From positions 3,596,001-3,660,000 of the forward strand of contig CATOTF010000002.1 of assembly GCA_951813045.1 (NCBI GenBank): DNA of 64,000 bases, read 5' to 3'. The stretch comes from an uncultured Rhizobiaceae bacterium (GTDB lineage Bacteria > Pseudomonadota > Alphaproteobacteria > Rhizobiales > Rhizobiaceae). The notes beneath the pieces were generated by a model, which was not told the DNA's origin, did no database searches, and saw nothing but the letters and a program-made list of their open reading frames with translations. Made by a program: the position numbers and the translations under genes. Shown here one piece after another: positions 1 to 64,000 of the stretch. The first letter of the stretch is position 1; each line of letters begins with the position of its first letter.

Positions 1-1
1 C

Positions 2-322
2 ATTCAGGCGGAAAACCGTCAGGAAGTTCTCGAATACCTGCGCGCCAGGGAACTGGTCACCAATGTCTACCTTGAGCGTATTCGACCAGGAACTCTGGAG
101 ACCGGTGAGAAAGTTAAAATGGTAACCTATATTGCCGACACCAAACATGAACAATATGCCGGTCGTCTCACCCGAGATCAGTTAATCAATCAGATAAAAG
201 GGGCCGTCGGTAAATCCGGCCCAAATGAAGCTTATATTATTGATACCGCAGAACACTTGTTGGAATTGGGCATCAAGGACGGTTTAATGGAACACATCAA
301 TCAGGCGTTGAAAGCAGGCTAA
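2..322 (+). CDS. Gamma-glutamylcyclotransferase, ChaC-like (3' part)
   Basis: Only the last ~106 codons are in the window; the frame is open from base 2. The visible protein contains VLEYLRARELVTNVYLER, then TYIADTKHEQYAGRL and KSGPNEAYIIDTAEHL, which is the usual C-terminal half of ChaC-family enzymes. These open the gamma-glutamyl bond of glutathione or gamma-glutamyl peptides in the cytoplasm, releasing 5-oxoproline. The N-terminal substrate-binding half lies outside the window, so the catalytic Glu cannot be checked. The gene converges with the small LexA-box gene on the other strand, with only ~13 bases between the two stop codons. Family assignment rests on overall motif likeness. Confidence 0.8.
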   Translation: MQAENRQEVLEYLRARELVTNVYLERIRPGTLETGEKVKMVTYIADTKHEQYAGRLTRDQLINQIKGAVGKSGPNEAYIIDTAEHLLELGIKDGLMEHINQALKAG

Positions 323-335
323 TTTGCGTTGAGCG

Positions 336-770
336 TTATGCTCCCAAATCGTTCAGAGCACGCTCTGCGTCGCAAGTTTCATTGTCCAGGAGATGCACAT
401 ACAGCGTTGAAAAACGCTGGGACAAGCCGTCCAGACCAGCAGACACCTGCACCTCGTCAGAACCGGGAGTTGATGAGGCAAACAGGGCGTGATCATAAAG
501 CGCGACCTGCTCCCGGCGGATCGATGAAAACACATATCTACGCCCGGACTTCCCCTGCAAATATACAAACCTGCCAAGGCCCGCTTCATCAACCACCGAA
601 CGCACCAGTCTCGGTGCGGGTGTGGCCACATAGTCCGTTGAATCAGATTCCCCAAAACCACTGCGATGAGACGATATTACACGTGAGGAAATACGCGCTA
701 CCCGGGCACTGGATAACCCGGACGTGAATGCAGGAACAGGTTGTTCTAAACGGGCTGGGGCTGCGTACAT
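336..770 (-). CDS. Small orphan protein behind a LexA box
   Basis: I do not recognise a domain. The 144-aa protein has a low-complexity Ser/Arg-rich first 60 residues, then a more ordered half with LVRSVVDEAGLGRFVYLQGKSGRRYVF, VALYDHALFAS and LYVHLLDNETC. There is no signal peptide or membrane segment. I place the start at 770 because an AAGGAGAAC Shine-Dalgarno sits 5–9 bases upstream; the frame stays open to 806, but no such site precedes the upstream codons. A perfect GAAC-N7-GAAC motif at 790–804 lies 20 bases ahead of the ATG, so expression is probably DNA-damage inducible. The gene stands alone, between a convergent ChaC gene and plsC. Confidence 0.6.
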   Translation of the reverse strand: MYAAPARLEQPVPAFTSGLSSARVARISSRVISSHRSGFGESDSTDYVATPAPRLVRSVVDEAGLGRFVYLQGKSGRRYVFSSIRREQVALYDHALFASSTPGSDEVQVSAGLDGLSQRFSTLYVHLLDNETCDAERALNDLGA

Positions 771-789
771 AATGTTCTCCTTTTTACGA

Positions 790-804
790 GAACATAAATA
801 GAAC
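790..804. promoter_or_regulatory. LexA box GAACATAAATAGAAC
   Basis: The sequence is GAAC-ATAAATA-GAAC (GTTC-N7-GTTC on the minus strand), the direct-repeat operator known for alphaproteobacterial LexA. It lies 20 bases upstream of the minus-strand start at 770. A second, looser run of GAAC-like words (GAACAAGTTAAC, AAGAACAA) follows up to 831. Repression by LexA and induction by DNA damage are inferred from the motif. Confidence 0.65.
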
Positions 805-838
805 AAGTTAACAGGACATTACAAGAACAAATTTATCA

Positions 839-1702
839 TTATGCGCTAATATTTCTGTCAGACACTCGGCTCTTGGCCAGTTCAACCCTCTCAAGAACCG
901 TTTGTGACATGGGAGGTTTCACATCGTCTTTCGATGCCATGAGATATAATTCATCGCAAGCTTCCTCAATTCGCCGTTCCAGTTCAGCCGTAAATTCCGG
1001 GCCAGTAAGACCAGGCATAATTGGCTCAAGAAACTTTGTGCGAATCGTACCGGGATAGCGGATGAATTTTCGGCGTGGCCAATACAACCCCGAATTGAGG
1101 GCCACCGGTACCACCGGGCAATTCAGGTCAAGATACATACGCGTTACGCCATACCGGTAATTTGGTTCAGCACCCGGTGACCGGCGTGTCCCTTCGGGAA
1201 AGATCAGTATTTGCCGTCCCTCTTTAATTCGTTCTTTCGCGTCAACAATCATGCGACGCATGGCGGCGCCCCTATCTCCTCGTTTGATGGGAATATGTTT
1301 CAGCTTGCCGACGTACCAACCGAAAAAAGGAACCTTCATCAGCTCCGATTTCAGTATGAAGGCGCCATCACGCAACATCGCATTGACGGCATAAAAGTCC
1401 CACAGGGACTGGTGTTTGCAGGCAACGATACAACCATCTGTCAGCAGGTTTTCCTCACCGATAATCTCAATATTTGTCCCCACAATAATCTTATGGAGCC
1501 AGTGGGTGCTATTCGCCCAGCGCTTGGGTACTTTGTTTGCTTCCTGATGGCTGAGGAAAAAATACCAGGGCGTCTGAACCAACATTTGCAAAGGAAGGTT
1601 GATATACCACAAGATATTAAAAATGAGGGATCGTAAGAAAATCATGGAAATCAAATTGCGCGAAAGATAGTTCGGTTTCTTTAGAACCATTCCGGTTCGC
1701 AT
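839..1702 (-). CDS. plsC: 1-acyl-sn-glycerol-3-phosphate acyltransferase
   Basis: Transfers a second acyl chain to lysophosphatidic acid at the inner membrane, giving phosphatidic acid. The H-x4-D catalytic motif is HQSLWD at residues 97–102 and the glycerol-phosphate-binding motif FPEGTR is at 168–173; LKHIPIKRGDR between them is also typical. A hydrophobic segment at about residues 20–50 anchors the protein. The start at 1702 has AGGTGG four bases upstream. Many relatives begin at the internal Met-20 (base 1645), so the first 19 residues are uncertain. It lies in the block plsC–ydcF-like–ftsX–ftsE, which is commonly conserved in rhizobia. At 287 aa it is slightly longer than usual, with a polar tail. 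Confidence 0.92.
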   Translation of the reverse strand: MRTGMVLKKPNYLSRNLISMIFLRSLIFNILWYINLPLQMLVQTPWYFFLSHQEANKVPKRWANSTHWLHKIIVGTNIEIIGEENLLTDGCIVACKHQSLWDFYAVNAMLRDGAFILKSELMKVPFFGWYVGKLKHIPIKRGDRGAAMRRMIVDAKERIKEGRQILIFPEGTRRSPGAEPNYRYGVTRMYLDLNCPVVPVALNSGLYWPRRKFIRYPGTIRTKFLEPIMPGLTGPEFTAELERRIEEACDELYLMASKDDVKPPMSQTVLERVELAKSRVSDRNISA

Positions 1703-1721
1703 GGAACCACCTAGGCAATCA

Positions 1722-2435
1722 TCAGGCTTCTTTTCTCGTCATAAAACCGGAAAGCAATACGTCAAAGTTCTGTCTTGAGACATAATATCTCGTATTGGAC
1801 CCTAGATATTTAACGTATTCACTCAACATGAACCGCAACGTGTCAACGTTTTGCCACCACCCCTCCTCGTTGATACTCTCCAGCGGAATGGCGTAAGGGG
1901 TCAGCTTGATTCCTTGCAATTGATTTCTCAGCTCCACAAGGCTGCGCGGCATATGATAGGCGCTTGTAACAACAATTGCGCTTTTATAGTTCAACTTCGC
2001 CATCCATTTGGATGTTTCCAACGCATTGCCTATCGTGTCTTTTGCCACCCGTTCCATATCAACACAGCAATCAAAGAGTGCGGCGTAACCAAGATGGATG
2101 GATTTTAGGTCTTCCGCATTTGTGTTCTCGTTGACACCGGAAATCAGCAGCCGCTTCCCTTTGTTCATAGCCAGAAGTTCAAGAGCTTTGGCAATCCGTG
2201 TTGAGCCGCCAGTCAGGGCTACGATTGCATCCGCGGGCTGTATATTCTCAGTAAGTTCATAGGACGCAACCTTATTGGTGAATTGCAGGAACCCGCCCAC
2301 GAACATACCAATTGCAACGAACAGTCCGATTAAAACCAACTTCATTCCCACGCGAAATACCCACGAGAAACCACGCCCCGTGCCCACGGCAGAACGGCGC
2401 AATAAAGAAGCAGAATTACCTTTCGATCTATTCAT
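1722..2435 (-). CDS. YdcF/SanA-like DUF218 membrane protein
   Basis: DUF218 (ElyC/SanA/YdcF) family. One membrane helix at about residues 25–50 is followed by an outward-facing alpha/beta domain with ADAIVALTGGSTRIAKALEL, KRLLISGVNE, DTIGNALETSKWM and AIVVTSAYHMPRS, the family's hallmark motifs. Relatives influence envelope integrity and cell-wall precursor metabolism; the biochemical reaction is not settled. I place the start at ATG 2435 (237 aa); the frame is open to 2546, but that extension looks unconserved. The gene ends 19 bases before plsC starts and follows ftsX, so it probably belongs to the same envelope and division transcription unit. Confidence 0.8.
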   Translation of the reverse strand: MNRSKGNSASLLRRSAVGTGRGFSWVFRVGMKLVLIGLFVAIGMFVGGFLQFTNKVASYELTENIQPADAIVALTGGSTRIAKALELLAMNKGKRLLISGVNENTNAEDLKSIHLGYAALFDCCVDMERVAKDTIGNALETSKWMAKLNYKSAIVVTSAYHMPRSLVELRNQLQGIKLTPYAIPLESINEEGWWQNVDTLRFMLSEYVKYLGSNTRYYVSRQNFDVLLSGFMTRKEA

Positions 2436-2608
2436 GCACAGTTCTATTAGTTCTGCATCTTGCCAAGATGCTGTCCCCTGGTTGCATATGGCCTTCACCA
2501 ACTTGCGTGCCTTACTATTGTAGTGTGGCGGAGAAAGGGCAAGCAAAAATACTTTATATCGGCACTTGTTCGCTTATCCGTCCTCAAGATTAAACATGGG
2601 CATTTGTG

Positions 2609-3595
2609 TCACAGTTCAGCTGTGCTGCTATCGAGCGAACCCACATGCCGAAACACCGTAAAGCGTGACGTGACAGCAGTCAGCACTGCAATCACAAATA
2701 TTAAAATCAATGTTCCAATATACCCACTAGCACCAACGGTGAATGTCCCAAACAATGCAGTCATCTGATCACTTGCCGGGTCGGCGAAACCACTGCTTGT
2801 CCACCAGCCCGCAATCAAAAAGCAAAACAACGCCAACACTCCACCTGACAAGGCGCCCTTTAGACCCAGGAGCAAAAAGTGTTTTTGAAATTCACTGGCA
2901 ATATAGCTTTGTTCAGCGCCTACAAAATGCAACACTTCAATAACATGCTGATTTCCAGACATCGCTCCACGGGTCGCAAACACCACCGTCAAAACGGTAG
3001 CCGCCATCATCAGCATAAATAAAACAACTCCCCCGACGATTGTCGCTTGAGCCATGGATGTCAGCCGATCCAGCCAGGCCCGATGATCGTCAAGGCTTGC
3101 ACCAGGAACTGATTCCACAATTTTGGCGCGCAGGGCGGAGAGGTCGGGAGGATCGTTCCCATCAATGCTCAGGGTAATTAAGCGGGGAACCGGTAATTCG
3201 TTCAAATTTATGCCGCTCCCAAGCCAGGGTTCGAGCAACCGGCCCATCGCGTCCGCATTAATGACTGTGACGTTGGTAATTCCCGAAAACTCACCGGCAA
3301 TCTGCCGGGCGGAAACGACCGCGGCCTCAAGATCCACGCCTTCTATTGGCCGCACCTGAAGAGTAATTTCTCTGGCAATGTCGCTTTGCCAGCTTTTAGC
3401 TGAATCATTGACCATGGATACCGCACCAAGTGTAAGGCTCGCCAAAAATGTCATAATGGCAATCACCGCCGTTAGTGCAGTTCCAGCAACAGATGAGCGT
3501 GGCACAATCGAATGTAATTCCCGATCGCGCATCAATGTGGCATCATCTGTTTCCGAAGCCTCACCGGTGATATCTGTATCAGACGTTTCAGTCAT
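2609..3595 (-). CDS. ftsX: Cell-division protein FtsX-like
   Basis: Polytopic partner of the FtsE ATPase. In other bacteria FtsEX couples cytokinesis to activation of peptidoglycan hydrolases. The 328-aa protein shows a polar N-terminus, a first membrane helix at about 40–65, an extracytoplasmic domain of ~100 residues (TLQVRPIEGVDLEAAVV … ITNVTVINADAMGRLLEPW), then three helices with VIEVLHFVGAEQSYIASEFQKHF between helices 2 and 3, the standard FtsX plan. Its ATG at 3595 overlaps the ftsE stop by eight bases (ATGACTGA), implying coupled translation. An in-frame ATG at 3616 is possible but lies deeper inside ftsE. Confidence 0.9.
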   Translation of the reverse strand: MTETSDTDITGEASETDDATLMRDRELHSIVPRSSVAGTALTAVIAIMTFLASLTLGAVSMVNDSAKSWQSDIAREITLQVRPIEGVDLEAAVVSARQIAGEFSGITNVTVINADAMGRLLEPWLGSGINLNELPVPRLITLSIDGNDPPDLSALRAKIVESVPGASLDDHRAWLDRLTSMAQATIVGGVVLFMLMMAATVLTVVFATRGAMSGNQHVIEVLHFVGAEQSYIASEFQKHFLLLGLKGALSGGVLALFCFLIAGWWTSSGFADPASDQMTALFGTFTVGASGYIGTLILIFVIAVLTAVTSRFTVFRHVGSLDSSTAEL

Positions 3596-4247
3596 AAACC
3601 TGCAACCGCCCGTCATTCAGCACCATGCGTCGTGCTTCAAATTGATCCATCAAATTCAAATCATGTGTGGCGATGACAACGGACGTTCCCGTCCGGTTAA
3701 GTTCAATGAACAAACGCAACAATCTACGCGCTAATTTCGGATCCAGATTTCCCGTGGGCTCATCGGCCAGCAACAGCTCTGGCTGGTCAATCAGCGCACG
3801 CGCAACTGCTGCGCGTTGTTGTTCACCCCCTGAAAGTACAGTTGGAAAAGCATCAATGCGTTCACTGAGACCAACCCATTTCAACAGGTCAATGACGTCA
3901 CGACGGTAACTGCGTTCCTCATTGCCCCGAACCCGAAGGGGAAGTGCCACATTTTCATAAAGGGTGAGATGATCGAGCAGCCGGAAATCCTGAAATACGA
4001 TCCCAATCCGCCGCCGAACGCTTGGCAAGTCGGCATGAGTCAGAGATGAGGCATCATGCCCAAAAACCTTTATGAGTCCTCGGGTTGGTTGCAGGGAAAG
4101 GAACAATAAACGCAACAGGCTTGTTTTACCCGCACCCGACGGGCCGGTAAGATATTGGAATGACCCTGGTTCAATTGCGAACGAAAGGTCCTTGAGAACC
4201 TCATCACCCATGCCGTAACGCACCCCAACATTATCAAATTGGATCAT
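3588..4247 (-). CDS. ftsE: Cell-division ATP-binding protein FtsE
   Basis: ABC ATPase of the FtsEX division complex on the cytoplasmic face of the membrane. At 219 aa it has the family length. Walker [10 protein letters not shown] is at residues 35–43; the signature [15 protein letters not shown], Walker B LLLADEP and the H-loop (ATHD) follow. The start at 4247 ([12 protein letters not shown]) matches the conserved beginning and has GAGAGAAG immediately upstream; the longer open frame to 4295 adds a non-conserved extension. First gene of the leftward unit ftsE–ftsX–ydcF-like–plsC. A perfect TTAA-N7-TTAA site lies ~75 bases upstream. Confidence 0.95.
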
Positions 4248-4323
4248 ACTTCTCTCAATACGGACTTCCAAAGACCCGACACAGGCAGATTTCACGCGTT
4301 ACTCAGGTGTTGGGTATTTATGG

Positions 4324-4338
4324 TTAACACAGTGTTAA
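4324..4338. promoter_or_regulatory. CtrA-type site upstream of ftsE
   Basis: TTAA-CACAGTG-TTAA matches the full CtrA recognition sequence of alphaproteobacteria (TTAA-N7-TTAA) and is also a perfect 15-base palindrome. It lies in the 264-base divergent region between ftsE (minus) and the MJ0042 zinc-ribbon gene (plus), nearer ftsE. Cell-cycle control of ftsEX is the obvious reading, and is inferred. Confidence 0.55.
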
Positions 4339-4511
4339 TATTGAGCCAATCATCCGTTCACAAAATGGCATTAACGCGTCCTTGACCCAACATTTCTAAA
4401 CGGTGAATTAACCATTTCGCGGGTAAATTTAGAAACTCTTTGTAAACCATGGCGACAATTTGCCCAAATCAGCCAAATTGGCTGGTTGTTGTTTCGCACA
4501 CAGGAATTTCC

Positions 4512-5252
4512 ATGACCGTTATATGCCCTTCATGTGATGCTCGTTTTCGTGACCCGCCTGCCGACCTGCCGAAAACCAATCCATTGCAATGTAGCAAATG
4601 TGAGCACGAGTGGGTGCCCGCGGATAGCGAAGCTCCTAAAATCAAAATGGATGCACCATCCATTGCTCCTGATATGAAAGACCTCGTGGGCGATGGAAAT
4701 CAGATTCGCACCACGCTTCCCGTTGTCATACCCATGCCTGTGGAAAAACCAAAACGGGAGCCGGTCTATATCGACCGCCTGCCTCCGCAACCTCAAAAAA
4801 CCACAGGGGTAAAAGCCTGGCATGGTGCAGCGTTATCGTGTCTTTGCCTGTTTGTCGCCAGCGTGGTTTTCAAAAACACCGTCATCGAGACTTTACCACA
4901 AACTGAACAGATCTATCGAACAGTCGGTCTGACGCCAACAAACCCGAACCTGCAAATCGAAAACGTCACCACCACACGATCATCAAAAGACGGGATTCGC
5001 CGTTTGATCGTGCGCGGTGAAATTCAAAACGTTGCCGACGCTACGATTCCCGTACCACCCATTAGGCTGATCATGCGTGGCGAAAGTCAGTCAAACCTTT
5101 ACGCATGGACAGTTAGTTCTTCGAAAGAAGAACTAAAATCTGGTGAAAAAGGCCGGTTTACCGCCGTTGCACACGGATTTCCCGACAAAGCGGTGGACGT
5201 AGAAGTTGAATTTGCCCCCATCAAAGCCCGTTCCGCTTCGATAAAGGAATAA
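4512..5252 (+). CDS. MJ0042-type zinc-ribbon membrane protein with DUF3426
   Basis: 246 aa. Residues 1–35 form an MJ0042 zinc ribbon (MTVICPSCDARFRDPP … LQCSKCEHEW; two CxxC pairs). A Pro/Lys-rich linker is followed by one membrane helix (about residues 110–130, ALSCLCLFVASVVF), then a C-terminal DUF3426 domain with LIVRGEIQNVADATIPVPPI. The start at 4512 fits the ribbon consensus and has GGAATTTCC before it; the frame is open from 4449 but the extra residues are not conserved. The gene sits between ftsE (divergent) and hpt, as in many rhizobia. Role unknown; a membrane-associated regulatory or scaffold function is a guess. Confidence 0.8.
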   Translation: MTVICPSCDARFRDPPADLPKTNPLQCSKCEHEWVPADSEAPKIKMDAPSIAPDMKDLVGDGNQIRTTLPVVIPMPVEKPKREPVYIDRLPPQPQKTTGVKAWHGAALSCLCLFVASVVFKNTVIETLPQTEQIYRTVGLTPTNPNLQIENVTTTRSSKDGIRRLIVRGEIQNVADATIPVPPIRLIMRGESQSNLYAWTVSSSKEELKSGEKGRFTAVAHGFPDKAVDVEVEFAPIKARSASIKE

Positions 5253-5309
5253 TCTGTTCCGCAGACATCATTTTAGCTGCGGTTTAGCTTTATAAAACCG
5301 GGCAGATTA

Positions 5310-5861
5310 ATGATTGAAGTACGCGGTAAACGCATCTCCACCCTATTTTCCGCTGAGCAGATTGCCGAACGAAATCTGGCAATGGCGGCACAGATGCGAG
5401 GGAAAGTACATAAAGACCTGCTCGTAATCGCCATCCTCAAGGGATCTTTCATTTTCGCCGCAGACCTCATTCGAGCCATGCATGAACAGGGGATCGCGCC
5501 CGAGGTCGAATTCATCACCCTTTCCAGTTATGGTTCAGGCACAGAATCAGCCGGCGTAACAATATTGCGCGACATCGACAGTGTAGTTGAGGGTCGCGAC
5601 GTCCTGTTGATCGACGATATTCTGGAATCCGGCAACACGCTCAAATTTGCGCAGGATCTGATGATCGAACGCAAAGCGCGGAATGTGGAAGTCGCCGTAC
5701 TCTTGGACAAACACTCCAAACGCAAGGCCCAGGTCAAAGCCGATTACACCGGATTTGAATGCCCGGATCACTTCGTGGTTGGCTACGGAATGGACGTCGG
5801 CTACGCGTTTAGAGAACTGCCGTTCGTCGGTGTTGTTGAAGGCGACGCTCAAATTATTTGA
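5310..5861 (+). CDS. hpt: Hypoxanthine phosphoribosyltransferase
   Basis: Purine salvage enzyme converting hypoxanthine (and usually guanine) plus PRPP into IMP or GMP in the cytoplasm. At 183 aa it is standard length. The PRPP-binding loop VLLIDDILESGNTL is at residues 98–111, the flexible-loop motif ITLSSYG at 69–75, and the purine-contacting region has PDHFVVGYGMDVG near the C-terminus. The start at 5310 (MIEVRGKRISTLFS) matches the family. The gene follows the zinc-ribbon gene by 57 bases and precedes the CpdR-like regulator; all three are co-directional. Confidence 0.95.
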   Translation: MIEVRGKRISTLFSAEQIAERNLAMAAQMRGKVHKDLLVIAILKGSFIFAADLIRAMHEQGIAPEVEFITLSSYGSGTESAGVTILRDIDSVVEGRDVLLIDDILESGNTLKFAQDLMIERKARNVEVAVLLDKHSKRKAQVKADYTGFECPDHFVVGYGMDVGYAFRELPFVGVVEGDAQII

Positions 5862-5935
5862 CCGATTAGTTCGAAAAAATTAACGGGATTCGTTCAGCCT
5901 GCACAAAACTGCTAGTGAATGATTCTTGGGGACAT

Positions 5936-6340
5936 ATGGCAAAAATTCTGGTCACTGAAGATGACCCGCACGTTCGGGCATTTGTATCACGCGCCCTGGA
6001 AATGAATGGCCATACGGTTGTTCAGGCAGATGATGGTGAAGAAGGGTTCGACTGTCTAAGTGAACATGAAGGCGCATTCGACCTGTTATTGTCTGACATT
6101 AAAATGCCATTCATGGACGGAATAGAGCTCGCTCAACTGGCAGCGCAGAGCTGGCCGGAGCTCAAGATCCTGATGATGACCGGCTTTGCCGATCAACGCG
6201 AACGCTCCAACGGGTTAAGTGAAATCGTGATTGATGTGGTCGCTAAACCCTTCACCCTCGACACAATCCGCAACGCGGTTGAAAATGCTCTGACGGGTGA
6301 ATGCACGGATGCACCCGAAAGATTGTCAATTTCGGCTTAG
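5936..6340 (+). CDS. cpdR: CpdR-like single-domain response regulator
   Basis: A lone receiver domain of 134 aa with the acidic pocket TEDD (residues 8–10), phospho-acceptor Asp54 in LLLSDIKMP, a Thr in ILMMTGFADQRERS and Lys in VVAKPFTLDTI. The ADQRER … KPFTL pattern is characteristic of CpdR, which in Caulobacter, when unphosphorylated, directs ClpXP to degrade CtrA and other substrates. ATG 5936 is preferred because GGGGACAT precedes it; a start at 5915 would add seven non-conserved residues. It sits next to hpt as in rhizobia. Orthology is inferred from sequence likeness and position. Confidence 0.85.
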   Translation: MAKILVTEDDPHVRAFVSRALEMNGHTVVQADDGEEGFDCLSEHEGAFDLLLSDIKMPFMDGIELAQLAAQSWPELKILMMTGFADQRERSNGLSEIVIDVVAKPFTLDTIRNAVENALTGECTDAPERLSISA

Positions 6341-7224
6341 TCCCGAACCATCAGGCGGTTTTCCTGGGTTTTAAACACTTCACGATAACCCCGGTCAGCA
6401 AGCATCTCCATCAGGTCTCTTTCCCACAAATGTTGATGCGCAATTTCTATCAAAATTACAGTCGGATATAAATCAACCGCGCATTTATCAAAAAATGGAG
6501 CCAATGCGCGGTCTTCAAACCCTTCGATATCGATCTTCAGAAGGTCAATTTTACGGATATTCCGCTCTTTGAGGACATCGATCAAAGGGAGCACATCCAC
6601 TTGATGTGATATTTTGGGGTTAGCCGTACCCGCTTTCAACATGGAAGTGTGGCCGATATTACTGCCCCCGTCTGACCATAAGTCCAGCACGGTTTTTTTT
6701 GGCCCGACGCCCGCATTGATGACATTGTCCATCGGCAAGTCATTTGCTTCCAGATTATAACATAATTTCTTGATGGTGCGCGGATGCGGCTCAAACGCCA
6801 AAAGGGTAAGGTCACCCACCGCCCGTGTCCCGACAAACGTCGAATACGATCCTACATTGGCACCGATATCAACAAATACCACGCCGCTTTTAATATATGG
6901 CAAAAGGGCATGGTGCTCGGCTTCCTCCGGCAATTCATTACGACCAAACAACACCCGGTCGCAGTAATTTTCCGCCGGGTAGAGACGAAACTTCATACCG
7001 CGGTGAATTATGTCGAACGGCCCTGTCACCCGACGGGCGAACCGTTTGCGCAGGCGCCGCCGCCAGTCTTGCGGCAGGCGGCGCCAATCACTCATTTTCC
7101 AAATCAACCGCTCAAAAACCTTGGCATTACGGCTCCCAAACGGGGATGTCGTGTCGAGTTCAGCCTTATCGGTCACTACCACTCGCTTTACCGCCAGCCG
7201 CTGCCATCGCTTCTTCCTCAGCAT
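6337..7224 (-). CDS. FkbM-family SAM methyltransferase
   Basis: FkbM-type methyltransferase, usually O-methylating a sugar or lipid-linked glycan. The SAM-binding motif I is VFVDIGANVGSYSTFVG, an acidic strand follows (LAFEPHPRTIKKL), and DLLKIDIEGFEDRAL is the diagnostic post-motif of the family. The first ~60 residues are very basic. The start is uncertain: the ATG at 7224 overlaps the upstream mscS gene by 59 bases; GTG codons at 7182 and 7176 would overlap it by only 17 and 11. The two genes are co-directional and probably co-transcribed. The 3' end overlaps the convergent cpdR-like stop by four bases. Substrate unknown. Confidence 0.85.
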   Translation of the reverse strand: MLRKKRWQRLAVKRVVVTDKAELDTTSPFGSRNAKVFERLIWKMSDWRRLPQDWRRRLRKRFARRVTGPFDIIHRGMKFRLYPAENYCDRVLFGRNELPEEAEHHALLPYIKSGVVFVDIGANVGSYSTFVGTRAVGDLTLLAFEPHPRTIKKLCYNLEANDLPMDNVINAGVGPKKTVLDLWSDGGSNIGHTSMLKAGTANPKISHQVDVLPLIDVLKERNIRKIDLLKIDIEGFEDRALAPFFDKCAVDLYPTVILIEIAHQHLWERDLMEMLADRGYREVFKTQENRLMVRD

Positions 7225-9544
7225 CAATAATGCTGCGCGCAGCCGATGATACGGCCTGTTTTTCCTCTACTGACAAATCATCTACCTGCGCATCGGCAAG
7301 ACGTACAGTGACCTCTTTGTGAGCAAAATGTACTCCCTCACGGGCAAACAAGTCCTGAATACTCTCGTAAACCACCTTGCGGGTGACGAATTGTTCCCCG
7401 GGTTTGGTCATGAACTTCACGCGAATGATCATCGCGCTGTCTTCCATCTTATAAACACCTTGCGATTTGAGAGGCTGCATGAAGGTGTGACCAACCGCCG
7501 GATGTTCCAGCAGCTGTTGGCCGAGCTTCTTAACCAGCTTGCGCACCTTTTCCACATCGGTGTCATAGGTAACCCGAAGGGGTAATTTCATCATCACCCA
7601 GTCGCGGGAATAATTGGTCAATTGTTTGATTTCACCAAAGGGTAGCGTGTGTAATGCGCCCAGGTGGTGGCGCAGTTGGAATGAACGGATTGAGATCTTT
7701 TCAACGACCCCTTTCACCCCTTCAATTTCAACGTATTCCCCTTTGCGGAACGCATCGTCCATCAGGAAGAACGCGCCGGAAAATATATCACGAATGAGCG
7801 TTTGTGCGCCGAAACCAACTGCGATACCAACAACCCCGGCACCAGCGAATATTGGTGCAACATCAATTCCCATCCGCGACAGGATGACCATGATCGCGAT
7901 GGCGAATATGACGGTGATCAGGGCATAGCGAAAAATCGGCAAAAGCGTTGCCATACGGGTGGCACCAGCTCCACCCCCTTCGCCTTCCCCCATCAACTCG
8001 GAATCATCTGGGGCTCCCCCCTCTTCCAACATCTTGCGGTCAACAAATATGCGCACCGCACTGTAAGCTATCCAGCACAACACCGCCGACAAAATGATGT
8101 CCAAAGCCGCGGCCCACGGATTACCGTCATCCCCAATCGGCACGCCCCAAACGCGTGCCAACTCACCCAGAGCAAAAATACATACAATGGCAAGCGCGGC
8201 ATTTTCAAAAAACACCCGGAACATCGGCTGATATTCAAATATGGAGGCGGAAACTGAACTCAGCCCAACCTCCATTTCTTCACCTGCCTCTATATTGACA
8301 GCAGTTTCTTCTTCTTCACGCCGTTCCCGTTCAGCGGCGGCAAGCGCTTCAAATTTATGGATCCGGCGATTGTAGAACATCTGAATACCGATCAACACCA
8401 AACCGTAGACAATGATGGCCAGATAGAAGATTCCAAATGGTGCTGCGATAATCACACCCGGTGATGGCTGATCCAACGCAAGGCGAATGACAAAACTCCA
8501 CAACGCAGCAATTGCATAAACGAGTGTGATCACCGGCAAGAGGCGCGCCAGACTCGTTCGAAGCTTGAATAGGCCTGTCGAGGGGTCGGTCGGTGCAACG
8601 ATATGTTGCCACGCCTTCCAATCCCAAACTGTGAGAAACGCCAGTGCACCGGTAAAGAGTATTGCTGAACAGATCTGTAGAAATTTAATATTTTCGACAG
8701 TCACTCCACCGCTAATTCCAGCTGCAATCTGATCTTCCCCGGTAAAACCCACTGCCCGCGCAAATGCGGCAAATGCTACACAAATCGCAACACCTATATG
8801 GAAGTGGCGGTGCAATCTTACAGCTTCGTCGTCAGATAGGTTGACCAAACGGTATTTTGGCATCGCACCGGAGAATAGGTTCCAGGATATACCGTGGCGC
8901 ATGAACCGGTAAACGCAATACCAGGCGGCGATCTCGAATATGACCCGGCGCGACGGCTCGTGGCCGGAATCGAGAATAACCGCTGTAACCATCGTAACTG
9001 CGAAATAAATCAATACGTAAATTGCAGCAAAGAGCGCCCGGGCCAGAAGATAAGAAATCTTATCAGCGGTCGTTTCCGGATTTCCCTCACCACTGAAAAA
9101 CCCGCTTTTTTGAGTTCTGGTGATTATCGGTCTCGTCGCAAAATATCCCACAACCAACCCAAAAAGGGCCGTCAGCACCGCCCTGAACAGCCAGAACGAA
9201 GAGCCATCGGGGCTGGCGGCTGAGACTGTACCCATAATATTGGTCCACAACGTGGGAACTGAACCAAAAATCACCCTCAGGCGTTCACGCGCTTTAAGAA
9301 ACATCGCTGCCCTGTTGGCACCAGCTTCATCATCCGTTACGGACGTATTACTGTTGGGCTGTACGACGATAACGGTAGAGCCATCCTTTTTTGCCTCTTC
9401 CAGCAATAGCTCCAATGCCTTGGGCGTTTTTTCGCCATTTGAGGCACCCAACATGAATTGTGCGTGCGCTGTGATGGGTAAAGAAGGCGCCAGCACCACA
9501 ATCGAGAGCATGAGAAGTATGACAATTGAGTACAGCTTTTTCAT
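7166..9544 (-). CDS. Large MscS-family mechanosensitive channel
   Basis: 792-aa channel with a cleavable signal peptide (MKKLYSIVILLMLSIVVLAP … AHA), a periplasmic segment, about ten membrane helices, and a C-terminal MscS core. The pore-lining helix and beta domain read VGIAVGFGAQTLIRDIFSGAFFLMDD … GEYVEIEGVKGVVEKISIRS, followed by the cytoplasmic cage domain (about residues 640–770). It is much longer than the ~290-aa MscS of E. coli, resembling MscM- and Ynai-type proteins. Expected to release solutes on hypo-osmotic shock. A charged, Glu-rich stretch (EREEEETAVNIEAGEEME) forms a cytoplasmic loop. The FkbM gene starts inside its 3' end. Confidence 0.9.
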   Translation of the reverse strand: MKKLYSIVILLMLSIVVLAPSLPITAHAQFMLGASNGEKTPKALELLLEEAKKDGSTVIVVQPNSNTSVTDDEAGANRAAMFLKARERLRVIFGSVPTLWTNIMGTVSAASPDGSSFWLFRAVLTALFGLVVGYFATRPIITRTQKSGFFSGEGNPETTADKISYLLARALFAAIYVLIYFAVTMVTAVILDSGHEPSRRVIFEIAAWYCVYRFMRHGISWNLFSGAMPKYRLVNLSDDEAVRLHRHFHIGVAICVAFAAFARAVGFTGEDQIAAGISGGVTVENIKFLQICSAILFTGALAFLTVWDWKAWQHIVAPTDPSTGLFKLRTSLARLLPVITLVYAIAALWSFVIRLALDQPSPGVIIAAPFGIFYLAIIVYGLVLIGIQMFYNRRIHKFEALAAAERERREEEETAVNIEAGEEMEVGLSSVSASIFEYQPMFRVFFENAALAIVCIFALGELARVWGVPIGDDGNPWAAALDIILSAVLCWIAYSAVRIFVDRKMLEEGGAPDDSELMGEGEGGGAGATRMATLLPIFRYALITVIFAIAIMVILSRMGIDVAPIFAGAGVVGIAVGFGAQTLIRDIFSGAFFLMDDAFRKGEYVEIEGVKGVVEKISIRSFQLRHHLGALHTLPFGEIKQLTNYSRDWVMMKLPLRVTYDTDVEKVRKLVKKLGQQLLEHPAVGHTFMQPLKSQGVYKMEDSAMIIRVKFMTKPGEQFVTRKVVYESIQDLFAREGVHFAHKEVTVRLADAQVDDLSVEEKQAVSSAARSIIDAEEEAMAAAGGKASGSDR

Positions 9545-9612
9545 ATCTCTACATTCTGCAATAAGGTGTGAGTTCGAAACGTAGGGAGCATCGTTACTGA
9601 TAGATCACCAAA

Positions 9613-10260
9613 TTGTCATCCCCACCTTCCCAAACTTTACATTTTGGAAATAATTCTTTGATCCAGCACCCACTCATATTTGTACGCCACGGTGCCACCC
9701 GTTGGAACACGGAAGGGCGGTACCAGGGTGCGACAGATGTAGAGTTGTCACCAAACGGGGAGACACAGGCAAAGGCCAATGCGGAGTTAATCGGAAACCT
9801 GGTGGAACAGAAAACTCTTGATGCAACCGCACTATCGATCGTTTCTTCACCACTCAAACGGGCAAAAGACACCGCGCATATTGTTAATCAGACCTTTGAA
9901 AAACCTGCAATAATTCGTATCAACCGCGCATTTCGAGAATTATCTCTTGGCCGTTGGGAGGGCCTGACCAGCGCGGAAGTAAAATCCCGTTACTACGAAG
10001 AACGGAAAAACCGCAAATCCGACCGTTGGAACTTCAAACCTCTAAACGGAGAAGCGATGGCGGACCGATCGGTGGAGATCGAATCAGCATTGCAATCTAT
10101 CCCTGCCCACTCGATTATTGTGACCCATACAGTCATCCTGCGCATTATTTTCCACCTGCTTGGCGGCTATTCTCAAGAGCAAGCCGCCCTAGAACACCCA
10201 AAACATGTGGGGATATTGGTTTGGGATGGTGCATTATTACACAGACAGGAGGGAAATTGA
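9613..10260 (+). CDS. Histidine phosphatase family protein
   Basis: Phosphoglycerate-mutase-like (branch 1 histidine phosphatase) protein. The catalytic RHG motif is in LIFVRHGATRWNTEGRYQG, and the second active-site His is in IIVTHTVILRI. LSPNGETQAKANA and SSPLKRAKDTA are the other conserved blocks. No ATG start is available: TTG at 9613 gives 215 aa, and TTG at 9658 (with GGAA eight bases upstream) gives 200 aa and begins immediately before the first conserved strand. I list the longer form but consider the shorter one equally likely. Substrate cannot be told; candidates are phosphosugars, nucleotide-loop precursors or phosphoproteins. Confidence 0.8.
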   Translation: MSSPPSQTLHFGNNSLIQHPLIFVRHGATRWNTEGRYQGATDVELSPNGETQAKANAELIGNLVEQKTLDATALSIVSSPLKRAKDTAHIVNQTFEKPAIIRINRAFRELSLGRWEGLTSAEVKSRYYEERKNRKSDRWNFKPLNGEAMADRSVEIESALQSIPAHSIIVTHTVILRIIFHLLGGYSQEQAALEHPKHVGILVWDGALLHRQEGN

Positions 10261-10349
10261 GTATCTGCGCTTAACGTGCCCCCTCAAGTGTGCCAAAGTG
10301 CACATAAGGAGCCCGGTATACGGGCCGGGAGAAAGTAAGGGTCACAGTT

Positions 10350-12332
10350 TTGGCGCAAAGGGGCGCAGTCGCTAAAAATTCTCAAAAGGAGTGCACGCAA
10401 TCCGTGAAGATCGGGGAATACACCCACGATATTATACGGATTGATGATCTTCATTTGGTGATTGATTTAAAGGGCGCGGATCTGGAAGTGATCCGCGGCG
10501 CTTCATTTCGTATTCCTGCAGGTAGAACCGTCGCATTGGTTGGAGAATCCGGCTCAGGGAAATCGATCATTTCCCAAGCGATACTGGGTATATTACCCAA
10601 TGTCGCTCGCATTACCGGTGGAAGCATCTGGTATAAGGAAACTCCCACCGACATTCCTCTGGATTTAGCGACATTTGCCGACGATTCAGCTGAGCGCATT
10701 GATCTGCGTGGCGGCAAGATTTCGATCATCTTTCAGGAGCCCATGACGTCGCTGTCGCCGCTTCACACGATTGGCAATCAGATCGGTGAGGCATTGACCT
10801 TGCATCGAGATGTTAGTTCAGGTGATGTTCAGCAAACAGTAGTGGATATGCTCGAACTGGTTGGGTTTCCAAACCCGCCCGCTGCCTGGTCTATGTATCC
10901 GATGGAGCTTTCTGGTGGATTACGACAAAGAGCCATGATTGCCATGGCACTTGTCTGCCATCCTGCTCTATTGATCGCTGATGAACCGACAACCGCACTA
11001 GATGTTTCGATGCAGGCCAAGATTCTTTCTTTGCTGAAAGAATTGCAGGAAAAGCTTGGCATGGCTGTGTTGTTGATTACCCACGACCTGGGGGTCGTGG
11101 CAAATATGGCTGACGAAGTTGTAGTAATGTATCACGGCCAGATTATGGAAGCCGGCCCCCGCGAAGCCATTTTCCGCAATCCCCAGCACCCTTATCTAAA
11201 AGCATTGCTCAATGCCGTTCCAGACCTGTCGATGGGATATGATGAGAAACTGGAAAGCCTTCGTGACATCGAGCATGAAATTCCTGCTTCCATGAGCAAG
11301 GGTATTGAAGAACGCAAAACGCATGCCCACGAAACGCTCCTTCAAATTCGCCATCTGAAAAAAGAATTTACGACCAAAAAGAGCAAGGGATGGTTCGGAA
11401 ATGACAAAACCGTTGTTAAGGCGGTTGACGATATCAGTTTTGACGTCCGTCGCGGCGAATGTTTTGGTTTGGTTGGCGAATCCGGGTGCGGAAAAACGAC
11501 CACACTAAAAATGATCGTCCGTGCTCTGTCAGCCACTGATGGGACTGTGGAATGGATGGAGGGCGATGGCGATCAGCAAACGGTGACCGACCTGTTGCAG
11601 CTCAACAATCAGGGCATCAAGGAATTTCGCCGAAAAATCCAAATGGTGTTTCAGGACCCGTTTTCGTCCCTTTCACCGCGTTCTACAGTTTTGAATATTC
11701 TTAAAGAGCCCATGGAAGTTCATGGCATGGGTAATAAGAAGCAACAGGCTGAATATGCCGCTGAACTGATGCGTCTTGTGGGCCTCCAGCCCACATTCCT
11801 GGGCCGCTATCCCCATTCATTTTCGGGCGGTCAGCGCCAGCGGATCGGTATCGCGCGTGCTCTTGCGCTGCGGCCTGAGCTGCTGGTCTGTGACGAACCG
11901 GTTTCCGCCCTTGATGTATCGGTACAGGCGCAGGTTTTGAACCTGCTCAAACAATTGCAGGAAGAGCTGGGCCTGACCTATATTTTCATCTCCCATAATC
12001 TGGCGGTTATTCGATATATCGCCGACAGAATTGGCGTCATGTTCAAAGGCCAGCTCGTTGAAACCGCAACGCGGGAGGAATTGTTTGAAAATCCGATTCA
12101 TCCCTACACAAGAGCTCTGCTCGACGTTGTTCCCCATGCGGATCTAGACCATCCTTTGGATTTCGACCGCATTAACCGTGACATGGCCTCGGAAGGCCGC
12201 AATTGGACAGGGCCATTTTCGAATGAAGGTCATGAATCTGAAATGGACATGATCGCCATTACCGACAATCATCAGGTACGGGCCCAGAGGGGGACGGACC
12301 TACAAACAATACTTGCACACAAGCCAACATGA
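10350..12332 (+). CDS. Peptide ABC transporter, double ATPase (YejF/DppDF-like)
   Basis: Two complete ABC ATPase domains in one 660-aa chain, as in YejF. Domain 1 (about residues 25–275) has GESGSGKS, signature LSGGLRQRAMIAMAL and LLIADEPTTALD. Domain 2 (about 330–585) has GESGCGKTT, SGGQRQRIGIARAL and LLVCDEPVSALD. Both carry the HPYxxALL oligopeptide-family tail. It powers the importer encoded by the next three genes. The start is uncertain: TTG 10350 is listed; GTG 10404 (after AAGGAG but with 12-base spacing) is the alternative. The SBP gene begins 12 bases after the stop, so the four genes form one operon. Confidence 0.9.
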   Translation: MAQRGAVAKNSQKECTQSVKIGEYTHDIIRIDDLHLVIDLKGADLEVIRGASFRIPAGRTVALVGESGSGKSIISQAILGILPNVARITGGSIWYKETPTDIPLDLATFADDSAERIDLRGGKISIIFQEPMTSLSPLHTIGNQIGEALTLHRDVSSGDVQQTVVDMLELVGFPNPPAAWSMYPMELSGGLRQRAMIAMALVCHPALLIADEPTTALDVSMQAKILSLLKELQEKLGMAVLLITHDLGVVANMADEVVVMYHGQIMEAGPREAIFRNPQHPYLKALLNAVPDLSMGYDEKLESLRDIEHEIPASMSKGIEERKTHAHETLLQIRHLKKEFTTKKSKGWFGNDKTVVKAVDDISFDVRRGECFGLVGESGCGKTTTLKMIVRALSATDGTVEWMEGDGDQQTVTDLLQLNNQGIKEFRRKIQMVFQDPFSSLSPRSTVLNILKEPMEVHGMGNKKQQAEYAAELMRLVGLQPTFLGRYPHSFSGGQRQRIGIARALALRPELLVCDEPVSALDVSVQAQVLNLLKQLQEELGLTYIFISHNLAVIRYIADRIGVMFKGQLVETATREELFENPIHPYTRALLDVVPHADLDHPLDFDRINRDMASEGRNWTGPFSNEGHESEMDMIAITDNHQVRAQRGTDLQTILAHKPT

Positions 12333-12344
12333 ATTGAGAACACC

Positions 12345-14177
12345 ATGCACATAATTTTAAAATCACTTGTCACAGCCGGTGGATTGGCGCTCTTGTCCTC
12401 AACAGCACATGCAGGCACACCCGATGAGCCAAGAGTAGTGGACTTTAAAAGCCTCGAACGGTCTATCGGTAAAAGAGGTGGCTCCATCGACATGTTGATG
12501 GCAAAACCCAAAGACGTTCGCTGGATGACCGTCTATTCCGGTGCCCGTCTCGTTACTTATGATGAGTCTTTTCAACTGGCGCCCGACATTCTCAAGAAGG
12601 TCGAAAACGACGGCAATAAGTCCTTCACATTTCATTTGCGCAAAGGTCACCTGTGGTCAGATGGCCAACCGTTTACCACGGAAGATTTTCGGTACTGGTG
12701 GGAAGACGTCGCACAAAACGCTGACCTGTTCCAGGGCGGACCGCCGCGCGAAATGCTGGTCAACGGTAAAATGCCCAAGGTTGAGATCATTGATCCTCTC
12801 ACCATCCGCTATACGTGGGAAAGTGTAAACCCACTGTTTCTGACCGCACTTGCTGGTGCTCGCCCACTGTATATCTATATGCCTGCCCATTACCTTAAAC
12901 AGTTTCACGGGAAATATGGCGATCCCGACAAAATTGCTGCCCTGGTCGAGTCAGAACAGGTTCAGAACTGGTCGTCGCTTCACAAGCGTTTCGGTCGTCA
13001 GTACCGTCAGGAAAACCCGTCCATGCCATCCCTTCAGGCCTGGACTAACTCCACGGATCTGCCATCTGAACGGATCATCTTCAAACGCAACCCCAATTAC
13101 CATCGCGTTGACCCAGAGGGCACACAGCTGCCTTATCTCGATCAGGTCATTCTCAATCTCGCATCATCCTCCATTATTGCCGCCAAGGCAGGTACAGGCG
13201 AAAGCGATCTCCAGGCGCGCTACATCCGATTTGACAATTATGCATTCCTGAAAAAAGGCGCTGAAGAAGGCGGATATAACGTGCGGTTGTGGCCATCCGG
13301 TCGTGGATCAGAAATGACTTTGCTTCCCAATCTCAATACGAAGGATGAAGGCTTCCGCAATGCCTTCCAGGATGTACGCGTTCGCCGCGCCCTATCGATG
13401 GGTATGGATCGTTCCGAGATCAACGAAGCCATCTTTTTTGGGCTTGGTCGTGAAGCGTCAAACTCAGTTCTCCCTTCCAGCCCGTTGTACGAAGATTCCT
13501 ATGCAAACGCATGGGTTGAATATAACGTGGATAAAGCCAACGCCCTTTTGGATGACGCCGGTTTCGACAAGAAAGACGAAGATGGTGTGCGGTTAATGCC
13601 GGATGGCCGTCCATTCGAAATTATCGTCGAAACAGCCGGAGAGCAGAGCCAGGAAACCGATATCCTGCAACTTATCACGGATCACTGGAAAGACATCGGC
13701 GTAAAACTCTTCGTCAAACCTTCCCAACGCGACATATTGCGCGGACGCGTTTCTAACGGCGAAACAGTGATGTCGACCTGGCAAGGGTTGAACCGAGGTC
13801 TTGCAACACCAGAAATGAACCCCGAAGAGCTGGCTCCGGTTTCGCCTATTCAGGCGCAATGGCCGATGTGGGGAAACTTTTGGGAAACCAAAGGGGCGTC
13901 TGGTGAAGAGCCAAGCCTTCCTGAGGTGGCTCAATTGAGCAAATTATACGCGCAATGGCGTAATGCATCCGATTACAACACCCAGCATAAAATCTGGAAG
14001 GATATGTTGTCGATCTTCACGGATCAGGTTTACACAATCGGTATTGTTTCCGGAGGATTACAACCGGTTGTCGTGAGTAATAAACTGAAGAATGTTCCTG
14101 AAGAAGGCATCTGGTCTTTCGAACCCACATCCTACTTCGGGTATTACCTTCCAGATACGTTCTGGCTCGACGAATAG
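12345..14177 (+). CDS. Peptide ABC transporter, substrate-binding protein (family 5)
   Basis: 610-aa secreted or periplasmic binding protein with a signal peptide ending STAHA-G at about residue 23. The SBP family 5 hallmarks are present: TFHLRKGHLWSDGQPFTTEDFRYWWEDV, ERIIFKRNPNYHRVDPEGTQLPYLD and DVRVRRALSMGMDRSEI. Its size and YejF-type partner place it near YejA/oligopeptide binding proteins (dipeptides, oligopeptides or microcin-C-like ligands), but the ligand cannot be read from sequence. It is the second gene of the four-gene importer operon; the first permease starts 15 bases downstream. Confidence 0.9.
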   Translation: MHIILKSLVTAGGLALLSSTAHAGTPDEPRVVDFKSLERSIGKRGGSIDMLMAKPKDVRWMTVYSGARLVTYDESFQLAPDILKKVENDGNKSFTFHLRKGHLWSDGQPFTTEDFRYWWEDVAQNADLFQGGPPREMLVNGKMPKVEIIDPLTIRYTWESVNPLFLTALAGARPLYIYMPAHYLKQFHGKYGDPDKIAALVESEQVQNWSSLHKRFGRQYRQENPSMPSLQAWTNSTDLPSERIIFKRNPNYHRVDPEGTQLPYLDQVILNLASSSIIAAKAGTGESDLQARYIRFDNYAFLKKGAEEGGYNVRLWPSGRGSEMTLLPNLNTKDEGFRNAFQDVRVRRALSMGMDRSEINEAIFFGLGREASNSVLPSSPLYEDSYANAWVEYNVDKANALLDDAGFDKKDEDGVRLMPDGRPFEIIVETAGEQSQETDILQLITDHWKDIGVKLFVKPSQRDILRGRVSNGETVMSTWQGLNRGLATPEMNPEELAPVSPIQAQWPMWGNFWETKGASGEEPSLPEVAQLSKLYAQWRNASDYNTQHKIWKDMLSIFTDQVYTIGIVSGGLQPVVVSNKLKNVPEEGIWSFEPTSYFGYYLPDTFWLDE

Positions 14178-14192
14178 GCAGATATAAACACG

Positions 14193-15191
14193 ATGCTGCG
14201 ATACATAATCACTCGAATTGGGACGATGGTCCCGACGCTGCTGCTGGCCAGCATCGTGATTTTCACGATCATCCAGCTGCCGCCGGGTGATTATGTGGAA
14301 ACTTATATTGGTGAGTTGATTCAAAACGGCGAAAGTGTTGATCTTGAACGTGCTCAGTATCTGCGCGAAGAGTATGGGCTCGATAAACCCATGATTCAGC
14401 GTTATCTTTTATGGATAGGGAATTTCGTTACGGGGGATTTTGGCTATTCTTTCGAACATCAGAAACCCGTTTCAGAGGTGGTCGGCAACAGCCTGTTTTT
14501 CACCATTCTCCTGTCATTCTTCACCATCATCCTGACGTGGGTTATCGCCTTCCCGATTGGCATATACTCAGCAACCCATCAATATTCCTGGGGCGACTAC
14601 GGCCTGACTTTTGTCGGGTTGCTGGGCATGGCAACCCCCAACTTCCTGCTGGCTCTGATCCTGTTGTACGTGGCCAAGGTCAATTTTGGCACATCAATTG
14701 GTGGTTTGATGGATAAGGAGTTCATTGGTGAACCGATGTCCTGGCCCAAACTCCTGTCAATTGGTGAGCATCTCATCATCCCGACAATTGTTATCGGCAC
14801 CTCGGGCACCGCGGCCATGATACGCCGTATCCGGGCTAACCTGCTTGACGAGCTGCAAAAACAATATGTGGTCACCGCGCGCGCAAAAGGTGTGCCGCCT
14901 TTTAAAGCGCTGATCAAATACCCGTTGAGAATGTCACTGAACTTTTTTGTTGCCGACATCGGCTCATTACTTCCCGCCATTATATCAGGCGCTGAAATCG
15001 TATCCATCGTTCTGTCATTGCCAACCACAGGGCCCCTCCTGATCAGCGCGTTGCAAAGTCAGGACATGTATCTGGCAGGGTCCTTCCTGATGTTTGTCGC
15101 GACCTTGACTGTTATCGGCGTACTTATTTCCGACATCGCGCTTGGGTTCCTTGACCCAAGGATCAGACTTTCAGGTGGTGTGGACAGATGA
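14193..15191 (+). CDS. Peptide ABC transporter, permease (YejB/DppB-like)
   Basis: 332-aa inner-membrane permease of the BPD_transp_1 family with about six helices. The N-terminus MLRYIITRIGTMVPTLLLASIVIFTII and PPGDYVETY are typical of DppB/OppB/YejB proteins, and the EAA loop that docks on the ATPase reads VVTARAKGVPPFKALIKYPLRMSLN. Its stop overlaps the start of the second permease (ATGA), so translation is coupled. Confidence 0.93.
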   Translation: MLRYIITRIGTMVPTLLLASIVIFTIIQLPPGDYVETYIGELIQNGESVDLERAQYLREEYGLDKPMIQRYLLWIGNFVTGDFGYSFEHQKPVSEVVGNSLFFTILLSFFTIILTWVIAFPIGIYSATHQYSWGDYGLTFVGLLGMATPNFLLALILLYVAKVNFGTSIGGLMDKEFIGEPMSWPKLLSIGEHLIIPTIVIGTSGTAAMIRRIRANLLDELQKQYVVTARAKGVPPFKALIKYPLRMSLNFFVADIGSLLPAIISGAEIVSIVLSLPTTGPLLISALQSQDMYLAGSFLMFVATLTVIGVLISDIALGFLDPRIRLSGGVDR

Positions 15192-16378
15192 CCATTCAAT
15201 CCAACTCCAGTCTGCCTGCCGAAAACACAGCCGAACTACCGCACTACGTGTCGGATGCAGAATTTGACCTGCGGTCTGTTGAAAAGCTCACCGCCGAGCA
15301 GGAGAAGATCTACTTCGCATCTCAACTTACCCTCATGTGGTGGAAGTTTCGGCAGCACCGGGTGGCCGTGTGGTCCGGTATTTTCCTGCTGATCCTCTAT
15401 TTCAGCATATTAGTGAGTGAATTTATTTCGCCATGGAATTATCAAACGCGGCATACAAAACACATTTATGTACCACCAATGGGGGTTCACCTATTCCACG
15501 AAGGGGAGTTTATTGGGCCATTTGTCTATGGATTAAAACGCAAACTCAACCTTGAAACCATGCAACGGGAATATAGGGTCGATGCAAAAAAGACCTATAA
15601 GCTTTCATTCTTCTGTAGTGGTGAGAAATACAATTGGATGGGATTAATTGCTGGTGATAACCATCTTGTCTGCGCTCCCAAAGATGCACCGTTTTATCTC
15701 CTTGGCACAGACAGACTAGGTCGAGATATGCTCTCGCGCATTATTCAAGGCGCTCGCATCTCGCTTACCATTGGTCTTATAGGCATCGCGATATCCTTCA
15801 CGCTCGGCATTATTCTGGGCGGAATGGCGGGATATTTCGGCGGCTGGGTGGATATGATTGTCCAGCGCATGATCGAGGTTCTGCAGTCCATTCCAACCCT
15901 GCCTCTTTGGCTAACACTCTCTGCAATCATGCCGGTGTCGTGGAGCCCGATACTGGTTTACTTCGGCATTACCGTGATATTGGGACTGCTCGACTGGACG
16001 GGACTTGCCCGCGCGGTACGGTCAAAACTTCTATCCCTACGTGAAGAAGACTATGTTCTCGCCGCCAGATTGATAGGCGCCAAACCTGCCCGGATCATAG
16101 GAAGGCACCTTGTCCCCGGTTTTATGAGTCATCTCATAGCGTCGGCAACAATCACCATTCCTACTATGATCTTGGGGGAAACAGCCCTGTCTTTCCTGGG
16201 CTTGGGCCTGCGTGAACCCATCACCTCGTGGGGCGTACTGCTGAATGAAGCCCAATCCATCAATGTCGTGGCAATTTTCCCGTGGTTGATGTTACCAGTT
16301 GTGCCTGTAATCCTGGTCATCATCGCCTTTAACTTTCTGGGCGATGGACTTCGAGACGCAGCCGATCCGTATAAATAG
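15188..16378 (+). CDS. Peptide ABC transporter, permease (YejE/DppC-like)
   Basis: 396-aa second permease of the importer. The polar N-terminal ~55 residues are followed by one helix, then an unusually long extracytoplasmic stretch (about residues 85–160, including SFFCSGEKYNWMGL) as in YejE, then five more helices. LLGTDRLGRDMLSRIIQGARISLTIG and the EAA loop VLAARLIGAKPARIIGRHLVPGF are diagnostic. Last gene of the operon; the next gene (FeeM-like) is convergent, 149 bases away. Confidence 0.93.
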   Translation: MTIQSNSSLPAENTAELPHYVSDAEFDLRSVEKLTAEQEKIYFASQLTLMWWKFRQHRVAVWSGIFLLILYFSILVSEFISPWNYQTRHTKHIYVPPMGVHLFHEGEFIGPFVYGLKRKLNLETMQREYRVDAKKTYKLSFFCSGEKYNWMGLIAGDNHLVCAPKDAPFYLLGTDRLGRDMLSRIIQGARISLTIGLIGIAISFTLGIILGGMAGYFGGWVDMIVQRMIEVLQSIPTLPLWLTLSAIMPVSWSPILVYFGITVILGLLDWTGLARAVRSKLLSLREEDYVLAARLIGAKPARIIGRHLVPGFMSHLIASATITIPTMILGETALSFLGLGLREPITSWGVLLNEAQSINVVAIFPWLMLPVVPVILVIIAFNFLGDGLRDAADPYK

Positions 16379-16526
16379 GCGTTCGTGCTGTTGTTAAGGC
16401 CAATCCATGGAAAACGCGGGGCCCAACGTTTTAACATCCACTAATTAATCGAGGCAAACGCGTTTGAGCTCTGTTATTTGTGCAGCTCTGTTTCACCCAT
16501 TCGTGCAAACGAATAAGCGAGGCGCA

Positions 16527-17348
16527 TTAAGCTGCCTTTTTTCGGTGTTCCACGATGGCCGGCATGGCTTCGACCGCGCCGAACAATTGACGCATTTCCA
16601 GGAATGAAGCTTTCCAGAACGGAAATCTCTTAAAGACGCTGTCGCGAACCTGATGAACCTTTGACGTCATCAGCACCCAATCAAAGTTCAACGGCTCACA
16701 CCAGGCTGGACCGGCCAGAATCTCAGCATTAAATACTCTTCGATAAAATGTGTGGTGTTCTTTCCTAATCAATGAAAAACACTCATCAGCATCAAAGTAT
16801 TGACACGCCATCACCGGAACTTTCATCAAAAGATAGGGCAGTTCCGGGAATTCCAAGGTAGCTTTTTGATCTGCAACAAACCGGCCGGGATCGATAAACA
16901 TTTTGCCAAGGGCCAGCTCCCGATTTACCTCATCGGGGAAGGCTTTCCCACTTTGGGACTCCGGATACTCTGCAGTTGCAACGGTCACCTTAAATGAACC
17001 GACTAATTTTTTGTCAATGAATAACCCAATAGTCGCCGAATTGGGTTCGTATGCATCGTCAACTTTTTCAGCTGCCCATTCTTTGGCAACACCCATGCGA
17101 TTTGCATAGGCTTCTCGCCGCAAATGGAATACAGCTTCCCTATCGGGAAAATCGATCATGCGTCGATACTCAACCCGATGCTTCATGTCTTCGATGCGTT
17201 TTTGTAGCGAATACTTGGCTGGACGTAAATTCGCGCGAGATTTTACAACGCGGCTTTCCGAATCCTCAAACTGTTCGCCCTGCTTTTCGCCATTCTGGCC
17301 AGATAATTGTTGGTTCATTCGCCCTTCGCCCTCAATTGCCGTACTCAT
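16527..17348 (-). CDS. FeeM-like N-acyl amino acid synthase / GNAT-fold acyltransferase
   Basis: The central part (about residues 60–240) reads YRRMIDFPDREAVFHLRREAY, then ATIGLFIDKKLVGSFKVTV, GKMFIDPGRFVA and a C-terminal half containing HHTFYRRVFNAEILAGPAWC. This resembles the FeeM/N-acyl-homoserine-lactone-synthase-like branch of GNAT proteins, which join acyl-ACP to an amino acid, giving membrane-active lipids or signals; exosortase-associated acyltransferases are close alternatives. The first ~50 residues are hydrophilic and probably disordered. Start may be 17348 or ATG 17318 (GAAGGGCGA just upstream). Stands alone between the peptide importer and a GGDEF/EAL gene. Confidence 0.6.
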   Translation of the reverse strand: MSTAIEGEGRMNQQLSGQNGEKQGEQFEDSESRVVKSRANLRPAKYSLQKRIEDMKHRVEYRRMIDFPDREAVFHLRREAYANRMGVAKEWAAEKVDDAYEPNSATIGLFIDKKLVGSFKVTVATAEYPESQSGKAFPDEVNRELALGKMFIDPGRFVADQKATLEFPELPYLLMKVPVMACQYFDADECFSLIRKEHHTFYRRVFNAEILAGPAWCEPLNFDWVLMTSKVHQVRDSVFKRFPFWKASFLEMRQLFGAVEAMPAIVEHRKKAA

Positions 17349-17600
17349 GACAATTGAGAGGAAGCTTAATGAATTACTAACGTATGTAAAGCGTGCTACT
17401 ACGCATAAATCAGATGTGGTTAAGTTTTACAGGCAGAAGACGCTCATCATTTGGGAGCAGACTCATTTGGCGCGCAATACGCGAACCATTCTTCTGCGAA
17501 AATGAATGACAACACGCCCCAACGATTTGGTTCAGCCACCGGTACGCATATCCAGCCAACAACAGATATTCAATTGGTGCTAACTATCAATAGGCTTCCG

Positions 17601-19925
17601 CTAAGCTGCCATATTCTTCACATCAGACAATTTTGACAACATCGAAATATTGGAAATTTGTGAAGGATCCAGAAGCACCGATATCTGACCCGTATCAACC
17701 GGCTTGCTGAACAGATAACCTTGGATCTCGTCGACTGGGGCATTTCGCATGAGCATCTCAAATTGCTCGGTTGTCTCTATTCCTTCAACCACCACGGTTA
17801 AATCAAGCTTTTGTCCCAGTGCAGTAACAGCTTGTACGAGCGTGACCGACTTTTGATTTTTATGTAGATCCAAGACAAATGAACGATCAATCTTCACCTT
17901 GTCGAGTGGCAACTCATTGAGGTAGTTCAGACTTGAGAAACCAGTTCCAAAATCATCAAGAGAAATTCTGACGCCCATCCCTTTGAATTGATGCAACAGG
18001 GTCACAGTCTCTCCAATATCTTCCATCATGAGCGTTTCGGTAATTTCTAACTCAAGCCGGTCGGGAGAAAGGTCGCTTTCTGACAGGGCATTGCGAACAG
18101 TTTCCAACAGTTTTCCACTACGAAATTGTATAGCAGAAAGATTAACCGCAACGCGCACATCTTCTGGCCAGGAGGCGCAAGTTTTACACGCTTCATTCAA
18201 CATCCATCCACCGATCTCATTAATCAAACCCAGTTCTTCGGCGATAGGTATGAATAAGCCCGGTGATATATATCCTTTTGTTGGATGGTTCCAACGGATC
18301 AGGGCTTCACATACTGAGACACAACCCTTTTTAACAGAAACGATCGGCTGGTAATGCGCTTCCAGTTCACCATTTGTGAGTGCACAACGCAGATCATTCT
18401 CCAGCTTGCTTTGAACCTGCATGTCCCGACTCATCTCGGCATTATACATGCGCCAGTTGCCGCGCCCGTTCTGCTTGGCACTCAATAAAGCCAAATCGGC
18501 GTTTTTCAAAAGACCTTCGGCAGTTTGAGACTGACCAACACTGGCTGCAATCCCGATGCTGCATCCAAGCATCACACGCCGCGGGCCATATGAAAACGGT
18601 TGGGCGAATGATTCGCAGATTGTATCTGCAAGATTAGTAGCCAGGTCCAATCCATCTTCCTCGCGAACGGCTATCGCGAACTCGTCTCCGCCATAACGGG
18701 CACAAACACCGACCCCTTCGCTTACATTTAATAAGCGTTCAGCAACGGACTGCAGTATTTTATCCCCTTTGGAATGTCCCAGTGAATCATTAACCTGCTT
18801 AAACCGGTCAATGTTGATCAGTAACACCAGGCATCTGTGCTTTTCTCTCATTTCGGCAAGTTGTACACCCAGATATACTGGCAACTGGTTTCGGTTCATC
18901 AGGCCTGTTAACCGGTCAAACCGTTCCATATGGTCAATGCGTGTTGCAGCTTCAATTTCCTGGCTAATATCCTCAAAAGTAGCGATAATACCGCCACTTT
19001 CAGTTCTTGAGGCCAAAAACTTAAACGTGGTTATCTCTGGTGATTTCAGCTCAAACTGCATAGCAATTTGAGATTGATCTTGCGCGAGCGCCCAAGCCCG
19101 CATTTGCGTGGCAAATTTTTCCTCTAAACCATGATTGGTCGTTAAAAAATCAATGAAGCGGAGCAGAGGAACTCCCCTTACAGATTTCGAGGATTTCCCA
19201 AATAACTTGCTGATATGTTTGTTAGCGACTTCCAGTTTCCCCGCGGAATTAAACATGCAAATACCCTGGGGCACGCTTTCCAAAGCATTGTTGAACTGCG
19301 AAGCAAGTTTCTCAGCTTTTCGTCGGTTCACAACGTTATTGACGAGGTTTTCCCTCTGGCGATCAGTTATATTTCGAATTCCGATTAAATACGGTGCCAG
19401 CATCAAACTCAGGAATATGTAAACTCCTCCCTGAAATGCCAGTCCAGCAACAAGTGGAATTCCGATAACCAATAGCTGTCGATTTACCAACCTGGACAAG
19501 GGGAATCCGCGCCCGCAAACCCCGATCAGGTTGGCAAAAGTCACCACCATGCTGGTAAATTCGGCTGTAGCATTTCCCGAATTTGCGCCAAAAAAGCACC
19601 AAACTCCAAACGATGACGCGTGGAACACAGCACAAGTCGTGTAACGGCGCTCCCAATTCCTGTAGTCACTCAGCGTGAATTCACTTTTTTTGCGTGCAGC
19701 ATGAAAGCTTGAAATTATAACGCAACGAAACACTCCCAAAGCGAGCATGGCCGCTGCGATGCAATAAAACACCGGTGATCCAGACGTGTAACCCGTTAGC
19801 AATACAGCCATTACGGAAGTCGGAATTCCCAAAAGTAGAAACTTATTGTCAGAGAAAATTGAAAGGACAAACGACCGGTATATAGGACCAGCTAATTCGC
19901 TTTCAGAATCGTTGTTTGATGTCAT
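17601..19925 (-). CDS. Membrane-bound GGDEF–EAL cyclic-di-GMP protein with PAS
   Basis: 774 aa: about six membrane helices (residues 20–190), a PAS domain (about 210–310), GGDEF (about 335–495) and EAL (about 515–755). The GGDEF motif (CARYGGDEFA) is intact, with no RxxD inhibitory site ahead of it. All EAL residues are present: EALIRW, NLSAIQF, ELEITETLMM, LDDFGTGFSSLNYL, KIDRSFV, VVEGIETTEQ and QGYLFSKP. It could therefore both make and degrade c-di-GMP, with the PAS or membrane sensor setting the balance. The gene stands alone, 175 bases from divergent ugd, the first gene of a glycan cluster; c-di-GMP control of surface glycan is plausible but only inferred. Confidence 0.93.
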   Translation of the reverse strand: MTSNNDSESELAGPIYRSFVLSIFSDNKFLLLGIPTSVMAVLLTGYTSGSPVFYCIAAAMLALGVFRCVIISSFHAARKKSEFTLSDYRNWERRYTTCAVFHASSFGVWCFFGANSGNATAEFTSMVVTFANLIGVCGRGFPLSRLVNRQLLVIGIPLVAGLAFQGGVYIFLSLMLAPYLIGIRNITDRQRENLVNNVVNRRKAEKLASQFNNALESVPQGICMFNSAGKLEVANKHISKLFGKSSKSVRGVPLLRFIDFLTTNHGLEEKFATQMRAWALAQDQSQIAMQFELKSPEITTFKFLASRTESGGIIATFEDISQEIEAATRIDHMERFDRLTGLMNRNQLPVYLGVQLAEMREKHRCLVLLINIDRFKQVNDSLGHSKGDKILQSVAERLLNVSEGVGVCARYGGDEFAIAVREEDGLDLATNLADTICESFAQPFSYGPRRVMLGCSIGIAASVGQSQTAEGLLKNADLALLSAKQNGRGNWRMYNAEMSRDMQVQSKLENDLRCALTNGELEAHYQPIVSVKKGCVSVCEALIRWNHPTKGYISPGLFIPIAEELGLINEIGGWMLNEACKTCASWPEDVRVAVNLSAIQFRSGKLLETVRNALSESDLSPDRLELEITETLMMEDIGETVTLLHQFKGMGVRISLDDFGTGFSSLNYLNELPLDKVKIDRSFVLDLHKNQKSVTLVQAVTALGQKLDLTVVVEGIETTEQFEMLMRNAPVDEIQGYLFSKPVDTGQISVLLDPSQISNISMLSKLSDVKNMAA

Positions 19926-20100
19926 ATTACTCGCCCGCCCCCGGATTTACGCAGTGCAAAATTATTGCTGCTACCCGATCAAAATATCGTCAAAATCTAA
20001 ACTTTTAGATAAAAAACTTCCAAATGATTAACTCCGTGGCTAAACCGGTGCTGATTAGCTGCAAAAATCATCTGCAGCGATAGATTAATGCGCTGGAGTA

Positions 20101-21447
20101 ATGATGAAGATTGCCATGATTGGAACCGGTTATGTGGGCCTCGTTACCGGTGCATGTCTTGCCCATATCGGGCATGAAATCATTTGTGTTGATCATGATC
20201 AGTCAAAGATTTCTGCGCTCAAGAATGGAGAGATTCCCATATATGAGCCCGGCCTCGACAAAGTGGTCGCGGATTCAATTGCATCTGGAAACCTTACTTT
20301 CACGACTGAACTGACAGAAGCTGTGGAAGCTGTTGGTACCATATTCATTGCCGTTGGCACCCCGCCTGCCGCTGATGGGCGCTCCGATCTGACGCAGGTT
20401 GAAGCTGCTGCCAAACAAATCGCGAAAGCGGCCAATGGATCAAAAATAGTCGTGATAAAGTCAACTGTTCCGGTTGGCACCTGCCGCCGCGTTGGCCGTA
20501 TTTTAGGTAAACATGGGGAAGACCACGAATTTCATGTGGCGTCCAACCCTGAATTCCTGCGCGAAGGAAATGCAGTTGATGACTTCATGAACCCGGATAG
20601 AATTGTTGTGGGAACCGACTCTGACAAGTCAGAGGCGGCAATGCGCGATATTTATCAGCGTTTCGAAGCACAGGACGTGCCATTTGTATCCACAAATCTT
20701 GAAACATCGGAGCTTATTAAATATTCAGCCAATGCATTTTTGGCAGCAAAAGTCGCGTTTATTAACGAGATGTCCAATCTTTGTGACGCGACCGGGGCAA
20801 ATGTTGAAGACTTGTCTTTGGGAATTGGACTGGACGAACGTATCGGCAAGGCCTTTTTAAAACCCGGCCCTGGATATGGCGGCTCATGCTTTCCCAAGGA
20901 CACACTCGCCCTGACAATCCTTGCGCAGGAAGCGGATGCACCCTCACGAATTATCGAATCCGTTGTTGATTCAAACTCAAACCACATCCGTCGCCTTGGT
21001 CGAAAAATTGCCGAATTTTGCGCTGATTCCTGGGGCCTGGACTATCAACACCCACTGATTGACAAGCGCATTGCGGTTCTTGGTCTTGCATTCAAAGCGA
21101 ATACTGACGACATCCGTTCCGCAGCCAGCACCGTTATTGCTCCACTCCTGATAAAGCAGGGAGCGAGCGTAATTGGTTATGATCCAGAGGCATCTGAAGC
21201 CGCTTTGGACGCCATAGACCACATTGAAACAACAACTGACATGGACGAGGCCCTTGAAGGCGCTGATGCCGTCGTCATTCTCACCGAATGGGAAAACATC
21301 AAATCCATCGATTGGTCGAAAAAGAAAAAGCTTCTCAAGTCACCGGTCATAATTGACCTTCGAAACCTGTTTGATCCGGATCAAATGGCAGAATTGAACA
21401 TTCAATATTCATCACTTGGGCGCCCACTGACCGGAAATCGCCGCTAA
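20101..21447 (+). CDS. ugd: UDP-glucose 6-dehydrogenase
   Basis: Oxidises UDP-glucose to UDP-glucuronate with two NAD+, feeding acidic surface glycans. 448 aa with the N-terminal Rossmann motif IAMIGTGYVGLVTGACLA, SNPEFLREGNAVDDFMNPDRIVVG, and catalytic Cys263 in GPGYGGSCFPKD; the C-terminal UDP-binding domain has VLGLAFKANTDDIRSAAS. GGAG lies just before the tandem ATGATG. It heads a five-gene stretch in which the next four genes are glycosyltransferases, so glucuronate is probably a component of the product. Confidence 0.93.
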   Translation: MMKIAMIGTGYVGLVTGACLAHIGHEIICVDHDQSKISALKNGEIPIYEPGLDKVVADSIASGNLTFTTELTEAVEAVGTIFIAVGTPPAADGRSDLTQVEAAAKQIAKAANGSKIVVIKSTVPVGTCRRVGRILGKHGEDHEFHVASNPEFLREGNAVDDFMNPDRIVVGTDSDKSEAAMRDIYQRFEAQDVPFVSTNLETSELIKYSANAFLAAKVAFINEMSNLCDATGANVEDLSLGIGLDERIGKAFLKPGPGYGGSCFPKDTLALTILAQEADAPSRIIESVVDSNSNHIRRLGRKIAEFCADSWGLDYQHPLIDKRIAVLGLAFKANTDDIRSAASTVIAPLLIKQGASVIGYDPEASEAALDAIDHIETTTDMDEALEGADAVVILTEWENIKSIDWSKKKKLLKSPVIIDLRNLFDPDQMAELNIQYSSLGRPLTGNRR

Positions 21448-21540
21448 TTTGTGATCAATCATCTGTTTGAGTCCGTTGCACAGAACCCATCAAACGCATA
21501 GAATAGTGCCGCAGTAGAGTTTTGGGGCCCAATTCCGAAT

Positions 21541-22800
21541 ATGAAACGTCTCAATGACGCTCGCATCCTCATGTATAGCCACGATACGTTTGGCCTTGGG
21601 CACCTGCGCAGGTGCCGAACGATTGCCCATGCCCTGGTGGATCGCTTCAAGGGTCTGACTGTCCTTATTATTTCCGGTTCGCAGATCGCCGGAGCTTTTG
21701 ACTTTAAAGCCCGGGTGGATTTTGTGAAAATCCCCAGCGTAATCAAGCTTTATTCCGGCGATTATACTTCAATCAGCGAGCATATCGACATTCACGACAC
21801 GCTTGCAATGCGCGAAGCACTGATCAAGGAGACTGCTGAGCTTTTTGAGCCAGACATCTTTATCGTTGATAAAGAACCGATGGGTCTGCGCGGGGAGGTT
21901 GAAAAAACCCTTATCGCCCTGCAGGCGCGCGGGTGTACAACCGTATTGGGCTTGCGCGACGTGATGGATTCACCCGAACTTCTTCAGGAAGAGTGGGAAA
22001 AAAAGGGGGTGATGAACAAGCTTCCTGACCTTTATGATGATTTATGGATCTACGGGCCCAAAAAATTCTGGAACCCCCTACTGGGAATGGACGTACCGGA
22101 TGCGGTTCGCGAAAAGGTTCGCCACACCGGGTATTTACAGCGCGACACCCCAACATCAGATAGCAACCCGCAAATTCATATGCTGCCCGAAGACTATATA
22201 CTTGTAACCGCAGGTGGCGGTGGAGACGGGGCCGACATCATGTCGATGGTATTGGCCGCACGGGAACACGATCGAAATCTGGTCTATCCGCTTGTTCTGG
22301 TTCCTGGCCCGTTTATGAGGCATGAACTGCGTGAAGACATTCATAGAAGGGCGGCAAATCTTCGAAGCGTGACAGTAATCGATTTCGATAATGAGTTTGA
22401 AACCCTCATGAACGGCGCGTCCGCTGTGGTGGGCATGTGTGGCTACAATACATTTTGCGAAGTCCTGTCGTTCGACAAGCCAACCCTGTTTATTCCAAGA
22501 ACCAAACCCCGCGAAGAACAGCTCATCCGGGCAACACGTGCCAGCGAATTGGGATTAACTCAGGTACTCGATTCCGATCAGGCGGCTGACCCTGAAAAAA
22601 TGGCCGACGCACTTCACCAACTGCCCCATTCACCTCCACCGTCGAAATCGGAAAGCAATATAAAGCTCGACGGACTGCAAATCATTTGTAAACGGGTCGA
22701 AGAACTTCTGGCGATGTCTCCAAGCTCAAATCAGGTCGACGGTTCTAACCTCATGCATAAAGCCACATCTGCGGCAACCGTTGAGTCAAATCCGGGATGA
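21541..22800 (+). CDS. Glycosyltransferase, COG4671/GT28-like (first copy)
   Basis: 419-aa GT-B protein. ARILMYSHDTFGLGHLRRCRTIAHAL is the N-terminal motif of 'predicted glycosyl transferase' COG4671, and VTAGGGGDGADIM plus GMCGYNTFCEVLSFDKPTLFIPRTKPREEQLIRA form the C-terminal nucleotide-sugar site, similar to MurG/GT28. No signal peptide or membrane helix. Its stop overlaps the next start (ATGA). Donor and acceptor unknown. The gene at 24050 is a divergent paralogue of the same family. Confidence 0.75.
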   Translation: MKRLNDARILMYSHDTFGLGHLRRCRTIAHALVDRFKGLTVLIISGSQIAGAFDFKARVDFVKIPSVIKLYSGDYTSISEHIDIHDTLAMREALIKETAELFEPDIFIVDKEPMGLRGEVEKTLIALQARGCTTVLGLRDVMDSPELLQEEWEKKGVMNKLPDLYDDLWIYGPKKFWNPLLGMDVPDAVREKVRHTGYLQRDTPTSDSNPQIHMLPEDYILVTAGGGGDGADIMSMVLAAREHDRNLVYPLVLVPGPFMRHELREDIHRRAANLRSVTVIDFDNEFETLMNGASAVVGMCGYNTFCEVLSFDKPTLFIPRTKPREEQLIRATRASELGLTQVLDSDQAADPEKMADALHQLPHSPPPSKSESNIKLDGLQIICKRVEELLAMSPSSNQVDGSNLMHKATSAATVESNPG

Positions 22801-24050
22801 CGGATAAGCGAATAGCCATATTTTTAAAGGGCTATCCGCGCCTTTCGGAAACCTTTATCGCGCAGGAGATCTTAAATCTCCAAAAAGCCGACCTACCTCT
22901 ACAGTTGGTTTCCCTGCGCCATCCAACTGACACCAAACGCCATCCGGTGCACCACGAAATTACCGCTCCGCTTTTATACCTGCCCGAATATGTACACCAC
23001 GAATGGGCGCGTTGCATACAGGGTTGGCTGAAAGCCAGGCGTTTACCGGGTTATAAAGAGGCCCGCAGGGTCTGGCTCAAGGACTTAATACGGGACAAAA
23101 CCCGCAATCGGGTCCGCCGTTTTGTTCAGGCTATGGTCGCCGCTTCCGAACTGGGGGACGATATTGGGTGGCTCTACGGCCATTTTATTCACACACCGGG
23201 TTCCGTCACCCGTTATGCAGCAATCATGCGGGGCTTGCCTTATTCCATCAGCGCCCACGCAAAAGACATCTGGACCTCACCCAATTGGGAACTATCGGAA
23301 AAGCTGGACGGAGCTGAGTGGACGGTTACGTGCACGAAAGGCGGGGCTGATCACCTCGCATCGCTGGCGCAATCCAGCGATGCCGTGAAACTGGTTTACC
23401 ACGGGCTTGACCTTGAACGTTTCCCCAAACCGGATCAATTCACATTTACCCGTGACGGAAGTGACCCTGACAACCCTGTCCAAATCGTCAGTGTGGGGCG
23501 GGCGGTGGAGAAAAAGGGGCTCGACACCCTGTTACGCGCACTTGCACAATTACCCGATACACTCCACTGGCACTGGACACATATTGCGGGTGGCCCGTTG
23601 CTAGCCGACCTGAAACAACTTGGCAAAGAGTTGGGCATTGATGATAGGTTGACGTTCCTCGGCAGTCAGGCACAATCGCGTGTCTTGCAGGCCTATCGGG
23701 AGTCCGATCTCTTCGTTCTACCCTGTCGGATTGCTACGGATGGCGACCGCGATGGTCTTCCCAATGTCATCGTGGAAGCTCAAAGTCAGGGACTGCCCGT
23801 CATCTCGTCACCGATTTCAGGCATTCCGGAGCTGATTGAAGATGGGATCAACGGCCTGCTCGTTGCGCCGGATCAGCCGGCGGAACTGGCTAAAGCAATG
23901 GAGAGCCTTGCCGGTGACCCCGGCACCCGTTGTTCAATGGGAGAAGCCGGTGCAAATCGCGTACACGAGAGTTTCAACGCGACCAATGAGATAGAGCTCC
24001 TGTTAAAACTCTTTAACTCGGATGAAATGGCTCAAACAGCGGAAACATAA
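22797..24050 (+). CDS. Glycosyltransferase family 4 (WcaL-like)
   Basis: 417-aa GT-B retaining glycosyltransferase. The start IAIFLKGYPRLSETFIAQEI is the WcaL/colanic-acid-type N-terminus; C-terminal motifs are VSVGRAVEKKGLDTLLRAL, DRLTFLGSQAQ and the E-x7-E-like block DGLPNVIVEAQSQGLPVISS. Starts within the previous gene's stop (ATGA) and ends in a TAATG overlap with the next gene, so the glycosyltransferases are translationally coupled. Linkage made is unknown. Confidence 0.85.
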   Translation: MTDKRIAIFLKGYPRLSETFIAQEILNLQKADLPLQLVSLRHPTDTKRHPVHHEITAPLLYLPEYVHHEWARCIQGWLKARRLPGYKEARRVWLKDLIRDKTRNRVRRFVQAMVAASELGDDIGWLYGHFIHTPGSVTRYAAIMRGLPYSISAHAKDIWTSPNWELSEKLDGAEWTVTCTKGGADHLASLAQSSDAVKLVYHGLDLERFPKPDQFTFTRDGSDPDNPVQIVSVGRAVEKKGLDTLLRALAQLPDTLHWHWTHIAGGPLLADLKQLGKELGIDDRLTFLGSQAQSRVLQAYRESDLFVLPCRIATDGDRDGLPNVIVEAQSQGLPVISSPISGIPELIEDGINGLLVAPDQPAELAKAMESLAGDPGTRCSMGEAGANRVHESFNATNEIELLLKLFNSDEMAQTAET

Positions 24051-25204
24051 TGGCTGAATCCCCCCGCATATTGTTTTATTTTTTGCATCTGCTTGGGGTT
24101 GGCCACGTTTTTCGCGCAAAGCGCCTCATTGAGGGATTCCACAACGCCGGAATGAAAACTGATGTCATCTATGGGGGCGCTCCCGTTCCCGGCGTATCGT
24201 TTCAGGCTGATAGCGTTCATTACCTCCCCCCAATTAGGGCAGCAGATAGCGCCTACTCCAACTATCTGGATGCCAATGATGAACCGCTCGAAAAACCTTT
24301 TCTCGAGCGCAGAAAACAATCCCTGTTGGAGGTTTTCGAGACCCTATCCCCTGATCTGATATTGATAGAAGCATTTCCGTTTGGAAGACGAATAGTGCGT
24401 CACGAACTTGGAGCATTATTCGATCAGGCCGCTACCCGCGAAAAAAAACCGCTTATTGTTACGTCCGTGCGCGACATACTGCAGGAGCGTAAGAAGCCGG
24501 GTCGTAACGAAGAGACGCGCGACTGGATTACCAATGCATTCGATCATGTTCTCGTTCACTCAGACCCTGACATAATCCGCCTTGATGACACTTTCCCCTT
24601 TGCCCGTGAGATCGACAACAAATTGTCCTACACGGGCTTTGTGCTACCCAATAAAGAACCAGACCAAAACGAGGTTGAGACCTTTGATGTCATTGTATCT
24701 GCGGGTGGTGGTGCTTTTGGTGGAGAGTTAATGCAGACCGCCCTCGCGGTTGCCAATGAGCGGGTGGATATGAGCTGGTGTCTGACAACCGGCCCAAATT
24801 TACCGGACAACGAACGTGAACTTCTGGCTTCTTGTGCCGTAAAACACATCGCCGTTCGAACGTCGCTGAAAAACCTGTCGGGCCACATGGGCAAGGCGCG
24901 GCTTTCAATCTCCCAATGCGGTTATAACACGGCGATGGACGTATTGGCCGCCCATCGCGACAGCCGGTGCCGCGCAATATTTGTACCCTATGACACGACC
25001 GGTCAGACGGAGCAGTTGAAACGCAGCGAACTTTTAGAAAAGGCGGGGTATTCAATCAACCTCCCTCAATCGACCCTCACAACGGAAAACCTTAACAGCG
25101 CCATTGATAAGGCACTGGCCTTGCCGAGAAGTTCGCATGAGGTGGACTTTGATGGTGTTGAAAATTCGGCAAAATTGATCCGCTCTTGGTTGGATAAAAC
25201 ATGA
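24050..25204 (+). CDS. Glycosyltransferase, COG4671/GT28-like (second copy)
   Basis: 384 aa, paralogous in architecture to the protein from 21541: RILFYFLHLLGVGHVFRAKRL at the N-terminus, DLILIEAFPFGRR mid-way, and VIVSAGGGAFGGELM plus SISQCGYNTAMDVL at the donor site. The two copies are quite different in detail, suggesting distinct linkages rather than a recent duplication. It starts one base into the preceding stop codon (TAATG), and the next start overlaps its stop (ATGA). Confidence 0.72.
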   Translation: MAESPRILFYFLHLLGVGHVFRAKRLIEGFHNAGMKTDVIYGGAPVPGVSFQADSVHYLPPIRAADSAYSNYLDANDEPLEKPFLERRKQSLLEVFETLSPDLILIEAFPFGRRIVRHELGALFDQAATREKKPLIVTSVRDILQERKKPGRNEETRDWITNAFDHVLVHSDPDIIRLDDTFPFAREIDNKLSYTGFVLPNKEPDQNEVETFDVIVSAGGGAFGGELMQTALAVANERVDMSWCLTTGPNLPDNERELLASCAVKHIAVRTSLKNLSGHMGKARLSISQCGYNTAMDVLAAHRDSRCRAIFVPYDTTGQTEQLKRSELLEKAGYSINLPQSTLTTENLNSAIDKALALPRSSHEVDFDGVENSAKLIRSWLDKT

Positions 25205-26322
25205 ACCGGATTGCTTTTTATGCAACGATCAAACCGCCTGACCACCCCATCGCCTCTGGTGACAGGTTAATTGCCCGAAATCTGATGGCGGCACTGGAGC
25301 TTGCCGGTTATTCGGTCGAACTGGCCTCGAAATTCATCGCCTATTCAAAGCGAGAGGCGGATGATATTCTGGAAACCCGTAAGCGCGTAGCCCTCATTGA
25401 GGCTGACAAGTTCATTGCTTCGATGAAGGATAACCCGCCCGATTTGTGGCTCACCTATCATCCCTATTGTAAAGCGCCGGACTGGATTGGGCCCACCGTA
25501 TCATCTGCGCTCAATATACCTTACGTCACGGTTGAAGCCGCCAAAACCGGACAGGGGTTTGAAGATGGTGGAGACCGGTGGGCGAAGTGGCGGTTGGAAG
25601 CGCAGACCGGAATAAAACGCGCGGACTTACACATTGCCTTAAAACCGCAAGACCGTGACTATCTGGCCTCTTTGAACGGTACTGATTCAAACATCAAAAT
25701 GCTGGCGCCTTTCATTAACGATGAAGTGCCAGTTAGCCTGCCAAAGATCAACCACCCAAGCCATTGGCGTGCCGGTTCTCCGGTATTGCTCTCTGTTGGC
25801 ATGCTGCGGCCCGGTAAGAAGGTGGAGAACTACCGCCGCATTGCGCAGGCGCTTGAACCACTTCAAGCGTTGCACTGGAACTGGATAGCCATCGGTGACG
25901 GGCCTGAACGTGATAATATTGAAGGTTTTTTCAAACCTTTCGACCCAGGCCGCATCCATTTCACGGGCGCCCTTTCCCACGAAGAGGTCTTGGCTCATAT
26001 GGAGCAGGCGGACTTATTTTTATGGCCGGGGTGGAAAGAGCCAATTGGAATGGTTTATCTCGAAGCTCAGATGATGGGACTGCCAGTCGCGGCACTCAAC
26101 TCAATGGGTGTGCCTCTCTCCGTTCACCACGGCACCACCGGCTTATTGGCCCTGGAAGATGATCCACAAGCGTTTAACGAAAATCTCTCGACATTGATTT
26201 CACACCCCAGTCTGCGCGATGATCTTGGTAAAAACGCAAAGCGCAGCATCCGTGAAAACCACTCATTAGGTTCAGCAGCGAACAGGTTCGAAGAGGTTTT
26301 AACACCATTGCTGCAGCCGTAG
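25201..26322 (+). CDS. Glycosyltransferase family 4/1
   Basis: 373-aa GT-B protein. The C-terminal half has VLLSVGMLRPGKKVENYRRIAQAL, AIGDGPERDNIEGFF, RIHFTGALSHEEVLAHMEQADLFLWPGWKEPIGMVYLEAQMMGLPV and HHGTTGLLA, with the usual Glu pair. Its N-terminus (SGDRLIARNLMAALELAGYSVELAS) fits an acceptor-binding Rossmann half. Last of four overlapping glycosyltransferase genes after ugd; 87 bases separate it from the DD-carboxypeptidase gene. Confidence 0.85.
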   Translation: MNRIAFYATIKPPDHPIASGDRLIARNLMAALELAGYSVELASKFIAYSKREADDILETRKRVALIEADKFIASMKDNPPDLWLTYHPYCKAPDWIGPTVSSALNIPYVTVEAAKTGQGFEDGGDRWAKWRLEAQTGIKRADLHIALKPQDRDYLASLNGTDSNIKMLAPFINDEVPVSLPKINHPSHWRAGSPVLLSVGMLRPGKKVENYRRIAQALEPLQALHWNWIAIGDGPERDNIEGFFKPFDPGRIHFTGALSHEEVLAHMEQADLFLWPGWKEPIGMVYLEAQMMGLPVAALNSMGVPLSVHHGTTGLLALEDDPQAFNENLSTLISHPSLRDDLGKNAKRSIRENHSLGSAANRFEEVLTPLLQP

Positions 26323-26409
26323 AAATTTAGCCCGATATGCCATTCACCCGTTGTACGTGCTGAATACTTTGCTAGATAGATATAAACATCTCATTTGCAT
26401 AACAATTCG

Positions 26410-27609
26410 ATGAAAAACCGCCTACGCCTTATCGTGGTATATCTCAGCTTTCTGTTGACCCATTCCGCCGTGGCGGTGCCTCACATTGTGATTGATTTTG
26501 AGACTGGAAACGTCCTGTCCCATCAACAGCCTTTCGACCCGTGGCACCCCGCATCCCTGACGAAACTCATGACGGCCTATTCGGTGTTCAAGGCCATACA
26601 GGCGGGCGAATTAACCGGCGACAGCCCCGTTCGAGTGTCCAAAAATGCCCGCAGACAGCCCCCGAGCCGAATGGGTTATCGAGTCGGCACATTATTGAGC
26701 ATGGAAAATGCCCTAAAATTACTCATCGTAAAAAGCGCCAATGACATCGCCGTTGCGATTGCCGAAACCACATCTGGTTCGGTCGAGGGCTTTGCCCAGC
26801 GCATGAACAGGGACGCCGTTGCCCTTGGGATGAATAATTCAAAATTCATCAACCCTCACGGCCTCCACGACCGGCGACAGGTAACCACTGCGCGAGATAT
26901 GGCTCTTTTGGTTCGTGCAATCCACCGGGAGTTCCCTCAATACAAAAGCTGGTTCGAAACCCCTTCGGTATTAGCCCCCAGCCGCACCAAAAACGGCAAG
27001 ACGATCGAGCGCATCTACTATTCTTATAATCTGTTGCTCGAACGTTATCGCGGGGCTGACGGGTTCAAGACCGGATTTGTCTGCGCATCGGGTTACAATT
27101 TCATCGGCGCTGCCACCCGTTCCGGCAGGCGCATCGCTGCGGTTATTCTAGGACGGGGTTCGCAAACCAGCCGGGCCGTTGACGCGGCAAAGCTAATGAC
27201 CGAAGGGTTTGGCCTGCCAAATGCAGCTGGTGTTCCCATCGCTTCGTTTAAACCCGCCGGACCAGTACCAAGTGGGCCGCGCAACATGCGCAATATCCTT
27301 TGTACGCAGGAGGCAAGGGCCGCACGATACGAGCCCGGTGCGGGACAAGCCGTTATTAAATCACCCTGGTTGCAGCAACGACAAATCAGCCGGTCGCCGG
27401 TCAAAGTATCTTTACTGTCGGGCACAGCCGCGCAGTTGGCTGGCGCTCGAATTCCGCTTCCCAAATTCAGGGGAAACACGTCGATTAAGGCTCTTGAACC
27501 GATAGGGCCAGCTAAAGCCACACCACCTGCATTGGAAAGCGCGGGAGACGCAACTTCCCAGCCTAAAAAGAGTGTAGCGCTACCCAATTTCAGACCGGTG
27601 ACACAATGA
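26410..27609 (+). CDS. D-alanyl-D-alanine carboxypeptidase (PBP5/6-like)
   Basis: Trims the terminal D-Ala of peptidoglycan pentapeptides in the periplasm. 399 aa with a signal peptide (MKNRLRLIVVYLSFLLTHSAVA). Penicillin-binding motifs: SLTK 49–52 (nucleophile Ser49), SAN 109–111, KTG 220–222. The C-terminal third is Pro/Ala-rich and lacks an obvious amphipathic anchor. I chose ATG 26410; a TTG at 26395 is open but has no advantage. The stop overlaps the start of the CobW gene (ATGA). Confidence 0.92.
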   Translation: MKNRLRLIVVYLSFLLTHSAVAVPHIVIDFETGNVLSHQQPFDPWHPASLTKLMTAYSVFKAIQAGELTGDSPVRVSKNARRQPPSRMGYRVGTLLSMENALKLLIVKSANDIAVAIAETTSGSVEGFAQRMNRDAVALGMNNSKFINPHGLHDRRQVTTARDMALLVRAIHREFPQYKSWFETPSVLAPSRTKNGKTIERIYYSYNLLLERYRGADGFKTGFVCASGYNFIGAATRSGRRIAAVILGRGSQTSRAVDAAKLMTEGFGLPNAAGVPIASFKPAGPVPSGPRNMRNILCTQEARAARYEPGAGQAVIKSPWLQQRQISRSPVKVSLLSGTAAQLAGARIPLPKFRGNTSIKALEPIGPAKATPPALESAGDATSQPKKSVALPNFRPVTQ

Positions 27610-28670
27610 AAACGCCGATCCCAGTGTCCCTTATTACCGGGTTCCTGGGGTCAGGCAAAACCACCCTTCTCAATGACCTGTTAAACAGTGGCGAACTCAA
27701 AGATACCGCTCTAATCATCAATGAATTCGGGGATGTGAGCATCGACCACCTTTTAGTGGAAACTGCTGATGAAGGAATTGTCGAACTCTCTGACGGGTGC
27801 CTGTGCTGCACAATACGCGGCGACCTCATCGATACGTTAACCCGTCTGATCAACCGCCAGCCCCGACCTGCCCGCATCGTCATTGAAACGACAGGTCTCG
27901 CGGACCCAGCCCCCATTCTCCATGCCATCATGGGCCATCCTGTGATGAGTGATCTTTTACGACTAGACGGGGTGATCACGCTGGTGGATGCGGTAAACGG
28001 TAACCGGACGCTGGATGACCACGAAGAAGCGATAAAACAGGTCGCGGTTGCAGACAGGCTTGTGATCACTAAATCCGATATTCAGGAACTGTCATCTCAA
28101 CTGACTTCTCGACTGGAACGTCTAAATCCCTCGGCCAGGATTATTGGTATCGGCGACAAGCCAGATTTCTCCAACTTGTTTGATTGTGGACTGTATAACC
28201 CCGACACCAAAACGGCCGACGTGAACCGTTGGCTCAATGATGAAGCGCAAAAACACCCCCATCATCACCATCATGAAGACGTGAACCGCCACGACGCCAG
28301 AATTCGGGCTTTCACATTGATCTCGGAAAATTCCGTTGGTGCGGCAACATTAGCCAGTTTTACTGATCTATTACGCTCCGCCCATGGTCCAAACCTACTG
28401 CGGGTCAAGGGCATTATCCGGATCAAGGAAGACCCGGAACGCCCCGTAGTTATTCACGGGGTTCAGCAGATATTTCATCCACCAGCAACACTACCCCTTT
28501 GGCCCGATGACGACCGGCGCACTCGTCTGGTGATGATCACCAAAGACCTGTCGCAGGAACTGGTGGAAAAACTGTTTGACGCTTTTGTCGGTAATTCACG
28601 TGTGGATACACCAGACCGACAAGCTCTTGACGAAAACCCCTTGGCGGTGCCCGGGGTGAAATTTAGATAG
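27606..28670 (+). CDS. CobW/YjiA-family G3E GTPase
   Basis: 354 aa. P-loop GFLGSGKTT (12–20), metal-binding CxCC motif GCLCC (64–68), ETTGLADPAPI, and the guanine-specificity TKSD follow in order; a His-rich loop (HPHHHHHEDVNRH, about 218–230) precedes the CobW C-terminal domain. Such proteins act as GTP-driven metal (often zinc) chaperones. The neighbourhood does not show the cobalamin genes expected for true CobW, nor a visible Zur site. Translationally coupled to the DD-carboxypeptidase. Confidence 0.9.
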   Translation: MKTPIPVSLITGFLGSGKTTLLNDLLNSGELKDTALIINEFGDVSIDHLLVETADEGIVELSDGCLCCTIRGDLIDTLTRLINRQPRPARIVIETTGLADPAPILHAIMGHPVMSDLLRLDGVITLVDAVNGNRTLDDHEEAIKQVAVADRLVITKSDIQELSSQLTSRLERLNPSARIIGIGDKPDFSNLFDCGLYNPDTKTADVNRWLNDEAQKHPHHHHHEDVNRHDARIRAFTLISENSVGAATLASFTDLLRSAHGPNLLRVKGIIRIKEDPERPVVIHGVQQIFHPPATLPLWPDDDRRTRLVMITKDLSQELVEKLFDAFVGNSRVDTPDRQALDENPLAVPGVKFR

Positions 28671-28683
28671 ACCATTGCCGGCG

Positions 28684-28938
28684 CTACAGTTTCTCACCCC
28701 GCCTCTCGATGAGGAACCGATGACTATCTCCTTCGCCTTCCCCCTGTTCAAGTAACGCTTGACCGCGTTCATTACAGAAATTTGGAATATCAATCACCGC
28801 AAGCGGATCGTCGGTAAGAACCCATAGACGCGAACCCACCTGAATCTTACGAAGAGCATTTTGAGCCTTCAATACAGGTAAGGGACATTGATAGCCGCGT
28901 AAATCAAGCACAGTGATATTGTCTTCCTCGATTTCCAT
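28684..28938 (-). CDS. TusA-like sulfurtransferase
   Basis: 84-aa single-domain protein with LDLRGYQCPLPVLKAQNAL, the CPxP sulfur-carrier motif of TusA (Cys at about residue 18), followed by LWVLTDDPLAVIDIPNFC. TusA proteins relay persulfide sulfur for tRNA thiolation, molybdenum-cofactor or other pathways. Convergent with the CobW gene, 13 bases between stops. No sulfur-relay partner genes are adjacent. Confidence 0.88.
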   Translation of the reverse strand: MEIEEDNITVLDLRGYQCPLPVLKAQNALRKIQVGSRLWVLTDDPLAVIDIPNFCNERGQALLEQGEGEGDSHRFLIERRGEKL

Positions 28939-29043
28939 ACGCAGGCTTCCTTGTCACAAGCTTTATAGATCATCTTCCAATCGAGTAGCAGATTCCGTAC
29001 AAAACGGAATACACTTACGCGCCAGTTACAAGGAGTTACGCCC

Positions 29044-29577
29044 GTGCCACAAGATATTCTCAACTTTTGGATTGATGCCGGCCCCGAAAAATGGTGGCGA
29101 AAAGACGCGAAATTTGATGCGGAAATCAATTCGCGGTTTGGTGCACTCTATGAGCAGGCATGCGCCGGGAAATTGGACAACTGGGCATCCGAGCCCGAGA
29201 GCGCTCTTGCCCTCATCATTCTACTCGACCAGTTTTCAAGAAACCTGCACCGTAACAGTCCAAGAGCATTCGCTCAGGACGCAAAATGCGCCGCACTCGT
29301 TCATCAGTTAATCGATGCCGGTATGGACAGGCAGATGCCGGAAAAAATTGCCGAGTTCTGCTACATGCCCTTGATGCACTCCGAACAGCTCCAAGATCAG
29401 GAAACCTGCCTGCACGAGATGAAGCGCACGGGAAAACAGGGCAACATAAAGGCCGCAAAGGAACATCTTGAAATCATTGAAAAGTTCGGCCGTTTCCCCC
29501 ATCGTAATCCGGTGCTTGGGCGCGACACAACACCTGAAGAAAAAGCGTTTCTGGATGGCGGCGGATTTTCTGGTTAA
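29044..29577 (+). CDS. DUF924 family protein
   Basis: 177 aa, GTG start at 29044 preceded by AAGGAGTTACGCCC. The DUF924 consensus is clear: ILNFWIDAGPEKWWRKDAKFDAEINSRF, ALALIILLDQFSRNLHR, FCYMPLMHSEQLQDQE and FGRFPHRNPVLGRDTTPEEKAFL. The fold is TPR-like; function is unknown in the family. Alone in orientation between divergent tusA and the CtrA-box region that its stop codon overlaps. Confidence 0.88.
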   Translation: MPQDILNFWIDAGPEKWWRKDAKFDAEINSRFGALYEQACAGKLDNWASEPESALALIILLDQFSRNLHRNSPRAFAQDAKCAALVHQLIDAGMDRQMPEKIAEFCYMPLMHSEQLQDQETCLHEMKRTGKQGNIKAAKEHLEIIEKFGRFPHRNPVLGRDTTPEEKAFLDGGGFSG

Positions 29578-29588
29578 CAAGCCGTTAA
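29574..29588. promoter_or_regulatory. CtrA-type site ahead of the flippase operon
   Basis: TTAA-CAAGCCG-TTAA, a perfect TTAA-N7-TTAA motif. It overlaps the stop codon of the DUF924 gene and lies 104–118 bases upstream of the flippase start at 29692, suggesting cell-cycle timing of the flippase/acetyltransferase pair. Binding is inferred from the motif. Confidence 0.45.
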
Positions 29589-29691
29589 TCGCATCACGCT
29601 TCTATTCAGTCATATTCCAATAAAATCTTAGCGAATTTAGTTCAGTTTATCCCAAAGCGCCGAAATTGCGTAGTGGAAGTCTGTAAGTTTA

Positions 29692-31164
29692 ATGTTCGCT
29701 GATATGATCCCGTCTCGATTGCTGGGCCCGTTTATTCCTGGGTTTGCCCGCACACGTTGGGCTGGTCCAATCGAAAAAAGCCTGGGGCTTGCAGACGCGG
29801 TTTTCGCCGGTGAGGATGAAAAGGCTCAAAGCCTCCGCACTGCTCTCGTGGCCTTCTCAATTCGCATTGTCAGCGCCTTCATCGCTTATATCAGTCAGGT
29901 TCTAATCGCCCGCTGGTTAGGCGCCCATGAATACGGCATATTTGTATGGGTGTGGGTCGCAGCGGTAATTTGTGGCGGTCTAGCCTGCCTTGGGTTTCCA
30001 TCTGCTGTCGTCCGGTTTATCCCCCAGTATCGTGTTTCAAAAGAAACAGGTCTATTGCGGGGCATCGCATTTGGCTCACGAGTATACTCAGTACTGGCAG
30101 CATCCCTGATCGCCGCTTTCGGGATAACGATTACCTATCTATTTCAGGAGACCATCACGTCGGTCTACGTGCTTCCTCTGTTTTTAGGTGCAATTTGCCT
30201 GCCGATGTTGGCACTGGCCGAAGTTCAGGACGGTGTTGCCCGGGCATTCAGCTGGGTAGACATTGCGCTTTCGCCAACCTATCTGCTGCGCCCTGTCCTC
30301 ATTCTGGTTGCTATGGCTGGGGCATTAATCGCCGGTATGGAAGCAACGGCTGCAACCGCGCTCATCGCCTCAATTGCGGCAACTTGGTTCACATCTATCG
30401 TGCAAATGTTGATCATGAACCGACGGCTGGCAAAAGCGGTTCCAACGGGTCCCCGAACTCTGACACCAAAAATCTGGATAACGGTGGCGCTCCCCATCTT
30501 CCTGGTCGAAGGCTTCTTCACCCTGTTAACTAACGTCGACATTATTATCGCAGGCGCGTACCTCCCACCTAATGAAGTTGCGGTTTATTTTGCCGCAGTA
30601 AAAACACTGGCCCTAGTTCATTTCGTATATTTCGCCGTTAAAGCCGGCGCGGCGCATCGTTATGCGCAGTATTTTACTGCGGGTGACAAACCGCAGTTTG
30701 AAGGGTTTGTCCGCGATACGGTGAAATGGACATTCTGGCCATCACTTGGCATGGCTTTGTTGATCCTGTTGACAGGTAAACTGCTGCTTTCACTCTTTGG
30801 CGCAGACTTTGCAGATGGTTACCCGCTTCTGTTTATTCTGGTCATCGGTATCGTAACACGCGCCGCCATCGGGCCTGCTGAAAGCGTGTTAAACATGTCA
30901 GGCCACCAAAATGTGTGTGCAGCTATTTACGGGGTGACGCTTCTCGTCAATGTAACATTAAACCTTACCTTGATTCCCAAGTTCGGCCTTTACGGCGCCG
31001 CGTGGGCAACGACCATCGCGATGATATTTGAGGCAGCGGCGCTCTATTCGCTGACGCTGCGACGCCTTGGTATCCATATGTTCGTATTTTCCACACACCC
31101 CCCTGCTTCACACGCATCTACATCCCAGGATTCCGTGACTCAGACTCCTGGGGAGCATGTGTAA
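29692..31164 (+). CDS. Polysaccharide flippase (Wzx/PST-like)
   Basis: 490-aa MATE-superfamily (MOP) flippase with about 12–14 helices. A hydrophilic N-terminal ~60 residues precedes IRIVSAFIAYISQVLIARWLGAHEYGIFVWVWV, typical of the first two helices of oligosaccharide flippases; GLYGAAWATTIAMIFEAAALY is the conserved end region. It should move a lipid-linked glycan across the inner membrane. A candidate substrate source is the ugd/glycosyltransferase cluster 3.4 kb upstream. The acetyltransferase gene overlaps its 3' end by eight bases. Confidence 0.85.
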   Translation: MFADMIPSRLLGPFIPGFARTRWAGPIEKSLGLADAVFAGEDEKAQSLRTALVAFSIRIVSAFIAYISQVLIARWLGAHEYGIFVWVWVAAVICGGLACLGFPSAVVRFIPQYRVSKETGLLRGIAFGSRVYSVLAASLIAAFGITITYLFQETITSVYVLPLFLGAICLPMLALAEVQDGVARAFSWVDIALSPTYLLRPVLILVAMAGALIAGMEATAATALIASIAATWFTSIVQMLIMNRRLAKAVPTGPRTLTPKIWITVALPIFLVEGFFTLLTNVDIIIAGAYLPPNEVAVYFAAVKTLALVHFVYFAVKAGAAHRYAQYFTAGDKPQFEGFVRDTVKWTFWPSLGMALLILLTGKLLLSLFGADFADGYPLLFILVIGIVTRAAIGPAESVLNMSGHQNVCAAIYGVTLLVNVTLNLTLIPKFGLYGAAWATTIAMIFEAAALYSLTLRRLGIHMFVFSTHPPASHASTSQDSVTQTPGEHV

Positions 31165-32464
31165 TACGATGGATGTGTTCGAACAGGTCATTTCTCAAGC
31201 GAGCCGCAAGCCCAATACCCTTGGGCGTGTTGTTGAGCGACGTCGCCACAAACGCGTTCCAACATTGCGTAGCTCCAGGTCGAGCATCACCTCCCACCTT
31301 TGGGAACTTGAGCTGGTTCCAGCTTTTGCCCTCACCCGATTAACGCCCGAAATTGACGAACTTGCAAAACGCAGCGTCGATAGAAATATCTTTTTTGGCA
31401 GCCAGATCCTTCTGTCCGCTTGGCCTCGGCTGACATCCTTGATGGCACCAAATGGCGTGTGGATGTTGTGTCTGTGGGAAACAACAGGAGAACAGCGCGA
31501 ATTGAGGTTGTTCATGCCAGTTCGGCGTCAGATCACCGGCCTGCCACGTAGAGAAAGTCTACAAGCCCTCTCCCACCATGTAATGCCGTTGGGAACGCCG
31601 CTCATTTGTAAGGACTGTGCGGAGGAAGCAGCGGAAACCTTGCTGCGCCTGCTGGGTGACCCCGCATTAGGACTTCCGCCTGTGCTTGAGTTTCCACACC
31701 TACGCCAATCGGAAAGCTCAATTCAACTCATCAAATCTGCTGCAGATCGGTTGGGTTTAAAACACCTCGAAAACTCCGAGCACAAACGCGCTGCGCTAGT
31801 TGCCCCTTCTGTGGACAAAGCAGGTTCGGGAAATGGTACAGCGTTGCGAAAGAAACGCTTGCGCGAGCTGGCCCGTCAAAAAAGAAAGCTGCAGGAAATC
31901 GGCCCTATTGTTTTCGAAGTTGCAGAAGATCAAGAAGCGGTTCTGGACGCATTTGAAAACTTCCTGACTCTTGAACTTAAAGGCTGGAAGGGGCGCTACG
32001 GCACCGCGCTATACAACCAGAAGAAGATGACTTCCTTTTCCCGACAAACTGTCGCGAACCTTGTGACGATTGACGGTTGTCAAATTTACTCGATGAAACA
32101 GGGGGGTAAAACAATCGCCTCCTTGATCATGCTTGGGCATGACGATGATCTCTTCCCCTGGAAGATGGCGTTTGATGAGAAACTGTCAACCTATTCTCCG
32201 GGTATGCAGTTAATGCATCATACAACAAATACCGTTTTGGGTCGCAGCACGTTCAAACAGGCCGATAGTTTGGCTGTTGCAGACCATTGGATGATGAACC
32301 GCGTCTGGCCTGATCGTATTTCCATTTCTGATTTGGCAATTGCTCTATCATCAAATGCAGAACCAGCACTGGAACGGTACATCGATTCAAAACTGCGTTA
32401 CGTTAAAATCAGGGCATTTATAAAAAATCTGATCACCAGGTTAATACCCAATTGGCAAAAATAG
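31157..32464 (+). CDS. CelD/BcsL-like GNAT acetyltransferase
   Basis: 435 aa. The C-terminal half carries the BioF2/CelD-type acetyltransferase domain: RELARQKRKLQEIGPIVFEV, FLTLELKGWKGRYGTALYNQKKMTSFSRQ, GKTIASLIMLGHDDDLFPWKMAFDEKLSTYSPGMQLMHH. Such proteins acetylate or otherwise acylate surface polysaccharides or their precursors. GGGGAGC sits directly before the ATG at 31157, which is inside the flippase 3' end, so the two are a coupled pair. A second ATG four codons later is possible. Confidence 0.8.
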   Translation: MCNTMDVFEQVISQASRKPNTLGRVVERRRHKRVPTLRSSRSSITSHLWELELVPAFALTRLTPEIDELAKRSVDRNIFFGSQILLSAWPRLTSLMAPNGVWMLCLWETTGEQRELRLFMPVRRQITGLPRRESLQALSHHVMPLGTPLICKDCAEEAAETLLRLLGDPALGLPPVLEFPHLRQSESSIQLIKSAADRLGLKHLENSEHKRAALVAPSVDKAGSGNGTALRKKRLRELARQKRKLQEIGPIVFEVAEDQEAVLDAFENFLTLELKGWKGRYGTALYNQKKMTSFSRQTVANLVTIDGCQIYSMKQGGKTIASLIMLGHDDDLFPWKMAFDEKLSTYSPGMQLMHHTTNTVLGRSTFKQADSLAVADHWMMNRVWPDRISISDLAIALSSNAEPALERYIDSKLRYVKIRAFIKNLITRLIPNWQK

Positions 32465-32469
32465 CGACC

Positions 32470-32490
32470 CGGGCACACGCGCGTGTCCCG
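32470..32490. terminator. GC-rich hairpin between convergent genes
   Basis: CGGGCACACG … CGTGTCCCG form a stem of nine pairs with one bulged C and a two-base loop, placed six bases after the acetyltransferase stop and 20 bases before the helicase stop on the other strand. It lacks a T-run on either side, so intrinsic termination is only possible. Confidence 0.3.
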
Positions 32491-32510
32491 CTTATCAACC
32501 CAAAGCCCGG

Positions 32511-34100
32511 TTAACGTGCCGGCTTTCTACGGCTTCGTTTGGTGGAGTTTTTTTGCCCCCCAGCCTTGAAGGGCTTGCTCTTTCCAGTAGCTTTACCACC
32601 CCCGCCCTTTGCAGCAGGTGCGTTATTTGGCCTTTGGCCCGGATTACGCGAACTTTCAGCACCTGCGGTGTTTTTCCGCGCTCGGTGAGGCTTGCGTTTT
32701 GACCTGGGGCTGGAACCTTCACGGCTGTCATTAAATCCGTCACCCTCCGTTGGCGGTGCCGCGGCGCGCCTCGGGTGTTTTTTATGAGGCTGTTTCGCAA
32801 CACCTTTACTGGCTTCATTTTGCTTACGGACGCTTTTTTTCTTCGGCGTACCGTCAGCCTTTCGATTTCCCCGATGCCCACGCTTAGCAGGTGCATCAAA
32901 ATTAACTTCAGATTGACTGCCATCGTCACCGGCAACCTCAATCTCTATACCCATTGTACGTTCGATCTGCTTCAACAGTTTCCGTTCATCGGGTGCGCAA
33001 AATGCGACCGCCAGCCCGTCGCGACCAGCTCTTGCGGTACGGCCAATGCGGTGCACGTAATTTTCAGGCACTTCCGGCAGGTTGAAATTGTAAACATGAC
33101 TGACGCCGGGAATATCAATACCCCGGGCAGCAACATCAGTTGCAACAAGTATGCGCACTTCTCCGGTTTTAAATGCCTTAAGCGCGCGGTCCCGCTGTCC
33201 TTGGCTTTTATTACCGTGAATAGATGCAGCCGCAAACCCATTAATCACAAGGTGCTTCATCAGTTTTTCCGCACCATGTTTGGTGCGAGCAAAAACCAGC
33301 GACAGATCGTTTTCCCGCTCGGCCAACAGCCTCTTGAGCAGGTCTGCTTTGCCCTTTGCATGAACGAAATAAACGCTTTGACTAACCTTATCCGCAGCCT
33401 TACCCGGCGGCGATACTTCCACCCTGACCGGGTCGTTTAGATAAGCCTTTGAGAGATTTGCCACTTCCGGTGGCATGGTCGCGGAAAACAACAGGGTCTG
33501 GCGCGGTGATCCCAGCAGTTTCGCAATTTTTCGAAGCGCATGGATAAACCCAAGATCAAGCATCTGATCGGCTTCGTCCAACACGAGATAACTGGCGGTG
33601 TCCAGCTTAACGGCTCCGCGATCAACCAGATCAAGCAGACGTCCAGGCGTCGCCACCAGAATATCCGTACCCCGTGCAAGGTGTTTTATCTGCGCGTTGA
33701 TAGACTGACCGCCTACCACTGAACTCACCCAAATGGGCGTTTTACGCACATAATTACGCAAATTATCGGCAATTTGGTTCACCAGTTCCCGGGTCGGTGC
33801 CAGAATTAGAGCCCGCGCAGACTTCGGCTCCGGGCGCGTACTATCAGCTAATAATCGATCCACCAGCGGCAACCCAAACGCTGCCGTTTTTCCAGTACCG
33901 GTTTGTGCCAGCCCCATAACATCATGGCCAGCCAACACCAGCGGGATGGCTTGTTCTTGGATTGGGGTGGGTTCAGATATGCCAAGTACGGCCAGCGGTC
34001 GGACCACTTTTGTGGTTAGTCCAAGGCCAACAAATGCGTTATCGGCAGCAATACTGGTGTCGCGCTGATTTGAATTCTGAGTCTGTGATTGATCGGCCAA
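32511..34100 (-). CDS. DEAD-box RNA helicase (RhlE-like)
   Basis: 529 aa. All helicase motifs are present: Q-motif EPTPIQEQAIP, AQTGTGKT, PTRELVNQ, LDEADQM, SAT, ARGIDIPGV and HRIGRTARAGR. The core ends near residue 385 and is followed by ~140 very basic, low-complexity residues (Lys/Arg/Pro/Gly-rich), typical of RhlE-type RNA-binding tails. Expected roles: RNA unwinding in ribosome assembly or mRNA decay. The next gene upstream (the L,D-transpeptidase) is co-directional, but its catalytic part ends 110 bases away. Confidence 0.92.
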   Translation of the reverse strand: MADQSQTQNSNQRDTSIAADNAFVGLGLTTKVVRPLAVLGISEPTPIQEQAIPLVLAGHDVMGLAQTGTGKTAAFGLPLVDRLLADSTRPEPKSARALILAPTRELVNQIADNLRNYVRKTPIWVSSVVGGQSINAQIKHLARGTDILVATPGRLLDLVDRGAVKLDTASYLVLDEADQMLDLGFIHALRKIAKLLGSPRQTLLFSATMPPEVANLSKAYLNDPVRVEVSPPGKAADKVSQSVYFVHAKGKADLLKRLLAERENDLSLVFARTKHGAEKLMKHLVINGFAAASIHGNKSQGQRDRALKAFKTGEVRILVATDVAARGIDIPGVSHVYNFNLPEVPENYVHRIGRTARAGRDGLAVAFCAPDERKLLKQIERTMGIEIEVAGDDGSQSEVNFDAPAKRGHRGNRKADGTPKKKSVRKQNEASKGVAKQPHKKHPRRAAAPPTEGDGFNDSREGSSPRSKRKPHRARKNTAGAESSRNPGQRPNNAPAAKGGGGKATGKSKPFKAGGQKNSTKRSRRKPAR

Positions 34101-34209
34101 TTGCGGTGCCCTGTTGCAATCGGTGCAAAAATTGGCAGCCCGATTGAATTGGCCGACCTATCGACTTCACCCGTTAGAAAGTCAAGCGGTACACCCGCTT
34201 TAAATCAAA

Positions 34210-36330
34210 TCAAACGTCCCGTGCCCGTTGACGGGCCACATGTTCCTTGGCCATGGCCTTGTCCAATGCCGCGTCACGCCCGTACATGTCGCCGTAAAAC
34301 TTTATATTGCCATCACTATCCGGCCAGGCGGTGAAATAGGCGACGTAGACGGGAATTTTACGGGATAAACGTTGTTGTTTGTTCTCCCCATCCGCAAGCT
34401 GGCCACTGATCGACGTTATGTCTGACCCCAGAACCGCCGCAGCCATTGCCCTTGGGTCCGCAAGCCGAACACATCCGTGGCTGAATGCCCGTTGTTGTTG
34501 TTTGAACAGGCTCTTCGCTGGCGTATCGTGCATATAAATTGAATGCTTGTTCGGGAACATGATTTTCAATTCACCCAGCGCATTTTTGGGTCCAGGACGC
34601 TGACGAACGTTATAAGGAAAGTCTTCCCCCACCCCATACCAATTCACGTTAGCCGAACTGATTGGTGTTCCCCGCACATTGGTGATCTCATAATCACGCT
34701 GGTCAAAATAGCTGGCATTACCACGCAGTTTGGGCAGATACTCATTGACCAGGATAGACCGTGGAATGCCCCAATAGGGATTATATTCCACATATTCGAT
34801 CTCATCGTGGAAGAAGTTCGTCTAGTTCGATGGTTTACCAACCACGGCTCGCATGGAAAGCTGAGGTTTTCCTCCAGTCATATAAGTCGCACGGTAAGCC
34901 GGTTGATTGATGAACACATGGGTATTGCCAAATCGGTCGGGATGCCAGCGCAAGCGTTCGATCGCGTACAACACTTTATTCATTTTGACTTTAGGGTCAT
35001 CGCCGGACATACGTGCAATAGATTTGCGTCCAATAATGCCATCAGGTTTGAGTTTCATCGCCTTTTGGAAATCACGAACCATGGCCTCAACATCTTCGGA
35101 ATAGACCCCTTCCTCATGGGACATCGCGAAGACATCAAAATGATCAATCATCAGTTCACGGTTATCAAGACGACGAATGCTCTCCACAATGTTCTCAAGT
35201 TGGTCGTTGGTTTGACCCGGCCGGATAAAAGTCCCTGTTTTAATCGTCACCGATTCATAACCAGCTGCTTCCTCGCGCAGACCTGCCAATTGGCTCCGCA
35301 GGTGTTCAAACGCAGGCTCCTTTGGATGCGCCGCCAACAAATCTGCCGCTGCATCGTCTGAATCGCTGATTTTGGCCAGATTAGCTTTATAATCGGAACT
35401 CAACCCCGAGAAATCATGATACCCACTAATGCCATTTGGATTCACTACACCATTTTTAGCATCCGCCATGTAGCGGAGCATTGCCGTAGTAATAGAAAAT
35501 TCCAACTGCATGGCAGCGCGCAGAATATCCTGGTTACTGGCATCATCAGCGAAAGACAAAATCGGCAGGGTGTAATCATCCGCATTGAGGCCGTAAGCAT
35601 CCGCATCTGCAAGAATCTGCAATACCGAACGGGCATTGTCGTTCAACTTGCCTTCACCGTCTAGCCAGATGAATTCGGGGCTTTTCTTATAATGCGCAAC
35701 AACAGCTTTACCCAGATTCCGGCGGGCCGAGATTTTAATCGAGCTCAAAAGTTCTGCTCCCGCTGAGAGCCGTATTGCAGCCAGCGTTGGAATGGGCTTT
35801 TCTGGTAATGCTACTTCAACAACCGGCTCGACAATTTCCGTTGTCTGGGATGCCAGAGTTACCGTCGCTTCCACTGATTCTGTTGTCAGGTTTTGCGTAT
35901 CTTCAAGAACAGGCAGTTCCGTTTGAGATTCAAGAGCTACAGGCTCCGACCGAGGCTGTGGTTCCTGTTTGGGCCGTGTACGCGCAAGCGCATCTGCAGC
36001 CAGTAGCTTTTGATCATGTGCAGAAAACGAATTTGCAAGCGAGGCAAGTGCAACCGTGCGCAATACAGTCGGTGTGTAATTCTTAAAAGTCGGGCTTTTG
36101 ACCTTTTGCACGACCTTTGGTGCCCTTTGCCTTGCGACAAGACGGGCGCGATTAATTTCCAACTCCCTGCGTCTTCTGATTTGGCGTTGGCGCCGTTCAC
36201 TACGCCGTTTTGTGGCTCTTGGAAAAAGTTTTTCAAACAGATTTGCAGCTTCAACGGGAGAACTGACCACCGCCACAGGGGCAGCAGTCAAAAAGGTTGA
36301 AGCCAGGGCAACTGCCAGAATTTTACGCAT
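34210..36330 (-). pseudogene. YcbB-type murein L,D-transpeptidase with an in-frame amber codon
   Basis: The reading frame starts at ATG 36330 (signal peptide MRKILAVALASTFLTA … SSPVEA), runs through a basic linker, an Ala/Glu/Pro-rich segment, the YcbB scaffold domain, a peptidoglycan-binding motif (MVRDFQKAMKLKPDGIIGRKS) and the start of the YkuD domain (RWHPDRFGNTHVFINQPAYR), then meets TAG at 34822–34824. The same frame continues without shift through TNFFHDEIEYVEYNPYWGIPRS to the catalytic SHGCVRL and ends at 34210. Relatives have Gln at this position (KPxNQTxFF), so a single CAG-to-TAG change explains it. The 502-residue truncated product lacks the catalytic Cys. Alternatives: assembly or sequencing error, or suppression. 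Confidence 0.88.
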
Positions 36331-36576
36331 CACAGAATTTTCCAACTTGTAAGAATGTCATCAATACCGAATCCCACCGAATGCGGTTAATATCATTAAA
36401 TATCAGGATTTTCTTCCCATGCAATTAAGGCAAAGCACCAGCAAGATCACAATATTGCCATCCCCAAATGATCGAATTTAACGCAAGTGTTGCCAGATTG
36501 CATCGCTGCAGCCATTACAGATTCCCGTGCCAGTCCTTTAGATTGATAATATTAAGTTGGCGTTATGAATACGGTA

Positions 36577-37542
36577 CTACAACCCGCGATTGGCCTCAAA
36601 CTGACCATGTTTACGAAATCGCACCAGATAATCCGGCAAAACTGACCCCATTGATGTTGCCGTAATTCCCATATCCACCAATGTGTTACCCTGCGTTTTC
36701 GCGGTTTCACCAACAACATTGTCGGATTTTAACATTTCAACCTGCCCGGGCGTAATGGGCGAACCGGGTAAAAATTGTGCAAACCCGCCCGCCATCTTTG
36801 CCAGCGAAAACGGCAAAGACACTAACCCGCGTTTACGGCCAATAATATCCAGCATTTTTTCCAAACAGGCCCGAAAACTAAGGACCTGAGGTCCGCCAAG
36901 TTCCCAAACCGAACCAGCTTCCAACTCCCCGTCCACTGCTTTGACAACCGCCTGCGCAACATCACCAACATAGACCGGTTGAAACAGTGTTCTCCCGCCG
37001 CCAATCAGGGGCAATGCAGGTGCCATTGTCGCCATCGCCGCAAAACGGTTAAAGAATTGATCTTCGGGGCCAAAAATAATCGAGGGGCGCAGGATTATGG
37101 CATCGGGAGATTCCGCCAATACCGCCTGCTCGCCTTCGGCCTTTGTTCGGGCATAATCGGCGTTGGATGCTTCATTGGCACCAATCGCTGATACTTGCAC
37201 CATTCTGGCACCGTCCGCGCACGCCGCCTGTGAAACCCAACCGGCACCTCGCGCCTGAAGACTGTTAAATTTCTGCTTGCCGCTTTCAGCTAAAATGCCC
37301 ACGAGATTTACAACGGCATCTGCCCCATCGACTGCACGGTCGATCGACCAACGGTATCTTAAATTAGCTTGAACCAGTTGAATCTGACCAACATTTCCCA
37401 ATGGTTGAAGATGCCCGGCAAGATCTGGCCTGCGGCAGGCAACCCGCACACGGTAGCCCTTTGCAGCAAGCGCACGCACGACATAGCGTCCCAGAAAGCC
37501 AGATCCGCCAAATACGGTTACAAGAGGAAGGGTCGAATGCAT
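36577..37542 (-). CDS. NDUFA9-like NAD(P)-binding protein of complex I
   Basis: 321-aa atypical short-chain dehydrogenase resembling the NDUFA9 accessory subunit found with alphaproteobacterial and mitochondrial complex I. Motifs: VTVFGGSGFLGRYVVRAL (dinucleotide site), DAVVNLVGILAESGKQKF, MVQVSAIGANEASNADYARTKAEGE and IILRPSIIFGPEDQFFNRF. The catalytic Tyr-x3-Lys is replaced by YARTK in the NDUFA9 manner. ATG 37542 is chosen for its CAGGAG seven bases upstream. Not in an operon with nuo genes here. Confidence 0.85.
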   Translation of the reverse strand: MHSTLPLVTVFGGSGFLGRYVVRALAAKGYRVRVACRRPDLAGHLQPLGNVGQIQLVQANLRYRWSIDRAVDGADAVVNLVGILAESGKQKFNSLQARGAGWVSQAACADGARMVQVSAIGANEASNADYARTKAEGEQAVLAESPDAIILRPSIIFGPEDQFFNRFAAMATMAPALPLIGGGRTLFQPVYVGDVAQAVVKAVDGELEAGSVWELGGPQVLSFRACLEKMLDIIGRKRGLVSLPFSLAKMAGGFAQFLPGSPITPGQVEMLKSDNVVGETAKTQGNTLVDMGITATSMGSVLPDYLVRFRKHGQFEANRGL

Positions 37543-37777
37543 AAAGCGGCTCCTGACAAATGCCACACGGGATAATTGTCGACTTTACTAGCGCCAAAGG
37601 CCAAAGCGCGAAAGTGCGCATAGACCAAAATAAAGCAATTTACCTCGGAGAAGCTAGATAGATCCGAAACGCGGTTAGATTTCCCTACACAAATTGGTTT
37701 ATGCAGAGACATTATGACTGTTACATTCGAAGTTCAATTTTCATTTGACAGAAATCCCAACCCGCCCTAAACCGCCC

Positions 37778-39419
37778 TCAAGCTCCTGATGCCCAGGTGG
37801 CGGAACTGGTAGACGCGCTAGCTTCAGGTGCTAGTTTCTGTATGGAAGTGGAGGTTCGAGTCCTCTTCTGGGCACCACAAAGGACTCGGTCCTTTGAAAC
37901 ACCCCCTAACACCTTGAATGGTAAGGCTAATTGTGGGGTTCTAGGTCCTGTATTTCGATCATATTGAATGCGGTCTGTGAAGGCCAGTTTGAGGATGGTT
38001 TGACGTACTGCGGTGTGACCACTTTCCCATAGTTTCCAAGGGTTTGCGAGGAATTGAAGGACTGGTTCTAGTTTTTCTTGCGATGTTCCTTTTGGCTCGG
38101 CTTGCTTGTGGAGTTTTTCGGTCAGCAGAAGCTTTTGGTGTTCGAGCTGGCTGATCTTGTCTTCATAGGTGCCAATGACGGTCATATTGGTTGTTTGCAT
38201 GATACGGGCGAGGAGAGATTCGATCTGCTTTTCGATGGTCTCAATCTGCCGTTTGCCGGTGGTGATGATGTCTTTTGCTTGTTCGCGCCGTTGGTTCCAT
38301 GCATGAGCAAACATTGCTGTGGCGAGCGTTATCAAGCCTTGTGTGGGCTGTAGCTCTTTGATGAGCGCACCAACTTCACTTTCAACCTTGTCGCGGGCAA
38401 TGGACTTGCCATAGGCATCGCAGGTTTTGGTTTGGCAGAGATAATAGGGATAATCGCCGCCATTGCCCTTTGTGATGGAAGAACGCAGAGGAACGCTGCA
38501 ACAGCCACAGGCCACCATGCCGCGCAGGGCGAAGGCATCACCGATATCTTTGCGTTTAGGTGCCTTGGCAACGCCCTTACGTCTCGTTTGCACCTTGTCG
38601 AAGGTTTCCAGCGATATGAGACCTTCATGCTGTCCTTCCAGCCAGTTAAGGCCGTAGTTCTCACTGCAGATAAAGCCGGTGTAGATGGTATGGGTTAGAA
38701 TGTCTGTGACACGCTGCTGCCTGACCTCACCGTATTTGTTGCGCGGGAAGTCAGGGAAGGTTTCGAAAAAACGTTTAACCTCGACCTGAGATTGAAAGCG
38801 GCCTGAGGCATAGCCTTCAAATCCTTCACGGATAATGGCGTCGAAGGGCGGATTGGGAACCAGCATTTTACCACGGCCTTTGATGGTCTCGTATTTATAG
38901 CCAATGGAGGCATTGTGTATCCAATAGCCCGATTGCATCCGTGCTTTCATCTTCTGAGCAACCTGTCGCCCATTCTGTTGACGTTCCAGATGTCCCTGAG
39001 CCGCCATAATGGCTTCAATGAACTCGCCTTCTGGCGTATCTTCAAACTTGAAGTTCAGGCATTCAACTTGCGCATGTCTGATCTGGAAGGCTTTACGCAA
39101 ATGCAGAATGGAAATCCCGATCACGGGCAAAGCGCTTGAGATCATCAAAGATGACGACAAAACGTTCGTCAGGCTGGGCGTCCAGAAAGGATAACAGTGC
39201 CACCATGCCGGGACGCTTCATAAAATCACCACCGCCGGTAATGGTGTCAGGGAATGTCGCGACGACCTCATATCCCTTAGCAGATGCATATTGCCGACAA
39301 CGGGTCTCCTGGCTTTCAAGACCGTGGCCATCTTCTTGCTGACCTTTGGATGACACACGGCAATAAATAATGGCTTTCTTTGTTTGGGCCATTTGGGATT
39401 TAGTTTTCTGATCTGTCAT
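37778..39419 (-). pseudogene. Large serine recombinase, single-base frameshift, antisense through tRNA-Leu
   Basis: Site-specific recombinase of about 546 codons. The N-terminal resolvase domain (AIIYCRVSSKGQQEDGHGLESQETRC, catalytic Ser in RVSS; VVIFDDLKRFARD) is in one frame up to about 39107; the Recombinase domain (ARMQSGYWIHNASIGYKYE), zinc ribbon (CGCC … CQTKTC) and coiled coil follow in another. Removing one T at 39107–39108 restores DFHLHLRKAFQIRHAQVECLNF, the family consensus. The last ~32 codons are the antisense of tRNA-Leu (GAQKRTRTSTS … SSATWA), stopping 11 bases beyond the tRNA 5' end. The start overlaps the upstream gene (ATGA) in an operon behind a LexA box. Confidence 0.85.
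37791..37877 (+). tRNA. tRNA-Leu (CAG)
   Basis: 87 bases with encoded CCA. The acceptor stem GCCCAGG pairs with TCTGGGC plus discriminator A; the anticodon stem CTAGC/GCTAG closes loop TTCAGGT with anticodon CAG; GGTTCGAGTCC forms the T-loop; a long variable arm fits the Leu class. It is the apparent target of the adjacent serine-recombinase element, whose recombinase gene runs antisense through it. Confidence 0.95.
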
Positions 39420-39826
39420 ACGTCCTCCTTTGGGTTTTGTTGTGTAATCCTGGTTTGTTCGGTGACCTTTGATTGTACCACAGCGGCCATCAAAACGGCA
39501 GAAAGGTCAAAATTCTGCCCACAGAGTTGGGAACTCAAGGGTGGCGAGCCACTGTGGTGTGAGTCTGCCGGTTGAGAACTCGAAAGTTGTAAATCCCCGG
39601 CCATCGGATCAGAACCCAACTGCCATTTTAGGTCAACAAACCCCTGAATGATGACCCAAAGCGTTTCAATGAACTCTTTTTTCTGGGCCTCAGTTCCTTC
39701 AAACTCATCCAGATAGGGCAGCCATTCCTCCCAATCGAACAGTCGCTGACTGTGGACGTTCGGCTGTTTGGCCGGGAGTTGTGAGGCCAATGAAGGCGGT
39801 TTGTGCTTTTGTTTTGTGGGGGGCAT
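39416..39826 (-). CDS. Small element-borne protein co-expressed with the recombinase
   Basis: 136 aa, not recognised. Basic, Pro/Gln-rich N-terminus, then an acidic helical block LFDWEEWLPYLDEFEGTEAQKKEFIETLWVIIQGFVDLKW and a Ser-rich low-complexity tail. Start at 39826 is supported by AAGGAG five bases upstream. Its stop overlaps the recombinase ATG (ATGA), so the two are translationally coupled; it may be an excision or directionality partner, but that is only positional inference. A perfect LexA box lies 63 bases upstream. Confidence 0.6.
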   Translation of the reverse strand: MPPTKQKHKPPSLASQLPAKQPNVHSQRLFDWEEWLPYLDEFEGTEAQKKEFIETLWVIIQGFVDLKWQLGSDPMAGDLQLSSSQPADSHHSGSPPLSSQLCGQNFDLSAVLMAAVVQSKVTEQTRITQQNPKEDV

Positions 39827-39888
39827 TGCTGCTCCTTTCGTCTGTTGTTTATCTCATCTGTTGTTTTGTTCTCCTTTTCATATCTTTA

Positions 39889-39903
39889 GAACAAAAAGAG
39901 AAC
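39889..39903. promoter_or_regulatory. LexA box GAACAAAAAGAGAAC before the recombinase operon
   Basis: GAAC-AAAAAGA-GAAC; on the coding strand GTTCTC-N5-GTTC, an exact match to the rhizobial LexA operator. It precedes the 136-aa gene and recombinase, predicting that the recombinase operon is switched on by DNA damage. Confidence 0.7.
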
Positions 39904-39964
39904 ATATTACTGTATATCACTGGATCGATGCAAGCTTTATGATGCAGCGTTACTGTTATGGACG

Positions 39965-40591
39965 TCAGGCCATGCTTCTGTTCTTGGTGTAATTTTGAGG
40001 GCGGGCCTCAAGCTTCTCGGCCTTGCGGGAGGCGATTTCCGCCTCACGCACCGGCTTGTGGTAGGCGTCTTCCAATTCCTTGCCCGCTTCGTATAAGTCG
40101 CGGCCATGGGTAGTTTTGAAGGCTTCTTTCATCTGAGCTTTGGCTCCAGACTGGGTAATCTTCATCTCATCGGCGAGTTTGACGGCTGCGGCGTCATAGG
40201 CTTGATAGAAGGGTTGAGTTTGACCTTCCCGGATCAAGCTTCCCACCATTTCTGCGGAGTGCAGTGCATGCGCCTGTATGTCAGCGGGGAGGTTATTCTC
40301 CCGTTCCACCAGTCCTTCACGGGTTTGGTTCATGCTCTGGCCGAAACGGCCTGTATAGATATCCCGCAGGATTGTTTCGCCACGTAGCGCATCGAATTTC
40401 TCGGAACGGGCATAGGCATGAGCGTAATCTGTGAGTTTTTCGCGGAATGAACCGGATTTATGGATTTCGCGATTGATAACGCCGCTGATGGCCCAGGCCT
40501 CACTGAACTGGCCCTTTGTCAGGGTTCTGCCGGAGAAGCTTTCACGGGCTGCTGTGATGGACTGCTGGCGGTCGGTTTCTGCATTTGTCAT
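39965..40591 (-). CDS. Element-borne helical protein, mobilisation region
   Basis: 208 aa, function not recognised. Almost wholly alpha-helical and charged: REIHKSGSFREKLTDYAHAYARSEKFDALRGETILRDIYTGRFG, then VERENNLPADIQAHALHSAEMVG and a Lys/Glu-rich end. No membrane segment or signal peptide. ATG 40591 has GGAGATTACCCC upstream. I have the impression of similar proteins beside conjugation genes on rhizobial and roseobacter plasmids, but cannot name the family. It is upstream of and co-directional with the LexA-box operon. Confidence 0.5.
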   Translation of the reverse strand: MTNAETDRQQSITAARESFSGRTLTKGQFSEAWAISGVINREIHKSGSFREKLTDYAHAYARSEKFDALRGETILRDIYTGRFGQSMNQTREGLVERENNLPADIQAHALHSAEMVGSLIREGQTQPFYQAYDAAAVKLADEMKITQSGAKAQMKEAFKTTHGRDLYEAGKELEDAYHKPVREAEIASRKAEKLEARPQNYTKNRSMA

Positions 40592-40637
40592 GGGGTAATC
40601 TCCTTTTTCATGACGGTTGGTGATCTGCGATGCATGT

Positions 40638-41054
40638 TTAGGAACGGCTGGGCCCGGGTCGGACCTGCTTGGGAACCTGTTTGTTGGTGTGATTAAACTC
40701 TTCGGTCGCTTGACCTCTCAGCCTGTTGCGCCCGCGCACGGTGTTTTGAAGCTCTTGATACTGGTCGAGCTCGTCCTGTTTGATGACCGCCAATCGGTGT
40801 TCATGGTCCAGTCGGATGCGTTGATCAGCCTTGACGTCCAGAGCCTGGAGATTGGGAATGTTCTCAATCCCTGCAGGTTTAGGCGGTTCCAATATATTGC
40901 CGTGGACTTCACGCAGGATGATCTGCCGGGCTTCCGCAAGGCGCGTATGATAGCTTTGCTGCCAATCGGTCATTTCCTGCTCGGTCCGTTGCTGCGCCAT
41001 TTCTTCAATCTTGTGGAAGCGCATCCAATCCACATTGTGGTGCAAGTGCTTCAC
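40638..41054 (-). pseudogene. C-terminal fragment of a mobilisation-type protein (possible)
   Basis: 138-codon frame with GTG at 41054, open upstream to about 41095. The protein is charged and helical (WMRFHKIEEMAQQRTEQEMTDWQQSYHTRLAEARQIIL) and ends with a basic Pro-rich tail. In-frame residues just upstream (ITATREHLVKH) look like coding sequence, so the real start is probably missing and this is the 3' end of a larger gene. A shorter secreted-protein frame on the same strand enters from upstream, suggesting a deletion join near 41080–41100. Confidence 0.35.
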
Positions 41055-41206
41055 CAGATGTTCGCGGGTCGCTGTGATGCAATAACACCCGCCATACTAA
41101 AGGCGTTGTGCAGAAACGACACTTGAGCCTTCCGCTCCCACTTTAAAAAATCTGCTGTAGTCGTGCCTGCGTATGCAGATGGTGCGAACATACCCCCAAT
41201 CAACAT
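41051..41206 (-). pseudogene. Truncated small secreted protein
   Basis: 51 codons from ATG 41206. A signal-peptide-like N-terminus (MLIGGMFAPSAYA, possibly extended by an upstream in-frame RVIVFS) is followed by TTTADFLKWERKAQVSFLHNAFSMAGVIASQ and then an abrupt end. The ADFLKW … MAGVIASQ pattern resembles the beginning of ~110–130-aa secreted proteins carried on alphaproteobacterial plasmids; the Cys-containing second half is absent. It overlaps the mobilisation-type fragment, as expected at a deletion junction. Confidence 0.4.
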
Positions 41207-41465
41207 TGAAAACACGATCACGCGCAGTGCCTTTGTGAGGGTGGTTTTACGCCTGATTTGGGATGCGTTTGGAGCTTTACAAAATGGGCTAAACTGTAAA
41301 ACATCTTGATTTAACTGTGTAAATAACTACCATGTTGGAACTGAGGCGAGCGCAAGAATATCGCCCAAACCCAAGCAATCGGCCAAAATCTACAGGTGTG
41401 TGACCCGTGTTACTGACTAGCCCAGTCTGTAAAGCACGGATCGTAACACATTGGGAGGAAAGCCG

Positions 41466-41898
41466 ATGCAGACGAGGCATTGCGACAGCGTTTCAACAAG
41501 CCTGTTTTCCGATTACGGAGAACGCAAATATCTCAATGAGCGTGAACGCAAGCGGTATTACAACGCCCTGCCGATCTTGACAAAACCCTCAGACCGCACC
41601 TTTTGCGAAACCATCTTCTGGACGGGATGCAGGCCGAGCGAAGCAATGCAACTGGATTTCATGCGTGTTGATATCGAGGATGGGTTTCTTGTATTTCGCA
41701 CACTCAAGAAGCGCGGTAAGAACAAGGGCAAGCATTATCGCATCGTGCCGATCCCCAAGAGCTTCGCGCGGCGATTGAACCATGTGCATGGCGTTCGCAA
41801 GCTACAAAAACAACTGGATGCAGACCTGTCGTGCCGTCTGTGGCCGTTCAGCAGACAAACGGGTTGGCTTCGGATCAAGCTCGTCATGAACGAAGGGG
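41466..41898 (+). pseudogene. Tyrosine integrase, 3'-truncated
   Basis: N-terminal and early catalytic part of a phage-type integrase: YLNERERKRYYNALPIL, then ETIFWTGCRPSEAMQLDF with the first catalytic Arg (GCRPSE), and VFRTLKKRGKNKGKHYRIVPIPKSF. Homology stops after IKLVMNEG (near 41898); the HxxR box and nucleophilic Tyr are missing, so it cannot be active. The frame continues meaninglessly to 42044. GGGAGGAAA supports the start at 41466. It is joined to the LysR gene at about 41,900–41,970. Confidence 0.75.
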
Positions 41899-42919
41899 AG
41901 CTGCGATTGGGTTTTCTCGCCAACAATATTGTGACATCCTGTCTGCACCTCACAGTCTTGGATACCAGACCATTCCGCGTAACGATTTCCATAACTCGAT
42001 TACCCTGCGCCATCTGCGGATCATTGCCGCGTTGGCCGATCTGAAGTTGGTTGCGCGCGTATCAGAATCGCTAAATGTCACCCAACCGGCAGTATCGAAG
42101 CAGATTGCGGAGCTGGAGAAAATTGTTGGCGTTCCCGTTGTCACTAGGGATCGAAACAGGCTTTATCTGACCCCGATAGGAAATCGTTTGGCGGATCACG
42201 CCAAACAGGTCCTCAGTCAGATAGACAGGGCATCGTTCGACATTGACGCTATGGCCAGTGGGGTTACGGGGTCTGTGTCGATTGGTGCGGTCAGTTCAGT
42301 TGCCCCAACACTTTTGCCCAAGACAATTGAACTTTTCAAACGTGGTGCGCCACATGCAAGCGTTTCAGTCACCGAAGGGCATTTCGTCGAGCTACTGCCC
42401 ATGCTCAAGAGCGGCGCTTTGGATCTTTTGATCGCACGGATATGGCAACCGCAAGAGTTAGAAGGCGTCGATCAGATGACCTTATTTTCAGAGCCCGTTA
42501 TCGTTGTAGCGGGACGAGATCATCCGCTCACGATGCAGGAGAACTTGTCTTGGTCTGACACAATTCAGTTTCCATGGATTTTTCCACAAGCAAATTCAGT
42601 TGCGCGGCGCGCCGTCGATGCGCTTTTTGCTGCGAATGGTTTGGCGCCGCCCAGCAATACGATTGCTTCGGTTTCGCTGGCATTGAACCTGGAACTGTTT
42701 CGCGCAATGCCAACTTTGGGGTTCATGCCGCAACGTCTTGCGCAAGCTCACAGCATCCGGGGCGACGTTTCAGTGTTGCCACTGGATACACGCGGTATGC
42801 TGTCCGAAGCTCATTGCTTCTGGCGCGACGACAATATGGCGCAGAATGGTACGCCATCTCTTTTTCTCAAATGCCTTCAGCAAACCATAGAGGAATTGAA
42901 AACCATTCCTTTTGGTTAA
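41831..42919 (+). CDS. LysR-family regulator with an uncertain, junction-derived start
   Basis: The helix-turn-helix domain is clear (ITLRHLRIIAALADLKLVARVSESLNVTQPAVSKQIAELEKIVG), followed by an effector-binding domain (SVSIGAVSSVAPTLLPKTIELFKR …) of normal length. The first ~45 residues from ATG 41831 are the integrase sequence read in another frame, and no ATG, GTG or TTG lies in frame between that and the HTH. Either the original start was removed at the junction or a rare codon (for example ATT near 41972) is used. It probably controls the amidase/TRAP genes that follow in the same direction. Confidence 0.75.
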   Translation: MPSVAVQQTNGLASDQARHERRGAAIGFSRQQYCDILSAPHSLGYQTIPRNDFHNSITLRHLRIIAALADLKLVARVSESLNVTQPAVSKQIAELEKIVGVPVVTRDRNRLYLTPIGNRLADHAKQVLSQIDRASFDIDAMASGVTGSVSIGAVSSVAPTLLPKTIELFKRGAPHASVSVTEGHFVELLPMLKSGALDLLIARIWQPQELEGVDQMTLFSEPVIVVAGRDHPLTMQENLSWSDTIQFPWIFPQANSVARRAVDALFAANGLAPPSNTIASVSLALNLELFRAMPTLGFMPQRLAQAHSIRGDVSVLPLDTRGMLSEAHCFWRDDNMAQNGTPSLFLKCLQQTIEELKTIPFG

Positions 42920-43036
42920 GATTCGCTGCCCATACTTCATTATTGAAGGCAAGTTTATTCCATTATCATAACAAGATGCAAAGCTTGGGAGGGCTGACGT
43001 GTCTATAGCGACGATTATCGCCCTAATGGGCTCACA

Positions 43037-44566
43037 ATGAGCGGACCAACGGTGCTTTCCCTATCTGCTTGTGAGGTGCTGGCGTCCTTTAAAGACCGAG
43101 GTTTGACGCCTTCCAAGTATTTGACGACCTGTCTGGATCACATCTCCCTGATCAATCCGAAGATAAATGCCTTGACCGCGATCGATTCCGAACGTGCGAT
43201 TGTCGAGGCATCACAATCAGATTTACGCTGGAAAGCTGGAACCCCCAAGGGACCGCTCGACGGCTTGCCTGTTGGCATCAAGGACCTGCAAGATACACAA
43301 GGCTTATTGACCACGCATGGAAGCATTCGCGCACGGAGCAACGTGCCTGACCGTGACCTGCCAATGGTGGCACGTCTGCGCACTGCTGGCGCGATCATTC
43401 TTGCAAAAACGAACGTTCCTGAATTAGGCGCAGGTGGTAATAGCCGCAATCCGGTATGGGGTGCGACCGGCAACCCCTTCGATCCGAATTTGATCGCAGG
43501 CGGTTCTTCAGGCGGATCGGCAGCAGCTTTAGCCGCAAATCTTCTCCCCTTGTGTACAGGGTCGGACACTGGTGGATCGCTCCGACTGCCAGCCGCGCTT
43601 TGCGGCGTCGTTGGTTATCGTCCATCTGTCGATGTCATCGCTCATCCTACACGTCCACTGGGTTGGTCCTGTATTTCGGTACTCGGCCCCATGGCTCGAA
43701 CGGTAGATGACATTATTCTGATGCTAAATGTTTGTCAGGGAGATGACCCCGACGATCCTTTGTCTGCACCATCTGAAGCAGGTCGGTTCTCATCCCTAGG
43801 TGAAGTCGACCTCAGCTCTCTTCGGGTGGGGTACAGCGAAGATTTCGGCGGCGTGCCGGTTGATCAGGATATTCGCAAGACCTTTCAATCTCGAATTGAT
43901 TATCTAAGACCCCACTGCAATGAGTGTCGCCCGGTTGATCTCAATTTAGGTGGCATGGACCGCGTTTTCGATGTCTTGCGGGCTGAAAGCTTCACTGCCG
44001 CCTTCGCAGAAGCACTCGATTCATCGCCAACAGATTTCGGTCCACACATTGCGGACAATGTTGCGATAGGCCGCAACATGACGCTTGCGGATAGAGCGTG
44101 GGCGCATGCCGAGCAGACACGAATCTTGCGTAAATTCAATGAGGTGATGCGCGACGTTGACGTCATCTTGCTGCCAACCTCTCCAGTGCCACCCTTTCCA
44201 TGGACGCAATCGCACCCGACCAACATCGATGGACAATCTATGGATGTCTACTATCGCTGGTTGGCATTGGCTTACCGCGGCTCACTTACCGGAGGCCCGG
44301 CCATAACGCTGCCATGCGGGCTTGACCCTCACGGAATGCCGTTCGGGATACAAATGATCGGGCCGGTAAGGGGCGATGAAGGCTTGCTTGCAGCAGCAAA
44401 GGCGATGGAAACGCTTTTTGTGAAGTCGACTAATACGAGCCGTCCTGTGCCTGATTTCGCAACTCTTTTGTCTTCAGAAGTGAATTTGCAGTCAATCGTG
44501 ACCCACCCCCCGATTTTCGAAGACGTTGAGCGGTTTGAACCGTCTTCCATGCGAACGGCGGTGTAG
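43037..44566 (+). CDS. Amidase-signature hydrolase
   Basis: 509 aa, amidase signature family, Ser–cis-Ser–Lys triad: Lys82 (VGIKDLQDT), cis-Ser in IAGGSSGGSAAALAAN (157/158) and nucleophile Ser181 (SDTGGSLRLPAALCG). It hydrolyses a C–N bond, releasing ammonia or an amine plus a carboxylate; substrate unknown. No signal peptide, hence cytoplasmic. It lies between a LysR gene and a TRAP transporter with four bases before dctM, so it likely acts on the transported compound. Confidence 0.9.
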   Translation: MSGPTVLSLSACEVLASFKDRGLTPSKYLTTCLDHISLINPKINALTAIDSERAIVEASQSDLRWKAGTPKGPLDGLPVGIKDLQDTQGLLTTHGSIRARSNVPDRDLPMVARLRTAGAIILAKTNVPELGAGGNSRNPVWGATGNPFDPNLIAGGSSGGSAAALAANLLPLCTGSDTGGSLRLPAALCGVVGYRPSVDVIAHPTRPLGWSCISVLGPMARTVDDIILMLNVCQGDDPDDPLSAPSEAGRFSSLGEVDLSSLRVGYSEDFGGVPVDQDIRKTFQSRIDYLRPHCNECRPVDLNLGGMDRVFDVLRAESFTAAFAEALDSSPTDFGPHIADNVAIGRNMTLADRAWAHAEQTRILRKFNEVMRDVDVILLPTSPVPPFPWTQSHPTNIDGQSMDVYYRWLALAYRGSLTGGPAITLPCGLDPHGMPFGIQMIGPVRGDEGLLAAAKAMETLFVKSTNTSRPVPDFATLLSSEVNLQSIVTHPPIFEDVERFEPSSMRTAV

Positions 44567-44570
44567 CACA

Positions 44571-45854
44571 ATGTGGGCAATTCCGATCATTTTCATCATT
44601 CTGCTGATTAGCGGTACTGCGTTTGCCTACCTTATGGGAGCGGTATCCGTTTTGACCTTTGTTGCTGTCGGTAAGACACAATTCTTGTCAGTCTTGCCTC
44701 AACGCATTTTCGCTCAGCTTGACGTTTTTGCGTTCATGGCAATGCCGCTTTTCATTTTGACGGCGGAGATCATGAGCCGCGCCGGGGTCACGCGCAGCTT
44801 GATAGATTTTGCGATGGCCATGGTCGGCCGGTTTCGTGGTGGGTTGGGCCACGTCAACATTCTCACAAGCGTGTTTTTCGCCGGCATTTCCGGTTCAGCC
44901 ATTGCCGACAGCGCCGCCCTCTCACGCACCTTCGTGCCCGAGATGAAGGCGCGTGGATACGATCCCTATTATGCGGGCGCAATCACAGCGGCCTCATCCA
45001 TGATCGGCCCTATCATTCCGCCATCAATCATCATGATTATCTATGGCGGCTTAACGGGGGCATCGGTTGCTGCTCTTTTCGTGGCCGGCGTAATTCCCGG
45101 ATTGCTGCTAGCAGCAGGATTGATGCTGGTGAACGCATTCATTGCGAAAGCTAAAAACCACCCCGGTGGTGCCTCCGATGATCTGCCACGTTTTTTGCCG
45201 AGTCTCATAAACGCTGGGCCCGCGCTTTGTCTGCCGGTCGTGATTTTGGGCTCGCTTGTGCTGGGACTGGCAACACCAACCGAAGGCTCGGCCATTGCCG
45301 TTCTTTTCGCGCTGCTGGCAGGTCAATTCTACAACGGCCTCAACCGAAAAATGCTGATGGACGCCCTTGAGGCGACCGCCCGCATGACGGGTACGATCTT
45401 TATCATTCTAGCTGCCATTTCCGTCTTGGGTTATCTCGCTGGACAACTGGGATGGTCCCAGGCACTGGCTAGTTGGGTTGAATCCTTCGGACTGACCGGC
45501 ACGCGCTACCTGTTCTTCCTTGTCGTCATCTTTCTGATCGCGGGAATGTTCATGGACACCCCCGTCGCGCTGACACTTCTCATCCCACTTTTCGCCCCGC
45601 AGGCGCTCGATCAGGGGATCAGCCCGATCCAACTGGGTATCGTGCTTTGCTTTAATCTATGCGTGGGGTTGATAACCCCACCTTTGGGGAAATGTCTCGT
45701 TGTCGTGGCGGCGCTTACATCTCTCAACTATTGGCGACTGGCTTATGCCGTTTTGCCATTCATCATCGTTCAAGTGTTGTTGTTGCTGGCTTTGGTCTAC
45801 TGGCCCGAGATCAGCCTGACATTGCCGCGCCTGTTCGGATTTTCAGTCACCTAA
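44571..45854 (+). CDS. TRAP transporter large permease (DctM)
   Basis: 427-aa large membrane subunit (DctM/SiaM type) with about 12 helices. Diagnostic blocks: DVFAFMAMPLFILTAEIMSRAGVTRSLIDFA, FFAGISGSAIADSAALSRTFVPEMKARGYDPYYAGAITAASSMIGPIIPPSI, and NLCVGLITPPLGKCLVVVA. ATG 44571 is chosen; the frame is open from 44526, inside the amidase gene. Unusually, the order is M–P–Q, with the binding-protein gene between the two membrane subunits. Confidence 0.92.
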   Translation: MWAIPIIFIILLISGTAFAYLMGAVSVLTFVAVGKTQFLSVLPQRIFAQLDVFAFMAMPLFILTAEIMSRAGVTRSLIDFAMAMVGRFRGGLGHVNILTSVFFAGISGSAIADSAALSRTFVPEMKARGYDPYYAGAITAASSMIGPIIPPSIIMIIYGGLTGASVAALFVAGVIPGLLLAAGLMLVNAFIAKAKNHPGGASDDLPRFLPSLINAGPALCLPVVILGSLVLGLATPTEGSAIAVLFALLAGQFYNGLNRKMLMDALEATARMTGTIFIILAAISVLGYLAGQLGWSQALASWVESFGLTGTRYLFFLVVIFLIAGMFMDTPVALTLLIPLFAPQALDQGISPIQLGIVLCFNLCVGLITPPLGKCLVVVAALTSLNYWRLAYAVLPFIIVQVLLLLALVYWPEISLTLPRLFGFSVT

Positions 45855-45875
45855 ACCAAACCATGGAGGAATATC

Positions 45876-46850
45876 ATGAAACTCAAATCACTCGCACTGG
45901 CAGCCCTGCTGGCGTTCACAACTTCCGCGTCTGCAGAAGTTAAGATTGCGCTGGACGGTAAGCCGGACCTCAAACAATCAGGCTCCTATGTCTGGGCCTA
46001 CACATTTGGCAATGCACTCAAGGCTGCCGGCATGGAGGTGCGGGAGATGCCTCGCGGTTCCGTGGGCAACGAGTCAGAAAAATTCGACCAAGTGTCGACC
46101 GGGCTTCTGGAAGTCTCGCTTTCAGATGTTCGCGCCATCGCGCAAGTTGATCCGTTCATCTACGGCGTTCGTTTGCCCTACATTTTTGATGATGCAGCGC
46201 ACATGGACCGCAGTATTGAAGCGGGCAAAGTCTTCGACAAAGTGAACGCCAATCTTGCCAAGCAGGACGCGTTGGCTGTCGCCCTGGTTCCGATTGGACC
46301 ATCGTCGGGAATCATCACAACGAAAGCAGCGGTTCGTAAGCCTGCCGATATGGCAAAACTGAGGATGCGCGCGCTGGATGATGCCCAGATTGCCATGTAC
46401 AAAGCGTGGGGGTCTTCTGGCACGATTGTACCGTGGGGCGAAGTTCCAGCCGGTCTACAAACCGGCGTGATCGATGGTTACCTCAACTCTCCGTTTGTGC
46501 CGGTTCTGTTTGGCCAAACAGATTTCGTGCGAAACTTCTCTGATGCTGGAGTCATCATTCCAATGCGTGCGGTCATCGTATCGAAAGCTTGGTATGATGG
46601 TCTGTCCGACGCTGAACGCAAATCAGTGGACGCGGCGGTTAAGGCTGCTGATGCTGCCAACCGCGAGTGGTTGAGCAAAGCATCTGTGTCAGGGCTGAAA
46701 GCCCTTGAGGAGAAAGGTGTTACGGTACAACGCTTGACCAATGAAGAGCGAGCCGCCTTCCGCGAGGCTTCCAAACCAGTCTACGATTCTGGGTTGATGC
46801 CATCTGAAGACGTCAAGGCGTGGACCGATCTTTCTGACGGCAACCGCTGA
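45876..46850 (+). CDS. TRAP transporter substrate-binding protein (DctP)
   Basis: 324 aa with a signal peptide ending TSASA near residue 20 and GGAGGAATATC before the ATG. DctP-type features: SEKFDQVSTGLLEVSLSDV, LPYIFDDAAHMDRSIEAGKVFDKV, RKPADMAKLRMRALDDA (carboxylate-binding Arg region), and PWGEVPAGLQTGVIDGYLNSP. The Arg suggests an organic-anion ligand, which would fit an acid or an amide-bearing acid hydrolysed by the amidase. A strong hairpin follows immediately downstream. Confidence 0.9.
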   Translation: MKLKSLALAALLAFTTSASAEVKIALDGKPDLKQSGSYVWAYTFGNALKAAGMEVREMPRGSVGNESEKFDQVSTGLLEVSLSDVRAIAQVDPFIYGVRLPYIFDDAAHMDRSIEAGKVFDKVNANLAKQDALAVALVPIGPSSGIITTKAAVRKPADMAKLRMRALDDAQIAMYKAWGSSGTIVPWGEVPAGLQTGVIDGYLNSPFVPVLFGQTDFVRNFSDAGVIIPMRAVIVSKAWYDGLSDAERKSVDAAVKAADAANREWLSKASVSGLKALEEKGVTVQRLTNEERAAFREASKPVYDSGLMPSEDVKAWTDLSDGNR

Positions 46851-46856
46851 TGAAAA

Positions 46857-46883
46857 GGAGGCGGACCAGTGTGGTCCGCCTCC
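46857..46883 (+). promoter_or_regulatory. 12-bp perfect intercistronic hairpin between dctP and dctQ
   Basis: GGAGGCGGACCA – GTG – TGGTCCGCCTCC: perfect 12-pair stem, three-base loop, no following T-run. Its position seven bases after the binding-protein stop fits a 3' stabiliser or partial attenuator that raises DctP expression relative to DctQ. Confidence 0.6.
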
Positions 46884-46905
46884 CCAATTCCATGAGGATC
46901 GCACC

Positions 46906-47433
46906 ATGCGCGCTATGATTATCAAGACCAGCAATTGGATCCACAGGGTCGTTCGGAATGTTGCAATTCTGACCGTATCTCTGATGTTCATGACCGTCAT
47001 GATTCAGATCATTGCGCGCTATGTGTTTTCATCGCCCCCAGTATGGACGGAAGACGTTGCTCGTTACGCGATGGTGTGGACTGGCCTGTTAGGCGCGACT
47101 CTGTCCTTTAAAACCCGTTCAGATGCCGTTCTAATGGAAAGTGTTTGGCCACAGCGCCCGAACATTTTGGGTTTCGTTGCTGAAGCCATCCAGACGCTAG
47201 CGGTGCTCATCTTTGTTTTGCCTGTTGTTTACTTTTGTTTCGTTGGCTTGAAAGGTGGATTCGCCAAGGGATATCTCGCCCGCCAATCCGGCCTCACCGC
47301 TGACACGCTTGGCATTCCAATGGTCTGGATATCAGTCGTCGTTCCCGTGGCGATGATCATCATTCTCATCCACCTTGCGGCAAGACTCGCAAGTGATACG
47401 CCCTTAGAGGTTCCTGATACCCAGTTGGACTGA
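46906..47433 (+). CDS. TRAP transporter small permease (DctQ)
   Basis: 175 aa with four membrane helices. VARYAMVWTGLLGATLSFKTRSDAVLM and ITVMIQIIARYVFSSPPVWTEDVARY-like spacing are typical of DctQ. It completes the TRAP system with the genes at 44571 and 45876. Downstream lie 296 bases without a confident gene, then the split NERD/helicase gene. Confidence 0.88.
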   Translation: MRAMIIKTSNWIHRVVRNVAILTVSLMFMTVMIQIIARYVFSSPPVWTEDVARYAMVWTGLLGATLSFKTRSDAVLMESVWPQRPNILGFVAEAIQTLAVLIFVLPVVYFCFVGLKGGFAKGYLARQSGLTADTLGIPMVWISVVVPVAMIIILIHLAARLASDTPLEVPDTQLD

Positions 47434-47729
47434 ATTTGTGCGGTCAAACTCACGCGGTCTAGCCTGTTAACCTGACGCTTCCATACTGCCGAAAAAAGTG
47501 GCCGTCCGAGTACGCAGTTTCTAGGTCCGCTTTTGGAATGCAGCTAGTTAAACCCAATGTCCAATTGGGGGCGCATAGCGATAACAACAAGCTTGTCGCA
47601 GTCAGCACAATTTAGCATGATCGGCATAGTAACTTTGTCCCCAACTCGGCCATTTGTGTTGCAAAATACCACGCCAAATTGAATGTCGGCTTTGAATTCA
47701 CTCCGCTCTAATTTGACAATCAACGATGA
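47434..47729. other. Gene-poor spacer after the TRAP operon
   Basis: No gene on either strand that I can support with confidence. A minus-strand frame (47544–47933) shows some protein-like sequence (VKLERSEFKADIQFG, CADCDKLVVIAMRP) but its first half is antisense to the better-supported NERD domain. The boundary between the imported TRAP module and the defence-type genes probably lies here. Confidence 0.4.
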
Positions 47730-47983
47730 TTGAAGTTCACACGCCCACCACGTAAGGTGGCTAAGCTTTATGGCCATCCTATTGAAGACATCGACTTGTT
47801 TGTGGTCGGACATTTTGTCGAACCGCGAGAATTCGATGTTGAGTACAAGTTCTATCCACGCGAAGGCGAGCCTTTTGTTCCACGCCGGGCTTCGGTCAGG
47901 AGTTTTGCGCTGGTGATTGAAGCGAAGTCCCATGATGCAACGGGAGTCCGGTTTGATGCAGGTTTCTCGGACGCCACGCTCGA
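47730..47983 (+). pseudogene. NERD-nuclease/helicase gene, 5' fragment
   Basis: N-terminal nuclease-related (NERD-like) domain: IDLFVVGHFVEPREFDVEYKFYP, then FALVIEAKSHDATGVRFDAGFSDATL, with the D … ExK-type catalytic arrangement of PD-(D/E)xK nucleases. The coding sequence is broken at GCTCGA (47978–47983) by the IS91-like element; the frame runs seven bases into the element and stops. The start is weak: TTG 47730 follows an in-frame stop directly. The 3' part resumes at 50674. Confidence 0.7.
47978..47983. repeat. Left copy of GCTCGA flanking the IS91-like element
   Basis: Six-base direct repeat, second copy at 50668–50673. In both places CTC is a codon of the helicase frame; deleting one copy plus the element gives CTC-GAT-GAC and an unbroken reading frame. 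Confidence 0.65.
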
Positions 47984-48326
47984 ATTTTGAGTCGCGGGTA
48001 GTGATTGTCTGGCGTCGGAGAAGCGCTCAAGCACGGAATCGCATGAGGTTTAGCTGAGATGGTTCAGCGGGTTCTATGGGGATTTGGGCGGCATTGTGGG
48101 GTTTGGATTGTCTGACAGGGTAGAGTTACCACCGAACTGATGCCGGTTTTGGAGGCCATTTGGGCACGATTTCGCCTCGGTTTCTTCCGTTTAGGCAGAT
48201 CGGGGCATAGCGTTTTGGTTCTGCCGTTTGTTTTGCACATATCGGCAGTGTCGTCTGCCATTCGGCGGACGGTTAGGCAGGTCTGCTGATATGCGCGCGC
48301 CGTGTTCTGGGCCATGATTTGGATTG

Positions 48327-49601
48327 TCATGCGGCGGTCTTCTTTGATTTTGGTGGTGCTCTTGGTTGCTGTTTAGGCGCGAAAGCCTTGCCGATGATCA
48401 ATCGTCCGCCGCAGCATGGGCAGGGCAATGCAAGAACACGGGGTTGTTCATCGGCACCTTCGACGGGATCGCCATTATCATGATCCGTGTCTGGCGCTTT
48501 GGCTTTGAGCAGGTTCCTGATCAGGGTGATATTGTTGGCTCGATTGCCGTTTCCCAAGAAGCCGTAATGGCGGATGCGATGCTGGCCTTTTGGCAGGACA
48601 TGGATCAGGAACCGCCGAATGAACTCATCGGTCTTGAGGGTCATGGTTTTGTGTCTGCACCTTGCGTTCGGGGGACCATCGACGCGGTAATCCTTGACGC
48701 GGAAAGTGACATGATTTGCGTCGAAACGGATCAGGCGACTATTTGAGATCGCAACCCGGTGGGTATAGCGCGACAGATATGCCAGCACCGCTTTAGGTCC
48801 GGCAAATGGCTCCTTGGCATAAACGACCCATTCGATTTTGCGCAAAGGTTTGAGGAAAGCATCAAAGGCGGGCTTATTGACAAGGTGGGCGTGATCGCCA
48901 AAGAAACGCATCTTCCCGGCGTTGTGCAACCTGACCAGTTCTTCCAAAATGAGACGCCGGTACAAGCGAGACAGAACACGCACGGACAGGAAGAAGTTCT
49001 TCCGGCTCGCTATCCATGCGCTCCGATCCGGTGATAGTCCGCCGCCCGGTACGATCATGTGGACGTGCGGGTGGTGCGTCATCGCCGATCCCCATGTGTG
49101 CAGTACCGAGGTGATGCCAACTTGCGCACCGAGATGTTTTGGATCGGAGGCGATTTTGATCACCGTGTCTGCACTGATCCGCATCAGCAGATTGTAGATC
49201 TCCGGTTTGTTTTGGCGCGCGATGTCAGCGATTGGCTTTGGCAACGTGAAGACGAGATGGAAATACCTCACAGGCAACAGTTCGGCCTCTCGTGCGACCA
49301 GCCATGCCTTTGCAGCACTCGCCTGGCATTTTGGACAGTGTCTGTTCCGGCATGAGTTGTAGGCGATGTGCTCGTGGGTGCAGTCTTCGCAACGCGTAAC
49401 ATGACCGCCGAGCGCGGCCGTGCGGCAGCGTTCAATCGCTGACATCACTTTCAATTGGTTCAGGCTGATGCGCCCGGCATTAGCCGCGCGCCACGCAGCA
49501 CCATGGTCGCGGAAGATATCCGCAACCTCCAGACAAGAGGCGTTGGACGAGCCCCGGCGATGATGAATGCGAGGACCGCGACCAAAAGATGGACGGGGCA
49601 A
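48327..49601 (-). CDS. IS91-family HUH transposase
   Basis: 424 aa. An N-terminal zinc-binding region (CEDCTHEH … CRNRHCPKCQ, residues 71–92), the HUH metal site HPHVHM (177–182), and the catalytic tyrosines in LAYLSRYTHR (Y275, Y279) identify a rolling-circle Y2/Y1 transposase. The C-terminus has a further CPCCGG motif. Full length for the family. It starts six bases after the recombinase stop, so the two genes are one unit. Confidence 0.92.
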   Translation of the reverse strand: MPRPSFGRGPRIHHRRGSSNASCLEVADIFRDHGAAWRAANAGRISLNQLKVMSAIERCRTAALGGHVTRCEDCTHEHIAYNSCRNRHCPKCQASAAKAWLVAREAELLPVRYFHLVFTLPKPIADIARQNKPEIYNLLMRISADTVIKIASDPKHLGAQVGITSVLHTWGSAMTHHPHVHMIVPGGGLSPDRSAWIASRKNFFLSVRVLSRLYRRLILEELVRLHNAGKMRFFGDHAHLVNKPAFDAFLKPLRKIEWVVYAKEPFAGPKAVLAYLSRYTHRVAISNSRLIRFDANHVTFRVKDYRVDGPPNARCRHKTMTLKTDEFIRRFLIHVLPKGQHRIRHYGFLGNGNRANNITLIRNLLKAKAPDTDHDNGDPVEGADEQPRVLALPCPCCGGRLIIGKAFAPKQQPRAPPKSKKTAA

Positions 49602-49607
49602 GGCAGA

Positions 49608-50534
49608 TTATGAGGACTTGCGTTTGGTCCTTTTGCGTTTGACCCCATTCAGATTATCCAATGGGCTTTCCACAGCTGCAATCATTCCAGTGGCAACGCT
49701 TGCATAACGCGCCGTTGTTGTGAGCTTGGTATGACCCAGCAGTGCCTGAATGACCCGGATGTCCACACCACTCTCCAGCAAATGCGTTGCAAACGAATGC
49801 CGCAACGTGTGCAATGTAACGGGCTTGGTGATCCCGGCGGCCCGCGCTGCTTGCTTGAACAATCGCGAGATCTGGCGGGAAGAAAGGTGCTTTCCGTTAT
49901 ATCCTGGAAATATCAAACGGTCTTCACGTGCGATACTCTTATCCTGACCGGTTGGGCGTTCTTTCCACCAGTCGCGCAGCAGGCCCAGAATATCGGAAGG
50001 CAACATAACGTTGCGATCCTTGCGCCCCTTAGCCTGCACAATGCGGATGATGTTTTGGGCGCTGTCTATATCGCCGACTTTAAGTCGAACAACTTCGCCT
50101 GCACGTAGCCCGCAACCGTAAGCCAGTGATAACATCACCTTCGCCTTCAGGCTCGGTGCCATGGCCAGAATACGCTTCACTTCCTCCTTACTGAGAACCA
50201 GCGGCACCTTTACTGGCTCCTTGAGGCTGAATATCTCCGCCACCAAATCGTGTCGCCGCAGCGTCACCCGGAACAGAAACTTTACGCCGGTCATGGTCTG
50301 GTTGCGCGTGCAAATGCTCGCGCCACTCTCGATCAGATATTCCTGAAAGTGCTTCACATCATCGGGTGTTGCCGTGTCGGGAGAACGATTGAGCCAGGCT
50401 GCAAAACGCTTGCAGGCGCGCAGGTGACTGGTCTGCGATGCCTTACCCAGATTGCGCCCTTTCATATCCGAAATCATGCGGGCACGAAGCGGCGTTGTGG
50501 AAGTCGGCGTCCGGGGCAATGTCTGAATGGTCAT
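49608..50534 (-). CDS. Tyrosine recombinase of the IS91-like element
   Basis: 308-aa XerC/D-like integrase: N-terminal SAM-like domain, then the catalytic Arg in YGCGLRAGEVVRL, Lys in VQAKGRKDR, HTLRHSFATHLLE (HxxR) and LGHTKLTTTARYA (Tyr). All active-site residues are present. GGAGG lies nine bases before ATG 50534. Companion recombinases of this kind accompany IS91-type transposases in alphaproteobacteria; their exact role is unsettled. Confidence 0.9.
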   Translation of the reverse strand: MTIQTLPRTPTSTTPLRARMISDMKGRNLGKASQTSHLRACKRFAAWLNRSPDTATPDDVKHFQEYLIESGASICTRNQTMTGVKFLFRVTLRRHDLVAEIFSLKEPVKVPLVLSKEEVKRILAMAPSLKAKVMLSLAYGCGLRAGEVVRLKVGDIDSAQNIIRIVQAKGRKDRNVMLPSDILGLLRDWWKERPTGQDKSIAREDRLIFPGYNGKHLSSRQISRLFKQAARAAGITKPVTLHTLRHSFATHLLESGVDIRVIQALLGHTKLTTTARYASVATGMIAAVESPLDNLNGVKRKRTKRKSS

Positions 50535-50667
50535 GGGAAAAATCCTCCGTCAATCGAGGCAAAAGCACCTCGAGACAAAGGAACCGCGATCAACTCCCCA
50601 ACAGCAAATCTGACATAGTCAATACAAAACCAAACAACGCGCCCCAACTATCGCGAAGCGATTTAGT

Positions 50668-50673
50668 GCTCGA
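50668..50673. repeat. Right copy of GCTCGA flanking the IS91-like element
   Basis: See the left copy at 47978–47983; the two are 2,690 bases apart. Confidence 0.65.
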
Positions 50674-52312
50674 TGACAAAATCGCTTTGGTTAGGTACCC
50701 GCGCGGTTGGGAGTGCGTCACCGAGAAAAATCGTAACCAGATGTTTGAAATGAAGAAGTATCTGGCCGGCAACGGCGTTCCAAAACTCTACATCCAGGAT
50801 GTAATCTTCTTATCCGGACTTTCTGAAGCCGACCTGCCTAAACGGCCCCACAATTGCTTCGGCGCCGACGCGAGTTTCGAGCGTGTCCTTAATATTCTCG
50901 GTCAGATTTCGTCTCCGGCAAACAATGATCGCCGCGTGACCCTCAACTTTGGTTCCGACGAGGTTTTTAGGTCTATTCTTTCGCCAGATTCGCCGTTGCT
51001 CCAGACATTAGAACCTACGCCCCTTGACCGTAGACGTATGGACCGTATCGCCAAAGCAGCGTTACCGGAAGCGTGGCTCGATGACCTAACGAAAAAACAA
51101 ATAGTCGTTCGCGGACGGGGAGGGGTCGGAAAGACGGTCATTCTTCTACAGATGGCATATCGCGCCTATGACAATAAGCAAATGCGCTCGCTCATGCTGA
51201 CCTATAACAAGGCTCTTGTGGCAGACATGAGGCGGACGATGGCGCTGCTCGGTGTACCACGGCAAATCGAAAAGGGTGGTATCAGCATCGACACCGTCCA
51301 TGCGTTTATCGGACGGTTGATGCACGAACTCGGTGTCATCCAAACTTATGATGGCTTTCTGGAGAACTACGAGAAGCACAAAGACACATTGCTCGACTAC
51401 ATTCGTAGCGGGGCCGTTTCACAGGACGACCTCGACGGCGCGGTTGAAAACAACGCGAACGACTTTCTATGGGATGTAATCTTTGTTGATGAAGGACAGG
51501 ACTGGCCTTCAAATGAGATCGACATACTGCGTGCCGTATATCAGCCGGACCGCATCGTCGTGGCTGACGGTGTCGACCAATATGTGCGCGCTTCTGTCGC
51601 CGACTGGTCTTCAGGACTCGCGCCAGAAAAATTACGTCCCCGCCGACTACGCCGTTGCTTGCGGATGAAAGCAAATCTTGCACATTTCGTTGCCGATTGT
51701 GCCGAAGCTTTGGGTCTTCAAAATTGGGATCTCGAACCAAACCCCGACGCCAATGGCGGCCGCGTCATCATCGTTGAAGGTGATATGGCCGGACATACTG
51801 CGCTTGTAGACCAAATATGCGCCGAAGCGGCAGAACTGGGTAACTACCCAGTTGACCTACTAGCTTGCGTACCACCGTCGCTTGTTATTCACGATGAACA
51901 GGAGACATATTCTGTGCCAGGTCGTGCAATCCAGCAAGGCGGCGGTATTGTCTGGGACGCATCCTCATCTGATGTCCGTGATTACTATCCCACCGACAGA
52001 GATGCCCTGCGCATCGTCCAGTACGATTCTTGCCGTGGCCTTGAAGGCTGGAGCGTTATCAACTACGCGTTTGATGACCTTTTTGAGTATAAATACCAGA
52101 GCTGGCTAGCTTCACCGCAAGACCTTGGCGGATTGTTTGATACGAAGGAAGAACTTGCGGCCGCGTTTGCAGCCCAATGGGTGATGATCCCTCTAACGCG
52201 GGCGATGGACACTCTCGTTATTAATGTTTCCGGACGGCCATCAGTGGTTAAAGATGCGCTCACGAAGGTCTACGAGCGGCGGTCTGATTTCATGGAATGG
52301 GTAAAGATTTAG
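50674..52312 (+). pseudogene. NERD-nuclease/helicase gene, 3' fragment (UvrD-like)
   Basis: Continuation of the gene begun at 47730: DKIALVRYPRGWECVTEKNRNQMFEMKKYLAGNG completes the NERD domain. Helicase motifs follow: Walker A VRGRGGVGKTVILLQ, SIDTVHAFIGRL, Walker B VIFVDEGQDWP, and the UvrD C-terminal end WVMIPLTRAMDTLVI. Rejoined, the protein would be ~630 aa. Such NERD-plus-superfamily-1 proteins occur among defence and repair genes; the next genes are an AbiE toxin–antitoxin pair. The fragment still has an open frame reaching back to 50438, but those residues are element-derived. Confidence 0.75.
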
Positions 52313-52366
52313 ATTGAGCAATTCGCTTAGACGGCTCTAGTAACCGTCAAGCACGCGGCTTCTCTG

Positions 52367-52395
52367 AGTCCGAAATATGCTGCAAACTTCGGACT
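52367..52395. promoter_or_regulatory. AbiEi operator dyad 1
   Basis: AGTCCGAA (52367–52374) and TTCGGACT (52388–52395), perfect 8-base inverted arms, 13-base spacer. AbiEi antitoxins are known to repress their own promoters by binding paired inverted repeats; this dyad and the next are spaced ~35 bases centre to centre. Confidence 0.65.
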
Positions 52396-52401
52396 CGCAT
52401 T

Positions 52402-52430
52402 TGTCCGAAAAATGTGACATATTTCGGACA
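52402..52430. promoter_or_regulatory. AbiEi operator dyad 2, reaching the start codon
   Basis: TGTCCGAAA (52402–52410) and TTTCGGACA (52422–52430), perfect 9-base arms sharing the TCCGAA core with dyad 1. The right arm runs into the first ATG of abiEi, with no Shine-Dalgarno in between, which suggests a leaderless or very short-leader transcript. Confidence 0.65.
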
Positions 52431-53089
52431 TGATGAGTATAAACATACAAAAATCCCTGCCCGAACGCGTTCTGGAACGCGTCTCAAACACGCCAGGAAA
52501 AGTGTGGACGCCTGGCGACTTCGCTGACATCGGCGGTCGTGATGCGGTGGACAAAGCACTTCAGCGCATGGTCAAGATCAGTCAATTGCGCCGCATCGAA
52601 CGCGGACTCTACGATAAACCATCTTTAAATAGCCTGACCGGAAAACCAACTGTGCCAGACTACCGCGCCGTGATCGACGCGGTAGCACGCCGAGACAAGG
52701 TCCGATGCCTCATAGACGGAATGACAGCAGCCAATGAATTGGGTCTCACAAACGCAGTCCCTGCAAAGATCGAAATCCTTGTCGATGCGCGCCTCAAACC
52801 CATAACCTTGGGCAATCAGAAGATCGTCTTTAAGAATGCTGCACCTAGTCGGCTTTATTGGGCCGGACGGCCTGGTATGTATCTCGTCCAGGCTCTCCAC
52901 TGGCTGCATGACGTGATGGCAAGCGATGTGGAAAAATTGAAGATAGACGAGACCGTCCAGAAGCTTCTGCGTGACAAGAAAAATGGCATGAAACTGGCCG
53001 ACGATCTAAAAACCGGCCTATCCGCTATGCCGATTTGGATGCAGGAAATTCTTCGCAAACCTCTTGCTCTCTATGATCGGGTTGCCTGA
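52430..53089 (+). CDS. AbiEi-family antitoxin (type IV toxin–antitoxin)
   Basis: 219 aa (ATG at 52430 or 52433). The N-terminal winged helix (ERVLERVSNTPGKVWTPGDFADIGGRDAVDKALQRM … RRIERGLYDKP) is the AbiEi/DUF6088 DNA-binding domain; the rest (CLIDGMTAANELGLTNAVPAKIEILVDARLKPITLG) matches AbiEi-like antitoxins. It should repress the operon through the two upstream dyads and counter the AbiEii nucleotidyltransferase encoded two bases downstream. The antitoxin gene appears complete even though the toxin is cut short. Confidence 0.85.
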   Translation: MMSINIQKSLPERVLERVSNTPGKVWTPGDFADIGGRDAVDKALQRMVKISQLRRIERGLYDKPSLNSLTGKPTVPDYRAVIDAVARRDKVRCLIDGMTAANELGLTNAVPAKIEILVDARLKPITLGNQKIVFKNAAPSRLYWAGRPGMYLVQALHWLHDVMASDVEKLKIDETVQKLLRDKKNGMKLADDLKTGLSAMPIWMQEILRKPLALYDRVA

Positions 53090-53091
53090 AC

Positions 53092-53676
53092 ATGAGCAAT
53101 GAAGGATTTCTGGAAATCATTAGCGCTCGTGCTTCGGATCGAGCTGACCTCTTTCTGACAACTGCACAGCGCCTTGGCGCACCACTTATCAATATAGAAA
53201 AAGACTTCTGGGTCTGCTGGACGCTCAACACGCTCTATCATCGACTCCCCAAAAGCGGTCCACGGCTTCTCTTCAAAGGCGGTACATCCCTTTCGAAAGC
53301 TTATGGTCTAATCAATCGATTTTCGGAAGACATCGACGTCACCGTGTTCCGAGACGATCTGGGACACCCAGCATTGCCTGCCGAGTTGGCGGCTTTGTCG
53401 AACAAGAAGCGCAAAGCTGCTCTTGATGCAATTGCCGAAGACTGTCGTGTCTACATTACGACAGACATGTTGGCATCAGTTTCAGAACTCCTGCTTGAAG
53501 ACACCAAAGGCGAAGGGCGCGTAGAGGTTGATGAAACAGACCCAAGCGGACAAACCCTACTTGTCTGGTATCCGCGGGTCGATGCGTCGGACACAGGTTA
53601 TGTTCAGGCTGCCATCAAAATCGAGTCTGGAACTGGACTTGTCACGGTTTGGTTCCGTGTCCTTGAATTGGATTAA
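53092..53676 (+). pseudogene. AbiEii-family nucleotidyltransferase toxin, 3'-truncated by IS3
   Basis: The N-terminal catalytic half is intact: FVWCWTLN-like lead-in, FKGGTSLSKAYGLINRFSEDIDVTVF with the GS/K and DxD nucleotidyltransferase motifs, and YVQAAIKIESG. After about residue 180 (base 53633) the frame enters the IS3 terminal repeat and ends with ~14 element-derived residues. Normal toxins are ~300 aa, so the C-terminal half is missing and activity is doubtful. Confidence 0.8.
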
Positions 53677-53696
53677 TCCCATCAAGGAGAACTATT

Positions 53697-53972
53697 ATGG
53701 CACGAGGCCACACAGACGAATTCAAGCGTGAAGCGGTGCGTATTGCGCTGACCAGCGGACTTACCCGGAAACAAGTGGCATCAGATTTGGGGGTCGGCTT
53801 TTCGACGTTATCGAAATGGATACAACAATCCCGGCCTGATGACCTTCCACCATCGGTTGATATTGATCTGGCCAAAGAGAATGAGCGGCTTCGCAGAGAG
53901 GTTCGTCTCCTCACGGAGGAGAGGGAGATATTAAAGAAGGCAACAGTGTTCTTCGCGGGTCAAAGCAAGTGA
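53697..53972 (+). CDS. IS3-family OrfA (helix-turn-helix/leucine-zipper)
   Basis: 91 aa. HTDEFKREAVRIALTSGLTRKQVASDLGVGFSTLSKWI is the HTH_Tnp_1 DNA-binding domain and ENERLRREVRLLTEEREILKKATVFF the leucine-zipper end. AAGGAG precedes the ATG. It binds the element ends and is normally fused to OrfB by frameshifting; here the OrfB GTG overlaps its stop (GTGA). Confidence 0.93.
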   Translation: MARGHTDEFKREAVRIALTSGLTRKQVASDLGVGFSTLSKWIQQSRPDDLPPSVDIDLAKENERLRREVRLLTEEREILKKATVFFAGQSK

Positions 53973-54826
53973 GATTTGCGTTTGTCGAAGAACACAGGAA
54001 ACACGTTCCGGTGGATCGGCTTTGCCATATTCTGAATGTTACATCGCGTGGTTATCGTGCCTGGCACAACCGCCCTGTTAGTCAACGGCAGCGCGATGAC
54101 ATGGTGGTTCTGGCGCACATCCGTGAACAGCATCACTTGAGCCTTGGCAGTTATGGTCGCCCGAGAATGACGCAGGAGTTGAAGGAAGCCGGCCTTGCTA
54201 TTGGTCACCGCCGTGTTGGCCGCCTGATGCGCGACAACGGCATTCGAGTGGTCAGAACACGCAAATACAAAGCTACGACCGATAGCAATCACCGCTTCAA
54301 CATTGCGCCTAACTTGCTGGGGCGGAACTTCCAAGCGGATAAACCCAACCAGAAATGGGCAGGTGACATCAGCTACATCTGGACCCGTGAGGGCTGGCTG
54401 TATCTGGCAGTGATGATCGATCTACATTCACGCCGTGTGGTGGGTTGGGCTGTCAGCAACCGGTTGAAGAAAGACTTGGCATTGCAGGCTCTCAACCGGG
54501 CTTTGGCCCTTCGAAACCCACCGCCGGGCTGCATTCATCATACGGACCGTGGCAGTCAATACTGCTCTCATGATTATCAAAAACGAATGCGTGAACTGAA
54601 GTTTAAAGTGTCCATGAGCCGAAAAGGCAATTGCTGGGACAACGCCGTGGTCGAGACGTTCTTCAAAACACTCAAAGCCGAACTCATCTGGCGCGGCACA
54701 TGGCAAACACGACAGCAAGCAACCGACGCCCTGTTCCAATACATCAACGGCTTTTACAACAGCCGCAGAAGACACTCAGCAATAGGAGGAATGTCGCCCA
54801 TCAAATTTGAACGAAAAACGAGTTAA
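53969..54826 (+). CDS. IS3-family OrfB transposase (DDE)
   Basis: 285 aa with an HTH_21 region and rve integrase core. The catalytic residues are Asp133 (WAGDISYI), Asp193 (HTDRGSQYCS) and Glu229 (CWDNAVVETFFKTLK), with the family's 35-residue D–E spacing. The reading frame is intact, so the element may be active. Confidence 0.94.
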   Translation: MRFAFVEEHRKHVPVDRLCHILNVTSRGYRAWHNRPVSQRQRDDMVVLAHIREQHHLSLGSYGRPRMTQELKEAGLAIGHRRVGRLMRDNGIRVVRTRKYKATTDSNHRFNIAPNLLGRNFQADKPNQKWAGDISYIWTREGWLYLAVMIDLHSRRVVGWAVSNRLKKDLALQALNRALALRNPPPGCIHHTDRGSQYCSHDYQKRMRELKFKVSMSRKGNCWDNAVVETFFKTLKAELIWRGTWQTRQQATDALFQYINGFYNSRRRHSAIGGMSPIKFERKTS

Positions 54827-54864
54827 ACGAGAACAGGATGCGGAATTAATACGGGACAAGTCCA

Positions 54865-55222
54865 GATCGCTCTCTAGGAGGCGACCATGGCGGTTCTTGG
54901 AGAAGGTTGATTGATCAGGAACAGGATCGCCCAGATCAAGACGGCAAAACCACCGATAAGCAAGGTTCACATGAACCTCATCGCACAATCTTCGCTCAGA
55001 CCAGATGCCCATGATGTATCCCACCAACAGCATGCGGATCATCAACTCAGGATCAACCGAAGGGCGGCCAATATGACTGTAAATTGGGCGCAAGTGCGAA
55101 CGCATATCATCAAGATCAACAAACCGGACGATTGACCGCAATAGATGATCATCAGGCACATGGTCTTCGAGATTGAATTCGTAAAACAAAGCCGCTTGAA
55201 ATTCCCGACGTGGTCCCAGCAT
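54865..55222 (-). pseudogene. IS5/IS1182-type transposase, 5' fragment
   Basis: N-terminal ~118 codons only: MLGPRREFQAALFYEFNLEDHVPDDHLLRSI, HIGRPSVDPELMIRMLLVGYIMGI and SERRLCDEVHVNLAYRWFCRLDL … DQSTFSKNRHGR, the DUF772 region of IS1182-like transposases. It is cut at the IS3 right end (54864/54865); its catalytic half is absent from the window. ATG 55222 is the conserved start; the frame is open to 55243. Confidence 0.82.
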
Positions 55223-55443
55223 CGCATCAATCTCCCAAATCAATGGGAAAACTGAATCAGCTAATGATGATTACCACAAGACCGCCTTTTTCATCAAAAT
55301 CAACCAATAGCAGTCGTTTATTGCTTTGCATCAGCGGATCTACCGAGCTTTTTTCGGCCGATTAAATGATGTCGCTATTTGGTCATCCTATTATATTAAT
55401 TGTCCAAGCGAGACAACCGAACCGACTGTGGGTAAATGCAGGG

Positions 55444-56415
55444 CTATTCCGTAGTAAAGAGCGTCGACAGACTGACCCGATTATTGACGCCGGTTTTTTC
55501 GTAGATGGATTGGGTTTGATTGCGTACCGTTGAGGGGGCTACGCCCAATATCCGAGCAGTTTCCTTGTGGCTTTTGCCGTCTGACAACAATCTTGCAACT
55601 TCCGTTTCCCTGTTCGTAAGCAGGTCCAGCGGTGTCAATTTCCGGATCGTCAAGCGCCGTAAATTCATATCTTGATAGCTTGGCGCAATTTCACACAATA
55701 TGACCAAGCTCTCGTCCGGGAGATAATGCGTTCCCGGCGATTGCACCACTGACCTTAGTGTGTTGGGCAATAAATCCCCGTTCCAGTTCGGCCAGACTTC
55801 GCCCAATTGTTCGCGAAGGTCTCTAAGGCCCAATATGCCCACCCCGGCCTCATTGACCAAAATCGATATGACGCCGTTTTTCGTGTTACGGTTGGTTTCG
55901 AGTGAATGGAGTTTCATCGCCCGGCCAATTTGATCCACCGCACATTGGAGAAATTCCTGCTCGCTGTCTGAGAATTGACGCGCCAGCCTGCCAACCCGGT
56001 AGCTCGACAGGTAGAAGGACGCCAGCCTTCCATCACGGTTGTTCATGACGGTTGCCATTTTTCGCAACCCGTATTTATCAGACAGGCTTGTCATCCCATC
56101 GTTTTGCCTGCCGGAATTCCGGTCATAGGTCGCGACAACATCCGGTTCCTCCAGAAGCCGCGCAGCGAGAAGGTCATCTTCCGCCATTGTCTGCCAATAA
56201 TCGTAATAATTGTCGGGCAGATCCAAGGACGCATTTGCATGGATATCGACGCCATTTTCATGTATCTGCGCCCAGCCGTACCAAGCACATTCAAAGCCAA
56301 GTGTTTGCGATAACTCACCAACCGCCCACCGGGCAAGACCCTCCACGTCCGTCTCAAGAGCTCGGGCATGGGTCTCAGCTACAAAGCCGGAGAATGTCTT
56401 CAGGTCCGGTGTCAT
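55444..56415 (-). CDS. dmfR: LuxR-family regulator of the dimethylformamidase operon
   Basis: 323 aa. The C-terminal LuxR HTH (LTNRETEVARLLSDGKSHKETARILGVAPSTVRNQTQSIYEKTGVNNRVSL, about residues 263–315) is clear. The N-terminal ~240 residues look like a GAF-type sensory domain (FECAWYGWAQIHENGVDIHANASLDLP); I see no AHL-synthase partner. It is the last gene of the leftward operon, 18 bases after the large-subunit gene. A LuxR-type DmfR is known beside the DMFase genes of Paracoccus plasmid pAMI2, which supports the assignment. It may act at the dyad at 63927–63942. Confidence 0.75.
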   Translation of the reverse strand: MTPDLKTFSGFVAETHARALETDVEGLARWAVGELSQTLGFECAWYGWAQIHENGVDIHANASLDLPDNYYDYWQTMAEDDLLAARLLEEPDVVATYDRNSGRQNDGMTSLSDKYGLRKMATVMNNRDGRLASFYLSSYRVGRLARQFSDSEQEFLQCAVDQIGRAMKLHSLETNRNTKNGVISILVNEAGVGILGLRDLREQLGEVWPNWNGDLLPNTLRSVVQSPGTHYLPDESLVILCEIAPSYQDMNLRRLTIRKLTPLDLLTNRETEVARLLSDGKSHKETARILGVAPSTVRNQTQSIYEKTGVNNRVSLSTLFTTE

Positions 56416-56433
56416 TTCTTATCCGCCACCAGA

Positions 56434-58734
56434 TTATCGCCAGAGTTTTTCATCTCCAGTGTACTGAGAACCTGGCAGCGCTCCGTTGCTTGTGAATGCG
56501 TCCAGAACATTGTGCATCACGGTTCCAACGTTATTCTCGCCGCCTTTACATGGCAAGGCTTGCGACCAGGCGATTGAGCCTGCCGCAAATACTGCCCCGT
56601 TATTAGCTGTGCTGAAATAAATCATATCACCGCGAACCTGAGGGTCCTGACTGCCACCGCGACCGGGAAAGGCGTAAGTGACCTCTTCTGAGACCAGCGG
56701 GTAATTATCCGTATGATTGATGGAGGCTGCCAACAACAATGTGTGGGGTGGTGTGCCGAGCGCGAGGTCGTAACGGTCCAGTTCAACACCGGCGGCACCG
56801 CCAAGGGCCAGGCCAAAATCGCCGATGAGTTCTTCATCGCCAACGCCTTTGAAAATCCAGGCTACCCGTTTATGGAAACTGTCCGGCATGCGCTCGAAGG
56901 GTTCTGCGCGGTCCATCCCTTCAGTGGTAAAACCCAACCCAACGAGTTTTTGCGGGGGCCGCCCCCTTGAACGCCAAAGACCGGAACGTTCCCCGGATGA
57001 GGCGAGATAACCTTCTCCAGCTTCTGCCTGCCAAGCCCGCGAGCCCGCATCCAGTTTACGCACTTCAATGCATGCCGGGTCGTCAGGACAGGTTGCGGTG
57101 ACCCAGTAATAGCCATTGCCACCCAGATACATCACGCGGCCACCTTGGGTAAGATATTCTTCCGTGGCGTCCAGCATGGTTTCGGAATAATATTCAGGAT
57201 GGGTGACGTTTATGATGGTTTTATAAGGCGATAATGCTGCCGTGCCTTCCCGGTCCAGATCATGATCGGTGATCAGATCATAGTCATAGCCAGCATGTTC
57301 CAGCCACCAGAGCAGAGATAAATCGGCGGGCAAGGCCCAGGGAAAATTCATCCCGGCCATCCGGTAGCCGGGGCGGATATTGACAATGGGTCGCTTCCAA
57401 CTGGAAAAACAGACGCCCGCACCATCGGAATGGTGATCGTAGGTCGAGAGGCCGAATTCCTGCAGCTTATTGTATTCCAGATCATCGCCGGAGATCACCG
57501 GCGTATGCGCGACAATTGCCTGGGCGATTTGGGCATCGAAACTTAAATGCTCGTTGGCATATGCAAGATACGTAAATGTTGACATTTGAACCGCAACTTT
57601 TGCGCGCGGCTTATCGGGTCTGATGATGACGGGAATCCGGTCAACTGCATCCCCTGAGGTGATCTTCAACGCGTAGACACCGGATCTTAAATTCGCGGGT
57701 GGTGTCCAACTGATGTTCGGTTCCCAGGCACAATCAGTCAACGCATCGTCGTGAAATGCAACACCGCCGTATTGAGAAGGGTTGAGGCGAAAACTGTCGT
57801 CACGACCTTTCCAGTTCCAACCGGTCATCGCACGCACGGGCCGGTTTACACCATGGGCATTCAACCCATACGGTCCGGTGTCTTCGAAAGTTGATCCGAT
57901 ACCGGTATCGCTGAACCCGGCTGTTGTATCCCAAAAAGCAATTGGGTCATCCGGTTGGTTGCCACTACTAATGGCGTCAATTTCTTCACCATCTAAAGCA
58001 CGCCCAACAATTCCGGGCCGGTCAATCTTGCCATTGTACAACATGGATACGAAACGGCCCCGTTCGGGGTTTTCTTCATGCGAACCGGCGATGATAAAAT
58101 CTGCATCGCTGTGTTTGGGAACAGGGCGCAGTTTTTCGCTCACATGGGAATTGTGATCATAGGGTGACACGGGCCCGATATGGGAATTCCAAGAATTCTG
58201 TACATCGATCTGGCGTAAATGCGCTTTGCCTGATTTTGGGTCGTACGTTGCGCAGGCCAATACCCACACTTTGGGTATGAGCGGAGCGTCAGCCGTAACT
58301 TGATCGACTGTCTTTCCGTCCCCAATCCAAAACTCAAGCTTACCTTCCGGGTTGATACCCAACGCGTAGCCCATTGATTTATCAACCGACCATCGCCCCA
58401 TAATCGTCTGCCGTACCCCTTGCGGCATGGACGGCCAGATGAATGCATAGATCGTAAGCGGGCTGGCGAGGGCCAGAAGATTTTGTGCGTCGTCGACCCG
58501 CGCAAATGACCCGTTTTGCGTGTATTGACGCTTAACGGGCAGCTTTGCTGGAACATCGCTTACGATGCTTTCTTCAATGAAGCCTGGACCATCAGGGTTG
58601 AAGTCGCCATGAACAAGACGCACAATTTCAGCACTCACCTCGCTGGTGCCTTCAGCTGAAATCATGAAATTTATCGGTTTACCGGCCTGCGCAGAAAAGG
58701 GGTCACAATAACCGAATAGGCGAATATCTGTCAT
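56434..58734 (-). CDS. dmfA2: N,N-dimethylformamidase large (catalytic) subunit
   Basis: 766 aa, standard length. DMFase hydrolyses N,N-dimethylformamide to dimethylamine and formate in the cytoplasm. The published Paracoccus enzyme binds iron through two Tyr and one Glu (Tyr399, Tyr440, Glu521 as I recall); the equivalents here are Tyr392 in FTYLAYANEHLSF, Tyr432 in GLSTYDHHSDGAG and Glu514 in VTHPEYYSETM, at constant offset. An N-terminal lectin/jelly-roll-like region (about residues 90–250) is typical. It starts two bases after the fused permease/small-subunit gene stops. The true substrate could be another small N-substituted amide. Confidence 0.88.
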   Translation of the reverse strand: MTDIRLFGYCDPFSAQAGKPINFMISAEGTSEVSAEIVRLVHGDFNPDGPGFIEESIVSDVPAKLPVKRQYTQNGSFARVDDAQNLLALASPLTIYAFIWPSMPQGVRQTIMGRWSVDKSMGYALGINPEGKLEFWIGDGKTVDQVTADAPLIPKVWVLACATYDPKSGKAHLRQIDVQNSWNSHIGPVSPYDHNSHVSEKLRPVPKHSDADFIIAGSHEENPERGRFVSMLYNGKIDRPGIVGRALDGEEIDAISSGNQPDDPIAFWDTTAGFSDTGIGSTFEDTGPYGLNAHGVNRPVRAMTGWNWKGRDDSFRLNPSQYGGVAFHDDALTDCAWEPNISWTPPANLRSGVYALKITSGDAVDRIPVIIRPDKPRAKVAVQMSTFTYLAYANEHLSFDAQIAQAIVAHTPVISGDDLEYNKLQEFGLSTYDHHSDGAGVCFSSWKRPIVNIRPGYRMAGMNFPWALPADLSLLWWLEHAGYDYDLITDHDLDREGTAALSPYKTIINVTHPEYYSETMLDATEEYLTQGGRVMYLGGNGYYWVTATCPDDPACIEVRKLDAGSRAWQAEAGEGYLASSGERSGLWRSRGRPPQKLVGLGFTTEGMDRAEPFERMPDSFHKRVAWIFKGVGDEELIGDFGLALGGAAGVELDRYDLALGTPPHTLLLAASINHTDNYPLVSEEVTYAFPGRGGSQDPQVRGDMIYFSTANNGAVFAAGSIAWSQALPCKGGENNVGTVMHNVLDAFTSNGALPGSQYTGDEKLWR

Positions 58735-58736
58735 GA

Positions 58737-59102
58737 TCAGCTTTCCAAAAGATCGTTCACACGGAGCAGGAAGACCGCATGATAGGCTTCCCTGATTTCT
58801 GTATACTCCCGGTCATCCACAACGCGGGGCGGCATGCCCCGTTGGCCGGATACGGCCATCACCCGGAACCGTTCTTCTGAAGGAACCATGCGATGTATCA
58901 CATATTTATCTGCCATTTCCGCACGTCGAAAATGATTGAGAACCCGGGCAAGTGCGTCTGAATGATGGCCAAGCGGGTCGAGCCGATGTTCCTCGATTAA
59001 CTCCGGAGATATCAGCTTCTTGAGCCGGTCGCGCAGGCGTTTGTTGAAGCGTCGATAATAAAGTTCCTGTTTGTCGTGTATTTCGGTGGCTTCTTCGGGC
59101 AT
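58737..59102 (-). CDS. dmfA1: Possible free DMFase small subunit from an internal in-frame start
   Basis: ATG 59102 with GGGAGG (59110–59115) seven bases upstream would give a 121-aa protein (MPEEATEIHDKQELYYRRF …), essentially the length of the stand-alone small subunit of known α2β2-type DMFases. It is the same frame as the permease fusion. Whether it is used, in addition to the fusion, cannot be told from sequence. Confidence 0.5.
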   Translation of the reverse strand: MPEEATEIHDKQELYYRRFNKRLRDRLKKLISPELIEEHRLDPLGHHSDALARVLNHFRRAEMADKYVIHRMVPSEERFRVMAVSGQRGMPPRVVDDREYTEIREAYHAVFLLRVNDLLES

Positions 59103-60263
59103 AGCTTCGCCTCCCTTCTCGGTACGGAGGGCACGGCGCTCTCCTGACTTGCGTTTTCTAAAATCTCGAAATTGCTCACGGATGCCGGTTAGTCCCTCGC
59201 GCGCAAAGATTGTGACAACGATCATGATGACCGCAACCAGAATGATACGGGGTGGGCCCAGTTCGATCAGGCCCTTGTCAATCAAGGTGACAACAGCCGC
59301 CCCAAGCACCGCTCCTTCCGCCCGACCCAAACCGCCAATCACCATCATCGCGAACAACAATAGCAGTTGATCGAGCGAGAATATTTGCGGCGAGATTGAA
59401 CGGAAATACATGGCGTAGAATGCACCAACCACACCGAGTGCCGCTGACGAAATCACAAACACCATCAGTCTGGCGCGACGAAAGTCGATCCCGATAGCTT
59501 CGGCAAATGCTTCGTCTTCGCGGGATGTTTTTGCGACACGCAACAACATGCCAAGACGCTCGGAATTCACCAGTCGCCAGACAAGAAGCGCGCCAAGCAG
59601 CAATAAGAATGCGCCAGCAAACCCCAACAAAAGGCCGGGGCGTTGTAAAAACCAGTCTTTCGGGATGAAACTATCGACGTTCGTTATTGCCCCGCCGGAC
59701 TGCGTCAATGCACGAAGCTGCGTGACAAAAACCCTGCAGATTTCCGCAACTCCCATCGTTAGAAGCGCATAGTATAATCCGTCCAATCGGGTGGAAGGTG
59801 CCGCGAGAATCGCCCCAAATATGAGGCCCGCTAAGGGCCCTATTAACAACATGAACGGCCAGGGAACTCCGAGATATACATTGGCCGCTGCCGCCACATA
59901 ACCGGCGGCACCTACAATTGCCAAAGTTGCCAGCGAGAATATTCCAGCAGTTCCAACAATAAGCGTCCACAGCACATTGATGGCGGCATAAATGCAAAAG
60001 ATCGATACGACGGAAATCATCGAGTTTGGAAGGAACGGTGTCACAGCAACAAGGGCCGACAATCCTAATGTCCACCACAGCGGCTTCTTGTCGACAAGGA
60101 TCCGTTCCCGTTTCAGCGTTTTTGGGTTGTGCACATCGCGCCATTTGAGCCAGTGGCGTTTCGATCCGGGCAGGCGAGCCCGGTTCCGCTCTTCGACGCC
60201 GGTGGGTTTGAGACGCCATTCCCAGGACCTGCGCCCGACTTTATGGTAGCGGATCTGCGTCAT
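58737..60263 (-). CDS. LivM-type ABC permease fused to the dimethylformamidase small subunit
   Basis: 508 aa. Residues ~1–375 are a LivM permease: basic N-terminus, ~9–10 helices, LDGLYYALLTMGVAEICR, the EAA-type loop LRVAKTSREDEAFAEAIGIDFRRARL and MVIGGLGRAEGAVLGAAVV. After a basic linker, residues 388–508 form a DMFase small-subunit (DmfA1) domain: YYRRFNKRLRDRLKKLISPELIEEHRLDPLGHHS, VLNHFRRAEMADKYVIHRMVPSEERFRV and EIREAYHAVFLLRVNDLL, resembling the 132-aa free DmfA1 (…EEAMHAVFLRRIEDV). There is no stop between the parts. Start overlaps livH by four bases (ATGA). A strong internal start at 59102 could also release a free small subunit. Confidence 0.85.
   Translation of the reverse strand: MTQIRYHKVGRRSWEWRLKPTGVEERNRARLPGSKRHWLKWRDVHNPKTLKRERILVDKKPLWWTLGLSALVAVTPFLPNSMISVVSIFCIYAAINVLWTLIVGTAGIFSLATLAIVGAAGYVAAAANVYLGVPWPFMLLIGPLAGLIFGAILAAPSTRLDGLYYALLTMGVAEICRVFVTQLRALTQSGGAITNVDSFIPKDWFLQRPGLLLGFAGAFLLLLGALLVWRLVNSERLGMLLRVAKTSREDEAFAEAIGIDFRRARLMVFVISSAALGVVGAFYAMYFRSISPQIFSLDQLLLLFAMMVIGGLGRAEGAVLGAAVVTLIDKGLIELGPPRIILVAVIMIVVTIFAREGLTGIREQFRDFRKRKSGERRALRTEKGGEAMPEEATEIHDKQELYYRRFNKRLRDRLKKLISPELIEEHRLDPLGHHSDALARVLNHFRRAEMADKYVIHRMVPSEERFRVMAVSGQRGMPPRVVDDREYTEIREAYHAVFLLRVNDLLES
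59110..59115 (-). promoter_or_regulatory. Internal Shine-Dalgarno at the permease/small-subunit junction
   Basis: GGGAGG, seven bases before ATG 59102, inside the fused gene. A site this good inside a coding region, exactly at a domain boundary, looks like the former ribosome-binding site of a separate dmfA1 gene. Confidence 0.6.
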
Positions 60264-61186
60264 TCTCGCGTGTCATCCAATAAGCCGCCAATGCCACGCG
60301 GACGGATAATCAATACGGCGATGATGAACAGGAAAGTGGCAAACAGGACATAGCGTTGCCCCAGATAAGGTATCGCGCCGACAATCGCCTCCAAAAACCC
60401 GACCAGTAAAGCACCGATAAGGGCACCGGGAACGGATCCAAGCCCTCCCAATAGCGCAATGGTCAGGCCTTTAACCAGCGGGATAACACCGGCGGTCGGA
60501 CTGACAAAAATGGTTTGGCTGAGCAAAGCTGCCGCCATGCCCGCCAGCGCGCCCGTCAACATAAGCACCGGCAAGGCGGTGACCTGACGCGATATCCCGG
60601 AATAGGCCGCCCCTTCCGCGTTTTGCATCATGGCCCGAACCTCAAGGCCGCGTCGTGAATAGCGAAGCCAAGCAAGGGTAAGCCCCATGATGACCGCCGC
60701 ACCAACAATAGTCCCTGCCTGATCAAAACGGATTTTTGTCCCCCATACCTCCCAGCGCCCGAACCCGAATATCTTAGGAAGTCCTCGGTTCCGGGGGCCG
60801 AACATCCAGAGCAACCCCTGAACTGACGCAATATTAAGACCGAGGGTGATGATCAATGCACGAACCTGAAAATTCGGTTTGTCGTGGATCGGCAAAAAAG
60901 CCAGCAGGTAAATAATCACGCCGCATAGCGCACCGGTAATCAATGCGGAGGCAACCAATGTCCCCGCCATCAGCGTGCTTGCCAATACGGTTTTGCCAAA
61001 TGTCGCAGCGACCAACGGTTTTACCGCGCCCGTGACCAACCAAGCTGCATAACCAGACACCGCAAAAGTAGCGCCGTGAGACATATTGATAATGCCGACC
61101 GAAGACCACAGAATTGATATTCCTACAGCCATTAACGCATAGATCGCTCCCAAATTAAGCGCGTAGACGATGAGCCCCAAATCCAT
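60260..61186 (-). CDS. Branched-chain-amide-type ABC permease (LivH-like)
   Basis: 308-aa LivH-type permease with about eight helices: NLGAIYALMAVGISILWSSVGIINMSHGATFAVSGY at the N-terminus and IPLVKGLTIALLGGLGSVPGALIGALLVGFLEAI near the C-terminus, both family hallmarks. Starts one base into the livF stop region and overlaps the fused livM start by four bases, so livF–livH–livM are tightly coupled. It forms the membrane channel with the fused permease. Confidence 0.92.
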   Translation of the reverse strand: MDLGLIVYALNLGAIYALMAVGISILWSSVGIINMSHGATFAVSGYAAWLVTGAVKPLVAATFGKTVLASTLMAGTLVASALITGALCGVIIYLLAFLPIHDKPNFQVRALIITLGLNIASVQGLLWMFGPRNRGLPKIFGFGRWEVWGTKIRFDQAGTIVGAAVIMGLTLAWLRYSRRGLEVRAMMQNAEGAAYSGISRQVTALPVLMLTGALAGMAAALLSQTIFVSPTAGVIPLVKGLTIALLGGLGSVPGALIGALLVGFLEAIVGAIPYLGQRYVLFATFLFIIAVLIIRPRGIGGLLDDTRE

Positions 61187-61881
61187 CAGGCCAACTCCAC
61201 ATGGCCGACGTCGCCGCGCAATCGTCCCGCATGCAGGCCGATCATTCGGTCAGTCCGCCCGGTGAGCAGGCTAACGTTTTGTTCGGCAATTATCATGGCC
61301 CCCGTGACGGGGAGAGCCCAAAGCGCTTCCATCACACTGGCGGAAATCTTGGGTGCGAGACCAAGCGACGGCTCATCAATCAGATATAGTTTGGCTTCCG
61401 TCATCAGCATTCTGCCAATGGAAACCATGCGACGTTCGCCACCGGAGAGCTTTCCCACCAATGCATGTTCGAGCGGCCTTAAAGGTGGGAAGATATCGAA
61501 AACCCCGTCGATCCGATCACGGCGTTCGCGCCAAGCGGACCTGGTATACGCGCCACATTCGAGATGTTTGCGCACTGACAGTCCGGGAAAAATTGCATCA
61601 CCTTGGGGTGCTACACCAATACCCCGTTTTACGAGTGCAGGTGTTCGTCGACCAGCGCCCAAGGATCGCGACCCGCCAATCTCGTCCCCTTCGAATTTGA
61701 TCGACCCTTGTTGCCAACCCGTCATATGTGTCAGCGCGCGAATGAGCGTGGTTTTCCCGTGACCGTTCAGCCCAACAAGGCCAAGCCGTTCACCGGCACG
61801 TACGGTGAGGTCAATTTCATGCAGAACCCGTAGCGGACCATAGCCCGCTGAAAGTTTACTGATTTCAAGTAATTCAGACAC
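61186..61881 (-). CDS. ABC transporter ATPase (LivF-like)
   Basis: 231 aa. Walker A GLNGHGKTT, signature LSGGERRMVSIGRML, Walker B LYLIDEPSLGLAP; AYTRSAWRERRDRIDGVFDIFPPL is the LivF-type helical region. The start at GTG 61881 has GAGGGTG upstream and overlaps the livG stop; the frame is open to ATG 61905. Its signature is complete, in contrast to its partner LivG. Confidence 0.88.
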   Translation of the reverse strand: MSELLEISKLSAGYGPLRVLHEIDLTVRAGERLGLVGLNGHGKTTLIRALTHMTGWQQGSIKFEGDEIGGSRSLGAGRRTPALVKRGIGVAPQGDAIFPGLSVRKHLECGAYTRSAWRERRDRIDGVFDIFPPLRPLEHALVGKLSGGERRMVSIGRMLMTEAKLYLIDEPSLGLAPKISASVMEALWALPVTGAMIIAEQNVSLLTGRTDRMIGLHAGRLRGDVGHVELA

Positions 61882-62611
61882 TGGCACCCTCGAAGTATGC
61901 GGCATTTACCCGTGGGTCATCAAAAACATGGGCGGGCGTTCCATGCGCAATCACTTCGCCCAGATCAAGAACAACACAGGCGTCCGCGACAGCCGACAGG
62001 AGTTCCAACCTGTGCTCGATCAAAACAACACCAATCGCATATTCGTCGACTAATTCGCGCAGAATTATATCCAATTCGTCGATTTCCGAATTAATCAACC
62101 CGGAGGCAGGTTCGTCCATCAGGAGAACCTTTGGCTCGCGCATCATTAGACAGGCCAGCAATAATTTTCGTCGATCAAAGGCACCTAAAGCAGCGGCAGG
62201 TGTCTCTGGATGGATATTCAGGTTCACCATTCGCGCTGCCCACTCGGCATCGTGGCGGCTTAGAAACGGTAGGTGAGATTTGCGTGCTGCGCGAAAGGTT
62301 TCCTCCACAGTCAAAGACGCCGGAACCACAGGGCTTTGATAGGTCCTTCCCAACCCCATTTGCGCACGACGGTGAAAGGGGGTCCGCGTAATGTCCTCAT
62401 CTTTCAGAATTACTTGCCCCTCATCCGGAGCATAGCGACCACAAAGAACTTCAAATAAAGAAGTCTTACCCGCGCCATTGGGGCCAACCAAGCCCATAAT
62501 TTCGCCCCGCTTTGCCATCAGTTCGACATTCGAGAGGATAAGCCTGCCGCCAAGCGACAGGCTTACACTTTTGCACCCAAAAAACATTGGCGGTAGGTTC
62601 CGTCCTACCAC
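61874..62611 (-). CDS. ABC transporter ATPase (LivG-like) with degenerate signature
   Basis: 245 aa, GTG start at 62611 inside the binding-protein stop region. Walker A GPNGAGKTS, Walker B VLLMDEPASGL and the LivG end GEVIAHGTPAHVFDDPRVNAAYFEG are present. Where LSxGxQR is expected the sequence is LGAFDRRKLLLACLM, so the ABC signature is altered. With an intact LivF, one of the two composite ATP sites would be non-canonical. Confidence 0.87.
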   Translation of the reverse strand: MVGRNLPPMFFGCKSVSLSLGGRLILSNVELMAKRGEIMGLVGPNGAGKTSLFEVLCGRYAPDEGQVILKDEDITRTPFHRRAQMGLGRTYQSPVVPASLTVEETFRAARKSHLPFLSRHDAEWAARMVNLNIHPETPAAALGAFDRRKLLLACLMMREPKVLLMDEPASGLINSEIDELDIILRELVDEYAIGVVLIEHRLELLSAVADACVVLDLGEVIAHGTPAHVFDDPRVNAAYFEGASV

Positions 62612-63867
62612 CAGGGTGGAGATTGAAACTCAACCTCGGCAAAAGGTTTTGGCGCAATGATGCGGTGTTCGCCATCCTGCACCTGGAAGAAAAGATGTGC
62701 TTGCCCACCTTCCGGATCATCGGTCATATTTGGGTAGGAGATACCTGAGTTGGTTTCAGGATTGAACTTATAGAAGCCATTAACACCGCGATATTCCATT
62801 TTACGAACTGCATTGCCAACGGCCTCAAAATCATCCGAACTTCCGACTTCTTTCCAGGCTTTAGCAAGCATCATAACTGCATCATACCCGCCGCCGGTAT
62901 AGACCATACCCATAATTCCAGGGTATTTTGCACGGTATTTCTTGCGGAAAGCGGCCCCTTTTTCATCGGCATAAACACCGTAAACTGTGCCCCAAACCAT
63001 GCCCTCGCCAGCGCCCTGGGCAAGGTCAAGGAATTCCGGTTGCGAAGGCCCGTATTGAAGGTAAACAAGTGCACCTTCGACAGGGTCAGCGGCGTATTGT
63101 TGGGCAAATGCTGCAAGCTCCGCTGCAACCCAATGGTCAATCATGATCGCCGCGGCATCCGTTTCCTGGAGCGCGCGGATAATCGGCGCCCAATCCTGGA
63201 CCGGGAACTGAATGTCGGTGATAGCGCCGACCTCCCATTCGCCATTTGTCCCGGCGATGGCTTCCTGAGTGGCCTTGCTGATCAATTGGGTGTAGCTGAT
63301 CTGGCCCTGAACGATGTGGATTTTATTATTTTTGGGTTTCCAATCACCGGATGCGACCTTGTCTTGCAGGAATTTTACGAAACCTGAGCCGTACCAGACT
63401 TCAGGCACATCGAGCTGGAATACATTCCTGTATTTCTTCTTATCCTTTTTGAACAGGTCAACATTGAGCGAGGACGTATTGCCGTGGAGATAGGGAATAC
63501 CGGACGGCGCTGCTGTATCCATTGCGGGTGGTGGAATAATAGTGAACGCCGAGGCGATGGCATGGCTGCCGCCCTCAATCAGAGTTTGGATTGCAGCGAC
63601 ATTTCCTTCTGGGGTGAGCATATCAAGGTCGATGATTTTGGCTTCAAGCTTTCGCCCAAGGACACCGCCGGCAGCATTCACTTCTTCGATCGCCAGATTG
63701 ACACCATTGGTCCAGTCCTGGTGGTCAGCAACGCCAACGGGGCCGGATTGTGCAGCTGGAACACCAATAATGATGTTTTGAGCACTTGCGCCCGATAATC
63801 CAAATGAAATCGTGCCCATAAAGGCGGCAACGGAAAACGCAAAAACGCGCCTGGTAGTTCGAAACAT
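62605..63867 (-). CDS. ABC transporter substrate-binding protein (Liv/amide type)
   Basis: 420 aa, periplasmic-binding-protein type 1 (Peripla_BP_6). Signal peptide MFRTTRRVFAFSVAAFMGTISFGLSGASA. Mature start NIIIGVPAAQSGPVGVADHQDWTNGVNLAIEEVNAAGGVLGRKLE is typical of the Liv/AmiC/UrtA group. ATG 63867 is chosen for GGAGGAGAGAATT directly upstream; the frame is open to 63912. First gene of the operon; ligand probably a small amide, given the hydrolase downstream, rather than a branched-chain amino acid. Confidence 0.9.
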   Translation of the reverse strand: MFRTTRRVFAFSVAAFMGTISFGLSGASAQNIIIGVPAAQSGPVGVADHQDWTNGVNLAIEEVNAAGGVLGRKLEAKIIDLDMLTPEGNVAAIQTLIEGGSHAIASAFTIIPPPAMDTAAPSGIPYLHGNTSSLNVDLFKKDKKKYRNVFQLDVPEVWYGSGFVKFLQDKVASGDWKPKNNKIHIVQGQISYTQLISKATQEAIAGTNGEWEVGAITDIQFPVQDWAPIIRALQETDAAAIMIDHWVAAELAAFAQQYAADPVEGALVYLQYGPSQPEFLDLAQGAGEGMVWGTVYGVYADEKGAAFRKKYRAKYPGIMGMVYTGGGYDAVMMLAKAWKEVGSSDDFEAVGNAVRKMEYRGVNGFYKFNPETNSGISYPNMTDDPEGGQAHLFFQVQDGEHRIIAPKPFAEVEFQSPPWW

Positions 63868-63926
63868 AATTCTCTCCTCCAAAATCTTTGAAGGGAGAAG
63901 CTTATTACGCACCTAGACCCAGTACA

Positions 63927-63942
63927 TAGTGCAAATGCACTA
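63927..63942. promoter_or_regulatory. 16-base dyad upstream of the dimethylformamidase operon
   Basis: TAGTGCA-AA-TGCACTA, perfect 7-base inverted arms, 60 bases upstream of the binding-protein ATG at 63867. Its size resembles LuxR-type half-site dyads, so it may be the operator of the operon's own LuxR-family regulator. Confidence 0.45.
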
Positions 63943-64000
63943 AATACCGGGGTGTAGATGCCGACGCACGGTTGAAACATCCATCGCGGATATCCCACGT

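Follow-up and report, generated by a model that had tools for sequence, protein, structure and literature searches.

The Fused Permease–Hydrolase Gene and Its Operon

The window analysed here, a stretch of 64,000 nucleotides from an uncultured Rhizobiaceae bacterium, contains on its reverse strand a gene (58737–60263) in which a LivM-type ABC permease and the small subunit of a dimethylformamidase (DMFase) are encoded as a single protein of 508 amino acids. The reading frame starts with an ATG at 60263 and extends to 58737 without an internal stop codon. Residues 83–350 (59214–60017) match the permease family PF02653 (BPD_transp_2) with 88 bits, well above the Pfam cut-off of 26.8 bits. A conserved basic linker with the C-terminal sequence EKGGEA (residues 354–387; 59103–59204) connects the permease to the small-subunit domain, which comprises residues 388–508 and, with the stop codon, positions 58737–59102. 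In a comparison of this domain with PDB sequences, the sole match up to an E-value of 1 was the DMFase small subunit 6lvb_B (E = 6.2e-9). The same structure was the top match in a Foldseek search with an AlphaFold2 model of the fusion (E = 1.3e-4, TM-score of 0.78 on the target). The model was built from 11 sequences and is poor overall (mean pLDDT of 57.5), with block means of 60–86 across residues 401–508; it is weak outside the small domain. A first-pass annotation of this DNA had proposed a permease that continues in frame into a DMFase small subunit, and this is confirmed by the open frame, the PF02653 match and the agreement of the C-terminal residues with the DmfA1 structure in both sequence and fold. 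At E ≤ 0.001, the fusion itself is the only small-subunit match in its own genome, which is 98.84% complete.

The genes located 5' of the fusion on the same strand encode a LivH-type permease (PF02653; 60260–61186), a LivF/UrtE-like ABC ATPase (61186–61905), a LivG/UrtD-like ABC ATPase (61874–62611; both PF00005, with NCBIfam scores under the cut-offs) and a periplasmic binding protein (PF13458; 62605–63912, with a tentative start codon). Neighbouring genes in this group overlap by a few bases to 32. The locus thus has the composition of the HAAT-type ABC importers for branched-chain amino acids and urea, i.e., a binding protein, two ATPases and two PF02653 permeases. It differs from these importers in that one permease bears an enzyme subunit and in that the NCBIfam LivM and Urt scores stay far under their cut-offs; the branched-chain LivM model NF008450 reached 75.5 bits against a cut-off of 366.

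A LuxR-type regulator gene (PF00196; 55444–56415, reverse strand) is possibly part of the same unit, and a GerE gene 3' of the large subunit is also found in L034 and L120. The LuxR gene was considered as a DmfR orthologue and rejected, as BLASTP gave no real match (best E = 0.61). Just past it, at 53697–55243, the window contains open reading frames that by eye resemble IS3-type and other transposase genes.

The Large Subunit and the Predicted Substrate

The DMFase large subunit (766 amino acids; 56434–58734, reverse strand) begins 2 bases past the stop codon of the fused gene. It matches PF20254, and its residues 1–754 of 766 align with 6lvb_A (E = 4e-190), which establishes the identity that the first-pass annotation had assigned to it. 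In Paracoccus DMFase, iron is coordinated by Y399, Y440 and E521, and H519 and N547 are further active-site residues, as stated in the accessible text of PMC7686228. By alignment to this enzyme, the window's large subunit retains all three ligands, as had been claimed, in the form of Y392, Y432 and E514, and the equivalents of the His and Asn residues are H512 and N540 (numbering counted by hand). It is therefore homologous to the Paracoccus protein over its length, including the 2-Tyr-1-Glu iron site, and the small subunit is homologous to DmfA1. Among the fused rows of the large-subunit tree, 22 of 23 have an adjacent large subunit with retained active-site residues. The plasmid of Aminobacter sp. 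MDW-2 (L045) encodes two large subunits in tandem (9001–11343 and 11423–13744), the first of which has Ala at the position of the iron-ligand Glu in the alignment. In L120, a gene for a 383-amino-acid protein without a Pfam match (8912–10063) separates the fused gene from the large subunit.

The system shares with Paracoccus DmfA1/DmfA2 (PDB 6LVB) both subunits at the sequence level, the iron ligands, the catalytic residues and the side-by-side arrangement of the genes, but its small subunit is joined to an importer permease within an ABC operon. In contrast to the fusion in the window, dmfA1 on the P. aminophilus plasmid pAMI2 stands free, with a LuxR gene in front of it.

The position of Phe693, which narrows the substrate pocket in Paracoccus, is occupied by Tyr in the window's large subunit (alignment, counted by hand), and this exchange would be compatible with small amides as substrates. 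Dimethylformamide (DMF) itself, the substrate implied by the family name, is not supported so far. PF11927, a dimethylamine-demethylase family, occurs in 5 of the 11 genomes with the fusion, as against 14 of 23 comparison genomes that were hand-picked rather than matched for kinship, and no link to dimethylamine use was seen via this family. In addition, membership of the DMFase family does not entail activity on DMF: the DMFase-like acetamiprid amidase AceAB does not act on it, according to the available part of PMC11573777. AceAB is likewise a two-subunit enzyme, but its α and β subunits are separate, and a transporter fusion is not described in that part of the publication (PMC11573777).

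Distribution and Phylogeny of the Fusion

The first-pass annotation asked for the same fusion in other genomes, and it is indeed present there: in total, 28 loci were read, from Rhodobacteraceae, SAR116, rhizobial plasmids, metagenome-assembled genomes (MAGs) and further genomes. In 27 of the 28, no stop interrupts the frame across the junction and the small-subunit part; the sole exception is L037, a MAG with one in-frame TAA within the small part. An assembly artefact was rejected, since several genomes as well as complete plasmid records contain the fusion.

A scan of genome contigs with the large subunit recovered 11 loci, all of them with the fusion (including L037 with its stop in the small part). 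The small-subunit profile matched 21/385 genomes of the class, 5/398 of the phylum and 31/394 of the family, each count including the window's own genome. At E < 1e-50, 11 distinct genomes have a small subunit, with one match each, and it is fused in all 11. Four long frames over weaker matches were inspected by eye (L052, L064, L078 and L095) and dismissed as non-coding-looking frames in front of a free gene; G156 has a further long frame, of 903 codons. Matches to the small subunit were obtained for 39 records of the plasmid collection, and in 26 cases the E-value was at most 3e-32. Six loci from these 26 were fetched (L043–L045 and L113–L115) and all six are fused; five of the six are annotated, and there the gene for the binding protein is followed by those for two ATPases, the permease, the fused permease and the large subunit.

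The fused loci fall into two clades. Clade A (n = 17) comprises the window, seven other genomes and L032–L040, which derive from Rhodobacteraceae, SAR116 and other alphaproteobacterial MAGs and include the cultured Falsiruegeria and Tropicibacter isolates of L034 and L040. Clade B (n = 11) comprises three genomes, six Rhizobiaceae/Aminobacter plasmids and two MAGs labelled Acidiferrobacteraceae and Proteobacteria. In a large-subunit tree of 52 rows, a single branch (support 100/100) unites the 23 fused rows with L046, its only free row, and the neighbouring branch contains the DMFase of P. aminophilus pAMI2. The fusion is thus widespread, but inside one branch of the family. In L046 (8606–11298, a Caballeronia insecticola plasmid), small and large subunits are free, and the large one is nested in the fused clade B. 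Because of this position, the tree needs two changes for the fusion, and L046 may represent the later separation of a former fusion; the AU test gives no firm rejection of a clade made up of fused rows only (p = 0.051).

Conservation of the Linker and Membrane Topology

The linker of 34 residues is free of insertions and deletions in the 28 loci, and its mean identity between the clades (52%) is about that of the folded domains (membrane part, 49%; small part, 55%). Of the 16 clade-A pairs tested, most have nearly saturated synonymous codons; the exceptions are a few closely related pairs, for example L084/L085 and L034/L040. An indel-free linker that is conserved about as well as the domains it connects suggests that the fused protein itself is under selection. 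This bears on the possibility that the fusion is a functionless accident of stop-codon loss and that the separate parts do the work. The case of L046, where the small subunit is free and the large subunit still nests among fused ones, is in line with such an accident. It is nevertheless barely credible in view of the conserved linker across 28 loci, the near-saturated synonymous sites and the fused state of every genome with a close small subunit.

Lys and Arg residues are frequent both in the linker (11 in residues 355–387) and in the N-terminal extension (19 in residues 1–60), and the weak AlphaFold2 model allows a count of ten membrane helices. By the positive-inside rule, both the N- and the C-terminal end of the permease are therefore probably cytoplasmic, and the large subunit is assumed to be cytoplasmic as well.

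A Proposed Nested Start Codon in Front of the Small Subunit

The small-subunit domain begins with an ATG at residue 388 (59100–59102, reverse strand), a candidate for a second start codon from which a free small subunit would be produced. A Shine–Dalgarno (SD)-like stretch, AAGGGAGG (59110–59117, reverse strand), is located 7 bases 5' of this ATG. The ATG is present in 17/17 clade-A loci, where it is preceded by AAGGGAGG, AAAGGAGG, AAGGGGGC or similar stretches; in L039, an AT-rich locus from SAR116, the preceding stretch is ATGGAGAA. In all 17 clade-A genes, the duplex of this site with the 16S tail is the strongest among all in-frame ATGs. Furthermore, M388 aligns with the start codons of the free small subunits of L046 and L047 and, by eye, with that of L052.

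The EKGGE peptide at the end of the linker by itself yields an SD-like stretch. The small subunit could accordingly exist in the tethered form only, as part of a static importer–hydrolase complex, in which case the internal ATG and SD would be side effects of peptide conservation. Conservation of the linker is indeed seen at the protein level, and EKGGE is retained in clade B although the codons there mostly do not favour an SD, and even in L044, which has no ATG. Codon usage in clade A argues against such side effects. Gly384 is encoded by GGA or GGG in 16/16 clade-A genes that have Gly at this position, and among 32 conserved Gly columns it is the only one so one-sided, the next one reaching 76%. 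This bias is significant over 13 sequences (p = 7e-7, or 2e-5 after correction for 32 columns), with the near copies L085, L090 and L040 and also L039, which has Asn, dropped. Synonymous resampling of the seven codons before the ATG gave p < 0.05 in 4/17 clade-A genes and a combined value (Fisher) of 1.7e-4 over 14 sequences; the window alone is weak in this respect (p = 0.33). In terms of weakness, the RNA at the junction reaches the 69th percentile or higher in 17/17 clade-A loci and ranges from the 8th to the 96th percentile in clade B. Together with the SD rank and the coincidence of the ATG with the start of free homologues, these clade-A signals make a purely tethered form rather unlikely.

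In clade B, the junction ATG is found one codon earlier and at a shorter spacing, its SD ranks first in 5/11 and second in 5/11 loci, and the ATG is absent in one of the 11 (L044). Resampling in this clade gave p = 0.024 over six sequences, with four near copies dropped and L044 left out. A conserved ATG and SD with constraint beyond the protein sequence are thus found in clade A only. An SD-like stretch at a domain boundary could also act by slowing translation between the membrane domain and the soluble domain, which would assist folding without any initiation. This is highly improbable, considering that the ATG itself is retained in all clade-A loci, at the very position where the free subunit starts.

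The candidate nested start at residue 388 in the window's clade is a new observation. The conserved ATG with the best SD, the biased codons and the weak RNA structure indicate that the gene probably gives rise to a free small-subunit copy besides the fusion, and the enzyme of clade A, which keeps its own start and ribosome-binding site for the small subunit, is probably not tethered only. The estimated masses of the long and the short product would be near 57 and 14 kDa. The simplest history would be that the stop codon between livM and a separate gene behind it was lost, that clade A retained the start of this second gene, and that the start was weakened or lost in most members of clade B. 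Internal in-frame starts that yield a full-length and a short C-terminal form are known from Cas11b and SpaO, as described in the accessible portions of PMC11899642 and PMC13059759. In the present case, the long form would be a membrane transporter and the short, predicted product an enzyme subunit.

A Second Importer–Amidase Fusion Outside the Window

Beyond the window, a flotillin gene divergent from the DMFase operon (L116:1104–2726, forward strand; 64103–65725 in window numbering) is followed by the operon of a second importer, in which the second ATPase and an amidase form one protein. This fusion (L116:6792–9155, forward strand; 69791–72154 in window numbering) consists of 787 amino acids and combines the ATPase (PF00005 at residues 20–163) with an amidase of the amidase-signature type (PF01425 at residues 355–771). 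It is located about 6 kb from the first gene of the DMFase operon, on the opposite strand. The linker between ATPase and amidase varies in length. Among 151 relatives searched, the fusion is present at full length in 11, its own genome included, and matches to the amidase part alone start at residues 237–285. The Met at the start position of the free homologue L134 is retained in 12/12 aligned rows, and its SD is the best of the gene or among the best three in 8/12, the window's own genome not being one of these. Since both the enzyme and the transporter subunit differ from the DMFase case, this fusion has a separate origin, which suggests that the anchoring of amide hydrolases to importers evolved more than once.

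Proposed Function as a Tethered Hydrolase

The observations are best accommodated by an operon of six genes (binding protein, two ATPases, LivH, LivM–small-subunit fusion and large subunit) that would import and hydrolyse a small amide. The permease would end in the cytoplasm, where its small-subunit domain would dock the large subunit, so that the amide could be split on leaving the importer. In clade A, ribosomes would also initiate at ATG 388, and an α2β2 enzyme would be assembled from tethered and free copies; in clade B, where most members have a weak second start or none, the tethered form of the enzyme would predominate. As an overall explanation, including the tethered small subunit and the nested start in the window's clade, we consider this proposal to have a somewhat better than even chance of being correct. 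With an importer subunit and the enzyme's small subunit encoded by one gene, the enzyme is probably anchored at the entry point of its substrate in some marine and soil bacteria, and in the marine group this gene probably yields a free small subunit as well. The fusion, the domain identity and the iron ligands put forward in the first-pass annotation are supported. The putative tethering is incomplete as an account of clade A, where a start codon and a ribosome-binding site for the small subunit have been retained.

For this type of importer, a single LivM per complex would be expected. Paracoccus DMFase is an α2β2 enzyme, and its large subunit alone is inactive (accessible text of PMC7686228). 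If small subunits were exclusively tethered, each enzyme dimer would have to bridge two importers, and by analogy with the Paracoccus enzyme a free small subunit would help assembly. In that enzyme, the N-terminal helix of the small subunit is wedged between the large subunits (PMC7686228, available part), and hence the fit of a tether at this end is not certain.

C-terminal regulatory domains are known from other ABC importers, and the small-subunit domain might by now regulate or assemble the importer instead of tethering a hydrolase. This is quite improbable for a genome whose sole small subunit is the fused one, as the large-subunit gene comes directly after the fusion and its Paracoccus counterpart requires a small subunit. 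Returning to the importer–hydrolase proposal, a broader reading joins both fusions: the ratio of tethered to free copies, set by the nested start, would determine the amount of enzyme at the importer exit, and importer-anchored amide hydrolases would have evolved repeatedly. This combined reading is tentative, its chances being slightly short of even.

Direct hand-over from an importer to an enzyme has often been proposed and is difficult to test. Here, the link between the two is covalent, conserved and genetically separable, as a stop codon in the linker or the loss of the internal ATG would split the tethered from the free form. If the proposal holds, the tethered/free ratio would amount to a transport metabolon with built-in stoichiometry control.

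Annotation of Fused and Free Small Subunits

In line with the first-pass annotation, which knew of free DmfA1/DmfA2 pairs only, the tethered form appears to be unreported: among the open-licence papers searched, none that mentions dimethylformamidase also mentions an ABC transporter, and a search for such a permease–DMFase fusion found none in the open-licence titles and abstract beginnings among the matches listed. In the accessible part of a study on rhodopsin–flotillin clusters, both a DMFase and an 'inner membrane translocator' are named, but not a fusion (PMC10308929). The five annotated plasmid loci list the fused protein merely as a branched-chain amino acid permease; the hydrolase partner and the likely amide substrate have thus been overlooked, marine bacteria included. 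Conversely, a free 180-amino-acid small subunit on a Halalkalicoccus jeotgali plasmid (L048:8413–8955), in which no permease part was seen by eye, is annotated as 'inner-membrane translocator', a name perhaps taken over from fused homologues.
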